A DNA stretch of 64,000 nucleotides from NCBI GenBank assembly GCA_027068415.1, contig JAMOTD010000009.1, positions 285,516-349,515 on the forward strand. The letters run 5' to 3'. Made by a program: the position numbers and the translations under genes. Shown here piece by piece: positions 1 through 64,000 of the stretch. This stretch comes from Desulfurobacteriaceae bacterium (GTDB lineage Bacteria; Aquificota; Aquificia; Desulfurobacteriales; Desulfurobacteriaceae). Positions within the stretch are counted from its first letter, which is position 1. Each line of letters opens with the position of its first letter. The notes under the pieces were generated by a model. That model saw nothing but the letters and a program-made list of their open reading frames with translations, did no database searches and had not been told where the DNA came from.

Positions 1-606
1 TTCGGGATAACGGTTCTCGGGTGGCTCTTGAGTAAGCCCCTCTCCCACCTCTTGGGGGTGGGTAAGTACCTTGACTCGGTCGTTGCCGTTTTCGGAGTTG
101 CCCTCCTCTTTATCTTTAAACTCATTAACTGGAGAGAGGTTGAGGAGGGGACAGACTGGGGAACCCTCTACCTCTTCGGAGGCGGGATTGCCCTCTCTCA
201 CTTCTTAAAAACTACCGGGGCGAGCAAGTTTATCGCCGGAGCTCTCATTGAGCTGATTTCGGGCTTCCCTCTCTTTTTACTGATTTTCTCTATTACCCTC
301 TTTATGATTTTCCTTACGGAGCTCATGAGCAATACTGCAACTGCCGCAATCTTTATACCCATTTTGATTTCCGCCGCCCACTCTCTCAACCTTCCTCCCC
401 ACCTCCTTGCCCTTCCTGCCGGAGTTGCGGCCTCCTGTGCCTTTATGCTTCCCGTTGCAACTCCGCCAAACGCAATCGTTTACGGGACGGGGGAGGTTAA
501 GCAGGGGAATATGCTGAGGGTGGGGCTGATTTTGAACCTTACCTTTGCCTTTGTAATTTCCCTCTTCTTTTTTTCTTTGGAACTTCTTGCTCTCATAGCA
601 TCCTAA
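1..606 (+). CDS. DASS/SLC13-family anion transporter, C-terminal part (5' end outside window)
   Basis: Frame open from nt 1 (FGITVLGWLLSKP...); SNTATAAIFIPI and FMLPVATPPNAIVYGTG motifs typical of DASS transporters. Confidence 0.85.
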   Translation, partial: FGITVLGWLLSKPLSHLLGVGKYLDSVVAVFGVALLFIFKLINWREVEEGTDWGTLYLFGGGIALSHFLKTTGASKFIAGALIELISGFPLFLLIFSITLFMIFLTELMSNTATAAIFIPILISAAHSLNLPPHLLALPAGVAASCAFMLPVATPPNAIVYGTGEVKQGNMLRVGLILNLTFAFVISLFFFSLELLALIAS

Positions 607-693
607 ATCTTTAGGGATTCCAATTTCAATCGAATTCTCTCCTCTGTTTAGTTTAACTGTATAATTATTGTTCTATAAGATAAGTTTAGAGGG

Positions 694-1791
694 ATGGAGA
701 TGTCAAACTGGTTTGAGGATTCTAAATCTCTTTTAGATCGAATAGATCAAATTAAAAAAGTGTGGAAGGTAATTCTTTCTATAGTTGTGGTTATTATAAT
801 TCTGATATTTATTTTAATTTATAATCTTATCCCTGAGGTAGACTTTGAAACTCTTAGTGTGCATGCGATAATATGGCTTCTCATGCTTATATTTATTTTT
901 CTGCCTGCGAGCGTTGTTTTTATTTTTTTGATTTTTGCACCAAAGGAATTGTTTGGCCTTCAATTTAAAGATTGGTTAAAGAAAGAGGCATCGGTAGATT
1001 TAATAATTATTGCTATTGTGTCTTTTATTGAGCTTCTTGTATTTGTTCATAATTGGAGTAAATCTGTACTTTATTTTTTAGTCTTTCAAATAATTTTTCA
1101 GTTTCTTTCAATCTTCGCATCTCTCTATCGCTTGAAAGAGAGAATTTTCAGGTTGATTCTATCATGGCTCCTTTTTATAATATCTCTTTCTCTTATGGTC
1201 ATTATTGTTAGCTTGATTACAGCACAATCTCATATACAATCTCACAGTTCTGGTAAAAACTTACTGCTTTTTATGATAATTTTCGTAATTTTCACAGTTT
1301 CTTTAGCTATAGCCATCCAGTATATAGAAAAAGGACAGAAAAAAGATTTAGGGATAATAGGGATAATTAATTTACTACAAGTTTCTGCTTTTATAGTTCT
1401 ATTCCTCTTATGGGGTGGTGCAGATGCTCTTGCTTTGTTACTTCGCTCAACAGGGCTGGGTGATATATATGTTGTAGTTGTTTCTGAAAAGAAAGTTTTT
1501 AGTTATAAGGCTATTTATCTTGGAGGAGATATTATTCTTGACGCGGCTGAGCCTTGCTGTGATGGGAGAGAAAGTTATCCCCAAAAAACTATACTGATAC
1601 TTCCAAAAGCAAAAATAGAAGAAATATGGAAATTTCCTAACAAAAATATATGTTGTGAGGTATGGAAAACATACTTTCAGTCAAGCTCCAATTTTCCCCA
1701 AGTTCCAGTCCTCAGGATAGCAACAAAACATAGAAGCTCTCTGTCAGAGCCAAACTTAGGAATATCAGATAAATCTTCAAAAAAAGACTAA
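694..1791 (+). CDS. Hypothetical polytopic membrane protein with soluble C-terminal domain
   Basis: 365 aa ORF, roughly 7-8 hydrophobic segments, then a Cys-containing soluble tail; markedly AT-rich relative to neighbours. Confidence 0.75.
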   Translation: MEMSNWFEDSKSLLDRIDQIKKVWKVILSIVVVIIILIFILIYNLIPEVDFETLSVHAIIWLLMLIFIFLPASVVFIFLIFAPKELFGLQFKDWLKKEASVDLIIIAIVSFIELLVFVHNWSKSVLYFLVFQIIFQFLSIFASLYRLKERIFRLILSWLLFIISLSLMVIIVSLITAQSHIQSHSSGKNLLLFMIIFVIFTVSLAIAIQYIEKGQKKDLGIIGIINLLQVSAFIVLFLLWGGADALALLLRSTGLGDIYVVVVSEKKVFSYKAIYLGGDIILDAAEPCCDGRESYPQKTILILPKAKIEEIWKFPNKNICCEVWKTYFQSSSNFPQVPVLRIATKHRSSLSEPNLGISDKSSKKD

Positions 1792-1891
1792 TGTTAGGTT
1801 TTTCTATGTTGTGATTATTAAGGATGAAAAGATAGCTTTTACAGTGTTGGACTTCTATTATCCTATCAGACCCCACTGCTTATCTTTTAAG

Positions 1892-1978
1892 TGGTGCCCG
1901 GGGCGGGATTTGAACCCGCACGGCCTCGCGGCCACAGGATCCTGAGTCCTGCGCGTCTGCCAATTCCGCCACCCGGGC
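1892..1978 (-). tRNA. tRNA-Leu (anticodon CAG), CCA encoded
   Basis: Reverse complement GCCCGGGTGGCGGAATTGGCAGACGCGCAGGACTCAGGATCCTGT...GGGTTCAAATCCCGCCCCGGGCACCA; class II variable arm. Confidence 0.97.
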
Positions 1979-2058
1979 TTTTTTTTTGCAAACTATAATA
2001 TAGTCAAATTCCTTCTCTTTGACTATATTGGCTATTAACTTTACTTCGGGAGGGAGAG

Positions 2059-2778
2059 ATGGAAAGGTTAACAATCGTTTACGATAACAGGGCCGTTGAG
2101 CCTTTTAAGGCCGACTGGGGTTTCTCTGCCTTAATTGAGCTTGAGGAGCAGACAATCCTCTTTGATACGGGGGCAAAGCCCGAAATTCTTGAGCACAACT
2201 TAAAGTGCGCCGATTTTCCCGTAGAGGAGGTTAACGCGGTCTTTATCTCCCACAACCACTGGGACCACGTCGGAGGCCTTCCTCTTGTTATTGAAAAGGG
2301 AGACCACTTTGAGCTCTACATTCCCGAGCCCGACTGCTACGAGTACGAGGATAAACTCCCCGAAAAAGTTGTCTGCGTTCCCGTTGCCGCCCCTACGTAC
2401 CTTACCGAGAGGGCAATTTCAACGGGGATTATGCCGACGGGTTTGGAGCTCCCCGAGTACGAGCAGGCCTTAATAATCACTACCCAGATGGGTCCCGTTC
2501 TCGTTGTTGGCTGCTCCCACCCGGGAATAGTTGAGATTGCAAAGAGGGCGGTTTCAATAGTCGGAGAAACCCTCTTTTTAACTGTCGGGGGCTTTCACCT
2601 CTACAAGTCTACGAGGGAGGAGATAGAGGAAGTTGCCAGGGAGCTTGCCCGCTTTACCCGTTTCGTTGCCCCCTGCCACTGTACCGGGGAGCTCGGAATA
2701 GAGGTTTTCGCCGAGGTTTTCGGAGATAACTTTATAGATGCAAAGGCCGGAGTTGAAATCCCCTTAGAGGAGGAGTAG
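2059..2778 (+). CDS. MBL-fold metallohydrolase (dihydropteroate-synthase-related MBL type)
   Basis: HNHWDHVGG and GCSHPGI motifs. Confidence 0.85.
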   Translation: MERLTIVYDNRAVEPFKADWGFSALIELEEQTILFDTGAKPEILEHNLKCADFPVEEVNAVFISHNHWDHVGGLPLVIEKGDHFELYIPEPDCYEYEDKLPEKVVCVPVAAPTYLTERAISTGIMPTGLELPEYEQALIITTQMGPVLVVGCSHPGIVEIAKRAVSIVGETLFLTVGGFHLYKSTREEIEEVARELARFTRFVAPCHCTGELGIEVFAEVFGDNFIDAKAGVEIPLEEE

Positions 2779-4125
2779 ATGTTTGACGCTTTAGCCGAGA
2801 GAGTTCAGTCTGTAATAGAGAAAATCGGCAGAAAAGGGAGAATAGACCAGGAGACCCTTGAGAAGGGCTTAAGGGAGATAAAGCTGGCCCTCTTAGAGGC
2901 CGACGTTAACTATAGAGTTGTCTCAAAGTTTATAAAAGACATTAAAGAGAAAGCCCTCGGAGCAGAGGTTATTAAGGGGGTCAACCCGGCGCAACAGCTC
3001 GTAAAAATCGTTCACGACGAGCTTGTTGAGGCCCTCGGAGGGGATGCTGCGAAGTTAGAGCTTAAGGGTAAGCCCGCCGTTATCCTTTTAATCGGTCTTC
3101 AGGGTTCGGGTAAGACTACCACGGCGGCAAAGTTGGCAAACTACCTCAAGAAGCAGGGTAAAAGGGTTTTAATGACCTCCGCCGACGTTTACAGGCCTGC
3201 GGCAATGCTCCAGCTTAAGAAGTTGGGGGATAAAATCGGCGTTCCCGTCTTCCTTGAGGAGGGGGAAAAGGACGCCGTCAAGATAGCCAAAGACGCCCTA
3301 AAGAAGGCCAAAGAGGAGAACTACGACGTTCTTATAGTTGATACTGCCGGTAGGCTTCACATAGACCAGGAGCTCCTTGACGAGGCCAGAAGGATTAAGG
3401 AGGAGATAAACCCCGACGAGACACTTTTCGTCATTGACTCAATGACCGGTCAGGAGGCAGTAAACATAGCCAAGGCCTTTGACGAGGCCGTCGGAATGAG
3501 CGGAATAATCCTAACGAAAATGGACTCCGACGCCCGGGGAGGTGTAGCCCTATCCGTTAAAGGGGTTACGGGTAAGCCCATAAAGTTTGCCGGAGTCGGC
3601 GAGAAGATAGAGGACTTTGAGCCCTTCTACCCCGACAGGGTTGCCTCAAGAATTCTCGGGATGGGAGACATAGTTTCGCTGGTTGAGAAGGCTCAGGAGG
3701 TTATAGACGAGAGGGAAGCCCTCTCAATGCAGGAGAAACTCCTCTCCGGCGAGTTTACCTTGGAGGACTTCCGTCAGCAGCTCAAGATGATACAGAGGCT
3801 CGGCCCCCTTCACCAGATAATCAGGATGATACCGGGGCTCGGAAGCCAGAAAATGTTAAAACAGCTCCAGCAGGTTATAGACGATAAGAAGCTAAAGAGG
3901 ATTGAGGCCATAATAAACTCAATGACTCCTGAAGAGAGGAGGAACCACGCAATAATAAATGCAAGCCGTAAGAGGAGAATTGCAAGGGGTAGCGGAACGA
4001 GCGTTAAGGAGGTTGACGCCCTCTTAAAGCAGTTCGTTCAGGCCAAGATGGCAATGAAGCAGATGAGGAAGATGCAGAAGAAAATGGCAAAGAAGGGTGG
4101 GAGGTTTCCCTTCCCCTTTATGTAG
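2779..4125 (+). CDS. ffh: Signal recognition particle protein Ffh
   Basis: GLQGSGKTTTAAKLA, DTAGRLH, Met-rich C-terminus. Confidence 0.98.
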   Translation: MFDALAERVQSVIEKIGRKGRIDQETLEKGLREIKLALLEADVNYRVVSKFIKDIKEKALGAEVIKGVNPAQQLVKIVHDELVEALGGDAAKLELKGKPAVILLIGLQGSGKTTTAAKLANYLKKQGKRVLMTSADVYRPAAMLQLKKLGDKIGVPVFLEEGEKDAVKIAKDALKKAKEENYDVLIVDTAGRLHIDQELLDEARRIKEEINPDETLFVIDSMTGQEAVNIAKAFDEAVGMSGIILTKMDSDARGGVALSVKGVTGKPIKFAGVGEKIEDFEPFYPDRVASRILGMGDIVSLVEKAQEVIDEREALSMQEKLLSGEFTLEDFRQQLKMIQRLGPLHQIIRMIPGLGSQKMLKQLQQVIDDKKLKRIEAIINSMTPEERRNHAIINASRKRRIARGSGTSVKEVDALLKQFVQAKMAMKQMRKMQKKMAKKGGRFPFPFM

Positions 4126-4185
4126 CCTTGAACTAAATTAGTTTTGGAATAAAATTACCCATCAAAACTTTAAAGGAGGAGAGCC

Positions 4186-4416
4186 TTGGTTAAGATAAGG
4201 CTTAAGAAGATGGGAAGGAAGAAGCTCCCTATCTACAAGATAGTTGTTGCCGAGGCCATGTCAAAGAGGGACGGAAGGGCAGTTGACATTCTCGGAACTT
4301 ACAACCCTAAGTCAAAGAAGCTCCAGCTTGACATTGAAAAGGTAAAGGAGTGGCTCAGCAAGGGAGCGGAGCCGACGCCCAGAGTTGCTTCACTAATTAA
4401 GAAGGTTCTTCAGTAA
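4186..4416 (+). CDS. rpsP: 30S ribosomal protein S16 (TTG start)
   Basis: MVKIRLKKMGRKKLPIYKIVVAEAMSKRDGR. Confidence 0.97.
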   Translation: MVKIRLKKMGRKKLPIYKIVVAEAMSKRDGRAVDILGTYNPKSKKLQLDIEKVKEWLSKGAEPTPRVASLIKKVLQ

Positions 4417-4427
4417 GGAGGTAGGAG

Positions 4428-4667
4428 ATGTCTGCACTCAAGGAGATGGTAGAGTGCGTAGCAAAGAGGCTCGTTGACAACCCCGACCAGGTTCAGGTAA
4501 CCGAAACTGAGGGTGAAAGGACAATCGTTATTGAGCTAAAGGTTGCACCTGCAGACCTCGGTAAGGTAATCGGAAAACAGGGTAGAACCGCAAAGGCTTT
4601 AAGAACTCTCCTTTCGGCGGCTGCTACAAAGATGGGTAAGAGGGCTGTTCTTGAAATTATTGAGTAG
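4428..4667 (+). CDS. khpA: KH-domain RNA-binding protein KhpA
   Basis: [20 protein letters not shown]; directly follows rpsP. Confidence 0.92.
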
Positions 4668-4678
4668 CCTTAATTAAA

Positions 4679-4698
4679 GGGGTAGCGGCCGCTACCCC
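4679..4698. terminator. Perfect 20-bp palindrome between convergent genes, probable intrinsic terminator
   Basis: GGGGTAGCGGCCGCTACCCC; on the minus strand followed by TTTAATTAA. Confidence 0.65.
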
Positions 4699-5261
4699 AT
4701 CTGCCTCAACCTCTCAAATACTTCATCTGCCGTCTGTCCCTTCCCAACAAAGAAGGAATCAATCTTAAAGTTAATTAGGACGTTCCTCGCACTGTAGGTT
4801 TTTGCCTTCAAGTTGAGGAGCATCGTTTCAAGCCTCTTTAAAATCGTATCAAGGTCCCCCTTGTTCTTGAGAGGGAATATTATTCCGAGAGAAGAGTCGT
4901 CAAGCATAAAGAGCATGTCGTAAGGCCTAATGTGGCCGTCAATGTAAGTGGCAATGTAGTTTGTTATTGAGCGCCTGTCGGTTTCGGGGATATCCCCGAT
5001 TAAGGAGAGCTTAATCCCCACGCAGGCAAGCCCCTCTTCACTTACGTAGTTCATTCTCTCAATGAGCCTGCAAATTCTTTGTTTAACGAACTTAGCCTTG
5101 GGTATGTAGGACTCTTTGTCAACCAGACTTCTGTACTCCTCAAGTTCCTTCTCAAGGAGCTCTAAAAGGTACTCAACCTCGTCAAGCTCTTTCAGACTCT
5201 CCTTTAAGAGCCTAAAGGCCTGCTTGATTTTTGTAATTCCCGCGTTTCTCTCTGCTCCCAC
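4692..5261 (-). CDS. Protein with degenerate GGDEF-like domain
   Basis: N-terminal coiled coil, then YDMLFMLDDSSLGIIFPL at the position of the GGDEF active-site hairpin. Confidence 0.6.
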   Translation of the reverse strand: MGAERNAGITKIKQAFRLLKESLKELDEVEYLLELLEKELEEYRSLVDKESYIPKAKFVKQRICRLIERMNYVSEEGLACVGIKLSLIGDIPETDRRSITNYIATYIDGHIRPYDMLFMLDDSSLGIIFPLKNKGDLDTILKRLETMLLNLKAKTYSARNVLINFKIDSFFVGKGQTADEVFERLRQMG

Positions 5262-5281
5262 CTTTCCCCCGAGTTTAAGGT

Positions 5282-5944
5282 TTACTTGAAAATCTCGTCC
5301 TTATCGGGCACTTTTGCCCAGTCTTCAAGGAACCTCTCTATTCCTATGTCCGTTAACGGATGTTTTGCCAGCTGTCTTATAACCTTGAACGGAATCGTTG
5401 CAATGTCTGCCCCAATCAGTGCGGCCTGAAGGACGTGCTGGGGGTGTCTTATGCTTGCAACAATTATCTCGGTATCAAACATGTAGTTATCGTAAATCTG
5501 GACAATCTGCTCAATAAGCTCCATTCCGTTGTGGCCGATGTCGTCAAGCCTTCCCACGAAGGGAGAGACGTAAGTTGCTCCCGCCTTTGCCGCCAACATT
5601 GCCTGAAGGGGAGAGAAAACGAGGGTTACGTTTGTCTTGATTCCCTCCTCTGAGAGGATTTTAACCGCCTTTAGGCCTTCCGTTGTCATGGGTATCTTTA
5701 TTACTACGTTTTCGCCGAGCTTTGAAAGGATTCTCGCCTCGTCAACCATTCCCTGAGTGTCAAGGCTTACCACTTCAAGGCTTACGGGGCCCGGAACCAG
5801 CTCAACTATCTCCTTCGCAACTTCCATAAAGGGCCTTCCCGTCTTTGAAATCAGGGTCGGGTTCGTTGTAACTCCGTCAACCATTCCCATCTCAAGGGCT
5901 TCTTTAATCTCGTTGACGTCGGCAGTATCAATGAAGAACTTCAC
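5282..5944 (-). CDS. tal: Transaldolase (TalC/Fsa type)
   Basis: [34 protein letters not shown]. Confidence 0.96.
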
Positions 5945-6440
5945 CTGAAACCTCCTTTACCGTTTTTGTTATCTTTTCTCCCAGTAGAGAGTCTATTTTA
6001 AGGCTACCGCTCTTTATTTGAATTATCAGTATAGTTACAAGTGCAAGTATAACAAAAACCTCGCCCAGTTTTCCCGTTTTAAAGAGTTTCAGAGAAAGCC
6101 TCGGGTAGTATCCCGTTTTGTAGGGTATGCCAAGGGGAGTTAAGGCGTCAAGTAGAAGGTGTGAAGCGTAGCCGGAGGTAAAGGAGAGGAGGTAAATGCC
6201 CAGCTGGTAGTTTATAAAGTCCTTAACCGCTATAGAGATTAAAAGCAGGATGGGAACGATTAAGATGTGATGGGTTATTCCCCTGTGGCTGTTAAAGAGG
6301 GTTCTGTTCTGCCTGAACTTAGGGAGACCCTTCTTAAGGTCAACGTCGGGAATGAGAGCTCCCACGACAGCCGGCAGAACCGGTAGCTTTAGGGCAGAGG
6401 CAAGAACAATTGCTCCGATTACGTGGGTTCCTGCAGTCAT
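5928..6440 (-). CDS. YdjM/DUF457-like membrane-bound metal-dependent hydrolase
   Basis: THVIGA...ALIPDVD...HRGITHH...[10 protein letters not shown]. Confidence 0.85.
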
Positions 6441-7087
6441 CTAAAAAGCCCCGAAATGAAGGGGTTTTCCTGGAGCTCCCTCTTTAGGGTTGTCGTCTCA
6501 CCGTGTCCGGTTATGAGGGTTGCTTCGTGGTTAACCTCGTTTAAAACCTTGAATATTGACTGCTTCAGCTTCGCGTAGTCGCTATTTGGAAAGTCGTACC
6601 TTCCTATGCTTCCCTTAAAAATCAGGTCTCCTACAACCGCCAGCTTCCCCTCTGGGCAGTAGAGGACTATGCTTCCGGGGGAGTGGCCGGGAGTGTGGAG
6701 AATTTTAAAAACTTTCTCTCCGAGTCTCAGCTCGTCCCCCTCGTCAACCGTCTCGTCGGGCTGGGGGGAGTACTCGGCCCCCGCCATCTGGCCTATTTCG
6801 CTCTCTGTCCAGAAGTTGAGGTCTTCTGCCGCCTGCGGGTGCATTACAAGTTTTGCCTCGGGGAAGAGGAGCTTTGCCCAGGAGTTTGCGGCCGTATGGT
6901 CAGGGTGCTCGTGGGTGTTTACTATGTACTTTACTTTGAGTCCCTTCCTCTCGGCAATCTCCTTTGCCTCCTCAACCGTTCTCCTGTCTGCCGGGTCAAC
7001 CAGCATTGCCTCTTTACTCTCCTCGTCCCAAATCAGGGCAGTGTTAACCAGAAAACTTCCGCCGGGAATTATTACCGCCTTCATCAC
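6437..7087 (-). CDS. MBL-fold hydrolase (glyoxalase II-like)
   Basis: NTHEHPDHTAAN, HTPGHSPGSIVLY, TGHGETTT. Confidence 0.93.
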   Translation of the reverse strand: MMKAVIIPGGSFLVNTALIWDEESKEAMLVDPADRRTVEEAKEIAERKGLKVKYIVNTHEHPDHTAANSWAKLLFPEAKLVMHPQAAEDLNFWTESEIGQMAGAEYSPQPDETVDEGDELRLGEKVFKILHTPGHSPGSIVLYCPEGKLAVVGDLIFKGSIGRYDFPNSDYAKLKQSIFKVLNEVNHEATLITGHGETTTLKRELQENPFISGLFR

Positions 7088-7653
7088 TCCTCTCCCAGGA
7101 TTATGAAGTCTGCAATCTCCTCAAGGTCTATGTACTCGTTCGCAGACTGGATTAGCTCCTTTGCCGTTATACTCTTAAACGAGATTACCTCTACTTTTAT
7201 ACCTTTTGCCTTTAAAAAGTTTATCAGGTCAACGAAGTCTCCGTCGCCGCTCATTAAGACCACAACGTCAACCTTGCCGTTTTCGGCCATTGCAATTGCG
7301 TCTATTGCAATTCCCATGTCCCAGTCGGCCTTGTACTCAACTCTATCCCAGTTATAGAATTTTTTGGGCTCTTTAAGTTTTACTTCGTATCCGATGCTCC
7401 TTAAAACGTGGATGAAGCCGTCTTGATTTACCCTCTCAAGGTCAACGAGGTAAGCTATAGCCCTATAAAGCTGCCTGCCTCTTACGGCTACCTTAAGGAG
7501 TTTCTTAAAATCAACCCTCTTACTGAGGGAGTTTCTTGCACCGTAGTAGATGTTTTGCATGTCAACAAAAACAGCTACTTGTAGGTTTTGTAGTTTTCTA
7601 TCTCTTTCAATTAGCTCTTGTATTTTCAACTGAACCTCCCTGAGCAATGTCAC
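7084..7653 (-). CDS. NYN domain (LabA/DUF88) putative RNase
   Basis: VAVFVDMQNIYYGAR...KADWDMGIAIDA...VVLMSGDGDFVDLI. Confidence 0.92.
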   Translation of the reverse strand: MTLLREVQLKIQELIERDRKLQNLQVAVFVDMQNIYYGARNSLSKRVDFKKLLKVAVRGRQLYRAIAYLVDLERVNQDGFIHVLRSIGYEVKLKEPKKFYNWDRVEYKADWDMGIAIDAIAMAENGKVDVVVLMSGDGDFVDLINFLKAKGIKVEVISFKSITAKELIQSANEYIDLEEIADFIILGEE

Positions 7654-8872
7654 AGGTGTAAAAGCTCCAGACTGCTAAAGGCGGCTCACAGTAAGGGTTT
7701 TTGGAAAGCTCCCCTATGAATCTATTTAACTCCTCTTCTGTTATCAGTTTCATTCCTATGTTGTAGGCCGAAAGGGCGTAAATTACCCCTTTCCCGAGGG
7801 GAAGGTTGTTAACCGCTATACAGTCAACCCCTTCCTTTGCGAGGAACTCAACAAGCTCAATGCACTTTCCGAACTTCAGGTTAACGGCCGGGTTTTTTAT
7901 TCTCTTAACCTCTTTTAGCTTCCCGCTCTCATTCTTCAAGATTAAAATCTCCGGGCACTCGGCAAACCTTCCGCAGACCTTGTCTCCGTCAACGGGAACC
8001 GCAAAGAGCCTCTCCTTCTTCTCAACGGGCTCAAAGTGGATAATGATTTTCTCTATGAAGGGGTGCTCCCTCTTTACCTTGGCCTCAACCTCGTGGACTA
8101 TGTTGTGGGCCTTCTCAAGGTCGTTTGTAAGAACCGAGACCTCGGCCTCAATAAACTTGTAGCTTCCCGAGCTCCTGCCGGTTATGCTCTTAACCTCTGA
8201 AACGAGGGGGTGGGAGAGGATTGTCTCCTTTATGTCGTCAAGGGTTTCCTTGTCAATTGAGGCGTCAAGTAGGACTTTTAAGGCCTCAACCATAATCTCG
8301 TAGCCTGCATGGAAGACGAGGAGGACGATTACCACTACGGCAACCTTTTCAACAACCGGGAAGCCGAAGTAGTTTCCGAGAATTCCCGCTAAAACGACGA
8401 TTGACGAGAGCATGTCGGTCTTTACGTGCTCCGAGTCGGCTATGAGGCTTGGGGAGTTGAGCTCCTCTCCCTTCTTTCTCTCGTACCTTGAAAAGAGGTA
8501 AGTAATTAAAATCGTCAGGATTACCGCTCCGAGTGCTACGGGAAGGTTCTTTACCCTTATTACCTTTTCAGAAAAGAGGGTCTCTTTGACTATCTCGTAG
8601 CCTGCAAAGAAGATTGCAAAGGCGCTTACAAGTGAGATTATGTTCTCAACCTTGTAAAGACCGTAGGGAAAACCCTTTACCTTCATATTGGATATGACTA
8701 TCCCTGCGTAGACCGACAGTGAGGCTGCAAGGTCTGCAAGGGAGTGAATTCCGTCTGCCAAGAGGGCCGCCGAGCCCGATAGGGCTCCTGCTACGATTTT
8801 TAAAACAGAGAGGAATAGGTTAACGAGTATTGAGCAGAGAGCTATTCTCTTTTTCTCCTTTACGATTTCCAT
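7607..8872 (-). CDS. Cation diffusion facilitator transporter with C-terminal NifX/NafY-like domain
   Basis: SAALLADGIHSLADLAASLSVYAG (CDF) and LFAVPVDGDKVCGRFAECPEILIL...VDCIAVNNLPLGKGVIYALSAYNI (dinitrogenase Fe-Mo cofactor-like). Confidence 0.88.
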   Translation of the reverse strand: MEIVKEKKRIALCSILVNLFLSVLKIVAGALSGSAALLADGIHSLADLAASLSVYAGIVISNMKVKGFPYGLYKVENIISLVSAFAIFFAGYEIVKETLFSEKVIRVKNLPVALGAVILTILITYLFSRYERKKGEELNSPSLIADSEHVKTDMLSSIVVLAGILGNYFGFPVVEKVAVVVIVLLVFHAGYEIMVEALKVLLDASIDKETLDDIKETILSHPLVSEVKSITGRSSGSYKFIEAEVSVLTNDLEKAHNIVHEVEAKVKREHPFIEKIIIHFEPVEKKERLFAVPVDGDKVCGRFAECPEILILKNESGKLKEVKRIKNPAVNLKFGKCIELVEFLAKEGVDCIAVNNLPLGKGVIYALSAYNIGMKLITEEELNRFIGELSKNPYCEPPLAVWSFYTCDIAQGGSVENTRAN

Positions 8873-8875
8873 CTC

Positions 8876-10393
8876 CTAAAACCCTAAGTAGTCGTCAAGC
8901 TCTTTCATCGTTTTCTCTTTATCCTTTTTGAAGCTCTGCCACTCCCTAACGGCGCTTATGTCGTTTCCGCTCCTCTTTGCCCGGGCGAGTTTAACCTTAA
9001 CCAGCGCCGGAACCGGTATCATCGTTCCCATTACAAGGGCTTCCCCTACGTTGAGAGATGGAAGCTGCTCAACCAAATCGGAGCTCAGCGACTCTGAAGC
9101 CTGCTGAACGTGTCTCTGGTCTCCCGGCTCAACGAGTCTGAGGATTATCATGTTGTTGGCCTGAGAGAGGGCGTTTGAATCAAGGGCTTTAGGCCTCTGG
9201 GTTACTAAGCACAGTCCGAGGCCGAACTTCCTTCCTTCCCTTGCAATCCTTGAAATCCAGTACCTTGACTTTGTGTTTATCGTTGAGGAGGCTAAAATGT
9301 GGGCCTCCTCAAGGACTGTAAGGAGGGGGAAGGGCAGACCTCCCTCCCTCTCCCTCACGAACTTTTTCCTTGCCTCAAGGACGTTCCTCAGGACGTGGCT
9401 CACCACTATATCGGCAATCCTCTCGTCAACGTGGGAGAGGTCAATTACGTTTAGCCTCCCGAACTCAATCTGCTCAACGATTGTTGACTGGTGAAGGTCA
9501 AAGAGCTCTGCGTAGAGCTCCTGCATATCCTCAACCTTGTTTATCACACCCGTTATTGACTTCCTGTCCTCCTTGTACTCGGGGAAGGCCTCGGGGTCTG
9601 TCCAGCTCCTGAGCATTCCCAAAAGCACTCCCCAGAACTCGTCGGCCTCGTAATCTCCCCTCCTATAACCCTCTACGGCCTCCTTAAAGGCCTTTCTGAG
9701 GTACCTATCCTGTATGTAGGCGCTGTCGTCAACGTTAGCAAAGAGCCTGAACTCGTGGTAGCTGAGCTTTAAAGGGTTGAGTGTAAGGTTTATGCTGTTT
9801 ACCGCGGGCTTTCCGTTAACCTGAAGGTCAAAGTTTACGTACTCCCCGTGCATGTCAAAGACGAGTACGGTTCCATTTTTTCTTAGGAGCTCCTCTAAGA
9901 TTACCGAAACCGTATTTGACTTACCGCCACCCGTTACGGCCAGGACTGCAAGGTGCCTTGAGACGATGCTGTCTACGTCAATAAAGACGTCAATGTCGGG
10001 GCGGGTTAAGAGGTGTCCCAGGTGGATTTTCGTCCCGTCGTCTCTTCCGAATACCTTTTTTAACGTTTCAGCTGAAGCCGGGTAGATGTAGGTTCCCGGC
10101 TCTGGAGGAACCCTCGGGATTTCCATCCTCCTGTCGGGGTTTCCTAAGAGTGAGAGCTTGCCCCTAAAGAAAGATGAGCTCCCGGTCAACCTCTTTAACT
10201 TCTCGGCCTCGTCCGGCTCAAGGTCTTCTGCGAAAGTCCTGTTAACCCTTTTAATCTCCCTTACAAAGGCGAGAACCCTCCCGTTCTCGTGCTCTATCTC
10301 AACGTAATCTCCCAGCTGAACCCTCTTTGAGCTTACGAACTCAACTTCCCTCGTTGTCGGCTCTCCTATACATATTCCTAAGGGCTTTTCCAT
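8876..10393 (-). CDS. HerA-like ATPase (HAS-barrel, FtsK/HerA superfamily)
   Basis: LAVTGGGKSNTVSVILEELL Walker A, LLTVLEEAHIL Walker B, LVTQRPKALDSNALSQANNMIILRL. Confidence 0.9.
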   Translation of the reverse strand: MEKPLGICIGEPTTREVEFVSSKRVQLGDYVEIEHENGRVLAFVREIKRVNRTFAEDLEPDEAEKLKRLTGSSSFFRGKLSLLGNPDRRMEIPRVPPEPGTYIYPASAETLKKVFGRDDGTKIHLGHLLTRPDIDVFIDVDSIVSRHLAVLAVTGGGKSNTVSVILEELLRKNGTVLVFDMHGEYVNFDLQVNGKPAVNSINLTLNPLKLSYHEFRLFANVDDSAYIQDRYLRKAFKEAVEGYRRGDYEADEFWGVLLGMLRSWTDPEAFPEYKEDRKSITGVINKVEDMQELYAELFDLHQSTIVEQIEFGRLNVIDLSHVDERIADIVVSHVLRNVLEARKKFVREREGGLPFPLLTVLEEAHILASSTINTKSRYWISRIAREGRKFGLGLCLVTQRPKALDSNALSQANNMIILRLVEPGDQRHVQQASESLSSDLVEQLPSLNVGEALVMGTMIPVPALVKVKLARAKRSGNDISAVREWQSFKKDKEKTMKELDDYLGF

Positions 10394-10459
10394 CGCTCCT
10401 CCCTGTGTAGAGGTGGTTTAAATTATAGAAAGTCGCCAAAAAGAGCAAAGGAGGAGACC

Positions 10460-10774
10460 ATGTCGGTTTTAGTGGAGTTTGCTATGTTCCCCACCGATAA
10501 AGGAGAGAGCGTCAGCCCCTACGTGGCAAGGATTATTAAGATGATTGACGAGAGCGGAGTTCCCTACAAGCTTACTCCTATGGGAACGGTCTTTGAGACC
10601 GAGACGATGCCCGAGGCCTTGAAAATCATAGAGAAGGCCTACTCCCTTTTGGAACCCGACTGCAACAGGGTTTACTCTGTGGTCAAGTTTGACATCAGGA
10701 AGGGTAAGAGCGGAAGGCTCGTTCAGAAGATTAAGTCGGTTGAGGAGAAGATAGGGAAAGAGGTTAGCAAGTAG
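10460..10774 (+). CDS. MTH1187/YkoF-like thiamine-binding family protein
   Basis: SVLVEFAMFPTDKGESVSPYVARIIKMIDESGVPYKLTPMGTVFETE. Confidence 0.9.
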   Translation: MSVLVEFAMFPTDKGESVSPYVARIIKMIDESGVPYKLTPMGTVFETETMPEALKIIEKAYSLLEPDCNRVYSVVKFDIRKGKSGRLVQKIKSVEEKIGKEVSK

Positions 10775-10792
10775 GCCGGTAAGGACTATATT
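10764..10792 (+). promoter_or_regulatory. Candidate sigma70-type promoter of rnpB
   Basis: TTAGCA - 17 nt - TATATT, about 7 nt upstream of the RNase P RNA P1 helix; overlaps stop region of preceding CDS. Confidence 0.55.
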
Positions 10793-10797
10793 ATCTG

Positions 10798-11126
10798 GTG
10801 CGGAGCAGGACGAGGGGTCGCTGGCCTTCTGAAAGGCCAGAGGAAAGTCCGGGCTCCACAGGGCAGGGAGCCGGCGTTGAGCCGGGCAGGGGCAACCCTG
10901 CGGAAGGGCCACAGAGAACAGACCGCCACCTATAAGGTGGTAAGGGTGAAACGGTGGTGTAAGAGACCACCGCTTCAGCCCGCAAGGGCTGGAGGCACGG
11001 CAACCCCCTCCCGGAGCAAGGCTAAATAGGCCGGCGCTTGAGGGTGGCCCGCCCGATGCCGGCGGGTAAGCCGCACAGATAAATGACCCCGCAAAAACAG
11101 AACCCGGCTTACGGCCTGCTCCGCAG
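10798..11126 (+). ncRNA. rnpB: RNase P RNA, bacterial type A
   Basis: GAGGAAAGTCCGGGCTCC, ACAGAGAACAGACCGCC, GGTGAAACGGTGGTGTAAGAG, ACAGATAAATGAC; P1 TGCGGAGCAGG/CCTGCTCCGCA closes the ends. Confidence 0.97.
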
Positions 11127-11127
11127 A

Positions 11128-11529
11128 CTACCCCTCAATTACCTTTACGAAGACCCTCCTCGTTCTGGGGCCGTCAAACTCGCAGAAGTAAATCCCCTGC
11201 CAGGTTCCCAGGAGCAACTTTCCGTTCTGAACTATTACAGTCTGGCTGCAGCCTATGAGGCTTGACTTTATGTGGGCGGCCGAGTTTCCTTCGGCGTGCT
11301 CGTAGAAGGGCTCCCTCCAGGGAATCAGTTTCTCAAGGGAGTTTATTATGTCCTTCCTTACGGTAGGGTCGGCGTTCTCGTTAATCGTAATTCCGGCCGT
11401 TGTGTGGGGAGCGTAGATTACGCAGACTCCGCTCTTTACCCCCGACTGAAGGACTATTGATTCAACTTGTCTGGTGATGTCAATAAACTGGTTTCTGCCG
11501 GTTGTTTTAAGGGTGATTTCGTAGACCAA
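11128..11529 (-). CDS. YjbQ/UPF0047 family protein (secondary thiamine-phosphate synthase)
   Basis: VCVIYAPHTTAGITINENADPTVRKDIINSLEKLIP...HIKSSLIGCSQTVIVQNGKLLLGTWQGIYFCEFDGPR. Confidence 0.95.
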   Translation of the reverse strand: MVYEITLKTTGRNQFIDITRQVESIVLQSGVKSGVCVIYAPHTTAGITINENADPTVRKDIINSLEKLIPWREPFYEHAEGNSAAHIKSSLIGCSQTVIVQNGKLLLGTWQGIYFCEFDGPRTRRVFVKVIEG

Positions 11530-11566
11530 TGCCTCCTCCTTCTTCTTTGTAAGTATTAACCTGACT

Positions 11567-12436
11567 CTATTTTACCCTCTTTCGGAGCTCCCTGCCGAAG
11601 CGGTAGTTGTCAATCAGCCTCGTACTGCCTACGAAAACTGCAAGGGCTATCGTATCCCCTTCCTTAACTTCTTTTACCGGCTTTAGTGTTTCAGAGTCAA
11701 CGATTTCTACGTAGTCTATCTTCTTAACCTTGGGGTAGGAGAGGATTAGCTTCTCAACCTCTTCCTTTATCTTCTCTGCACTCCTCTCCCCCTTCTCAAA
11801 GAGCTCCTTTGCCAGCTTTAAGCCCCTGTAGAGGGCCACCGCACTCTCCCTCTCCTCTGGAGATAGGTAAGTATTCCTTGAGGAGAGCGCCAGCCCGTCC
11901 TTTTCCCTTACTATTGGGCACCCGACGATTTTTACCGGTATGTTCAGGTCTTTTACGAGCCTTTTTATAACCTGAAGTTGCTGAAAGTCCTTCTCGCCGA
12001 AGTAGGCCCTTTCCGGCTGGACAATGTTGAGGAGCTTTGTAACTACCGTTGCCACTCCCCTGAAGTGCCTCGGCCTCTTTGCTCCGCAGAGCCCCTCTGT
12101 CAGTCCCAAGACCTCAACGAACGTTGAGTAGCCCTTGGGGTACATCTCCTCCGCCTTAGGGTGGAAGAGGTAGTCAACCCCCTCTCTCCTCAGGAGCTCT
12201 GCGTCTCTCTCTAAGTCCCTCGGGTACTTCTCAAAGTCCTCGTTGGGACCGAACTGAGTGGGGTTAACGAAGATGCTTACCACAACAGCGTCGTTCTCGC
12301 TCCTTGCCCTTCTGACCAGTGAGAGGTGCCCCTCGTGGAGGTATCCCATAGTCGGAACAAAGCCCACCTCTTTCCCTACCCTTTTTAGGGCAAGGGAGAT
12401 TGCCTGCATCTCTTTTACACTCTTAACTATCCTCAT
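11567..12436 (-). CDS. panC: Pantoate--beta-alanine ligase
   Basis: [42 protein letters not shown]. Confidence 0.97.
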
Positions 12437-13241
12437 CCGTTAGCTCCCCCTCGTAAATCAGTTTTCCCTTAACCATTCCTACTCCGAGAAGGATAACCGT
12501 TGCCGAGTAGTAAATCCAGAGTAAGAAGATTATGAGTGCCGCAAAGGAGCCGTATAAAATACTTACCTTTGAGACGTTGAGGATGAACCAGACGAAGGCC
12601 CTCTCAAAGAGGGCAAGAATTATAAAGACCGTTGTTGCAACTTTAAGAATGAAGGGGAGCTCCACGCCGACCGGGAGCAGGAAGTAGTAAACCGAGACGA
12701 GAACTACGAAGAGTAGCAGGGGAACTAAGAGTGAGGAGAGGAATGAGAGCTCGGGAAACTGGGGCAGGAGAAGTGCCAAAATGTACTGGGCGGCGTAGAA
12801 GACGAACATCAAAACCCACAAGAGGAAGATGAAGAGGACGATTACAATGTGCCTGTAGATGAAGCCAGCGGGGTTTTCAATTCTCAAAATCTCGGAGAAG
12901 GAGCGCTCAAGGGAGAGGAAGACGCCCCGGGAGAACCAGAGCATTACCAGGGCTGCAGTTCCGCTGATTAGCCCGGAGCTGTTTATGACTTGCTCTATCT
13001 GGAGGAAAATGGGTTTTAGGGGAGAATCAAGGAACTCCTTGGGTATCAGGCTTTTAAAGTCAACGTGGAAAATCACCATTCCTAAGAAAAACAGGAAGAT
13101 AAAGAGGGGGATTATTGACATTAAGGTATAGTAGGCTATTGAGGCGGCAAAGAACTGGTAGTCGCTCTCAAAGGTATCGCACAGGGCGTAGAGGAGGTAG
13201 TTTGTAAAGCGCCCCTTTTTTAAAAAGCGCCTGCAAATCAT
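12423..13241 (-). CDS. YihY/BrkB family membrane protein
   Basis: [20 protein letters not shown]...[25 protein letters not shown]. Confidence 0.92.
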
Positions 13242-14320
13242 TTTTGCTCCATTTCTTTTAAAAGAACGAAGTCGTCCCTATGGATACAGAGCTTGCTCCT
13301 CTCAAGCTCCTCTTTTGAACACCTGACAATTCCCTTCCCTATCAGCTCCCCGTTGAGGCCGTAAACCTCAACGGCGTCTCCCTTCTTAAACTCCCCTTCG
13401 GTCCTTTTAACCCCTTTAGACAGAAGGCTTTTCCCGTTTTTAACGAGGGCCTCTTCAGCCCCCTCGTCTATAAAGAGCTTTCCGACGGGTTTCATCAAAT
13501 AGAGGATTCTGTATCCCTTGGCCTTCAGCTTCTTGCTGGGCATTACGAGGGTTCCCAACCTCTCCCCTTTTAAAATCCTCTCAATTACCCTCTCCTCCCT
13601 TCCGCCGGCAATGATTACGGGAATTCCCTTTTTGGCTGCCTTTGCCGCCGCCTCAATCTTGGTCGCCATTCCGCCGGTTCCGTAAGTGCTCTGGGTTGAG
13701 AAGTCGCACTTCTCAAGGGCTTCCTTTATGTCCTCAATGACGGGAATGAGGCGGGCGTCGGGATACCTTTCCGGGTTTTTATCAAAGACTCCGGGGCTTG
13801 TTGTGAGGATTATTAAGAGGTCTGCGTCAACAAGAACCGAGACGTGTGCCGAGAGGTTGTCGTTATCCCCTATCCTGATTTCCTCTGTGCTGAGCGTATC
13901 GTTTTCGTTGACTATCGGGATTACTCCCAGCTTGAAGAGGGCGCCGAAGGTGTTTTTTGCGTTGTGGAACCTTTCTTTTGAGCGCAGGTCTTCGGCTGTC
14001 AGGAGAACCTGTCCCGTCTCTACTCCGAATTTCTGAAAGGCCTTTCTATACTCGGCCATAAGGTAGGGCTGGCCTACCGCCGAGAGTGCCTGCTTTTCGG
14101 CCAGGGAAAAGGGCTTCCTCTTTAGCTTCAGGGCCTTTATGCCCGCCAAAACCGCCCCGGAGCTCACCAGAACTACCTCTATCCCCTTCTCCCTTACCTC
14201 CGCTATCTGGGAGCAGAGGGACTCTATAAACTCCCTGTTTAGCCCCTCACGGCCCGCAAGGAGCTGGGAGCCTACCTTAACCACTATTCTCTTTGCCTTT
14301 CTCAGCATTTTCCCTTTCAA
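13238..14320 (-). CDS. proB: Glutamate 5-kinase with PUA domain
   Basis: [44 protein letters not shown]-terminal PUA. Confidence 0.97.
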
Positions 14321-15314
14321 GCTCCTTTAATTTCCGGGCGACGAAGTTTAAGAACTCCTCCATTCCCTCGCCGCTGACCGCCGAAACTGCAAAGAAAGGA
14401 TAACCTTTTTCCTCAAAGTACCTCTTTAACCTCTCTACTTTGCTCCTGTCGGTCAGAGCGTCAATTTTCGTTCCCACAACTATCTGGGGTTTTTTCGCCA
14501 GCTCCGGAGAGTAGAGCTCCAGCTCCCTGTTTATCTTCTCAAAGGCCTCCTCCGGCTCCATCTCGGGGTTTGTAAGGTCAATCAGGTGCAGGAGGAGTTT
14601 TGTCCTCTCAACGTGCCTTAAGAACTCGTGTCCTAAACCCTTCCCCTTGTGGGCACCCTCAATCAGGCCGGGAATGTCGGCAACCACGAAGGAGTAATCC
14701 CCGACCCTCGTAACCCCCAAAATCGGCCTGAGGGTTGTGAATGGATAGTCGGCAATCTCGGGCTTTGCCTTTGAAATCCTGCTGAGGAACGTTGACTTAC
14801 CGGCGTTGGGGAAGCCTACAAGTCCTACATCTGCAAGGAGCTTCAGCTCAAGCTCTATCCACCGCTCCTCTCCGGGCTGGCCCGGCTCTGCAAAGTCGGG
14901 AGCTCTCCGGGTAGGGGTTGCAAAGGCGGCGTTTCCCCTTCCGCCTCTACCTCCTCTGGCAACTATTAACCTCTGGCCGTGCTCGGTCAGGTCTCCGAGG
15001 ATTTCTCCCGTCTCGGCATCTCTAACTACCGTTCCCACCGGAACCTTGATTTCAAGGTCTTCTCCGCTCTTTCCGCTCCTTTTGTTTCCCTCTCCGTGCC
15101 TTCCCCTCTCGGCCTTGTAGTGGCGCTTGTACTTAAAGTCAAGGAGGGTGTGGACGTTCCTGTCGGCTACTAAGACTACGTCTCCCCCCTTGCCTCCGTC
15201 TCCGCCTGAGGGGCCTCCCTTGGGGACGAACTTCTCCCGCCTGAAGGCGACGCAGCCGTTCCCCCCGTGGCCTCCCTGAACGAAAACCTTAGCTCTATCT
15301 ATAAACTGTGCCAT
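14277..15314 (-). CDS. obgE: GTPase Obg
   Basis: [51 protein letters not shown]. Confidence 0.98.
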
Positions 15315-15382
15315 AATTTCCTCCCAATTTGGTTGCAGACTTAAAATAGTTTTTTAACTTCTTACTTTCAACGGGGGTAAAA

Positions 15383-15880
15383 ATGAAGAGGCTCTTGGCT
15401 CTTCTTCTTCTGATTCCTCTCCTCATCTTCGGCGGCTGTTTTAAGGAGAGGGAAGGGGTAAGTCAGCAGAGAGAAGTTAAGGTCTTAGAGGAGCTCGGCT
15501 ACCGGGGGCTTGAGTTCTACGAGAGGGTCGGCGGCCACACGATAAGCCGCCACGTAGGTAAGAGCTATAAGTGGCTGGTTGAGAGGCTGAAAGAGGAGCC
15601 CAGGCTCAGGGCCGCAAGCTCATTCTACGACCTTGCAACTGCAGAAAGGTGCGTGAGGCGGGCAATTTACTTTAACAGGGAAAAGGTCTTAAGGTGGCTC
15701 AGAAGCCCCCATGCCCCAGATAAGCTCGTTTTAATCTACACCTGCTCTGAGCCGGTCGGAATAAAGGTTGAAAGGGTAAAGAGAGACGTCTTCAGGGAGA
15801 GCACCTCAAGGCGCGTTAGGGTTATATTAAAGAGAGACAGAACCTACGGCTTCATAGTCCTGACTGCATATCCCTCTTAG
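15383..15880 (+). CDS. Signal-peptide/lipoprotein-type RNase A-like (CdiA-CT family) putative toxin
   Basis: MKRLLALLLLIPLLIFGGC signal; GGHTISRHVGKSYKWLVERLKEEPRLRAASSFYDLATAERCV...RVRVILKRDRTYGFIVLTAYPS matches the bacterial CdiA-CT RNase A domain pattern. Confidence 0.82.
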   Translation: MKRLLALLLLIPLLIFGGCFKEREGVSQQREVKVLEELGYRGLEFYERVGGHTISRHVGKSYKWLVERLKEEPRLRAASSFYDLATAERCVRRAIYFNREKVLRWLRSPHAPDKLVLIYTCSEPVGIKVERVKRDVFRESTSRRVRVILKRDRTYGFIVLTAYPS

Positions 15881-15893
15881 GGAGGAGGAAGGC

Positions 15894-16205
15894 GTGGACT
15901 ACGAGAAGGAGAGGGTTTTTGAGGAGAGGTACCCTAACTTCTACTCCCTCCTTGCCGCCTTTGCCTACGGAGTTGAGGAGGGGAAGTCTGACTGGGACAT
16001 CGTAAGGGAAGAGGTCGGGGACTGTGAAAAGGCCACCGAGCTCCTTCGGGAGATTGAGGAGTTCCTGAATAACAGGCCTGCCGAATTTGAGCACGTTGTC
16101 GGGGACGTTGCAAACTACTACTTTGACAACACCAACGACTTTTTAAGGTGGATAGAGCAGGTTAAGAGGTACCTCCTCTCAATAAAGGGTAAGCTCTGTG
16201 GATAG
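15894..16205 (+). CDS. Putative CdiI-like immunity protein (GTG start)
   Basis: RYPNFYSLLAAFAYGVEEGKSDWDIVREEV...LLREIEEFLNN...VANYYFDNTNDFLRWIEQVKRYL; SD ggaggagg; 13 bp after the RNase A-like gene. Confidence 0.6.
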   Translation: MDYEKERVFEERYPNFYSLLAAFAYGVEEGKSDWDIVREEVGDCEKATELLREIEEFLNNRPAEFEHVVGDVANYYFDNTNDFLRWIEQVKRYLLSIKGKLCG

Positions 16206-16938
16206 GGAGAGGGTTGACCTTTCCACTTTCCTTAACGAAAAGTGCCGGTTTTACCAGTTTAAGGAAGGGTTTCGCTTCGGAACCGATACCTTCCTCCTTG
16301 CCGACTTTGTAAGGTTAAAGGGGAAGGAGAGATTGATAGACCTGGGGACGGGCTGCGGCGTTATCCCGATTCTCCTTCTCCTTAAGTACCCCGGGATAAC
16401 GGCCGTCGGCCTTGACGTCCTTGAGGAGAACGTTAGCCTTGCCCTTAAAAATGCCGAGATTAACGGGGTCTCTGACAGGTTCAGGGCCGTTCACCTTAAC
16501 GTCAAAGACGTAAAAAAGCTCTTTAGGAGCGGGGAATTTGACGTCGTCGTCTCAAACCCGCCCTTTATAGAGGTAGGGAGGGGAAACCTTTCAAAAGGAG
16601 GGCACAGGGCCGTTGCAAGGCAGGAGCTCCTTGCCACCCTTGAGGACTTCGTAAAGGCCGCATCCTACCTCTTAAAGAACAGGGGCAGGTTCTACCTTCT
16701 CCTTCCCACTGTTAGGTTTGTTGACGGCCTCTGCCTTTGCAGGAAGTATTCTTTAGAGCCCAAGAGACTCCGCTTTATTTACCCGGAGGAGGGCAGGGAG
16801 GCAAACCTTTTCCTATTAGAGTGTTTAAAGGGCGGAGGTAAGGGTACTACCGTTGAGCCTCCCCTTGTTGTTTACTCTGACGCCAAGAAGAGAGTTTATA
16901 CCGAAGAGGTAGAGGAGAAGTACTCCTCTTTTCTTTAA
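16198..16938 (+). CDS. TrmN6-like N6-adenine methyltransferase (GTG start)
   Basis: LIDLGTGCGVIPILLLLKYP, VVSNPPFIEVGRGNLS. Confidence 0.9.
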   Translation: MDRERVDLSTFLNEKCRFYQFKEGFRFGTDTFLLADFVRLKGKERLIDLGTGCGVIPILLLLKYPGITAVGLDVLEENVSLALKNAEINGVSDRFRAVHLNVKDVKKLFRSGEFDVVVSNPPFIEVGRGNLSKGGHRAVARQELLATLEDFVKAASYLLKNRGRFYLLLPTVRFVDGLCLCRKYSLEPKRLRFIYPEEGREANLFLLECLKGGGKGTTVEPPLVVYSDAKKRVYTEEVEEKYSSFL

Positions 16939-16949
16939 CTTCCTACTTT

Positions 16950-17426
16950 TCATTTCAACGCTTGAAGGCTCTTTGGGTTGAAGATTGAGTAGAGCTCCCA
17001 CTCCCTCCCCTTCTTCCTCAGCTCCGCAACCGCCCCTTTCTTAAAGGCCACTTTTGACGGGGAGAGGCAGGTAATTGCGTTTAGAAAGAGGGAGATGTCG
17101 GGCTCGTGTCCTACTAAGATTAAGTCTCCCCTGTTCTCCTTTATTACTGCTAAATAGTCCTCGGGCTCAGCGTCGGGCTTTAACCTCTCGTCAACCTTAA
17201 CTTTTACTTTTAGGAGCTCCCCTAAAATCTCTGCCGTCTTTAAAGCCCTCTCACAGGGAGAGGAGATTAGCTTAACTTTCTTGGGAAAGACGGGCTTGAG
17301 CCACTCTGCAAAATCTCTAAACTCCCCGATTCCCTCTTCCGTTAACGGCCTTTTGCAGTCGTCCCCCTTCCACTCATCTCTTTTAAGGGCCTTTGCGTGC
17401 CTTACAACGAATACTCTCTTACCCAT
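16950..17426 (-). CDS. sixA: Phosphohistidine phosphatase SixA family
   Basis: VFVVRHAKALKRDEW, ISSPCERALKTAEIL, LILVGHEPDIS. Confidence 0.92.
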   Translation of the reverse strand: MGKRVFVVRHAKALKRDEWKGDDCKRPLTEEGIGEFRDFAEWLKPVFPKKVKLISSPCERALKTAEILGELLKVKVKVDERLKPDAEPEDYLAVIKENRGDLILVGHEPDISLFLNAITCLSPSKVAFKKGAVAELRKKGREWELYSIFNPKSLQALK

Positions 17427-19396
17427 CTCTCAAAGTACTCCTGTGAGTTGAAATCTCTCTTTTCCGGCCTGGTATAACTTCCGTCGGGCTGTAAAATCCT
17501 CGCCTTTGCGGTATCTTTAAGCTGAATCTCAAGGATTTCCTTTAACTTCTCCTTCAGCTCCGGCTCCTCAACGGAGCATAAGGTCTCAACCCTCCTGTGG
17601 AAGTTCCTCGGCATCCAGTCTGCACTGCTGATGTAGACCTCGTCCTTACTCTGGAAGTAGAAAATCCTTGCGTGCTCAAGGTACTTCCCTACAATGCTTA
17701 TTACTTTGATGTTCTCGCTGACCCCCTCTATTCCCGGCCTCAGGCAGCATATTCCACGGACTAAGAGCTCCACCTTAACTCCCCTCTGTGAAGCCCTGTA
17801 AAGCGCCCGGATTACCTCCGGGTCAACGAGGGAGTTCATCTTTGCAACAATCCTCTCACTCTCCTCCTCAATTAGGGAGAGGATTTTCTCCTTCAGGTTA
17901 ACCGGCGAGATGTAGAGTTTTTTGAGCTCGGGAGGGTGAAAGTAGCCGGTTATTACGTTGAATATCCTTGAAACGTCCTCTCCGATTGTCTCGTCGCTCG
18001 TCATGTAGCTCACGTCCGAGTAGACTTTTGCCGTCTCAACGTTGTAGTTTCCCGTCCCGATGTGGACGTAACGCCTTATCTTCCCCTCCTCTTTCCTAAC
18101 TATCATCAGGAGTTTTGCGTGGGTCTTTAAGCCCGGAACTCCGTAAACGACGTGGACGCCGTCCTCCTCCAGCTTCCTTGCCCAGACTATGTTGCTCTCC
18201 TCGTCAAACCTTGCCTTTAGCTCAACTATTGCCGTTACCTCCTTCCCCTTCTGGGCAGCCCTGCTCAAGGCCTCAACTATCGGCGAGTTCTTTCCCACCC
18301 TGTAGAGGGTCTGCTTTATTGCAAGGACGCTGGGGTCTTCGGCGGCCTCTTCAATAAGCTCAACTATCGGGTCAAAGGACTCGTAAGGGTGAAAGAGGAC
18401 GGCGCTATTGTTTTTTAAGGCCGTAAATACCTCAACCTCAAACTGGGGAGGGTAGTAGGGAACGTAGGGAGGGAACTTTAGCTTTGGCCTTTCAACTTGT
18501 CTATAGAGGCTCCAGAGGTCTGAGAGCTTCAGGGGGATTTTCATCTTGTAGATGTCGTCCTCGGTTAGCTCAAGCTCATCCTTTAGAAATGAGAGGGTTA
18601 GCTCGGAGCCCCCGTTTATCTCAAGCCTTACCGGTTCTCCGAACTTCCTGCTCCTTAGTCCCTTCTCTATTGCCTCTAAGAGGTCGTCGGCCTCGTCCTC
18701 CTGAATTACTATGTCTGCGTCCCTGGTTACCTTGAAGGTTGCGTAGCTCCTTATCTTCTGTTGCGGGAAGAGCTCCTTCAGGTGGTTTACTATGAGCTCC
18801 TCAAGGTAGATGAACTTCCCCTCCTCAAGCTCAACGAAGCGGGGAAGGACTTTGGGAATCGGAACTAAACCGAAGCGGAGCTCCGTCCCCATCATTTCAA
18901 CTATTATGTTGAAAGATAGCGACGGCAGGTGGGGGAAGGGGTGGGTAAGGTCAACCGCCAGAGGGGTTAAGACGGGAAAGACAAACTCTTTAAAGTACCT
19001 GTCGGCCTTCCTTTTCAGCTTTGCAGGGAGCTCCCTGTAGGTGTAGATGTGAATTCCCTCTCTCTTTAGGAGGTTTAGGAGCTCCTTGTAGGTCTTCTCG
19101 GTCTCTTTAAGGAGCTCTCTCGTCTTCTTTGAGATTTTCTTCAGCTGCTCTTTCGGTGTTAAACCGTCAAAGGAGGGCTTATTTATTCCTGCGGCCACCA
19201 TCTTTTTGAGGCCCGCAACCCTAATCATGAAGAACTCGTCAAGATTTGTGAAGAAGATGGCAACGAATTTCACCCTCTCAAGGAGGGGGTTGGTCTCGTC
19301 CTGAGCCTCCTCTAAAACGCGCCTGTTAAACTCAAGCCAGGAGAGCTCCCTGTTTATGTAGAGCCTGGAGGATTTCAGGTCAACTTTTCCTTCCAT
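17402..19396 (-). CDS. ppk1: Polyphosphate kinase 1
   Basis: YINRELSWLEFNRRVLEEA, LFHPYESFDPIVELIEEAA, HIGTGNYNVETAKVYSDVSYMT. Confidence 0.98.
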   Translation of the reverse strand: MEGKVDLKSSRLYINRELSWLEFNRRVLEEAQDETNPLLERVKFVAIFFTNLDEFFMIRVAGLKKMVAAGINKPSFDGLTPKEQLKKISKKTRELLKETEKTYKELLNLLKREGIHIYTYRELPAKLKRKADRYFKEFVFPVLTPLAVDLTHPFPHLPSLSFNIIVEMMGTELRFGLVPIPKVLPRFVELEEGKFIYLEELIVNHLKELFPQQKIRSYATFKVTRDADIVIQEDEADDLLEAIEKGLRSRKFGEPVRLEINGGSELTLSFLKDELELTEDDIYKMKIPLKLSDLWSLYRQVERPKLKFPPYVPYYPPQFEVEVFTALKNNSAVLFHPYESFDPIVELIEEAAEDPSVLAIKQTLYRVGKNSPIVEALSRAAQKGKEVTAIVELKARFDEESNIVWARKLEEDGVHVVYGVPGLKTHAKLLMIVRKEEGKIRRYVHIGTGNYNVETAKVYSDVSYMTSDETIGEDVSRIFNVITGYFHPPELKKLYISPVNLKEKILSLIEEESERIVAKMNSLVDPEVIRALYRASQRGVKVELLVRGICCLRPGIEGVSENIKVISIVGKYLEHARIFYFQSKDEVYISSADWMPRNFHRRVETLCSVEEPELKEKLKEILEIQLKDTAKARILQPDGSYTRPEKRDFNSQEYFERWVREYSL

Positions 19397-19439
19397 TCTG
19401 CGGTCCGCCTTCGGTGATTTTCCTTTAAATATAGGCCTC

Positions 19440-20309
19440 TCAGCACTCCCCCTTTAAAACGACCTTCTCGTAGACGAGCCCCTCCCTTATTCCGTACTTT
19501 GAGATTATTAGCTCCTTGCACCTGAAAATCTCCATAAGCTCAAGGGCTACAACTGATGCAACGGCAATCGTTTGAGCCCTCTTTATTGAGACCCCGTAGG
19601 CCCTTGAAATTTCCTCCGGGCTCATCTTTAAGAGCCTCTCCGTAATCTCCTTTAGCTGTTTCTTCTTTATCCTCTTCTTTCCCGAAATCTTCTTTAAAGC
19701 CCTTACGCTTCCTCCGACACCCACCATCTTCTCGCTCTCGTAAATTGAGAAGTCGTAGGGGTTAACGTGGTGGCGGACTTTCCACCTGACCTTTATGGGG
19801 TCAACTACCCTTCCCTCTTTAACCGCCTCTTTAAACTCCAAAGTTCCCAAGGGGTAGCTCTTGCAGAAACGGGGCTTGCCCTCCCCGATTTCGCAGATTT
19901 CCAAGCTACCCCCTCCGATGTCAAAGAGGAGGCCCTCTTTCAGTTTCACGTCAAGGAGGGCTCCCAGCGCCGAGTAGTAGGCCTCCTCCTCTCCGGAGAG
20001 GACTTGGATTTCAAAGAGGGAGCTCAGCTCCTTTAAAACCCTCTCCCTGTTCTCAATAACCCTTAAGACGTAAGTCCCGACCGCTATAGTGCAGTCGGGC
20101 TTCAGCTCCTCTAAGCTCTCCTTAAAGCTCTCAAGGACGAGCTTGAGCTTCTCAACTCCCTCCCTCGTCAGCTTTCCGCCTTTAACGAAGTTTAGGAGCC
20201 TTAAATAAATTGACTCCGAGTGAACTTTTTTGATTTTGTCGCCCTTTACCTCGTAAACAAAGAGCTTTACGGTGTTTGAGCCTATATCAACTACGGCTAC
20301 CCTCTTCAA
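19440..20309 (-). CDS. Ppx/GppA phosphatase family
   Basis: VAVVDIGSNTVKLFVYEV, SGEEEAYYSALGAL, LLFDIGGGSLEI. Confidence 0.95.
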   Translation of the reverse strand: MKRVAVVDIGSNTVKLFVYEVKGDKIKKVHSESIYLRLLNFVKGGKLTREGVEKLKLVLESFKESLEELKPDCTIAVGTYVLRVIENRERVLKELSSLFEIQVLSGEEEAYYSALGALLDVKLKEGLLFDIGGGSLEICEIGEGKPRFCKSYPLGTLEFKEAVKEGRVVDPIKVRWKVRHHVNPYDFSIYESEKMVGVGGSVRALKKISGKKRIKKKQLKEITERLLKMSPEEISRAYGVSIKRAQTIAVASVVALELMEIFRCKELIISKYGIREGLVYEKVVLKGEC

Positions 20310-20320
20310 AGCACTCTCCT

Positions 20321-21649
20321 TTAGCCTTTTAAAAACTTTACTGCCGCCTCTTGGAGCGGTTGAAGGAGAGGAGGAGGCGTTGAAGGGGGGAATGCCGTTG
20401 TGAGGAGAGCGGCAACCTCCCAGGCCTTCTTCCTTCCCTCTATTAGCCTGGCCGCCGTCTCAACTAAAGACCAAACTCCCCTGCTCTTACCGGAGAACTC
20501 ACCTCCTACGAGAAGCCCCCTCTCGGTAAAGTAGAGCTTTACTTTAAGGGGATTGCAGCCGGGAAGAGCTCCCGGGTAGGCGTCGGTTGTGGAGACCGAG
20601 AGGGCTTTAAACTTGAAGCCGTCTCCCTTAAGGAGCTTCTCGGTATAACCGGCAAAGCCGTAGAACTTCCCTCCGACCTCCGTCAACCCCGCCGGAACTA
20701 CTCCTTCATCTTTAACCTGCGGCCCGGAGGTGTTGAGGGCGGCAATCCTGCCGTCCCTTGCCGAGACCGAGGCGAGCATCGCCGGAATTGTCTTGCCGTC
20801 AATTAAACTTTTGTGGGCGATGCAGTTCCCTGCTGCCAAAACGTTGTCTGCAGAAGTCCTCAGGAAGGAGTCAACCTCAATGAAGCCGCGGCTGTCGGTC
20901 TTTATTCCCCCCTCAAGGGCAAGCCTTGAGTTGGGGAGGAAGCCGATAAAAACCAGTACCAGCTCACTCTCAATCTCTCCTTCCTCAGTTATTACCCTCT
21001 TTACCCTTCGGTCTCCCTCAAACCCCTTTACCCTCTGCCTCTTGAGAATCCTTACACCCTGAGCCTTCAGGCTCTCAACCATCTCCGATTCAAACTCTTC
21101 GGAGAAGACCCCCGAGGCTACGTGCTCGGACGCCTCCACTACGGTAATCTCCTTGCCCCCGTATGCTTTGCTTATCTGGTCTGCAAAGCCTATTGAGATG
21201 AACCCCGCCCCTATGAGGGTGATTTTCGTTGCCCCCTCTATCTCCTCCTTAATCCTTTTAACTCCTTCTGTTGAGGTGTCTATGTAGTAGATTCCGTTAA
21301 GGGAGGAGCCGGGAAGGTTTAATCTTCTGGGTAGCCAGCCCGTTGCTAAGATTAGCTTCTCGTACCCGATTTTCTTTGTGGGGGTGAAGAGGCTTGCCGT
21401 TGCCGGCTCTATTCCCACTACCCTATCAATGAGGAGCTCTGCAAACTCCTTTACTTTCTCAAGGGGGTAGACGTTCTTTTCAAGGGGTACTTTTCCTGCA
21501 ATTACGTAGGGAATTGAGCAGGGTATCTGGAGCTCCTCTCTGTCGTTTATCAGTAGAACCCTCTTATCGGGGTAGAGCTCCCTTACGCTCTTTGCAGCGT
21601 TGAAGCCTGCGGGCCCTCCTCCTACGATTACAACATCGTAAGTTTCCAT
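20321..21649 (-). CDS. FAD-dependent pyridine nucleotide-disulfide oxidoreductase (NADH oxidase/CoA-disulfide reductase-like)
   Basis: DVVIVGGGPAGFNAAKSVRELYP, KLILATGWLPRRL, ITLIGAGFISIGFADQ. Confidence 0.9.
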   Translation of the reverse strand: METYDVVIVGGGPAGFNAAKSVRELYPDKRVLLINDREELQIPCSIPYVIAGKVPLEKNVYPLEKVKEFAELLIDRVVGIEPATASLFTPTKKIGYEKLILATGWLPRRLNLPGSSLNGIYYIDTSTEGVKRIKEEIEGATKITLIGAGFISIGFADQISKAYGGKEITVVEASEHVASGVFSEEFESEMVESLKAQGVRILKRQRVKGFEGDRRVKRVITEEGEIESELVLVFIGFLPNSRLALEGGIKTDSRGFIEVDSFLRTSADNVLAAGNCIAHKSLIDGKTIPAMLASVSARDGRIAALNTSGPQVKDEGVVPAGLTEVGGKFYGFAGYTEKLLKGDGFKFKALSVSTTDAYPGALPGCNPLKVKLYFTERGLLVGGEFSGKSRGVWSLVETAARLIEGRKKAWEVAALLTTAFPPSTPPPLLQPLQEAAVKFLKG

Positions 21650-21723
21650 CTCTCCCTCCTTATCGGTTTCTCTCTATTTAAGTATAGCCCTATTGTTAAA
21701 AAACAATAAAAAGGAGGTGTGCG

Positions 21724-22596
21724 ATGAGACGGCTTCTAACCGCAGCGCTGGTAGGTCTTTTCCTCTCAACCTCTGTCCTTGCAGGAACGGGAGCTGCTCA
21801 AAAGGGAAAGGAGAGCGTGAGGGAGAAGGTTCAGGAGCTAAAAGAGAAAAAGAGCTCCCTCCCCTTTGACGAGGCCTTGAAGGCCCTCTCCTACACCGAC
21901 AGGGCAGTTCTCCTTCTCCATCAAGGTAAGAAAGAGGAAGCCCTCAAGCTGATTGAGGAGGCTCAGAAGTCCTTAAGTGCTTTCCTCAAAGCCCACCCTA
22001 ACCTTCAGCTCCTTCCGGTAAGCCAGCAGATTGTTGTAATGGAGTTTAGCGGGGACGTTAAGGAGGCCGAGAGCTCAATTAAGAGGGCTAAGGAACTCCT
22101 TGAGAAGGGAAGGGTTCAGGACGCAAGGCTCATTCTGAGCGGTCTTGCCGACGAGATTGACGTAATTACGACCTACCTTCCCGTTGCAATGTACTCTCAG
22201 GTTCTCTCCCTTGCGAAGGAGTACATTAAGAAGGGTAAGGTTGATGAGGCGATGAAGACCCTTGCCCTCGTGAGGGGTAGCCTTATTGTTGAGGAGGTTC
22301 CCATTCCGATTCCCTTCATAAAGGCCCAGAGGTACGTTGACGAGGCCCTCAAAGTTTCCGGGAAGGATAGGAAGAAGGCAGTTGAGTACCTTGAGGCTGC
22401 GAGAAAGGAGCTCTGGCTTGCAAAAGTCCTGGGCTACGCTTACGACTATGAGGAGCTCTATGCACAGCTTGAGAAGGAGATTGAGAAGGCCGAGAGCAGA
22501 ATTAAGTCCGGTAAGGAGAGCTCAGGCCTCTTAAAAGAGATAGAGAAGAAGATTTCCTCCCTCGGAGAGAAGGTTCAGAGTGAGAGGAAGAAGTAG
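21724..22596 (+). CDS. YfdX-family secreted protein
   Basis: N-terminal signal; LLLHQGKKEEALKLIEEAQ...DARLILSGLADEIDVITTYLPV. Confidence 0.85.
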   Translation: MRRLLTAALVGLFLSTSVLAGTGAAQKGKESVREKVQELKEKKSSLPFDEALKALSYTDRAVLLLHQGKKEEALKLIEEAQKSLSAFLKAHPNLQLLPVSQQIVVMEFSGDVKEAESSIKRAKELLEKGRVQDARLILSGLADEIDVITTYLPVAMYSQVLSLAKEYIKKGKVDEAMKTLALVRGSLIVEEVPIPIPFIKAQRYVDEALKVSGKDRKKAVEYLEAARKELWLAKVLGYAYDYEELYAQLEKEIEKAESRIKSGKESSGLLKEIEKKISSLGEKVQSERKK

Positions 22597-22599
22597 GTT

Positions 22600-22626
22600 G
22601 AGGGGAGGGGCTCCTACCCCTCCCTC
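22600..22626. terminator. Hairpin between convergent yfdX-like and fbp genes
   Basis: GAGGGGAGGGGctcctaCCCCTCCCTC inverted repeat overlapping fbp stop. Confidence 0.5.
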
Positions 22627-23549
22627 ATAAACTCAAGGCACTTCTCAACTTCCCACCTGCTACCGAGGATTACGGGAACCCTCTGGTGGAGCTCCTCGGG
22701 TACAACCTCCAGGATGGGCTTCTCCCCGGTTGAGGCCAGCCCTCCCGCCTGCTCAATCAGGAAGGCCATGGGGCTTGCCTCGTAAAGGAGCCTCAGCTTG
22801 CCCTTTGCGTTTTTCTTATCTGCCGGGTAGATGAAGATTCCCCCCTTGAAGAGGGTCCTGTGGACGTCCGCAACCATTGAGCCTACGTACCTGAGGGTGT
22901 ACTTCTCACCCTTGAGGTAGTCTATAAACTTCCTCAGCCCTTCACTTGTCCACTTATCCCTGTTGGCTTCGTTGATTGAGTAGATTTTTCCCCTCTCGGG
23001 GAGCTTGACTTCCGGATGTGAGAGGAGGAAGTTTCCGCTCTCCGGGTCAAGAGTGAAGGCTACAACTCCCCTCCCGAGGCTCATAACGAGCATAGTAGAG
23101 GGGCCGTAAATTACGTACCCGGCGGCAAGCTGCTCTTTGCCGGGCTTCATTACGCTGTCCCTGTGGATTGAGAAAATCGTTCCGATGCTTATGTTGACGT
23201 CAATGTTTGAGGAACCGTCAAGGGGGTCAAAGGCAACGGCGTAGCCGCTCTCTGAGACTACGAGGCAGTCCTCAACCTCCTCTGAGGTTATCTGACAGGC
23301 CTTACCGCAGTTTCTCAGACTCTCAATAAGGATTTCGTTGGCGAGCTCGTCAAGTTTCTGAACCTCTTCCCCCTGAACGTTTACCTTGCCGGCGCTCCCG
23401 AGAACTCCGAGGAGCCCCGCCTTCCTTACCTTCCCGGCAATCTCCTTCGTTGCCGTTGCAATCTCGTTTAGAAGGAGTATCAGCTCATCGTTAAGCCACT
23501 CTACCTCCTCCTTTTGTTGAAAGAGGTAGACGGAAAAGGGAACAGCCAT
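22614..23549 (-). CDS. fbp: Class I fructose-1,6-bisphosphatase
   Basis: VAFDPLDGSSNIDVNISIGTIFSIH; YEASPMAFLIEQAGG. Confidence 0.97.
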   Translation of the reverse strand: MAVPFSVYLFQQKEEVEWLNDELILLLNEIATATKEIAGKVRKAGLLGVLGSAGKVNVQGEEVQKLDELANEILIESLRNCGKACQITSEEVEDCLVVSESGYAVAFDPLDGSSNIDVNISIGTIFSIHRDSVMKPGKEQLAAGYVIYGPSTMLVMSLGRGVVAFTLDPESGNFLLSHPEVKLPERGKIYSINEANRDKWTSEGLRKFIDYLKGEKYTLRYVGSMVADVHRTLFKGGIFIYPADKKNAKGKLRLLYEASPMAFLIEQAGGLASTGEKPILEVVPEELHQRVPVILGSRWEVEKCLEFMREG

Positions 23550-23576
23550 CTTTTCCTCCCCGCTGTCTGTTTTTCT

Positions 23577-24626
23577 CTATTTTACAAGCTCCCTCTCTTT
23601 CTCCTTGGTTCTCAGCATTCCGCAGGCGGCAGATATGTCCTGCCCCCTTGAATCCCTTATGAAGGCGGCAATGTTCCTGTCCCAGAGAACCTTCTGGAAC
23701 TCCTCTATTCTCTCCCTCGGAGTGGGTTTGAAGGGGGCTCCCGGGTAGGGGTTGAAGGGTATCAGGTTGACCTTTACCGGAAGTCCCTTTACCATCTTTG
23801 CAAGGCGCTTGGCGTCCTCAATTGAGTCGTTAACGCCGCTGAGCATAACGTACTCAATCATTATTCTCCTGGTGTTGTCTGCCGGGTAGCGCCTTAAAGC
23901 CGCCATTATCTCCTTTATCGGGTACTTTTTGTTTAGCGGAACGAGGTAGTCCCTCACCTCGTCGGTCGTTGCGTGGAGTGAGACCGCCAGCTTAACCTTA
24001 TTCATCTCCTTTGCCATTCTGTCTATTCCGGGAACTATCCCCACCGTTGAGATTGTTATCTTCCTCGTTGAGAGGTCAAGCATGTTCTTGTCGGTCATTA
24101 TCTCAACAGCCTTTTTGACGTTGTCAAAGTTTAAAAGGGGCTCCCCCATTCCCATAAAGACCACGTTTGAGATTCTCCTGTCCTCCCCCACGTCTCTCTG
24201 GACGGCAATGTACTGCTCAACAATTTCTGAGGGGGTCAGGTTCCTCGTAAAGCCGTCCTTTGCGGTCAGGCAGAACTTGCAACCGGCAGGGCACCCCACC
24301 TGAGTTGAGACGCAGAGCGTATTCCAGCTCTTTTCAGGAATAAAGACGCTCTCTATTCTGCTTCCGTCCTTTAGCTCAAAGAGGTACTTCCTCGTTCCGT
24401 CCGAGGACTCCTCAACTTTTACAAGCTTCAAGGGGTGGAGCTCCGCCCTTTCGGATAGAAGTCTCCTTGCCTCCTTAGAGAGGTTTGTCATTTCGTCAAA
24501 GGAGCCGACCCTCTTTTTGTAGAGCCACTGGGCTATCTGCTTTGCCCTGTAGGGCTCAAGGCCGAGCTCCTTAACAAACTCCTTTAGCTCCTGCATGTTC
24601 ATACTCTTTATGTCAACCCTCTCCAT
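23577..24626 (-). CDS. rlmN: 23S rRNA/tRNA adenine-C2 methyltransferase RlmN (start [10 protein letters not shown] preferred over longer ORF start)
   Basis: STQVGCPAGCKFCLTAKDGFTRNLTPSEIVEQ, NVVFMGMGEPLLNFDNV. Confidence 0.96.
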   Translation of the reverse strand: MERVDIKSMNMQELKEFVKELGLEPYRAKQIAQWLYKKRVGSFDEMTNLSKEARRLLSERAELHPLKLVKVEESSDGTRKYLFELKDGSRIESVFIPEKSWNTLCVSTQVGCPAGCKFCLTAKDGFTRNLTPSEIVEQYIAVQRDVGEDRRISNVVFMGMGEPLLNFDNVKKAVEIMTDKNMLDLSTRKITISTVGIVPGIDRMAKEMNKVKLAVSLHATTDEVRDYLVPLNKKYPIKEIMAALRRYPADNTRRIMIEYVMLSGVNDSIEDAKRLAKMVKGLPVKVNLIPFNPYPGAPFKPTPRERIEEFQKVLWDRNIAAFIRDSRGQDISAACGMLRTKEKERELVK

Positions 24627-24723
24627 TCCTTCTCCTCTTAAAGGTTCTGTAAATACCGTAGGCCGTTGAGCCGAGAAAGGCAACTGTTACGAGGAGAGAG
24701 AGGGCAAGGCTCACTTCACCCAT
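24613..24723 (-). CDS. Putative 36-aa single-TM protein (not in ORF track)
   Basis: [36 protein letters not shown]; start and stop overlap both neighbours. Confidence 0.5.
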
Positions 24724-24886
24724 CTATCTCCTCTGCCTCGTCAATGAGCATTACGGGGATGTCGTCAACGATTGGGTAAGCCAGTTTACACTTGTGGCAG
24801 ATTAGCTTCTGTTCCTTCTCTCTGTACTCCAAATCCCCCTTACACTTGGGGCAGGCTAAGATTTTTAGGAGCTCCTCAGGTACCAT
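24716..24886 (-). CDS. Trm112-family zinc protein (56 aa; below ORF-track cutoff)
   Basis: [56 protein letters not shown]. Confidence 0.93.
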
Positions 24887-24949
24887 CTTAACCTCCGTAA
24901 ATCTCTTGACACCCTAAAACATAGAGCATATCTTTCTTAATCGCAACGC

Positions 24950-25044
24950 GGAGGGGTGGCCGAGTCTGGCTGAAGGCGGGTGACTTGAAATCACCTGAGG
25001 GCCTAACCAGCCCTCCGGGGGTTCAAATCCCTCCCCCTCCGCCA
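24950..25044 (+). tRNA. tRNA-Ser (anticodon UGA)
   Basis: GGAGGGG acceptor; GGTGACTTGAAATCACC anticodon arm; GGTTCAAATCC T-arm; CCA encoded. Confidence 0.97.
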
Positions 25045-25049
25045 CTAAC

Positions 25050-25125
<76 letters not shown>

Positions 25126-25138
25126 CTTTTTATTTTTC

Positions 25139-25234
<96 letters not shown>

Positions 25235-25279
25235 CTAAAGGCTTCATACTTGCGGGCGCCACCTTCCTCAAAAAAATTA

Positions 25280-25304
25280 AAGCCCCGCTTAAAGCGGGGC
25301 TTTT
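25280..25304. terminator. Bidirectional intrinsic terminator after tRNA cluster
   Basis: AAAGCCCCGCTTAAAGCGGGGCTTTT with flanking A and T tracts. Confidence 0.9.
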
Positions 25305-25328
25305 CTGTTTATCCGCCTACTTGACCTT

Positions 25329-27591
<2,263 letters not shown>

Positions 27592-27595
<4 letters not shown>

Positions 27596-28134
27596 TTTCC
27601 TGCCTGCTGGTCGTAGAGCTTAATGATTGTTTCGGTAAGGTCGTACTTTGGGTCTGCTGCGATTATTCCCGCCTCTCTGGCCTCAACTATTATGGGAATT
27701 TTGTGGCTCTTCTGGTACTCCTTAATTACCTTTACCGCCTCGCTGATAATTTCAAAGGTGTACTTCTTCTCAAGGTTTGCAATCTCTATCTGGGCATCCT
27801 GCTGGTAGCGCTGGAGCTCCCTGATTTTCTGCTGGAGCTCCGTCTCCTTCTTCTCCTTTGCCTCCTTGCTCAGGGCCGGGCTTGAGAGCTCCTTCTTTAT
27901 CCTCTCAATCTCCTGCTGAAGGGCCTTTATCTTGTTCTTGGCCTTTGCAATCTTTGCCTCAAGTAAACTCTTTGCCTGTTTACCCTTCGCAGACTCGTTA
28001 ACTATTTTCTGCATGTCAACGTAGTAAACTGCAAATTGGGAGCTCTGTGCTTTTTTCGGAGCCGCCTTTACCGTACCGGCTCCGCCGAAAGTCATTAAAG
28101 TAGCTAAGATTCCCGCTGTTAATACCTTTTTCAT
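27592..28134 (-). CDS. OmpH/Skp-family periplasmic chaperone
   Basis: Signal peptide; [43 protein letters not shown]. Confidence 0.93.
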
Positions 28135-28149
28135 TTTTCAATCCTCCGT

Positions 28150-30447
28150 TTAGAAGTAGCTTCCCATTCCGAAGTGCCACTGGGAGGAGCTCTCTCCGCT
28201 CCTCCTGTCAAGCTTCCAACCTATGTCAAGCCTGATTGGACCCATAGGAGTTAAAACCCTAAGACCGAGTCCTGCCGATTTCCTCATGTCGCCTAACTTA
28301 TACTCGTCCCACCAGCCTCCGCCTACGTCAACGAAGGCTATGAGCCTGAGCATCTTCGTTACGTCGTAGCCCAGCTCAAAGTTGAAAATCAGCTCCCTGT
28401 TTGCACCTTCAGGGTCGTCGTCCTTATCTTTGGGGCCTGCCTCACCCCACCTGAATCCCCTTACTGTGGTGTCTCCTCCTACATAGAACCTGTAGTCAAT
28501 AGGGAGCCTTGAGGTATCCCCGAAGGCTTCTGCATATCCGATTTTTGCGTGGACTGAGGCAATAAAGGGGAGCTCCCAGTCTATCGGCAGGTCGTTAAAG
28601 TTGAAGTAGTAAGCATACTCTCCAACTACCTTGTAGAAGTTCTTGTCTCCTAAGAGGAAGTTCCCCGCAACCTGAGTTGTTAGTTTGAAGTAGTCTCCCT
28701 TGTGGGGAAGGAAGCGGTTATCCCTTAAGTCCCTTGAGATAAAAGCCGTTGCAAGGCCGATTGTTTCGGTCCCCTCTTCTTCCTTAACTATGTCGGGAGC
28801 GTCCTCGTCAATGTCAGTAATCTTGTCCCTCTCAAGGGCGTACCCCAAGCCTACCTTCCAGTCTTCCCAGAGGCGGCGGCTTACCATAGTTGAGAAGCCG
28901 GTCTTCTTGCTCGTGTAGGTGAAGTACTCGTACCTGTTGTTGTAGAGACCCAGCGAAAGGGTCTGAGGTTTATCAAGCCACCACTTGTGGTTGTAGGAGA
29001 TTGAGAAGTCAAAGACCCTTGAGCCTGCCTGAAGGCTGATTGATCCCGAGTCTCCCGTTCCGAAGAGGTTTCCTTTTGAGAGGCTCACCATTGCAACCAG
29101 CCTTGATACCGAGCTGTAGCCGGCTCCGATTGAGAACATTCCGGTCAGCCTCTCCTTAACGTTAACGTCAACGTCAACTTTGTTCGTTCCCTCAACTACC
29201 TTGGGCTTAACGTCAACGTTCTCAAAGTAGCCGGTGTTGAAGAGCCTCCTTATTGAGCGCTCAAGCCTTACGGTGTTAAAGATTCCCGTTTCGTAAAGGT
29301 CAAGCTCTCTCCTGATTGTCCTATCCCTCGTGGAGATATTTCCCTTTATGTTTATCAGCCTTACAAAGGCTCTCTCTCCCTCGTAGATGTGGAAGATTAC
29401 GTCGGCCGTGTGGTTTTCGGGATGAACCTTAACTTCCGGAACGGCGTTTGCGAAGATAAAGCCAAGCTCTCCGTACTTCCTGATTATTTTCCTTGCCAGC
29501 TTATCAACCGCTTCCCTGTTAAACCTCTTTCCCGGCCTTACTTTCTTGCTGAGCTTTAGGAACTCCTTCTTTGAAAAGAGCCTGTTTCCCTCAAACTCAA
29601 TCTTGCCGAACTTGTAGGGCTTGCCCTCCTTTAAAATCGGGTAGATAACCTTGTAGCACTCTTTACCCGTCTTAACTACCTGAGGCTCTCCTACTTCAAC
29701 GTCAAGGTATCCCAGCCTGTAGTAGAGCTCCTTTATCCTCTTTACGTCCTCCTCAAGGTTTGCCTGAGAAAGGGGAGCGTTAAACCTCAGTTTTAAAATT
29801 GACTTGGGCTTTGTAATTAAGGCGTCTTCTATATCCCCGGAGCTTACTTCTTTATTCCCCTTAATTTCAATTGAGCAGACGTTTGCCTTGTAGCCTTCCG
29901 AGATTACGAAGGTTGCAACTGCCCTCGTAGGTGAGACCCTCTCAATCGTGTAGTAAACCTCCGTTCCCGGATATCCCCTTTTTAAGTAGATTTCCTCAAT
30001 CTTCTGCTTTAACTGGTCAAGGTACTTGTAGTCAAGGGGTTTTTGGAGTTTCGTCTCCTCCCCCTCCTCGCTTATAAGCCCCAGTTCTTCTTTTAGTTTG
30101 CTTGTGCTTATCTCCTTATTTCCCTTAAAGACTATGTCGGTAATTACGGGCTTTTCTTTCACAAAGTACCTGAGAATTACTCCTTTCTTACCCTTTTTAA
30201 CGTCAACGGAGATGTTCTCAAAGTAGCCAAGCTTAAAGAGGATCTTTATGTCCTTTGCTACCAACTTGGGAGAAAAGGGTTTCCCCGGCTTTTCCGATAT
30301 GTAGTAGAGGATTGTATCTGTAGGAACGGCCTCGTTTCCGATTACTATCACTTTTTCAACTTTTTGACCTTTTAGCTCTTCTTGGGCGCGGGAGCTCTGA
30401 ATAATTACCCCCAAAATCAGGATTATTAAAAGAGCTATCCTCTTCAT
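28150..30447 (-). CDS. bamA: Outer membrane assembly factor BamA
   Basis: POTRA repeats and C-terminal barrel GGDTTVRGFRWGEAGP...GPIRLDIGW. Confidence 0.97.
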   Translation of the reverse strand: MKRIALLIILILGVIIQSSRAQEELKGQKVEKVIVIGNEAVPTDTILYYISEKPGKPFSPKLVAKDIKILFKLGYFENISVDVKKGKKGVILRYFVKEKPVITDIVFKGNKEISTSKLKEELGLISEEGEETKLQKPLDYKYLDQLKQKIEEIYLKRGYPGTEVYYTIERVSPTRAVATFVISEGYKANVCSIEIKGNKEVSSGDIEDALITKPKSILKLRFNAPLSQANLEEDVKRIKELYYRLGYLDVEVGEPQVVKTGKECYKVIYPILKEGKPYKFGKIEFEGNRLFSKKEFLKLSKKVRPGKRFNREAVDKLARKIIRKYGELGFIFANAVPEVKVHPENHTADVIFHIYEGERAFVRLINIKGNISTRDRTIRRELDLYETGIFNTVRLERSIRRLFNTGYFENVDVKPKVVEGTNKVDVDVNVKERLTGMFSIGAGYSSVSRLVAMVSLSKGNLFGTGDSGSISLQAGSRVFDFSISYNHKWWLDKPQTLSLGLYNNRYEYFTYTSKKTGFSTMVSRRLWEDWKVGLGYALERDKITDIDEDAPDIVKEEEGTETIGLATAFISRDLRDNRFLPHKGDYFKLTTQVAGNFLLGDKNFYKVVGEYAYYFNFNDLPIDWELPFIASVHAKIGYAEAFGDTSRLPIDYRFYVGGDTTVRGFRWGEAGPKDKDDDPEGANRELIFNFELGYDVTKMLRLIAFVDVGGGWWDEYKLGDMRKSAGLGLRVLTPMGPIRLDIGWKLDRRSGESSSQWHFGMGSYF

Positions 30448-30482
30448 ACTGCCCCCAGGCTACTTACTTGGCGGTAATAATA

Positions 30483-31631
30483 TCACAGCTTTCTCTTGGG
30501 AAGGTAAACCCTGAAACAGGTTCCCTCGTTTTCCTTGCTCTCAACCTCTACGCTTCCGCCCATCCTGTTAACGGCCAGCTTAACGATTGAGAGCCCCAGT
30601 CCCGTTCCTCCCGACTTCCTTGAGCGGGAGCGCTCAACCCTGTAGAACCTTTCAAAGATGAAAGGAATGTGGGACTTGGGAATTCCGTACCCCGTGTCGC
30701 AGACGGAGATTTCGCTCTCGCTCCTGTGCTCCCTAAACCCGATTATTACTTTCCCCCCCTCCCTGTTATACTTGATTGCGTTGTCTATCAGATTCTTTAA
30801 GACGGCGTAGAGCATTTTCCTGTCGGCGTAAACCTTTGCCCCTTCGGGAAGTTTGAGCTCTATTTTGATTCCCTTTTTGAGGATAAAGTCCGAAAGCCCT
30901 TTAAGGATTTCCCTTACAAGGGGAAGGAGTTCCACTTCCTCAAACCTTACCTTCACCTTTACGCTCTCAAGCTGAGAGAGGGTGATTAAGTCTTCTATTA
31001 ACTGCTCCATGTAGGAGACCCTCTCAAGGGCCCTGTTTATAAAACCCATAGCCCTCGTGTTCTCCTTACACTCCTCCTCCAAAGTCTCAAGGGAGAGCTT
31101 CATTGCTGCCAAAGGAGTCTTTAGCTCGTGGGAAACGTTGGCTATGAAGTCTTTTTTAAGGTTCTCGTACTTCTTCATCGGAGTAAGGTCAATGAAGAGC
31201 AGAACCTTTTCGTCCATATCCGAGCCGAAGATTATCTGAACGTAGTTATCCTTTATTTTCTTCTCCTGCCAGACCCGGTACTTTTCGTTAAAAGCCTCGT
31301 TAATCAGTGAGACTATGTCAAAGTTCTTTATCGCCTGGTAGAAAAACTTTCCCGTTGCATTTTCGTCAATGTCAAGAAGCTGTCTTGCAAAGCGGTTTGT
31401 GAAGATAATCCGCCCGTAGGGGTCCATTATTACTATCCCCTCCCTTATGAGGGAGAGGGCCCTTGAGAGGAGTTTTAGCCTGTCTTCCCTTTTCTCTTTC
31501 TTCTTTTTCCTCTCCTTCCTTAACTCTGAAAGGAGTTTCAGGGAGCGCCTCTTCTCCTTAACCGCTATAAACCCGAAGGCCACAACCAAGCTGAAAAGGA
31601 AGAGGATTAAGCCTATGTAGAGGCCTTCCAA
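30483..31631 (-). CDS. PhoR-like sensor histidine kinase (PAS + HK)
   Basis: FIANVSHELKTPLAAMKLSLETL, NLIDNAIKYN, SGGTGLGLSIVK. Confidence 0.95.
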   Translation of the reverse strand: MEGLYIGLILFLFSLVVAFGFIAVKEKRRSLKLLSELRKERKKKKEKREDRLKLLSRALSLIREGIVIMDPYGRIIFTNRFARQLLDIDENATGKFFYQAIKNFDIVSLINEAFNEKYRVWQEKKIKDNYVQIIFGSDMDEKVLLFIDLTPMKKYENLKKDFIANVSHELKTPLAAMKLSLETLEEECKENTRAMGFINRALERVSYMEQLIEDLITLSQLESVKVKVRFEEVELLPLVREILKGLSDFILKKGIKIELKLPEGAKVYADRKMLYAVLKNLIDNAIKYNREGGKVIIGFREHRSESEISVCDTGYGIPKSHIPFIFERFYRVERSRSRKSGGTGLGLSIVKLAVNRMGGSVEVESKENEGTCFRVYLPKRKL

Positions 31632-31689
31632 GGGAGCTCTCCTTTGAAAATCTTGTCTGGAAAGTTTATCATTAGGCCAAAAATCGTAG

Positions 31690-33257
<1,568 letters not shown>

Positions 33258-33286
<29 letters not shown>

Positions 33287-34121
33287 CTACCTCCAGACTT
33301 ACGTCAACCCACCTTGCTCCGGTTATCACCTTGCTCGTTGAGACGAAATCAATAGGGAGCTCCTTTACCCTCTCTAACTTCTCCTCGTCAACTCCTCCCG
33401 AGAGCTCCACCAGAAGCGAAGGCTTTGCCCTCTTTAACTCCTCTACTGCCCTTCCAACCTCGCCGATTTCCCAATTATCAAGCATAACTATATCAATCAT
33501 ATCAATAACGGAGAGGGCTTCCTTTAACTCCTCTTTACTTTCAACCTCAACTTCAATTTTCATCGTTATCGGAATCTGCTCTTTAACGGAGATTACCGCC
33601 TCTCTTAGCCCTCCGTAAGCCTTTATGTGGTTATCCTTCACCATCACCGCGTCAAAAAGGCCGAGCCTGTGGTTGAGGGCTCCGCCGACTTTAGTTGCGT
33701 ACTTCTCAAATACCCTCAGTCCCGGCGTAGTCTTCCTCGTATCAAGGAGCTTGACGGGGCTGCCTTTGAGGATTTCTACAAACTCCCTCGTCTTTGTTGC
33801 AACTCCGCTCAACCTCTGAAGGATATTTAGGGCGGTTCTCTCGGCCGAGAGGAGGGCGTTTCCGTCGGCCTCAACTTCACAGATTATGCCCCTTTTTACC
33901 CTCTCTCCCTCTTTAAACTTCCAGTTAAAGGCGGCGTCAGAGTCAAGGGTCTTTACCGTCTCCTCAAAGAAGGGGGCTCCGCACAGGATAAACTCCTCCT
34001 TTGCTATTAAAACTCCCTTTAACCTTCTGCCTTTAAGGGGGAGGGAGCTCCAATCTCCCGTTATTCCCAAATCCTCCTTCAGAAAGTTTACAATTAGCTC
34101 TCTGGCCGTTAAGGGGTTCAT
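33258..34121 (-). CDS. nadC: Nicotinate-nucleotide pyrophosphorylase (carboxylating)
   Basis: ERTALNILQRLSGVATKTREFVEI, LLDTRKTTPGLRVFEKYAT, NHRLGLFDAVMVKDNH. Confidence 0.97.
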
Positions 34122-34142
34122 AAAACCTCCGGAGGGAAAGAG

Positions 34143-34682
34143 TTGCTGAGCATTCCGAACCTGATAACCCTTTTCAGAGTTTTCCTTATACCGGTCTTCA
34201 TTATGGCCTCTTTTTACCGGGATTTCAAGCTTGCCTTCGTAGTCTTCCTCGTTGCCGCCCTCAGCGACGCTCTTGACGGTTTCTTAGCAAGGAGGCTTAA
34301 CCAGATAACGAGGCTCGGGGTAATCCTTGACCCCCTTGCAGACAAAGCCCTCATTGACTCGGGCTTTTTCCTCCTTTCCTACTTTGACAGGGTAATTCCG
34401 GTCTGGCTTACTGTTATAGTAATCAGCCGAGACGTTCTACTCCTCTTCGGCGGCTGGCTCCTGTCTGCCTTCGGTAAACTTGACAGGATAAAGCCCAACC
34501 TCTTGGGAAAACTTACTGCATTTTTGCAGTTCCTTACCCTCTTTGTAGTCCTATTTAACTTGAACTTTAACCTCCTTCCGGGGTACAGTTTAAAGGTACT
34601 CTTCATCCTAACCGCTTTTTTCACCGTAGTCTCGGCCGTTAGCTACAGCTTCAGGGGAATAAGGGAGCTTAGCAGTGAGTAA
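34143..34682 (+). CDS. pgsA: CDP-diacylglycerol--glycerol-3-phosphate 3-phosphatidyltransferase (TTG start)
   Basis: IPNLITLFRVFLIPVFI, LSDALDGFLARRLNQITRLGVILDPLADK. Confidence 0.94.
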   Translation: MLSIPNLITLFRVFLIPVFIMASFYRDFKLAFVVFLVAALSDALDGFLARRLNQITRLGVILDPLADKALIDSGFFLLSYFDRVIPVWLTVIVISRDVLLLFGGWLLSAFGKLDRIKPNLLGKLTAFLQFLTLFVVLFNLNFNLLPGYSLKVLFILTAFFTVVSAVSYSFRGIRELSSE

Positions 34683-35736
34683 GTACCTGACCGAGCTCTA
34701 CCTCTTCTTTACGGTTGTTCTCCTCATAGCCCTCCTCTTCTTTTTAAAGCCGGCACTTCTGCCTTTCTTTATCGCCCTTACCCTTTCTTACGTCTCATGG
34801 CCGATTTTCACCTTCTTTAAGAAGAAAACTCGGGGAAAGGAAACCCTTTCGGCCCTCTTAACCCTCTTTACCCTTTTCCTCATCTTTTTCATCGCCCTCT
34901 TTATCGTCCTTCCCACCGTGATATCTCAGGTTCAGAGCTTTATAAACTATCTTCCGGTTCTGGGTAAGAAACTTGACGCCTTCTTCTATAAATCCTTCGG
35001 CCAGCATTTCTTAAAGAAGCTCCACTTCAGCCCCGAAAACCTCCAGACAATCGTTAAGGGGGTTTACGAGCAGCTGGGGAACATTCCAATCGGGAACATA
35101 ATCTCCAAGCTCTTTTCGGGCGTCTTCTCCGTTATCTCGGTCCTGATTAACGTCGTTCTCGTTCCCTTTTTAACCTACTACTTTCTAACAAACGCCGAGA
35201 GCTTGGTAAGGCTCTACTTAGCCCTTGCTCCCGAGAGGATAAAAGGGGAGTTGAGCCAGCTACTGGGCAGGGTCCACGACGCCCTTTCAAGTTACCTTCT
35301 CGGCCAGCTTGCGGTTGCCACTTTCGTGGGCATCTACATAGCCCTCGGCCTCTACCTCGTAGGGATTAAATACGCCTTTTTAATCGGCTTTGTTGCCGGC
35401 GTCCTCAACACGATACCCTACGTAGGCTTCTTTTCCGGCTTAATCCCTTCTATGCTACTTGCAATTTTTGATAACGGAACCCTGGGGGCGGTTATCGGCG
35501 TTCTCGCCGTCTTTCTTAGCGAAGCAGGCCTTGAAAACCTCATTTACCCCCTTATAATGAGCAGAACTACCGGGGTTAACCCTCTCCTCATTCTCTTTTC
35601 AATGTTTGTGGGCGGCTACTTGGGAGGGTTTTTGGGAATCGTTATATCCGTTCCCGTTGCAGTTATCCTCGTGCCGATTTTTGAGAGTTTCCTTTCAAAG
35701 AAGGAGAGTTCCTTTGTTGGTAGGAATAACCGGTAA
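34675..35736 (+). CDS. AI-2E family (PerM) transporter
   Basis: Polytopic; LNTIPYVGFFSGLIPSMLLAI. Confidence 0.93.
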   Translation: MSKYLTELYLFFTVVLLIALLFFLKPALLPFFIALTLSYVSWPIFTFFKKKTRGKETLSALLTLFTLFLIFFIALFIVLPTVISQVQSFINYLPVLGKKLDAFFYKSFGQHFLKKLHFSPENLQTIVKGVYEQLGNIPIGNIISKLFSGVFSVISVLINVVLVPFLTYYFLTNAESLVRLYLALAPERIKGELSQLLGRVHDALSSYLLGQLAVATFVGIYIALGLYLVGIKYAFLIGFVAGVLNTIPYVGFFSGLIPSMLLAIFDNGTLGAVIGVLAVFLSEAGLENLIYPLIMSRTTGVNPLLILFSMFVGGYLGGFLGIVISVPVAVILVPIFESFLSKKESSFVGRNNR

Positions 35737-36301
35737 CATAGGCTCGGGTAAGTCAACCCTCTGTAAATTCCTCTCCCTCAGGGGCTACCCCGTCTTCAGC
35801 GCCGACGACTTCGGCAAAGAGGTTTTAAAGAGGGGAGCTCCCGGCTACGTCCGGGTTGTTGAGGCCTTCGGCAGCGGCATTTTGAGAAAGGACGGTGAGA
35901 TAGACACAAAGAGGCTTGGAAGGATAGTCTTTTCAGAGACCGAGAAGTTGGAGCTCCTAACCTCAATAACCCACCCCCTCATAAAGGAGAAAATCCTTGA
36001 GGTTAAAGAGAGGTACTCGGGCTCTACTGCCTTCGTTGAGGCGGCCGTTATGGTTGAGTACGGCTGGACTTCCCTCTTTGACAGGGTTGTTCTCGTCTTT
36101 GCCTACAAGGGGCAGAGGCTTTTGAGGGCAGCAAAAAGGTTCGGCCTTAGAGAAGCTATAAGGAGAGACTCCCTTCAACTTTCCTACTCGGAAAAGTTAA
36201 AATATTGCCACTTTTTAATCTGCAACACTGCAGACCTCCTTCACCTGAAGGAGCAGGCCGACTACCTCTTGAAGGATTTGGAGGAAAGTTGCTCAGGATA
36301 G
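35714..36301 (+). CDS. coaE: Dephospho-CoA kinase (TTG start, trimmed from longer ORF)
   Basis: LLVGITGNIGSGKSTLCKFLSLRGYPVFSADDFGKEVL. Confidence 0.93.
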   Translation: MLVGITGNIGSGKSTLCKFLSLRGYPVFSADDFGKEVLKRGAPGYVRVVEAFGSGILRKDGEIDTKRLGRIVFSETEKLELLTSITHPLIKEKILEVKERYSGSTAFVEAAVMVEYGWTSLFDRVVLVFAYKGQRLLRAAKRFGLREAIRRDSLQLSYSEKLKYCHFLICNTADLLHLKEQADYLLKDLEESCSG

Positions 36302-37101
36302 CCTTTATAGGAGACGTTGTCGGAAGGCCGGGCAGGAGAGCTCTCCAGGTCTGGCTTGAGGAGAGGAAAGGAGAGTTTGACCTGGTTGTGGCCAACGGTG
36401 AGAACGCTGCCGGAGGCTTCGGCCTTACGGAGAAGGTTGTTAGGGCCCTCTTAAACTTCGGCGTTTCGGTTATAACCGGAGGAAACCACACCTTTGACAA
36501 GAAAGAGGTCTTCCGGTTTATAGACAACTACCCGATTTTAAGGCCTGCAAACTACCCACCCGGAACTCCGGGAAGGGGCTACATAACCGTTGAGGTGAAA
36601 GGTCTTAAAGTCTTAATTGTCAATCTCATGGGCAGGGTCTTTATGGAGTGCCTTGACAACCCCTTTAGGACTTTTGACTCAATCCTTGAAAGGGAAGAGG
36701 CCGACCTGGTTATAGTTGACTTCCACGGCGAGGCCTCCTCTGAGAAGCAGGCCTTCGGCTTTTACGCAGACGGCAGGGCTACTGCAGTCTTCGGAACCCA
36801 CACCCACGTTCAGACTGCCGACCTGAGGCTCCTTCCGCAGGGAACTCTCTACATAACCGATGCCGGAATGAGCGGCGCAGTAAACACCGTTATAGGTATG
36901 GAGCCTCAGGAGGGAGTTGAGAGGTTTGTTAAACAGCTTCCCGTTAAGTTTAAAGTTCCCGAGAAGGCTCCCCTCATTCAGCTGTGCGGAGTCGTCTTTG
37001 AGGTGGGGGAGGATAGGAGAGTTAAGAGTTTTGAGAGAATCTATCAGGTTTACGAGAGGAGAAGCGATGGCAGTTATATTAGACGGGAGAGCTCTCTCTG
37101 A
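36289..37101 (+). CDS. YmdB family metallophosphoesterase (TTG start, trimmed)
   Basis: LRIAFIGDVVGRPGRRAL, ANGENAAGGFGL, TGGNHTFDKKE, FGTHTHVQTAD. Confidence 0.94.
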   Translation: MLRIAFIGDVVGRPGRRALQVWLEERKGEFDLVVANGENAAGGFGLTEKVVRALLNFGVSVITGGNHTFDKKEVFRFIDNYPILRPANYPPGTPGRGYITVEVKGLKVLIVNLMGRVFMECLDNPFRTFDSILEREEADLVIVDFHGEASSEKQAFGFYADGRATAVFGTHTHVQTADLRLLPQGTLYITDAGMSGAVNTVIGMEPQEGVERFVKQLPVKFKVPEKAPLIQLCGVVFEVGEDRRVKSFERIYQVYERRSDGSYIRRESSL

Positions 37102-37924
37102 GAAAATTAGGGGGCAGTTAAAGGAAGAGGTTAAAGAGCTAAAGGAGAGGTTCGGAAGGGCTCCCGCCCTTGCCGTAGTTTTGGTCGGTAACGACCCTGC
37201 AAGCGAGATTTACGTTAGGAATAAGATTAAGGCCTGCCAAAAGGTAGGTATAGATTCGGTTGACAAAAGGCTCCCGGCAACAATTACTCAGGAGGAGCTA
37301 AATAGAGTTGTTAAGGAGCTAAACGAAAACCCCGAAATAGACGGAATAATCGTTCAGCTTCCCCTCCCAGAGCACCTCTCCTGCCGTGAGGTTATTAACT
37401 ACATCTCTCCAGAGAAGGACGTTGACGGCTTTCACCCGGTAAACGCCGGCAAGTGTATGCTGGGGCTTTACGAAGAGGGTTTAATGCCCTGCACCCCGGC
37501 GGGAGTTATGAAGTTCTTTGAGGAATACGGAATAGAGCTTCGGGGCAAGAACGCCGTAATGGTCGGCCACAGCAACATTGTAGGTAAACCCCTTGCCAAC
37601 ATGCTTTTAAATGCAGACGCGACCGTTTCTGTCTGTCACGTCTACACCAACGACCTTGCTTCGTACACTAAGAATGCCGATATCCTCTGCGTTGCAACGG
37701 GAGTTCCCCACCTGATAAAGGCCGACATGGTTAAAGAGGGTGCGGTTGTTATTGACATAGGAATAAGCCGATTAAATGGTAAGATAGTGGGAGATGTGGA
37801 TTTTGAGGCTGTAAAGGAGAAGGCCTCGGCCATTACCCCCGTTCCCGGAGGGGTCGGCCCCATGACTATAACGATGCTCCTTTACAACACCGTAAAAGCT
37901 TTTAAGATGAGGCACGGTTTTTGA
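37067..37924 (+). CDS. folD: Bifunctional methylenetetrahydrofolate dehydrogenase/cyclohydrolase
   Basis: VGNDPASEIYVRNKIKACQKVGI, VMVGHSNIVGKPLANML, TPVPGGVGPMTITML. Confidence 0.97.
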   Translation: MAVILDGRALSEKIRGQLKEEVKELKERFGRAPALAVVLVGNDPASEIYVRNKIKACQKVGIDSVDKRLPATITQEELNRVVKELNENPEIDGIIVQLPLPEHLSCREVINYISPEKDVDGFHPVNAGKCMLGLYEEGLMPCTPAGVMKFFEEYGIELRGKNAVMVGHSNIVGKPLANMLLNADATVSVCHVYTNDLASYTKNADILCVATGVPHLIKADMVKEGAVVIDIGISRLNGKIVGDVDFEAVKEKASAITPVPGGVGPMTITMLLYNTVKAFKMRHGF

Positions 37925-38115
37925 AAGTTATTCCCTACATTGATACTGACAAATGTATAGGCTGTGCAATCTGCGTTGAGGTCTGCCCTACCGAAGTCTT
38001 CGTTATGAGCGGAGAGAAGGCCGTTGTGATGCACCCGGAGCTCTGCAACGGCTGCGGAATCTGCGTTGAGAACTGCCCGGTTGACGTTATAACCCTAAAG
38101 TGGACAGACCTTTAA
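37921..38115 (+). CDS. 4Fe-4S dicluster ferredoxin
   Basis: DKCIGCAICVEVCPTE and LCNGCGICVENCPV. Confidence 0.95.
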   Translation: MKVIPYIDTDKCIGCAICVEVCPTEVFVMSGEKAVVMHPELCNGCGICVENCPVDVITLKWTDL

Positions 38116-38173
38116 CCTGAAAGCCCTCCTTTGATATTATCTTCTGTGCAAAAACGGTTAAATGAGGTGAAGT

Positions 38174-38635
38174 TTGTACTTTTTACTTAAATCCCTCTAC
38201 ATCTACTCAATTTCCCTGTGGGTGGGAGCTCTCTTTTTCTTTACCGTAATCGGAGCTCCCATGGCCTTTAAAGTCCTTCCGAAAGAAGAAGCAGGAAAGT
38301 ACACCGGAGCGGTCTTCCCCAAGTACTTTGGCATCGGCTACATCTTCGGCCTTACCGCACTCCTCTCTTTCTACCTTCTTACAAAAAACTCCCTTAACGC
38401 CGTCGGCTGGCTCAACCTTTTCCTCCTTCTCCTGATGAACCTTTTTAACTTTGTTAACGGGCTTGTAATTGTCCCGAAGGCATCCCTTTTAAAGGCCGAG
38501 TACTACAGGAAGAGTGATAAATCTTACTACGACAGCTTCTTAAAGCTCCACGGCCTCTCAATGGCCTTAAACGGCCTTACCCTCGTGCTGGGGCTTATGG
38601 CCGTAGGAATAACCGGTCTCTACTTAACCTTTTAG
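38174..38635 (+). CDS. DUF4149-like membrane protein
   Basis: Four hydrophobic segments; SLWVGALFFFTVIGAPMAFKVLPKEEAGKYTGAVFPKYFGIGY. Confidence 0.8.
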   Translation: MYFLLKSLYIYSISLWVGALFFFTVIGAPMAFKVLPKEEAGKYTGAVFPKYFGIGYIFGLTALLSFYLLTKNSLNAVGWLNLFLLLLMNLFNFVNGLVIVPKASLLKAEYYRKSDKSYYDSFLKLHGLSMALNGLTLVLGLMAVGITGLYLTF

Positions 38636-38644
38636 AGGTCTGAA

Positions 38645-38977
38645 ATGACTTTCAAGCAGAACGTTTATGCCACTATAATTGCCGTAATAGTTGTAGGGGT
38701 TTCCCTTTTTGCCCTTCAGAACTTTCAGGACGTTGATGTCTCAGTTCCCTTTGTCGGGGTTTTCCACACAAAGCTCTTCGTGGTTATAGTCTTCTCCTTT
38801 ATCGCCGGCTTTCTGACGGCCGGTTTCCTTTCACTTATACTGAAAATCTTTTCAATCCCCACAAACTTAAGGAGGAAAAGGCAGAGTGAGGATAGACCAG
38901 TTCCTCAAGCTCAGCAGGGTGGTAAAGAGGAGAGCTCTGGCAAAGGAAATGTGCGACAAGGGGATGGTCAGGGTTAA
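38645..38977 (+). CDS. LapA-domain membrane protein
   Basis: ALQNFQDVDVSVPFVGVFHTKLFVVIVFSFIAGFLTAGFLSLI. Confidence 0.8.
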   Translation: MTFKQNVYATIIAVIVVGVSLFALQNFQDVDVSVPFVGVFHTKLFVVIVFSFIAGFLTAGFLSLILKIFSIPTNLRRKRQSEDRPVPQAQQGGKEESSGKGNVRQGDGQG

Positions 38978-39173
38978 CGGTAAAACCGTTAAGGCGGGGA
39001 AAGAGCTCTCTGTAGGGGACGTAGTTGAAATAGACACCCTTACCCGCTACTTCAAGTTTAAAGTCCTTGAAATCCCTCAGGGAAAGAACGTCTCAAAGAA
39101 GAAGGCCAAGGAGCTCATTCAGGTTATTGAGGATAAAAAGAAGGACGTCAGGGAAATCATAGACTTGATTTAA
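38886..39173 (+). CDS. S4-domain RNA-binding protein (RqcP/Hsp15-like)
   Basis: MRIDQFLKLSRVVKRRALAKEMCDKGMVRVNGKTVKAGKELSVGDVVEI. Confidence 0.92.
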   Translation: MRIDQFLKLSRVVKRRALAKEMCDKGMVRVNGKTVKAGKELSVGDVVEIDTLTRYFKFKVLEIPQGKNVSKKKAKELIQVIEDKKKDVREIIDLI

Positions 39174-39189
39174 TTTAGGAGTAACCCTG

Positions 39190-40773
39190 GTGAAGAGTTT
39201 CTACGAGAGGGTTTACGAGAATATAAAGGAAAAGCCCGAAAGGGAGATTTTGGTCGGAAAGAAGGGCGGAAAGTACTACCCCATGAGCTTTAAAGATTTT
39301 AGAGAGCAGTTGATTTCGGTTCAGGAAGCCCTTAAGAACCTCTCCACTGAAGATAGGGTTGTAATTTTCATGGAAAACAGGCCGGAGTGGATTTCCGCTT
39401 TCTACGCAACCCTCTTTAAGGGGGGAATCGCCGTTCCCGTTGACTACCTCCTCTCAAGTGAGGAGCTCTTTAACATTTTTAAGGACTCCCAGCCCCGCTA
39501 CGTTATAACGAGCAACCAGAACGAGGCCAAAGTAAAGGAGGCAATTAGGGAAATCGGCTACCACATAAAGGTCATAAACGTTGACAGGGACTTAAAGCCT
39601 CCTACAAACTCCCTGACTTTTAAGGAGAGGAGCCCCAGTGATGTCTTCGTAATCCTCTACACCTCCGGAACTACCGGAAACCCGAAAGGGGTAATGCTCA
39701 CCCTCGGTAATCTTGACCACAACGTAAGGGCAGTTGAAAAGTTGGGCTTTTTAAACGAAAACGACCGCTTTATTGCAATTCTCCCTTTCCACCACATCTA
39801 CCCCCTTATGACCACGGTTCTCCTGCCCCTTACCCTTGCAATTCCGGCCGTCTTCATTGAGAAGCTGACTCCTGCCGACATTTTAGCAACGATGAACGAG
39901 CAGAAAATTACGGTAATGATAGGGGTTCCTAAACTCTACCACGTAATCCATCACAACATAATAGCCGAAATTAAAAAGCTCCCTCTGGTAAAGAGGAGGG
40001 CCGTTGAGGGTGCCCTCAAGCTCTTTAGAAAAGTAGGAATAAAGCCCGCCCAGAGGATGTTTTTCAAACAGGTTCACGATAAGGTGGGCAGGCACCTGCG
40101 GTTTATGATTAGCGGCGGGGCAAAGCTGAGCGAGGAGGTCTGGAGAGACTTTGAGGCGATGGGCTTTAACGTTTTAGAGGGCTACGGGTTAACCGAGACA
40201 TCCCCCTTAATCTCCGTTAACCGCCCCGACAAGAAGAAAATCGGCTCCGCCGGCCTGCCCGTTGACGAAGTTGAGGTGAGGATTACAGAGGACGGGGAGA
40301 TTACTGTAAAAGGTCCCAACGTTATGAAGGGCTACTACAACAAGCCCGAGGAGACCAAGAAGGTTATAAAAGAAGGCTGGTTCTACACCGGAGACCTTGG
40401 GTATATTGACGAGGACGGCTTTATTCACATAACTGGAAGGGCAAAAGAGGTTATAGTCCTTGAGAGCGGTAAGAAGGTTTACCCCGAAGACATTGAGCTT
40501 GAGGTCTTAAAGAGCCCTTACATTCTTGAAGTCGGAGTCTTCTACGACGAGGGTAAGATAAGGGCCTTGGTTCGTCCCGACTTTGAGCTCCTCGTTCAGG
40601 AGGGGATAGAGAACGTTAAGAGGTTTATAAAGGAGGAGATTTCAAGGACGACGAGGCACCTTCAGCCCTATAAAAAAATCAAAGAGTTCAAAATCGTTGA
40701 TAGGGAGCTCCCCCGGACCAGAATAGGAAAGCTGAGGCACTTTCTCCTTCCTCAGGTCTGGAAGGAGTTTTAG
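39190..40773 (+). CDS. AMP-binding acyl-CoA synthetase
   Basis: ILYTSGTTGNPKGVMLT, GYGLTETSPLISVN, YTGDLGYIDEDGFIHITGRAKEVIV. Confidence 0.96.
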   Translation: MKSFYERVYENIKEKPEREILVGKKGGKYYPMSFKDFREQLISVQEALKNLSTEDRVVIFMENRPEWISAFYATLFKGGIAVPVDYLLSSEELFNIFKDSQPRYVITSNQNEAKVKEAIREIGYHIKVINVDRDLKPPTNSLTFKERSPSDVFVILYTSGTTGNPKGVMLTLGNLDHNVRAVEKLGFLNENDRFIAILPFHHIYPLMTTVLLPLTLAIPAVFIEKLTPADILATMNEQKITVMIGVPKLYHVIHHNIIAEIKKLPLVKRRAVEGALKLFRKVGIKPAQRMFFKQVHDKVGRHLRFMISGGAKLSEEVWRDFEAMGFNVLEGYGLTETSPLISVNRPDKKKIGSAGLPVDEVEVRITEDGEITVKGPNVMKGYYNKPEETKKVIKEGWFYTGDLGYIDEDGFIHITGRAKEVIVLESGKKVYPEDIELEVLKSPYILEVGVFYDEGKIRALVRPDFELLVQEGIENVKRFIKEEISRTTRHLQPYKKIKEFKIVDRELPRTRIGKLRHFLLPQVWKEF

Positions 40774-40782
40774 GGGGTTGAG

Positions 40783-41622
40783 GTGACTCTGAAGTTTGCA
40801 AAGATTCAGGGAACGGGAAACGACTTCATCATAATAAACAACCTTGCAGGGGCTTTTAACGACTTCTTCCACGGTATAAAAGAGGATGTTGCAGTAAGGG
40901 TTCTCTGCTCAAGGAGAACAGGGGTCGGCGCCGACGGCCTCATACTGATTGAGGATTCACAAGTCGCAAACTTCAGGTGGCGGTTCTTCAACGCCGACGG
41001 AAGCCCGGCCGAGATGTGCGGGAACGGAATGAGGTGCGTTGCCCGGTACGCATTTGAGGAGGGACTTGCCCCTGCAAAGATGAAGGTTGAGACCGACGCG
41101 GGAGTTATTGAGGCCGAGGTTCTCGGAAGGGACGTGAGGGTAAAACTGACCCCGCCGACCGACTTTAACTTGGGCCTTGAGGCCGAAGGTTTAACCGTTC
41201 ACTTTGTAAATACCGGAGTCCCCCATGCAGTCGTTTTCGTTGATAGGTTAGAGCTTGTTGACGTAAACAAGGTTGGGAGGGAGCTCCGCTTCTCCCCCGT
41301 CTTTGCTCCGGCCGGGGCAAACGTAAACTTCGTTGAGGTCAGGCTTGATAGAATAGCCGTAAGGACTTACGAAAGGGGAGTTGAGGCCGAAACCCTTGCC
41401 TGCGGAACGGGAGCAGTTGCTTCCGCCCTGATTTCGGCAAAAATCTTTCACCTCCCCTCCCCTGTTGAGGTTGAGGTAAGGAGCGGAGAGAGATTAAAGG
41501 TCCACTTTGACCCCCAGATGAAGGAGGTTTACCTTGAGGGGCCTACCCTCTGGGTTTACGACGGGGAGCTCAGGGAGGAGATAGTCCATGACGCAATTAG
41601 AGAAGCTAATAGAGTTTCTTAA
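40783..41622 (+). CDS. dapF: Diaminopimelate epimerase
   Basis: KIQGTGNDFIIINN, EMCGNGMRCVARYA, ERGVEAETLACGTGAVAS. Confidence 0.97.
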   Translation: MTLKFAKIQGTGNDFIIINNLAGAFNDFFHGIKEDVAVRVLCSRRTGVGADGLILIEDSQVANFRWRFFNADGSPAEMCGNGMRCVARYAFEEGLAPAKMKVETDAGVIEAEVLGRDVRVKLTPPTDFNLGLEAEGLTVHFVNTGVPHAVVFVDRLELVDVNKVGRELRFSPVFAPAGANVNFVEVRLDRIAVRTYERGVEAETLACGTGAVASALISAKIFHLPSPVEVEVRSGERLKVHFDPQMKEVYLEGPTLWVYDGELREEIVHDAIREANRVS

Positions 41623-42253
41623 CCTGATAGGCTATGACGAAGTGAGAATCGGGGAGGTTCAGTTGAGCGCAAAAGACCCTGTTTCCCTCCTTAAGGAGCT
41701 TGAGGAGGAGGCCAAAAAGTGCTGTAAGTGTCGCCTCTGTAAAACGAGGAATAACGTGGTCTTTGGAGAGGGAGACCCCCGGACAAACCTGATGTTTGTC
41801 GGTGAAGCTCCGGGAGAGCAGGAGGACCTTCAGGGAAGGCCCTTTGTCGGCAGGGCAGGGCAACTTCTTACCAAGTTCCTCAACCTCTACGGGGTCAGCA
41901 GGGATAAGGTTTACATAACAAACGTCGTTAAGTGCAGGCCTCCCAACAACAGAGACCCGGCTCCCGACGAAATCAAAGCCTGCTACCCGTTTCTTGAGAA
42001 GCAGATAGAGCTCATAGCTCCCAAAGTAATCCTGTGTCTGGGTGCCTTTGCCGCAAGAACAATTCTCAACCTTCCCGAGAAGACCCCCATTTCAAGGATA
42101 AGGGGAAAAGAGCACAGGGTTGAAATCGGGGGAAGAGAGGTCATCGTAATACCGACATTTCACCCTGCCTACCTCCTCAGGAACAGGAGAGGAGAGCCCG
42201 AGTTCCAGAAAGACCTTGAGAACGCCCTGAGGATTGCCGGCTTCTTGAAATGA
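41588..42253 (+). CDS. Uracil-DNA glycosylase, 4Fe-4S type (family 4/5)
   Basis: CRLCKTRNNVVFGEGDPRTNLMFVGEAPGEQEDLQGRPFVGRAGQLL. Confidence 0.96.
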   Translation: MTQLEKLIEFLNLIGYDEVRIGEVQLSAKDPVSLLKELEEEAKKCCKCRLCKTRNNVVFGEGDPRTNLMFVGEAPGEQEDLQGRPFVGRAGQLLTKFLNLYGVSRDKVYITNVVKCRPPNNRDPAPDEIKACYPFLEKQIELIAPKVILCLGAFAARTILNLPEKTPISRIRGKEHRVEIGGREVIVIPTFHPAYLLRNRRGEPEFQKDLENALRIAGFLK

Positions 42254-42903
42254 GGGATTTAAAGGAGAGGATTGAGAAGGTTTACAGGAGGCTCTTAAAA
42301 CTCTACCCCGAGCCCCACCGTCCCCGCCGTACCCCTTTGGAGCAGGCTGTTTTTACCGTTTTAAGCCAGAACACTACCGATAAAAACGCACAGAGGTGCG
42401 TTGAGAACCTGAAGAAACTGACCGGCGGGGATTTCCTCAAAATCCCCCTCCTTCCAAAAGAAAAGGTAATTGAGGCAATTCGCCCCTGCGGAATGTTTAA
42501 CCAGAAGTATACTGCCCTGAAGGCCCTCCTTGAGAGGTGGCCCGAGGTTGAAAAGAAGCTGAAGGAGCTCCCGGCAAAAGAGGGCATAAAGCTCCTAACC
42601 TCCTTCCCCTTCATCGGCTCAAAAACTGCAAGGGTAATCCTCACTTTTGGCTTTAATAAAAATACTTTTCCAATAGATACTCACTGCAAACGGGTTTTAA
42701 AGAGGCTGGGTTTAATCCCCGAAGGCTGGAGCTTTGACGACTTTTCAGAGTTTATGGAAGAGAACTTCAGCGGAGAGTTTAACAGGGTTTTCCACTACAA
42801 CCTGATTAGGCTGGGAAGGGAAATCTGCGGGGCAAGGAAGCCCCGCTGTAGTGAGTGCCCTTTGAGGGATATCTGCCCTTACGCTAATCTTTTTCAACCT
42901 TAA
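42250..42903 (+). CDS. Endonuclease III-like DNA glycosylase
   Basis: LSQNTTDKNA, FPIDTHCKRVLKRLGL, C-X6-C-X2-C-X5-C (CGARKPRCSECPLRDIC). Confidence 0.93.
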   Translation: MRDLKERIEKVYRRLLKLYPEPHRPRRTPLEQAVFTVLSQNTTDKNAQRCVENLKKLTGGDFLKIPLLPKEKVIEAIRPCGMFNQKYTALKALLERWPEVEKKLKELPAKEGIKLLTSFPFIGSKTARVILTFGFNKNTFPIDTHCKRVLKRLGLIPEGWSFDDFSEFMEENFSGEFNRVFHYNLIRLGREICGARKPRCSECPLRDICPYANLFQP

Positions 42904-43732
42904 CGAGGTGATGGGCTAAACCGCTGGTCTCCTTATCAATTCCGAAGGCGTATGCCATCAGCTCGGGCAGGAATGAAGAGGGAACCATCGGAGGCTTTTC
43001 CATGTTGAGCTGGTAGATGTCAAAGGACTTGAAACACAGGGGGCACGGTGTTGCAACAATGTCGGCTCCCATCTTCTTAACGCTTCCCAAAATCCTGTTC
43101 AGCTTCTTTAAGGTCATGCTCTTATCGGTAAAGAATGAGTGGTAACCGCAGCAGGCGTCTTTGTGCTCGTAGTCGTCTATAACTTCTGCTCCGAGTGCCT
43201 TTAAAATCTCCTGAAGTGAGGAGGGGTTGTCGCTGTTGTCAATTGCAATCTCTTTGGGGTAGAGTACGTGGCAGCCGTAGTAGGCGGCAACCTTCCAGCC
43301 TTTTAAAGGCCTCTTTACGGCCTTCCTGATTTTCTCGTAGCCCACCGCGTCCCTGAAGAAGTCAAGGAGGTGGTAAATCCTGCTTGTTCCCTTGTACTCA
43401 AGCCCCTCTTCCCTTAAGAGGTTGTTAATCTCTTCCCTCAGCTCCTCGTCGGTGTCAAGGGCCCTCTTTGCTTTCGCAATTACCATGTAGCAGGTGTTGC
43501 AGGAGACGAGCATGTCAAGGCCTCTGGCTTCTGCAAGGGCGATGTTGCGGGCGTTTATTGCGTAGGAGAGCTTTCTGTTCTCCTCGTCTATCGTGTTTCC
43601 TCCGCAGCAGGTGGTCTCCTCAAGGAGCTCCAGCTCAACGTCAAGCTTTTTAAAAGTCTCCTTCATCGTCTCAAACATGTGGGCGTCCTGTCCCTGAAAG
43701 CAGCAGCCCTGATAAAAGCCGATTTTAATCAT
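42884..43732 (-). CDS. CCG-domain (HdrB-like) subunit, set 1
   Basis: GFYQGCCFQGQDAHMFE..TTCCGGNTI; YYGCHVLYPKE; DACCGYHSFF; TPCPLCF. Confidence 0.93.
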   Translation of the reverse strand: MIKIGFYQGCCFQGQDAHMFETMKETFKKLDVELELLEETTCCGGNTIDEENRKLSYAINARNIALAEARGLDMLVSCNTCYMVIAKAKRALDTDEELREEINNLLREEGLEYKGTSRIYHLLDFFRDAVGYEKIRKAVKRPLKGWKVAAYYGCHVLYPKEIAIDNSDNPSSLQEILKALGAEVIDDYEHKDACCGYHSFFTDKSMTLKKLNRILGSVKKMGADIVATPCPLCFKSFDIYQLNMEKPPMVPSSFLPELMAYAFGIDKETSGLAHHLVKVEKD

Positions 43733-44847
43733 TACTTACCTCCCAAGAGCTCTTTCAGTTTCCCTATGAGCCCCTTGGCACTCTCTCCCCTCTCGTGAGC
43801 CCTGTCAACTATCGTGCAGATGTCGGCCTTAAAGATGTCGCTCACCATCTTGTCAATCTTCCTGACGTGGGAGAAGTCAAGCTCAAGGGCCTTATTCTCC
43901 TTAGAGAGGATTTCAAGGTAGATGTCCCTGAACTTCATAAGACCTTTGGTAGGTTTGGGAACCTCCCAGACCTCTACTCCCATCTCCTGGTAGGCCTTCG
44001 TTAGCTTCTCCCTTGCTTCCTTGTTGCCGTAAACCTCTTCCGGCAGGTAGAGTCTGTTTATCTGTCCCGTTGCGTAAATCCAGTCAACGAAGTGCTTCAG
44101 CTTCCTTGCACCGGGCTTGTCGGTAAAACCCTTCTTAACCGACTGACCCCTTAAGTTCTGAATGTCCTCTGCCGGCTTAACTCCTTTGGGGCAAACGTAC
44201 AGGCACTTCTGGCACTGGACACAGCTCCAAAGCCCTCCGGAAATTGCGTACCTTATTCTCTTTTCCTTTGCAGTCTCAATGTCCCTCCTATCAACCTGGA
44301 ACCTGTAGGCCCTTGAGAAGGCGAAAGGTCCCCTGTACCTTGAGTTATCCTCTACTGCCTCGCAGGCCGAATAACAGGAGAAGCAGAGCATACAGTGTAT
44401 CTGGTCCCTGTAGGCCTTCATCTCCTCGGGGTAGATGATGCTCTCGTGCATCGGGTCGGTGGGAACTACCCGGGGGTCTGGAACGAGCCAGGGAATAAGG
44501 GTTTTCATCTTCTCTATCGGCTTGTCTATGTCAACTACCAAGTCTTTAATCACGTTCATGTGGCTTAAGGGGTCAATTCTTAAGGGCTTGCCCTTCCAGG
44601 TCTCAACCAGCTCCTTCATCGGAGTTTTGCAGGCAAGCTTAGTCTTGCCGTTAACCTTCATTGAACAGGAGCCGCAGACTTCACTTCGGCAGAAGGCCCG
44701 GAAGGCTAAAGTAGGGTCAAGGTTATCCTTTATGTAAAGGAGTGCGTTGAGTAGCGTCCCCTCTACCGGAACCTCGTACTCCTTGTAGTAGGGAGCCGCG
44801 TCTTTTTCGGGGTCGTATCTGAAAACCTGAAGTTTTACGGTTTCCAT
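43732..44847 (-). CDS. frdB: Succinate dehydrogenase/fumarate reductase iron-sulfur subunit, set 1
   Basis: FCRSEVCGSCSMKVNGKTKLACKT; CMLCFSCYSAC; CVQCQKCLYVCPKGV. Confidence 0.95.
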   Translation of the reverse strand: METVKLQVFRYDPEKDAAPYYKEYEVPVEGTLLNALLYIKDNLDPTLAFRAFCRSEVCGSCSMKVNGKTKLACKTPMKELVETWKGKPLRIDPLSHMNVIKDLVVDIDKPIEKMKTLIPWLVPDPRVVPTDPMHESIIYPEEMKAYRDQIHCMLCFSCYSACEAVEDNSRYRGPFAFSRAYRFQVDRRDIETAKEKRIRYAISGGLWSCVQCQKCLYVCPKGVKPAEDIQNLRGQSVKKGFTDKPGARKLKHFVDWIYATGQINRLYLPEEVYGNKEAREKLTKAYQEMGVEVWEVPKPTKGLMKFRDIYLEILSKENKALELDFSHVRKIDKMVSDIFKADICTIVDRAHERGESAKGLIGKLKELLGGK

Positions 44848-44857
44848 TCTCTCCTCC

Positions 44858-46552
44858 TTAGTACTTCCTCTCCTCCGGAGGGAACTTTGTAATCACTACC
44901 GGCTTCCACGAGAGCTGGTAGCTCCCGTCCTCTCCCAGCTTAATTACCGAGTGTTTAAGGAAGTTCTTATCGTCCCTTTCGGGGTAGTCCTTCCTTGCGT
45001 GAGAGCCCCTACTCTCCCTCCTCTCAACTGCCGGGATTGCAATTGCCGGGGCGAGCTCAACGAGGTTCAGAAACTCAAGGACGGAGATAAGGTCTGTGTT
45101 GAACTTCTTGCTGGTGTCGTAAACCTTTACCTCCTTTGCCCTCTCCTTTATCTCGTAGAGCTTTTCAAGGCCTTCTTTCATGGAGCTCTCTTCCCTGAAA
45201 ACTCCGAAGTGCTTCATCATAACCTCTCCCAGCTCCCTCCTTAGCTGGGGCATCTTCTCCTTCCCGCTTGCCTCCATGAGCTCCAAAATTCTCTTCTCGT
45301 CGTCCTTGACTTTAGCAAACGAGGGGTTGGTCTCGGGGGCATCATCTGCGTACTTAACCGCTTCAAGGGCCGTAAGCCTTCCGTAAACGAGAACGTCAAG
45401 GAGGGAATTTCCTCCCAGCCTGTTTGCTCCGTGAACCGAGATGCAGGCACACTCGCCGGCGGCGTAGAGTCCTTTAATCGGCGTCCTTCCGAGCTTGTCG
45501 GTGTCAATTCCCCCCATTGAGTAGTGGGCGGTGGGGGCAATCGGTATAGGCTCCTTAACGGGGTCAACTCCCTCGTATAGGATTGCGTGCTCCCTCGTCT
45601 GGGGTAGCCTTTCGTTAATCCTCTTTTCCCCTAAGTGGGTCAGGTCAAGGCAGATGTAGTCTCCGTTGGGGCCACAACCCCTTCCCTCGTCAATCTCCGT
45701 CTGGATAGCCCTTGCAACTATGTCCCTGGGTGCAAGCTCCATCTTCTCGGGGGCGTACCTCTTCATAAACCTCTCGCCGTCCTTATTCCTTAAGTACCCT
45801 CCTTCGCCCCTTGCACCTTCGGTTACCAAAATTCCCGTCTTTGCAAGGCCCGTAGGGTGAAACTGGATAAACTCCATGTCCTTTAAGGGCAATCCCGCCC
45901 TTAAAACGGCAGCCGTTCCGTCTCCGGTATTGCCCAGGGCGTTTGAAGTTCTGTTCCAGTAAACCCTTGCGTGTCCTCCCGTTGCAAGGATAACCGCCTT
46001 TGTCTTTATAAGGTGAACACCTCCGTTCCTTACGTCCCAGGCTGTAATACCCTCAACCCTCTCGCCGTTGTGGATTATTGAGAGTAGGAACCACTCGTTT
46101 AGGAAGGTTACGTTGTTCTTGAGGCACTGCTCGTAAAGGGTCTGGAGTATGTAAAAGCCCGTCTTGTCTGCGGCATAGCAAGTTCTGGGGAAACTCGCTC
46201 CTCCAAAGGGTCTCTGGGCAATCCTTCCGTCGGGGCGCCTTGAGAAGGGAACTCCCCTGTGGGCTATGTCGTAGATTACGGCCGCCCCCATCTTGCACAT
46301 TATGTCAACCGCATCCTGGTCTGCTAAGAAGTCGCTTCCCTTAACCGTATCGTAGGCATGGGCTTCGGGGCTGTCGCCTACAGAGTGGGTTAGGACTGCG
46401 TTAATTCCCCCCTCTGCAGCACCTGTGTGGGAGCGGGTGGGGTAGACTTTAGTTATTACGGCAACTTTCAGGATTGTGTTCTCGGCCGCCCAGAGCGCCG
46501 CGTAGAGTCCGGCTCCTCCACCGCCGACTATAACTATATCGTACTCCAGCAT
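44858..46552 (-). CDS. frdA: Succinate dehydrogenase/fumarate reductase flavoprotein subunit, set 1 (GAAEGG)
   Basis: [52 protein letters not shown]. Confidence 0.96.
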   Translation of the reverse strand: MLEYDIVIVGGGGAGLYAALWAAENTILKVAVITKVYPTRSHTGAAEGGINAVLTHSVGDSPEAHAYDTVKGSDFLADQDAVDIMCKMGAAVIYDIAHRGVPFSRRPDGRIAQRPFGGASFPRTCYAADKTGFYILQTLYEQCLKNNVTFLNEWFLLSIIHNGERVEGITAWDVRNGGVHLIKTKAVILATGGHARVYWNRTSNALGNTGDGTAAVLRAGLPLKDMEFIQFHPTGLAKTGILVTEGARGEGGYLRNKDGERFMKRYAPEKMELAPRDIVARAIQTEIDEGRGCGPNGDYICLDLTHLGEKRINERLPQTREHAILYEGVDPVKEPIPIAPTAHYSMGGIDTDKLGRTPIKGLYAAGECACISVHGANRLGGNSLLDVLVYGRLTALEAVKYADDAPETNPSFAKVKDDEKRILELMEASGKEKMPQLRRELGEVMMKHFGVFREESSMKEGLEKLYEIKERAKEVKVYDTSKKFNTDLISVLEFLNLVELAPAIAIPAVERRESRGSHARKDYPERDDKNFLKHSVIKLGEDGSYQLSWKPVVITKFPPEERKY

Positions 46553-46736
46553 TTAGGAGGACCTCCAAAAATAAAATTATCTGCATTTTATTAAGTAAAT
46601 AAGGTAAATGAAATTTTACAAAATTTTTACATTTAGGAGAATGGGGGAGTTTAAACCTTTTGTGTTCAACGATTTACGAATTTAATACAATTCAGTCAAT
46701 TAACTATTAATAACTAAAGTAAACACTGGAGGAGCA

Positions 46737-48437
46737 ATGCTTACCTACGACATAGTAATAGTCGGGGCAGGAGGAGGTGGCCTCTACGCAGCCCTTGAGA
46801 CGAGCCGCAGGAAAGGTTTAAAGGTTGCCGTTCTCAGTAAGGTCTATCCTACCCGTTCCCACACCGGTGCCGCTCAGGGAGGCATCAACGCCGCTTTGGG
46901 GAACGTCGCTCCCGATAGCCCCGAGAAGCACGCCTACGATACCGTAAAGGGGAGTGACTTTTTGGCCGACCAAGACGCAGTTGAGCTAATGTGTGAGATG
47001 GCTCCCAAGATTATCAGGGAAATGGAGCATATGGGTCTTCCCTTTTCCCGCCTTCCCGACGGGAGAATCGCCCAGAGGCCTTTCGGAGGGGCTTCATTCC
47101 CCAGAACCTGCTACGCTGCAGACAAAACAGGCCACGTTATGCTTCAAACCCTCTACGAGCAGTGTATAAGGTTCGGGGTTGAGTTTTTAAACGAGTGGTT
47201 TGCTCTCTCTCTGGTCCACAACGGTGAGAGGATTGCAGGTTTAACAGCCGTCAACCTTAGAACGGGAGAGATTGTGGGAATAAGGGCAAAGGCCGTTATT
47301 CTCGCAACAGGCGGACATACAAGAATTTACTGGAAGAGGACTTCAAACGCCCTCGGTAATACCGGAGACGGCCCCGCAATGGCTTTAAGGGCGGGAGTTC
47401 CCCTTAAGGATATGGAGTTCGTCCAGTTCCACCCTACAGGCCTGAGGAGAACCGGAATCTTAGTAACCGAGGGTGCAAGGGGCGAGGGTGGATACCTCAT
47501 AAACGCTGAGGGCGAAAGGTTTATGAAGAGGTACGCTCCTGAGAAAATGGAGCTCGCCCCCAGAGACCTCGTCTCCCGTGCGATTGAGACCGAGATAATG
47601 GAGGGGAGGGGTTTTGAGGACGAGGAAGGCAATAAGTTCGTTTATCTTGACTTAAGGCACCTTGGAAGAAAGAAGATTTTAGAAAGGCTCCCCCAAATCA
47701 GGGAGCTGGCAATTGACTTTGAGGGGGTTGACCCGATTGAGGAGCCCATACCCATAAGGCCGACGGCCCACTACTCAATGGGGGGAATTGATACCGACAA
47801 GTACGGCAGGACGGTTATTAAAGGGCTCTACGCCGTAGGTGAGTGCGGCTGCGTCTCTGTCCACGGAGCAAACAGGTTAGGAGGAAACTCCCTCCTTGAC
47901 ATTGTAGTTTTCGGGAAGATTGCCGGAGAGGACGCCGCAGAGTCTGTTGTCGGCCTTGAGCTTGTTGACTTCCCAGAAGTTGAGGTTAAAGAGCAGGAGG
48001 AGAGGATTAAATCCCTCTTTGACGGGGAGGGCTCTGAAAAGCTCTCTCAGTTAAGGAGAGAGCTGAGCGACGCAATGAGCGAAGGGGTCGGGATTTTCAG
48101 GGACGAGGAGAGAATAAAGAGGGCTTTGGAGAAGGTTAGGGAAATTAAGGAGAGGGCGAAGAAGCTTAAGGTTTACGATAGGGAGCTAACCTTCAACACC
48201 AACCTCCAGCAGACATTGGAGTTTTTAAACATGGTTGAGGTTGCCGAGACGATTGCCCTCGGAGCTCTTGAGAGGAAGGAGAGCAGGGGAGCTCACGCAA
48301 GAACCGACTACCCCAAGAGGGACGACGAGAACTTCTTAAAGCACTCGGTTATCAGGAGGGGTGAGGACGGGGAGCTCCGCCTTACCTGGAAGCCGGTTGT
48401 AATCACAAAGTTCCAGCCGGAAGAGAGGAAGTATTAG
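46737..48437 (+). CDS. Succinate dehydrogenase/fumarate reductase flavoprotein subunit, set 2 (GAAQGG)
   Basis: [52 protein letters not shown]. Confidence 0.96.
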
Positions 48438-48447
48438 GGGAGGAGAA

Positions 48448-49413
48448 ATGGAAAAGAAAGAGGTCGTCTTCAGGATAAAGAGGTTCAACCCCAAGAGGGA
48501 CTCCGAGCCCTACTATCAGGAGTACAGGATAACGGTTCCCAAAGGAATGACAATTCTTGAGGCCCTTCACGTCATAAAGGACGAGATTGACCCAACCCTT
48601 GCATTCAGGTCCTTCTGCCGCAGTGCAATCTGTGGCTCCTGTGCGGTGAAGGTTAACGGCTTTCCCAAGCTGGCCTGTAAGACTCAGGTCTTTAGTGAGC
48701 TTGATAAGTTCGGTACCGATACCCTTACCTTAGAGCCCCTTGACAATATGGAGGTAATAAGGGACTTAATCGTTGACTGGGATAAGCCCCTTAAGAAGAT
48801 GGAGGAGATGAAGCCCTACCTCATTCCCGACCCCTCCGTCGTTCCCTCAACCCTTGACGAGGAGACGAGGGTTTACCCCGAGGAGCTTAAAAAGTACGAC
48901 AGGTTTACAGACTGCATCCTCTGTACAAGCTGTTTTTCCGCCTGTACGGCCGCCCAGATGGACGAGGGGTACGGAGGACCCTTCCAGCTTGCGAGGGTTT
49001 ACAGGTTTGCCGTTGACAAGAGAGACGCCCTTAAAGAGGAGAGGGCAAAAATCGGCTACGCCTACGACATGTGGAACTGCGTAAGGTGTGAGAAGTGTGC
49101 CGACGTGTGCCCCAAGCACGTGGGCCCCGTTGACGGTATTATGAGGTTAAGGGGTCTCTCAATTAAGGTCGGCCTTAAGGACAACCCCGGTGCCCGCCAC
49201 GTCTTTGCCTTCTACAAGTCCATCCTTGAGAGCGGCCTTCTCAACGAGGTTCTTCTGCCTCTCAGGGCTAAGGGTATTAAAGGAGTTCTTGAGAACCTGC
49301 CAGTCGGTATAAAGATGATTTTAAAGGGCAAGGCCCACAGCCCGATTATGAGGCCGATTGCCGAGCACGAGAACCTTGTTAAGGTGATGAAAGCGGCTAT
49401 GGAGGTTGAGTAA
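48448..49413 (+). CDS. Succinate dehydrogenase/fumarate reductase iron-sulfur subunit, set 2
   Basis: FCRSAICGSCAVKVNGFPKLACKT; CILCTSCFSAC; CVRCEKCADVCPKHV. Confidence 0.95.
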   Translation: MEKKEVVFRIKRFNPKRDSEPYYQEYRITVPKGMTILEALHVIKDEIDPTLAFRSFCRSAICGSCAVKVNGFPKLACKTQVFSELDKFGTDTLTLEPLDNMEVIRDLIVDWDKPLKKMEEMKPYLIPDPSVVPSTLDEETRVYPEELKKYDRFTDCILCTSCFSACTAAQMDEGYGGPFQLARVYRFAVDKRDALKEERAKIGYAYDMWNCVRCEKCADVCPKHVGPVDGIMRLRGLSIKVGLKDNPGARHVFAFYKSILESGLLNEVLLPLRAKGIKGVLENLPVGIKMILKGKAHSPIMRPIAEHENLVKVMKAAMEVE

Positions 49414-50273
49414 TGGAGAAAGTTGCCTTTTACCCCGGGTGTGCTGCAAAGGGAGCTTCAAAGGAGCTCTACGAGTCAACGGTTGCAGTTGCACAGGAGC
49501 TCGGTATTCCCCTTGTGGAGCTCCCCCAGTTTAGCTGCTGCGGTGCGGGAGTCCTTGAGGAGGTTAAGGAGGTTCTTGACATAGCGGTTAATGCCAGAAA
49601 CCTTGCCCTTGCAGAGAGGGAGGGCTTTAAGACGATAGTTACCGTCTGTAGTACCTGTCTTCTCGTTTTGAGGAAGGCAAAACACATCCTTGATAATGAC
49701 GACGAGCTGAGGGAGAAGGTCAACAAAATCCTCGCAGAGGCCGGCCTTGAGTACAGGGGTGAGGTTGAGGTTAAGCACTTCCACTGGTACCTCCTTGATG
49801 AGCTGGGAGAGGATGGGCTGAGGGAGAGGGTTAAAAAGCCCCTTTCCGGCCTTAAAGTTTACCCCTACTACGGCTGCCACACAGTAAGGCCTTACGAGGT
49901 TTTGGGCTACGAGCCCTCCGAAAACCCCCGCTCCCTTGAGAGGATAGTGAAAGCCCTCGGGGCTGAGCCGGTTTCGGGGGAGAGGAGGCTTGAGTGTTGC
50001 GGCTTCCACGCTTTCTGGCCCAATCCCAAGGGCTCAATGGTTTTAACGGGACTTAACTTAAAAGATGCCAAATCTTGCGGGGCAGACTGTATAGTTACTC
50101 CCTGTCCCCTCTGTCACATGAACCTTGACGCAAATCAGGATAGGGCTTTAAAGGCGGTAGGTGAGAGGTTCTCAATCCCCGTTCTCCACGTTCCCCAGCT
50201 TGTCGGCCTTGCCTTGGGTATAGAGCCCAAAAGGCTTGGTCTCCACAGGAACATCGTTCCCGTTAACTGCTAA
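49413..50273 (+). CDS. CCG-domain (HdrB-like) subunit, set 2
   Basis: AFYPGCAAKGASKELYE..FSCCGAG; YYGCHTVRP; LECCGFHAF; TPCPLCHMNLD. Confidence 0.93.
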   Translation: MEKVAFYPGCAAKGASKELYESTVAVAQELGIPLVELPQFSCCGAGVLEEVKEVLDIAVNARNLALAEREGFKTIVTVCSTCLLVLRKAKHILDNDDELREKVNKILAEAGLEYRGEVEVKHFHWYLLDELGEDGLRERVKKPLSGLKVYPYYGCHTVRPYEVLGYEPSENPRSLERIVKALGAEPVSGERRLECCGFHAFWPNPKGSMVLTGLNLKDAKSCGADCIVTPCPLCHMNLDANQDRALKAVGERFSIPVLHVPQLVGLALGIEPKRLGLHRNIVPVNC

Positions 50274-51007
50274 AGGGGAAGTTTCTTCTCAACCTGCTCA
50301 ATTAGGGAGAGGTTTACCTCTCCCTCTATAACCGCTGTTCCGTCTTTATTTTGGGCGATTACCCTTCCCCAGGGGTCAACGATTGCTGAGCTCCCGGCCA
50401 TCTCCTTCCCGCTTCCGTTTGCACCTACAAAAAAGCGCTGAAGCTCTATTGCCCTTGCCCTGAGGAGAACCTCCCAGTGCTCCCTCCTCGCCCTTCCCCA
50501 CTGGGCCGGAACGGCGAAGACTTCACCTCCTAACTCCTTTAACCTATTTAAAACCCCGTGGAACCTCAGCTCAAAACAGATTACGGGAGCCAGAACACCG
50601 GCGGAGGTTTCGGCAACGTTCAGGTCTTCCAAGCTGCCCGCCGAGAAGTGCTCTCCCTCACCTCCGGGTAAGAAGAGCTTTACTTTCGGCCTTGAAAGGA
50701 CTTCTCTGCCCCTGTCAAAGACCTTAACGCTGTTAAAGAGCTTTCCGTTAATCAGCTCAAATCCGGTTATCACTACCGTTAGAGAGAGGCCTTTTGAAAA
50801 GTCAATGAGCTCGGAGAAGACCCTCTCTGAGAACCTTACGGCCTCATCTTTCCTCTCGTAGCAAAAGCCCGTTGCCGCAACTTCCGGAATAACGACTAAG
50901 GAGTTCGGAGCGCAGAAGTTTAAGAGGGTAAGGAGTGTTGAGTAGTTCCTCTCAAAAGAGCAGGGGGAGCTCTCAAACTGAAGGGCGTAGGCTTTAAACC
51001 TCCTCAA
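50270..51007 (-). CDS. Nitrilase/carbon-nitrogen hydrolase family
   Basis: LVVIPEVAATGF, KVKLFLPGGEGEHFSAG, PVICFELRF. Confidence 0.93.
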   Translation of the reverse strand: MRRFKAYALQFESSPCSFERNYSTLLTLLNFCAPNSLVVIPEVAATGFCYERKDEAVRFSERVFSELIDFSKGLSLTVVITGFELINGKLFNSVKVFDRGREVLSRPKVKLFLPGGEGEHFSAGSLEDLNVAETSAGVLAPVICFELRFHGVLNRLKELGGEVFAVPAQWGRARREHWEVLLRARAIELQRFFVGANGSGKEMAGSSAIVDPWGRVIAQNKDGTAVIEGEVNLSLIEQVEKKLPL

Positions 51008-51567
51008 AGCCTCTCCTCCAGGAGCTCCCTCCCGCCCTTTTTACCCCACACCACCTCACAGTAGGTTTTCCTCCCAGAGCCGACCTTGTAGTAGTAGTAC
51101 CTCATGGGCTCCTTCTGGTAGTAGCGGCGGTTGTACTCCTCGGCTGGGTAGAAGTTCCTGAAGGGCTCCACCTTTACCGATATCGGCTCGGAGAAGAGGG
51201 AGCTCTCGGCCAGAATTTTTAAGGCCTTTTCCGCAAGTGCCCTCTGCTCTTCGTTGTGGTAGAAGATGACGGGCCTGTACTGGCTTCCCCTGTCGGCAAA
51301 CTGGCCGCCGCCGTCGGTTGGGTCAATGTTTGTAAGGTAGGTTATGAGGAGCTCCCTGTAGGAGACCTCCTCCGGGTCGTAAACTACCTGAACGGCCTCT
51401 GCGTGGCCCGTCTCTCCTGTGCAGACCTCCTCGTACGCGGGGTTCTCAACCTCCCCTCCGGCGTAGCCGGGGATTGCCTCAATAACTCCCGGAACCTTGC
51501 TGAAGGCCTCCTCAAGGCACCAGAAACAGCCGCCTGCAAAAGTTGCAACTTCCCTACCCATTTTCAA
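51004..51567 (-). CDS. msrA: Peptide-methionine (S)-S-oxide reductase
   Basis: [31 protein letters not shown]. Confidence 0.98.
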
Positions 51568-52738
51568 TAACCCTCATCTTCATTGCCGCCGCTTTCGCCT
51601 TCCTCCTTGCCTCCTCTACAGTTTCTGCCCTTGCAACCACTACTCCCATTCTCCTCTTCGGTCTCGTTGTGGGCTTTCCGAAAATCCTCACCCAGACGTT
51701 TGGCTCCTTCAGAGCCTCCTCAATTCCCTCGTAGGCGGGTGCTACGCCGTAGTCTTTAGCGTGGAAGCAGTAGGAGGCGCCGGGGGAGAGGAGTTCTATG
51801 TGAATCGGAAGGCCGAGGATTGCCCTCAGGTGTATTTCAAACTCGCTCATGTTCTGGCTTGCCATCGTCACCATTCCCGTATCGTGGGGTCTCGGAGAGA
51901 CCTCGCTGAACCAGACCGTATCCCCCTTAACGAAGAACTCGCAGCCGAAAATCCCGTAGCCTCCGAGGGCGTCGGTTACCGCCTTTGCCATCTCCTTTGC
52001 CCTCTGAAGGGCAACCTCGCTCATCGGTTGGGGTTGCCAGCTCTCGTGGTAGTCTCCCTCAACCTGGAAGTGGCCTATGGGCTCACAGAAGAGGGTTCCC
52101 TGATTTTTCGTCCTGACCGTTAGAAGGGTTATCTCAAAGTCAAATTTGATAAACTCCTCAATTATGAGGGCGTTCCCCTTTCCCCTTGCGTTTTCCTTAG
52201 CATACTTAAAGGCCCACTCAAGCTGTCCCTCCTCTTTAACGACGCTCTGGCCTTTACCCGAGGAGCTCATTACCGGCTTCACTACTACCGGGTAGCCCAG
52301 CTCCTCAACTGCCCTCTTAAACTCCTCAAAGCTCTCTGCAAACCTGTAAGCCGATGTTTTGAGCCCCAGCTTCTCCGCCGCCAGCCTCCTTATTCCGATT
52401 CTGTCCATCGTGTACTTTACGGCCTTTGCACTGGGAACTACAGTAAAGCCTTCTTTTTCAAGCTCCACCAGCGTATCGGTATCTATCGCTTCAATCTCGG
52501 GAACTATGAAGTCGGGCTTTTCCCTGTAAACGATGTTCCTTATCTGCCTTCCGTCCTTCATGTCAATAACGTAGTAGCGGTGAGCAACCTGCTGGGCCGG
52601 TGCGAACTGGTAGGAGTCAACGGCAACTACTTCAATTCCCAACCTCATCGCCTCTATTACGAATTCCTTCCCGAGCTCTCCGCTCCCAAGGAGCAGGATT
52701 TTCGTCCTGTTGTGGGCAAGGGGCGTTCCTATCCTCAT
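51554..52738 (-). CDS. purT: Formate-dependent phosphoribosylglycinamide formyltransferase
   Basis: [64 protein letters not shown]. Confidence 0.98.
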
Positions 52739-52788
52739 CTTACCTCCTTAACTTCTTTGGTTGAAAAGAGGATACTTTAAGGGCTCTT

Positions 52789-53469
52789 CTATTTCAAGCC
52801 TTTGCCGCACTCCAGCTTAAAGGAGGCCCTAAGCTCCACCCTCTCGGCGCTCCTCTTTGGCTCCGGAGCCGAAACTCCCATTGCTTTAACCCCCCTTAAG
52901 ACGGGAAAGGGAGGAGGGGTATTGGGTGAGAAGGAGATTTCTTTGAGTGTGCACCTCTCCTTCAGGATTTTCCCGAAGCTCTCTCCCTCTTTGAGAGCTC
53001 CCTTAAGTGCTCTTCCCTTAAGCTCCTCAAGGGCTCTCTCCCTCTTCTTCCACGAGACCTCCCACCTTGCACTGTTTACCGAGTACTTGAAGCCTGCAGT
53101 CCTCCGGGCCTCCTCAAGGGCTCTAAAAATTTCCCCCTGCTCTTTAGGGCTTTTAAGGTGGAAGGTGTAGGTGGAGCTCCCGCTGAACCCCAGCTCAACG
53201 TACCTCTTTTCCTTAGGGTTCCACTCCCTTACCGGCCAGAGGGAGAAGTTCCCGCCGGTGTAGTTGAGCCCCGTTCTCTTCAGGTAGTCATCGGCAGTTC
53301 TAAGGGCTTCAAGGACTTCCTCCTCGCGGTTTCCCCTCGCCCTTACCGTTATTGATAGGTTGTAGGTGTCGGGCTGAGCCCACTTCCAGACCGTTATAGA
53401 GTCGGAGATTGTCGCCCCGTAGGAGCCGTTGAAGAGTAGAAACGGCAAAATTAAAGCCAGCCTTTTCAT
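52789..53469 (-). CDS. SIMPL-domain (DUF541) periplasmic protein
   Basis: Signal peptide; NLSITVRARGNREEEVLEALRTADDYLKRTGL; Val/Ser-Pro rich C-terminus. Confidence 0.7.
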   Translation of the reverse strand: MKRLALILPFLLFNGSYGATISDSITVWKWAQPDTYNLSITVRARGNREEEVLEALRTADDYLKRTGLNYTGGNFSLWPVREWNPKEKRYVELGFSGSSTYTFHLKSPKEQGEIFRALEEARRTAGFKYSVNSARWEVSWKKRERALEELKGRALKGALKEGESFGKILKERCTLKEISFSPNTPPPFPVLRGVKAMGVSAPEPKRSAERVELRASFKLECGKGLK

Positions 53470-53494
53470 CTCTTCCCCCTAAACCTTTCCCCTA

Positions 53495-54382
53495 TTATAG
53501 GAAAGAGACCAGAACTTTAAGGAAGGGAAGGAAGAGGGGAAAGAGGAGGGTTGAGACGAAGATTACTGAGGCGGCCAGCTTGGGAGAAGCCCTAAACTCC
53601 TCACACAGAACGTAGTTTAAGACCGCCGAGGGAAGAGAGGACTGGACTAAGAGAACCTTCTTTAGAAGGGGAGGGCAGTTTATAAGGGAGACGGAGATGA
53701 GGGCTCCCGCCGCTCCGCCGAAAAACCTTACGGCCGTTGCAATTAGTGATTCTTTAATCTCTTCTACTGTTATCCTTGAAAGGGAAATGCCTATTGAGAC
53801 GAGCATCAGCGGCATTGTTGAGTCGCCGGTCAGCTTAAGGATTTTCTCAACTCCGGGAGGGATTTCTATCCCTTTTAAGAAGAAGGCGAGGAGTGCAGCG
53901 TAGATGAGGGGAATTTTCAGGGCTGCCTTGACGCCCTCTTTAAACTCCCTGCCCTTTAAAATCAGGATTCCCAGCGTAAAGTGGTAAACGGCCATTACGA
54001 CCATAAAGGTTATTGCGTAGGCGAGAGCTCTCTCCCCGAACATCAGGTAGATGAGGGGAATTCCGAGGTAGCCGGCGTTCATTACCGTTGATGAGAGCTC
54101 AAAGGCCGGGTTCCTCTCCCTTAAAAAGAGCCTCTCTGCCGCCAGCGACAGGAGATATGAGAAGAGGAAGACGAATAGGGCGGTGAAGGCTATCTGGAAG
54201 AAGCTCTCCGGTGTAAGGTTAACCTTCCTGAAAGAGGAGAAAATCAGCGCCGGTGCAAAGAGGTAGAGGACTATAAACGAGATTGTTCCGGTTTCAAGCT
54301 CCGGCTTTAGCTTTCCGAAGAGGTAGCCCGCTCCAATCAGGATGTAGATGGGGAGGATTACATTTAGGAGGAGCTCTCCCAC
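53495..54382 (-). CDS. AEC family transporter
   Basis: NVILPIYILIGAGYLFGKL...LVQSSLPSAVLNYVL. Confidence 0.9.
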   Translation of the reverse strand: MGELLLNVILPIYILIGAGYLFGKLKPELETGTISFIVLYLFAPALIFSSFRKVNLTPESFFQIAFTALFVFLFSYLLSLAAERLFLRERNPAFELSSTVMNAGYLGIPLIYLMFGERALAYAITFMVVMAVYHFTLGILILKGREFKEGVKAALKIPLIYAALLAFFLKGIEIPPGVEKILKLTGDSTMPLMLVSIGISLSRITVEEIKESLIATAVRFFGGAAGALISVSLINCPPLLKKVLLVQSSLPSAVLNYVLCEEFRASPKLAASVIFVSTLLFPLFLPFLKVLVSFL

Positions 54383-56292
54383 TATAACCTCTTCCCCCTT
54401 GCTCTTTCATTTCCCTTTCTTTCGGTCAGTTTAAGCAGGTCAAGGTACTCAAGAAGGGGGATTGCAAACTTCCTGCTTACCCCTAAGTAGTCCTTGAACT
54501 CCCCGATAGAGAGGCTCTCTTTACGGGAGAAGTGTTCCTTCAGAATTTTCTTTATTCTCTCAAAGGCCTGGGGTGAGATGAGGAGCTCCCCGACCCTGTG
54601 GTATCCCTTACGCCTTACCAGGTACGAAGCGACGGTGTTTACCTTCTCCTCCCCTGCTCCTGTTATCTGGGCAATTTCTTTAACGCTCGGTGGGGTGAAG
54701 CCACCTTCTTTTATTAGCTTTTCAACCTTTGGGACGAGTTCCCTGAAAACTCCTTCCTCTTTCGGCTCAAAGCCCTTTAACCTCAGAAAGCCTTCTGCTT
54801 CCTCTACTTCCCCTGACTCTAAGAGCTCCTTAACCGCAATTTCAATGAGCTCCCTATTTTCCTTTAGCTTGCTCCTCAGCTCTTCCCTCGTTAACCCTTC
54901 TGCTATCGGGATTTTCTCGTGGGTCTCTTTTAAAAGGCCTAAAATTGCCTCCTTCAGGGCTTTTAACTTTTCGGCCGTGTAGAGCTCCCCACCGGCCTTA
55001 ACGGCAAGCCCGGCCTCTACGAGCTTTTCCGAGAGCTCCTCGGCCTCTTTAGGGGTTAAACCAAGAAGCTGAACGAACTCCTTAGGTGAGAGGGGCTCTT
55101 TTAATCTAAGGTGGGCAAGGGCCTTCTCCTCTAAACTCCCCTTTAGAATTCCCTCTAACTTCTCCCTGAACTCCCCTTGAAACCTCTTTCTGAACTTCCT
55201 GTGGGGAAGGGGGTCTAAAATCTCCCCGCCGCCGATTACCGTTGCCGGCGAGTAGTTCCTTATTACGAACCTGTCGCCGTAAACCGGTACTACCTCTTCC
55301 TTCAGCCTTATCTGGGCAAGGGCCTTCTCTCCAGGAAGGAGTTCTTCTTTATCTATCAGGTAGAGCTCCCCCTCTGCCTCGCTGGTTAGGTGGTGGAAGT
55401 GGAGCTTAAAGCCTGGGGTGATTATGGTTTCTGCCTCTTTGGAGAGCTCCACAAGGACGTCAACCGTTTTCGCAGGTTTAAGGTAGCCCGGGCTTGCAAT
55501 CAGGTCTCCCCTTCCGACCTCCTCTTTCTTTACATCCGAGAGGTTGAGGGCGGTTCTCTGGCCTGCAAGGGCCTCCTCTACTCTCTTCCCGTGAACCTGA
55601 ATTCCCCTTACCTTTACCCTCTTCCCCGCCGGCAGTATCTCAACCTCGTCTCCGACCTTCACCCTGCCCGACAGGAGCGTTCCCGTTATAACCGTTCCGA
55701 AGCCCTTTACCGTAAATGAGCGGTCAACCGGGAGCCTTAAAATTCCCCTGCTCTCCTTAGGCTCGGTCTCAAGGGCAATCCTGTCAAGCTCTTTTATGAG
55801 CTCCTCTATCCCCTCTTTCGTTTTTGAGGAAACGGCGATTATAGGAGCTCCTTCTAAAAAGCTTCCCTTAACGAACTCTTTAACCTCCTCTTTTACAAGC
55901 TCAAGCCACTCCTCGTCTACTAAGTCCTTTTTCGTTAAGACCACTATTCCCTTTTTCGTTCCTAAACTCTGGCAGACGGTCAGGTGCTCCTTGGTCTGGG
56001 GCATTACCCCTTCGTCTGCGGCAACTATGAAGAGGACGAGGTCAAGGCCGTGGGCGCCTGCGAGCATGTTCTTTATGAACTTCTCGTGGCCCGGAACGTC
56101 AACAATTCCGGCCAAAACCCCCGAGGGGAGCTCCAGGTGGGCAAACCCCAAGTCAATCGTCATTCCCCTTCTCTTCTCCTCCTCCCACCTGTCGGTATCA
56201 ACCCCCGTCAAGGCCTTAATGAGGCTCGTTTTCCCGTGGTCTATGTGTCCCGCCGTTCCGACAACGAGGAACTTCTTACTTTGCATAGTCAA
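54382..56292 (-). CDS. selB: Selenocysteine-specific elongation factor SelB
   Basis: [41 protein letters not shown]-terminal winged helices. Confidence 0.96.
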
Positions 56293-57949
56293 CGGCCCTC
56301 GTCTCCCTTATGACGGTAATCTTAATCTGACCGGGATACTGAACTTCCTCCTCAATCTTCTTTGAAATCTGGTGGGCCAGGAATGCGGCCTCCTCGTCTG
56401 TAATCTTGTCGGGCTCAACCATTATCCTGATTTCCCTTCCCGCCTGAATTGCGAAAGCCTTCATTACTCCGGGGAAGGACTCGGCAATGCTCTCAAGTTT
56501 CTCAATCCTCTTGATGTAGGCCTCTAAGCTCTCCCTCCTCGCTCCGGGCCTTGCGGCAGAGAGGGCATCTGCCGTTGCAGCGCAGATTGACTCTACGCTC
56601 GTGAACTCAACCTCTCCGTGGTGGGCGGCGGCGGCGTTGATTACGGCCTCGGGCTCTCCGTACTTCTTGAGAATGTCTGCTCCGATTATTGCATGGGAGC
56701 CCTCAACCTCGTGGCTCACTGCCTTACCGATGTCGTGGAAGAGCCCCGCCCTCTTTGCAAGCTGAACGTCTGCCCCGATTTCAGCCGCAATCATTCCGGA
56801 TAAGTACGCAACCTCCTTAACGTGCTGGAGGACGTTCTGGCCGTAGCTCGTCCTGAACTTGAGCTTTCCGAGTAGTTTCTTTAGCTCAGGGTGAACGTTG
56901 TCTATTCCCAGCTCAAAGAGGACTTCCTCGGCAGCGTTTAATATCTCCTGCTCAATCTCCTGCTTAACCTTCTCAACGACCTCCTCAATCCTTGCAGGGT
57001 GAATCCTTCCGTCGGCGACCAACCTCTCAAGGGCAATTCTTGCAATTTCTCTTCTTACAGGGTCAAAGCAGGAAATCGTTACGGCCTCGGGGGTATCGTC
57101 AATTATCAGGTCAACTCCCGTTGCAAGCTCAAAGGCCCTGATGTTCCTTCCTTCCCTACCGATAATCCTTCCCTTCATCTCGTTGTTGGGAAGGTCAACG
57201 ACGGAAACCGTTGTTTCGGCAACGACGTCGGTTGAGAGCCTCTGGATTGTCGTTGCGAGAATTTTCCTCGCTCTCCGCTCTGCCGTTAGCTCAAACTCCT
57301 CCTCAATCTTCTTGTACTTTAAGGCCAAGTCTCTCCTGATTTCCTCTTCCATTCTCTTAAGGAGCTCCTCCTGGGCCTCCTCTCTGCTCATTCCGGAGAT
57401 TTCCTCCAACTTCCTGAGCTCCTCCTCAAGGAGCTGGTTGATTTTCATCTCCTTCTCAAGGAGCTCTGCCTCCAACCTCTCAACCTCAGTCCTCTTCTCC
57501 TCAAGCTCCGCCTCTAACTTATCAAGGAACTCGGCACGCCTGTCAAGGTTCTCCTCCCTCTTATCAAGGGTGCTCTCCCTCTTGTCAAGGTACTCCTCAC
57601 GCCTCAAGAGCCTCTTCTCAAGTTCTGACAGCTCCTTCTTTTTCTCTTTGAGCTCCTCTTCAATCCTCTCTCTCTCCTTTAGGAGCTCCTCTTTGGCCTC
57701 AAGGAGTGCCTTCTTCTTCATCTCCTCGTACTTCTCTCTGGCCTCTTCAAGGAGGTTCTGAGCCTTTCTTCTGGTCTCCTCTGCCTCGGACTTTGCCTTT
57801 TCAACAATTTCTCTTGCCTCTCTCTCGGCCTTCTCGGTTATCTTCCTTTCAAGGTCTTCCCTTATTGCCTGACCCTTCCTCGTTCCGACTACGTAGCCTC
57901 CGGTCAGGCCGGCCATCACGGCAAATATGGCAACTAAGATTGCTTCCAT
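56276..57949 (-). CDS. rny: Ribonuclease Y
   Basis: TM + coiled coil, [54 protein letters not shown]. Confidence 0.98.
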
Positions 57950-58506
57950 TCTTTCCTCCTTACGGTTGTATTTTCTGTTATGACAAGGTCAACGGGTACG
58001 TCAAAGGGCTCTCTCGGAAGTTTATCTAAGAGCTGGAAGTCAAAGCAGACTCCAATTTTGGCCTTTACCGGCAGTTTTTCAAGTAGCCTGTCGTAGTAGC
58101 CTCCGCCGAAGCCTATTCGGTAGCCGAGCCTGTCAAAGGCAATTCCGGGGACGAAGACTACCTCAACCTCTTTTAAAACTCTCTCTGGCAGGTAGGGAGG
58201 CTCTAAAATTCCGAACTTTCCTGGCCGGAGCTCCTTTAGGGAGTTTACTTTCAGGGGAACAATCTCCTTTCCCTCAACTTTCGGAAAGGCAACGGTTTTC
58301 CCCTCTTTTAAGAGACTTTCGACAAGAGGAGTTATGTCGGGCTCGTTCTTTGTGGGGTGAAAGAGGAGGAAGGAGTTTGTCTTGAGCTCCTTTAGGAGCT
58401 CCCCTATTCTCTCAACTATCCTCTTACTTCTTCTTTTTACCTCGTCTTTCGTTAAGAGGAGCCTCTTGCTCTTGAGCTCCTGCCTTATTCTCTCCTTCTC
58501 AAACAC
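57934..58506 (-). CDS. 5-formyltetrahydrofolate cyclo-ligase (GTG start)
   Basis: [29 protein letters not shown]. Confidence 0.95.
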
Positions 58507-58514
58507 ATTGAAAA

Positions 58515-58533
58515 CCCCTAAAGTTTTTAGGGG
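58515..58533. promoter_or_regulatory. Hairpin between zapA and the cyclo-ligase gene
   Basis: CCCCTAAAGTTTTTAGGGG; on the minus strand followed by TTTT and then the cyclo-ligase start. Confidence 0.5.
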
Positions 58534-58551
58534 CTTTAAGGAAGATTGCTC

Positions 58552-58848
58552 TTAAGGGGCGATTTTCTGGCCGGTGGTTATGAGGAGTTTTGCTCCCTCT
58601 TCCAGCCTTTTTATCTCCCGTCCCAGCTCCTTAATCTGGCTCTTTAGGGCTTCGTTCTCGTCAAGGAGGTAGAAGCAGGCAACAACGAGGGCTTTGTCAA
58701 AGGTCACCCTGCTGTTGCCCGCCTTTATCTTCTCAACCATCACCTCAAGGCGCTGGGCCAGTTTTTTGACGTACTCCGGGTCTTTATCGGTCTTTATATT
58801 AAACTTCCTTCCGGAAATTATTACCTCTACTGTGTTGGGTAAGCTCAC
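58552..58848 (-). CDS. zapA: Cell division protein ZapA
   Basis: VEVIISGRKFNIKTDKDPEYVKKLAQRLEVMV...ALVVACFYLLDENEALKSQI. Confidence 0.9.
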   Translation of the reverse strand: MSLPNTVEVIISGRKFNIKTDKDPEYVKKLAQRLEVMVEKIKAGNSRVTFDKALVVACFYLLDENEALKSQIKELGREIKRLEEGAKLLITTGQKIAP

Positions 58849-58858
58849 AATCTTCCTC

Positions 58859-61240
58859 TTAGCCCCTGAGTTTTGCTCCTATTTTATCAAGACTCTCAAT
58901 TATAACAGCTAAAATTTTGTTAACCTCTTCGTCTGACAGCGTCCTGTCGGGAGCTCTGAAGCTCAGCGAAAAGGCCACGCTCTTTTTACCTTCGGGAACT
59001 CCCTTACCTGTGTAGACGTCAAAGAGCTCTACCTTCTCCAAGTGTTTGGCGGACTCCCTTATCACTCTTTCAATTTGGGCTACGGGAGTATCCTCGTCAA
59101 CTATTACCGCTATGTCCCTCATAACCGGAGGGAATTTTGGAATGGATTTAAACTCTATCCTCTCCTCTTTTGCCAGTTTTAGGAGTTTTTCAAGCTCAAT
59201 CTCGGCTACAAAAATCTCCTGTTTTGCGTCCAGTCTCTCCAATACGTCCGGGTGAAGCTTCCCTAAGAAGCCGACCTCTTCTCCCTTTACCCTGACCTTT
59301 GCGCTCTGTCCCGGGTGGAGGTAGCTCCTTCCCTCCTCCCTCTCAAACTCTCCCCTTAACCTGAAGAAAGATAGGAGCTCCTCAACAGCCCCCTTAATGT
59401 CGTAGAAGTCAACCTTCCTTCTGCCGTAAAGACCTTCCCTTACCTCTCCGGTCATAACTACTGCTAACTTTAAAGGCTCGTTGGGGAGCTCTTTACCGGA
59501 AGGCTCAAAGACCTTTGCAACCTCAAATAGGAAGACGTCTCTCTCGTTCCTGTTTATGTTGTTTACGGCGTTGCTAACCAAGCTCGGGAAGATGTAGTTC
59601 CTCATGTAAACCCACTCTTCAGAGAGGGGGTTTTTAATCTTTACGAGGTTCTCAACGGGAAGGCCGAAAGCCTCAAAGAGCTTTTTCCCTATGAAGGAGT
59701 AGTTGATCGCCTCCGTCAGCCCTAAATCTGACAGGAACTCCCTCACCCTCTGAACTCTGAAGGGCTCAAAGTTCCTCTCAACTTCCGAGTGCATTAGGGG
59801 GTAGGAGCTTACGACGTTTTTCATTCCGTAAATCCTTACCACTTCCTCTATCAGGTCAACTTCCCTGCCTACGTCGTACTTCCTCCAAGAGGGAACTTTG
59901 ACGACTATGTACTCCCTCTCCTTCTTGACGGTGAAGCCCAGACCTGTGAGGATTTCAAAGGCCTTCCTTGATGGAATGTTGACTCCCAAGAGCTTTGTAG
60001 CCCTTTCTGGGTTAAAGACTATTACCTTCGGAGTGTAAGGTTTGGGGTAGAAGGAGAGTTTACCCTTTGCAACCTCTCCGCCTGTTAACTTCTGAATCAG
60101 GTGGAGTGCCCTCTTTGCGGCAAACTCGCAGGCCTCTATGTCCGCTCCCCTCTCAAACCTGTAGGAGGAGTCCGTCGTAAGCCCCAGCCTCTTTGAGGTT
60201 CTCCTGATTGTCATAGGCTCAAAGTGGGCGCTCTCAAGGAAGATTTCCCTCGTTGAGAGCTCGGTGGAGCTCTCCTCTCCCCCCATTATCCCGGCAATTG
60301 CAACGGGCTTTTCTGCGTCTGCTATAACGAGGTCGTCGGGGGTTAACTTCCTGAGAGCTCCGTCAAGGGTCTTAATCTCTTCCCCTTCTCTCGCCCTCCT
60401 TACGACCACCTCCCTTCCTGCCAGTTTCTCAAGGTCAAAAGCGTGGAGGGGTTGTCCTAACTCGTACATAACGTAGTTTGTTACGTCAACTGCGGCGTTA
60501 ATCGGCCTTAAGCCTACCAGGTAGAGCCTAACCTTCATCCACAGGGGGCTCTCTCTGTTCTCAATTCCCTTAATTACAAAGCCCTCATACCTGGGGCAGG
60601 CTGCTCCGTCAAGGACTTTTAGGCTGGCCTCTTCCTGAGCCTCAAAGTCTCCTTCCGTATAGGAGATGTCGGGAAGGGTAATCTGCCTTCCCAGAACTGC
60701 ACGGAGCTCCCTTGCAATCCCCAGAACCGAGAGGGCGTCGGGTCTGTTTGTTGTTATCTCATACTCAATAACCCAGTCGTCAAGGTTTAAAACCTCTTTA
60801 ATGTCCTTTCCGATAGGCGTGTCGTCGGGTAATATCATTATCCCGCTTGCAGACTCTGTAAGCCCTAACTCCTCCTCAGAGCAGAGCATTCCGTTTGAGA
60901 CAGCTCCCCTTAACTTGCTCTTCTTTATCCTCACTCCCGTAGGGAGTTTTGCACCGTGGAGGGCCACCGGGACGACTGCTCCTTCAAAGACGTTATCCGC
61001 TCCCGTCACTATCTGTAAAACCGTTTCCCCTACGTCAACCTGACAAATTTTTAACCTGTCAGCGTTCGGGTGCTTTGAAATTTCAACAATCTTTCCCGTT
61101 ACAACCTTCTCAAGGTTCTCTCCTGCGTAGCGAACCGAGTCAACTTCAATTCCGACGTCGGTTAAAATCTCGGCAACATCCTGTGCCGAGAGGTCGCTTA
61201 TGTCAATGAACTCGTTAAGCCACCTGTAAGTAATCCTCAT
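58859..61240 (-). CDS. pheT: Phenylalanine--tRNA ligase beta subunit
   Basis: EMAP/tRNA-binding, B3/B4 and FDX-ACB domains; ITYRWLNEFIDI. Confidence 0.98.
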   Translation of the reverse strand: MRITYRWLNEFIDISDLSAQDVAEILTDVGIEVDSVRYAGENLEKVVTGKIVEISKHPNADRLKICQVDVGETVLQIVTGADNVFEGAVVPVALHGAKLPTGVRIKKSKLRGAVSNGMLCSEEELGLTESASGIMILPDDTPIGKDIKEVLNLDDWVIEYEITTNRPDALSVLGIARELRAVLGRQITLPDISYTEGDFEAQEEASLKVLDGAACPRYEGFVIKGIENRESPLWMKVRLYLVGLRPINAAVDVTNYVMYELGQPLHAFDLEKLAGREVVVRRAREGEEIKTLDGALRKLTPDDLVIADAEKPVAIAGIMGGEESSTELSTREIFLESAHFEPMTIRRTSKRLGLTTDSSYRFERGADIEACEFAAKRALHLIQKLTGGEVAKGKLSFYPKPYTPKVIVFNPERATKLLGVNIPSRKAFEILTGLGFTVKKEREYIVVKVPSWRKYDVGREVDLIEEVVRIYGMKNVVSSYPLMHSEVERNFEPFRVQRVREFLSDLGLTEAINYSFIGKKLFEAFGLPVENLVKIKNPLSEEWVYMRNYIFPSLVSNAVNNINRNERDVFLFEVAKVFEPSGKELPNEPLKLAVVMTGEVREGLYGRRKVDFYDIKGAVEELLSFFRLRGEFEREEGRSYLHPGQSAKVRVKGEEVGFLGKLHPDVLERLDAKQEIFVAEIELEKLLKLAKEERIEFKSIPKFPPVMRDIAVIVDEDTPVAQIERVIRESAKHLEKVELFDVYTGKGVPEGKKSVAFSLSFRAPDRTLSDEEVNKILAVIIESLDKIGAKLRG

Positions 61241-61242
61241 CT

Positions 61243-63386
<2,144 letters not shown>

Positions 63387-63572
63387 CAGATTGCGTCAGA
63401 TTTTGACATAGTGGCTGTTTATAATGGACACCGAACTTCTAATAAGTTCCGAAAGGGGAGTGCGAGGGGAAACTTGGCGGGGCGAAAGCCCCGTCAATTT
63501 AATTCTGAACGATAAATTCCAGATAGGGGAAGTACCTTCAACGAGCTTTCAAAAATCCAATTGTAGTAAACT

Positions 63573-63815
63573 TTAATTAAAGAGCCTCTTGCAGCTCTTA
63601 TACCAGCTAAGATAGTTTTCGGCCGCTTTAAGTAGGTCCTTCCCTGCTTGGCGGAGCTCCCTCTTAAAGCGTCTCCTCTCCTTCTTTGTGCCGTTAAAGG
63701 CAAGGATTTGGGGAGACTCGTTAAACTTCTCCTTTACCTCTTCAAAGACCTTTTTGAGAGAGCCTTGAATCTTTATGCTCTTCTCTCCTTCCTTTGCCCT
63801 TACCCAGAGTTCCAT
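63573..63815 (-). CDS. Hypothetical 80-aa basic protein downstream of 5S rRNA
   Basis: MELWVRAKEGEKSIKIQGSLKKVFEEVKEKFNES...; SD-like ggagg upstream (gaggtaag on minus strand). Confidence 0.55.
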   Translation of the reverse strand: MELWVRAKEGEKSIKIQGSLKKVFEEVKEKFNESPQILAFNGTKKERRRFKRELRQAGKDLLKAAENYLSWYKSCKRLFN

Positions 63816-63880
63816 GGCTTACCTCCTCGGGAAATTTTGAGAAGGGATTGAAGAAGGGAAGAGCTCAGATAATAAAAAAA

Positions 63881-63998
63881 GCCTGGCACCGCCCTACTTT
63901 CCCACCCGCTCCCGCGGGCAGTATCATCGGCGCTGGCGGGCTTAACTTCCGAGTTCGGAATGGGCTCGGGTGTTTCCCCGCCGCTATGGGCACCAGGC
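63881..63998 (-). rRNA. rrf: 5S rRNA
   Basis: Reverse complement GCCTGGTGCCCATAGCGGCGGGGAAACACCCGAGCCCATTCCGAACTCGGAAGTTAAGCCCGCCAGCGCCGATGATACTG...GGTGCCAGGC. Confidence 0.97.
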
Positions 63999-64000
63999 TT

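What the first reader, a model, noticed from the sequence alone, without database searches (positions are those of the whole stretch)
15383..16205. Compact, self-exported RNase A-like toxin with adjacent CdiI-like immunity gene
Seen: ORF 15383-15880 has a signal/lipobox-like start (MKRLLALLLLIPLLIFGGC), and nearly all of its mature part is GGHTISRHVGKSYKWLVERLKEEPRLRAASSFYDLATAERCV...RVRVILKRDRTYGFIVLTAYPS. Established knowledge: this reads as the bacterial CdiA-CT RNase A-like domain, known from Yersinia kristensenii CdiA. The active-site set recalled for that toxin (His, Arg 11 residues later, then Thr-X-Tyr near the C-terminus) is present here as H57, R68, T161 and Y163. Seen: 13 bp downstream, with a strong SD, is a 103-aa acidic ORF (RYPNFYSLL...DWDIVREEV...VANYYFDNTNDFLRWIEQVKRYL) resembling CdiI-type immunity proteins. 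Inference: this is a toxin-immunity module in which the toxin carries its own export signal instead of being the tip of a large CdiA, Rhs or T6SS effector. No cdiB, cdiA, VgrG or Rhs gene is present in the window. The delivery route would be new if confirmed.
Basis: partly seen in the sequence, partly recalled or inferred. Interest (0 to 1): 0.9.

Follow-up and report, generated by a model that had tools for sequence, protein, structure and literature searches.

The report
Lipoprotein RNase toxin with immunity gene
A heat-loving vent bacterium carries a very small, membrane-anchored RNA-cutting toxin next to what looks like its antidote gene; the parts are of known kinds, but carrying the toxin as a bare lipoprotein, with no large delivery protein, is an unusual and testable arrangement.

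Summary
ORF 15383-15880 is a clear bacterial RNase A-like domain: Pfam PF18431 at E 4.5e-29, predicted fold TM 0.89 to the Yersinia kristensenii toxin. H57, R68, T161, Y163 and the lipobox cysteine are invariant in all 10 genomes that have it. It is a carrier-less lipoprotein: signal, about 30-residue linker, toxin domain.
The downstream ORF matches no Pfam family directly. Its best outside relative is a CdiI_2 (PF18593) immunity protein, linked by profile comparison. CdiI_2 is the partner of RNase A-like toxins on four plasmid loci examined, so a cognate immunity role is likely, but not shown.
New here: the pair is one fixed chromosomal copy between obg and a methyltransferase gene in Desulfurobacteriaceae, inherited vertically, not polymorphic. 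Seven relatives keep the immunity gene without the toxin; one of them shows a decayed toxin remnant. T6SS VipB was not found in five toxin-bearing genomes, and the one ShlB-like hit followed up was an Omp85 protein.
"New delivery route" is overstated: SitA lipoprotein toxins, secreted Ribocin and NCBIfam's RNase_A_lipo are precedents, and no delivery was tested. A housekeeping surface RNase is not excluded. New variant of a known kind.

The parts
15383..15880 (+). carrier-less RNase A-like lipoprotein toxin gene (165 aa)
   Evidence: PF18431 E 4.5e-29; NF041883 RNase_A_lipo 60 bits over nearly the whole length but under its 200-bit cut-off; conserved in 10 genomes
15383..15439 (+). signal peptide and lipobox (FGGC, lipidated Cys19)
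   Evidence: C19 invariant in 10 sequences, with LSGC, LTGC, ISGC, VAGC and similar at the same place
15440..15529 (+). about 30-residue linker; no escort, repeat or carrier domain
   Evidence: model shows one helix at residues 22-38 and low confidence before residue 30
15530..15880 (+). RNase A-like domain, residues 50-165
   Evidence: model pLDDT above 90 over most of it; Foldseek to 5e3e_B TM 0.89, rmsd 1.8
15551..15553 (+). codon of H57 (= H175 of CdiA-CT-YKris)
   Evidence: alignment; invariant
15584..15586 (+). codon of R68 (= R186)
15863..15865 (+). codon of T161 (= T276)
15869..15871 (+). codon of Y163 (= Y278)
15881..15893 (+). 13-bp gap with Shine-Dalgarno (GGAGGAGG)
   Evidence: sequence; similar short gaps in the relatives
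15894..16205 (+). small acidic all-helical protein, probable CdiI_2-related immunity protein
   Evidence: remote homology to a PF18593 protein; six-helix model, pLDDT 90
16198..16938 (+). context: small-domain methyltransferase, start overlaps the immunity gene by 8 bp
   Evidence: PF05175 3.6e-13; synteny in all 17 genomes that have the immunity gene
14277..15314 (-). context: divergent obg GTPase gene
   Evidence: PF01018 8.1e-68; synteny

Best explanation
A fixed chromosomal toxin-immunity pair. The first gene makes an RNase A-superfamily ribonuclease that is exported by Sec, cut and lipidated at Cys19, and held on the outer face of the inner membrane or on the outer membrane (inferred). 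There it cannot reach the cell's own RNA. When it enters a neighbouring cell lacking the second gene, or re-enters its own, the domain would cut RNA using H57, R68, T161 and Y163 (inferred from the homologous enzyme). The second gene makes a cytoplasmic acidic CdiI_2-related protein that would cover the basic active site and protect kin (inferred). The pair was probably acquired once in the family and inherited vertically; several lineages then lost the toxin and kept the immunity gene. Shown: domain, predicted fold, active site, lipobox, fixed location, remote CdiI_2 homology, toxin decay in one relative. Not shown: RNase activity, binding, delivery.
For: PF18431 102 bits and TM 0.89 to 5e3e. 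Invariant catalytic residues and lipobox. The downstream profile scores a CdiI_2 protein at 33.9 bits against at most 16.7 in 20,000 shuffles of it; hhalign probability 94; that protein is PF18593 at 1.7e-6, over the cut-off, and lies beside an Imm33-like ORF. CdiI_2 proteins sit directly downstream of RNase A-like toxin genes on Pantoea, Rhizobium and Streptomyces plasmids. Opposite charges. Pair adjacent in 10 of 10 toxin-bearing genomes. The downstream gene evolves about half as fast, relative to three reference genes, in toxin-bearing lineages (a single clade contrast). Toxin remnant in G004 beside an intact immunity gene.
Against: The downstream gene occurs in seven genomes without the toxin; only G004 of the six gaps that could be examined holds a toxin remnant. 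No Pfam match in any of the 17 members, no NCBIfam match in the three scanned, and no Foldseek match. Profile comparison with four other CdiI_2 proteins finds nothing. The pair is single-copy and not polymorphic, unlike usual interbacterial toxins. No entry domain and no known delivery machine was found.
Confidence: 0.57

Rival explanations
1. A housekeeping surface RNase. The lipoprotein digests RNA outside the cytoplasm, for nutrient or phosphate scavenging or surface defence. The downstream gene is an older resident of the obg-methyltransferase region with its own role, or one only loosely linked to the RNase.
For: Downstream gene also in toxin-less genera branching outside the toxin clade, in the same place; fewest-steps mapping puts it before the RNase. 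The RNase is single-copy, vertical (AU test does not reject the species tree) and under purifying selection, not polymorphic.
Against: The downstream protein is related to CdiI_2, the very family that partners this RNase type elsewhere, which chance adjacency would not predict. The extra constraint on it in toxin-bearing lineages.
Confidence: 0.27
2. A stand-alone toxin cassette that serves as a recombination donor for a larger delivery protein.
For: Stand-alone toxin cassettes are known in polymorphic toxin systems (PMC3482391).
Against: It has its own ribosome site, start, signal peptide and invariant lipobox. One PF18431 match per genome and none in the rest of the phylum; no TPS-domain exoprotein hit, though that search had no positive control.
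Confidence: 0.05
3. An intracellular toxin-antitoxin module acting in the producer's own cytoplasm.
For: Two small adjacent genes, basic toxin and acidic partner.
Against: Toxin gene comes first, lipobox invariant in all 10 sequences, no PADLOC match, no phage or viral-contig relative of the toxin.
Confidence: 0.05

Closest known systems
CdiA-CT toxin of Yersinia kristensenii (PDB 5E3E, PF18431)
   Same: same domain, fold (TM 0.89) and four catalytic residues
   Different: there the tip of a giant CdiA exoprotein; here a 165-aa lipoprotein with no carrier
NCBIfam NF041883, RNase A-like domain-containing lipoprotein
   Same: same architecture end to end (residues 7-165 on 10-166 of 168)
   Different: 60 bits against a 200-bit cut-off, so not a member of that exact family; I could not see which organisms or partner genes belong to that model
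Ribocin of Pseudomonas aeruginosa (PMC13189344)
   Same: compact signal-peptide RNase A-fold enzyme with catalytic H60, T159, Y161 in nearly the same places
   Different: the paper does not mention a lipoprotein or a partner immunity gene; it acts on the nematode ribosome; only 15% identical to CdiA-CT-YKris
SitA/SitI lipoprotein toxins of myxobacteria (PMC5562445, PMC8546572)
   Same: nuclease toxin that is itself a lipoprotein, followed by an immunity gene, no dedicated secretion apparatus
   Different: SitA has an escort domain of about 375 aa, is polymorphic and uses TraA/TraB outer membrane exchange
RNase A-like toxin plus CdiI_2 gene pairs on Pantoea, Rhizobium and Streptomyces plasmids
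   Same: same toxin domain family followed by a CdiI_2-type gene
   Different: mostly larger proteins, the Rhizobium one in a T6SS cluster and the Streptomyces locus beside WXG100 genes; their partners match CdiI_2 directly

Membership tests
Bacterial RNase A-like toxin domain (PF18431) | profile score over the curated cut-off | tested here: met
   102 bits against 27
Bacterial RNase A-like toxin domain (PF18431) | His/Arg/Thr/Tyr active site | tested here: met
   H57, R68, T161, Y163 invariant in 10 sequences
Bacterial RNase A-like toxin domain (PF18431) | RNase A-like fold | tested here: met
   predicted model; Foldseek E 2.8e-11, TM 0.89
Bacterial RNase A-like toxin domain (PF18431) | metal-independent RNase activity and toxicity | not testable with these tools
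   needs bench assay
Contact-dependent inhibition (CdiB-CdiA-CdiI) system | giant CdiA exoprotein and CdiB transporter | tested here: not met
   toxin is a 165-aa protein; no TPS-domain hit in 7 genomes, without a positive control; the ShlB-like hit followed up in G000 is an Omp85 protein, two weaker ones in G002 were not examined
T6SS effector | T6SS apparatus in the genome | tested here: not met
   no VipB in 5 toxin-bearing genomes, E. coli control positive
CdiI_2 immunity protein (PF18593) | direct profile match | tested here: not met
   no CdiI_2 match in any of the 17 members scanned; 0 of 136 genomes of the phylum
CdiI_2 immunity protein (PF18593) | homology to an accepted member | tested here: met
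   Acinetobacter CdiI_2 protein: tblastn 6e-3 in 7.3 Gb, hhalign 94, 33.9 bits against 16.7 for shuffles
CdiI_2 immunity protein (PF18593) | neutralises the neighbouring toxin | not testable with these tools
   no complex prediction available
Bacterial lipoprotein | N-terminal signal with lipobox cysteine | tested here: met
   conserved in 10 of 10 by alignment; no SignalP or LipoP run
NF041883 RNase_A_lipo | score over 200 bits | tested here: not met
   60.4 bits
SitA lipoprotein toxin | long N-terminal escort domain | tested here: not met
   only about 30 residues between Cys19 and the toxin domain
Polymorphic toxin system | variable toxin domain on a shared carrier | tested here: not met
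   one conserved toxin type, fixed site, vertical inheritance not rejected

The most novel reading that the evidence does not exclude
A minimal interbacterial weapon: a bare RNase domain on a lipid anchor, with no escort or carrier, moved between neighbouring cells in high-temperature biofilms by vesicles or membrane contact. Relatives that lost the weapon keep the antidote as resistance genes.
Probability: 0.3. Interest if true: 0.75.

Novelty: new variant of a known kind. Interest (0 to 1): 0.5.

Why it matters
If true, it would show that an RNase A-like toxin can work between bacteria with only a lipid anchor and a short linker, and it would put this kind of warfare in a thermophilic, deep-branching phylum. 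The natural set of toxin-bearing, toxin-decayed and immunity-only relatives makes it possible to test whether orphan immunity genes still protect. One toxin-bearing genome has a contig of 1,682,965 bases, the published chromosome length of cultured Thermovibrio ammonificans HB-1 (PMC3570795), so a host for tests probably exists.

Tried and rejected
Direct family search of the downstream ORF in Pfam, NCBIfam, PADLOC and PDB sequences gave nothing usable. Foldseek of its model found no convincing match and did not return the CdiI of 5E3E. hhalign against four plasmid CdiI_2 proteins found nothing, and adding the Acinetobacter sequence to the profile did not reach them. I first took the downstream gene to be unrelated to the toxin because it occurs in toxin-less genomes; the CdiI_2 link demoted that to a rival. 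Phage records and viral contigs held no relative of the toxin, and viral contigs none of the downstream ORF. The genome-contig scan with a single protein found one locus. The ShlB model's hit in G000 looked like a CdiB-type transporter but is an Omp85 protein. The primary paper on the Y. kristensenii toxin (PMC5435912) is not held; its residues are taken from PMC9086364 and PMC9970974. The relative-rate test is one clade contrast, and the three reference genes differ among themselves by up to about 1.6-fold, so it is only suggestive.

Full report
What was checked. The first, 15383-15880, is a strong match to PF18431, the bacterial CdiA-CT RNase A domain (E 4.5e-29), and to the crystal structure 5E3E (1.6e-11). 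An AlphaFold model built from ten sequences has mean pLDDT 89 and overlays 5E3E at TM 0.89, rmsd 1.8. The published active site H175, R186, T276, Y278 (PMC9086364) corresponds to H57, R68, T161, Y163. These residues, and the lipobox cysteine C19, never vary in the ten sequences.

Where it lives. The window belongs to a genome of about 1.6 Mb. A same-genus relative is a Desulfurobacteriaceae (Aquificota) MAG: the locus found lies on a contig of the same length, 19,928 bases, as that of G003 (taxonomy). Of 136 genomes of the phylum, ten have the domain, one copy each, all in two genera of one family.

Neighbourhood. In all ten the order is obg (divergent), toxin, downstream ORF, methyltransferase. 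The downstream ORF is also present in seven family members without the toxin, again between obg and the methyltransferase where the contig allows a check. The spacing from obg is about 110-130 bp in four of them and 270 bp in G004. In G006 a 1.9-kb stretch holding another predicted lipoprotein gene intervenes, and in G012 the contig begins just before the ORF. In G004 the 270-bp gap holds a decayed toxin C-terminus (RLILKRRGKFGFIVFTAYP; 34.7 bits against at most 21.9 in shuffles), while none of the five other gaps examined shows a remnant.

History. A tree of PheT, Obg and the methyltransferase puts the toxin in one clade (g1, g6 and, as a remnant, g2), with downstream-ORF-only genera g5, g3 and g4 outside it and g7 lacking both (some supports are low, 53-75). 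The toxin tree and the ten-genome immunity tree do not reject the species topology, which fits vertical inheritance of both. Fewest steps would have the downstream gene first and the toxin later. Acquisition as a pair with repeated toxin loss needs more steps, but one such loss is directly visible in G004, and the match of immunity family to toxin family is hard to explain if the two met by chance. I do not regard the order as settled.

What the downstream protein is. It is a 103-aa acidic, six-helix protein. It matches no family directly and no solved structure convincingly. In the plasmid collection its best hit by far (E 6e-3; next E 4) is an unannotated Acinetobacter ORF. That ORF is PF18593 CdiI_2 at 1.7e-6, above the cut-off, and lies near an Imm33-like immunity ORF and transposase-like ORFs. 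hhalign gives probability 94 over 86 columns, and the profile scores it 33.9 bits against a maximum of 16.7 in 20,000 shuffles. Independently, CdiI_2 genes follow RNase A-like toxin genes on four plasmid loci. Two separate facts therefore point to the same immunity family. The link rests on one intermediate sequence, and four other CdiI_2 proteins were not recovered.

Function. The toxin has an export signal and only about 30 residues before the catalytic domain. VipB was not found in five toxin-bearing genomes. The ShlB-like hit followed up in G000 is an Omp85 protein; two weaker ones in G002 were not examined. The TPS-domain search found nothing but had no positive control. The best reading is a lipid-anchored RNase with a cytoplasmic antidote. 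RNase activity, neutralisation and delivery are inferred. The main rival is a housekeeping surface RNase whose neighbour does something else. The relative-rate result leans towards a functional link but is a single contrast.

Novelty. Domain, active site and probable immunity family are known. Lipoprotein toxins (SitA), a secreted compact RNase A-fold enzyme (Ribocin) and an NCBIfam RNase A-like lipoprotein model are known too. The combination, a bare lipoprotein RNase A toxin with a divergent CdiI_2-like partner fixed in a thermophile chromosome, is a new variant.

Noticed in passing
L041:5920-6188 (G004): Decayed C-terminus of the toxin gene between obg and an intact immunity gene, a natural toxin loss with retained immunity.
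   Followed up: yes
L042:3803-5482 (G006): A different 559-aa predicted lipoprotein gene on the minus strand lies between obg and the orphan immunity gene.
   Followed up: no
L144:5379-6974: Apparent cluster of immunity-like genes (CdiI_2, Imm33-like and a small acidic ORF) between transposase-like ORFs in an Acinetobacter record filed as a 4-Mb plasmid and left unannotated in this stretch.
   Followed up: partly
window 44858-48437: Two paralogous fumarate reductase/succinate dehydrogenase flavoprotein-like genes (by eye) lie back to back on opposite strands.
   Followed up: no
L139:1699-5000: Streptomyces plasmid with two genes annotated RNase A-like close together behind WXG100 genes, and a CdiI_2 protein with two matched stretches.
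   Followed up: no
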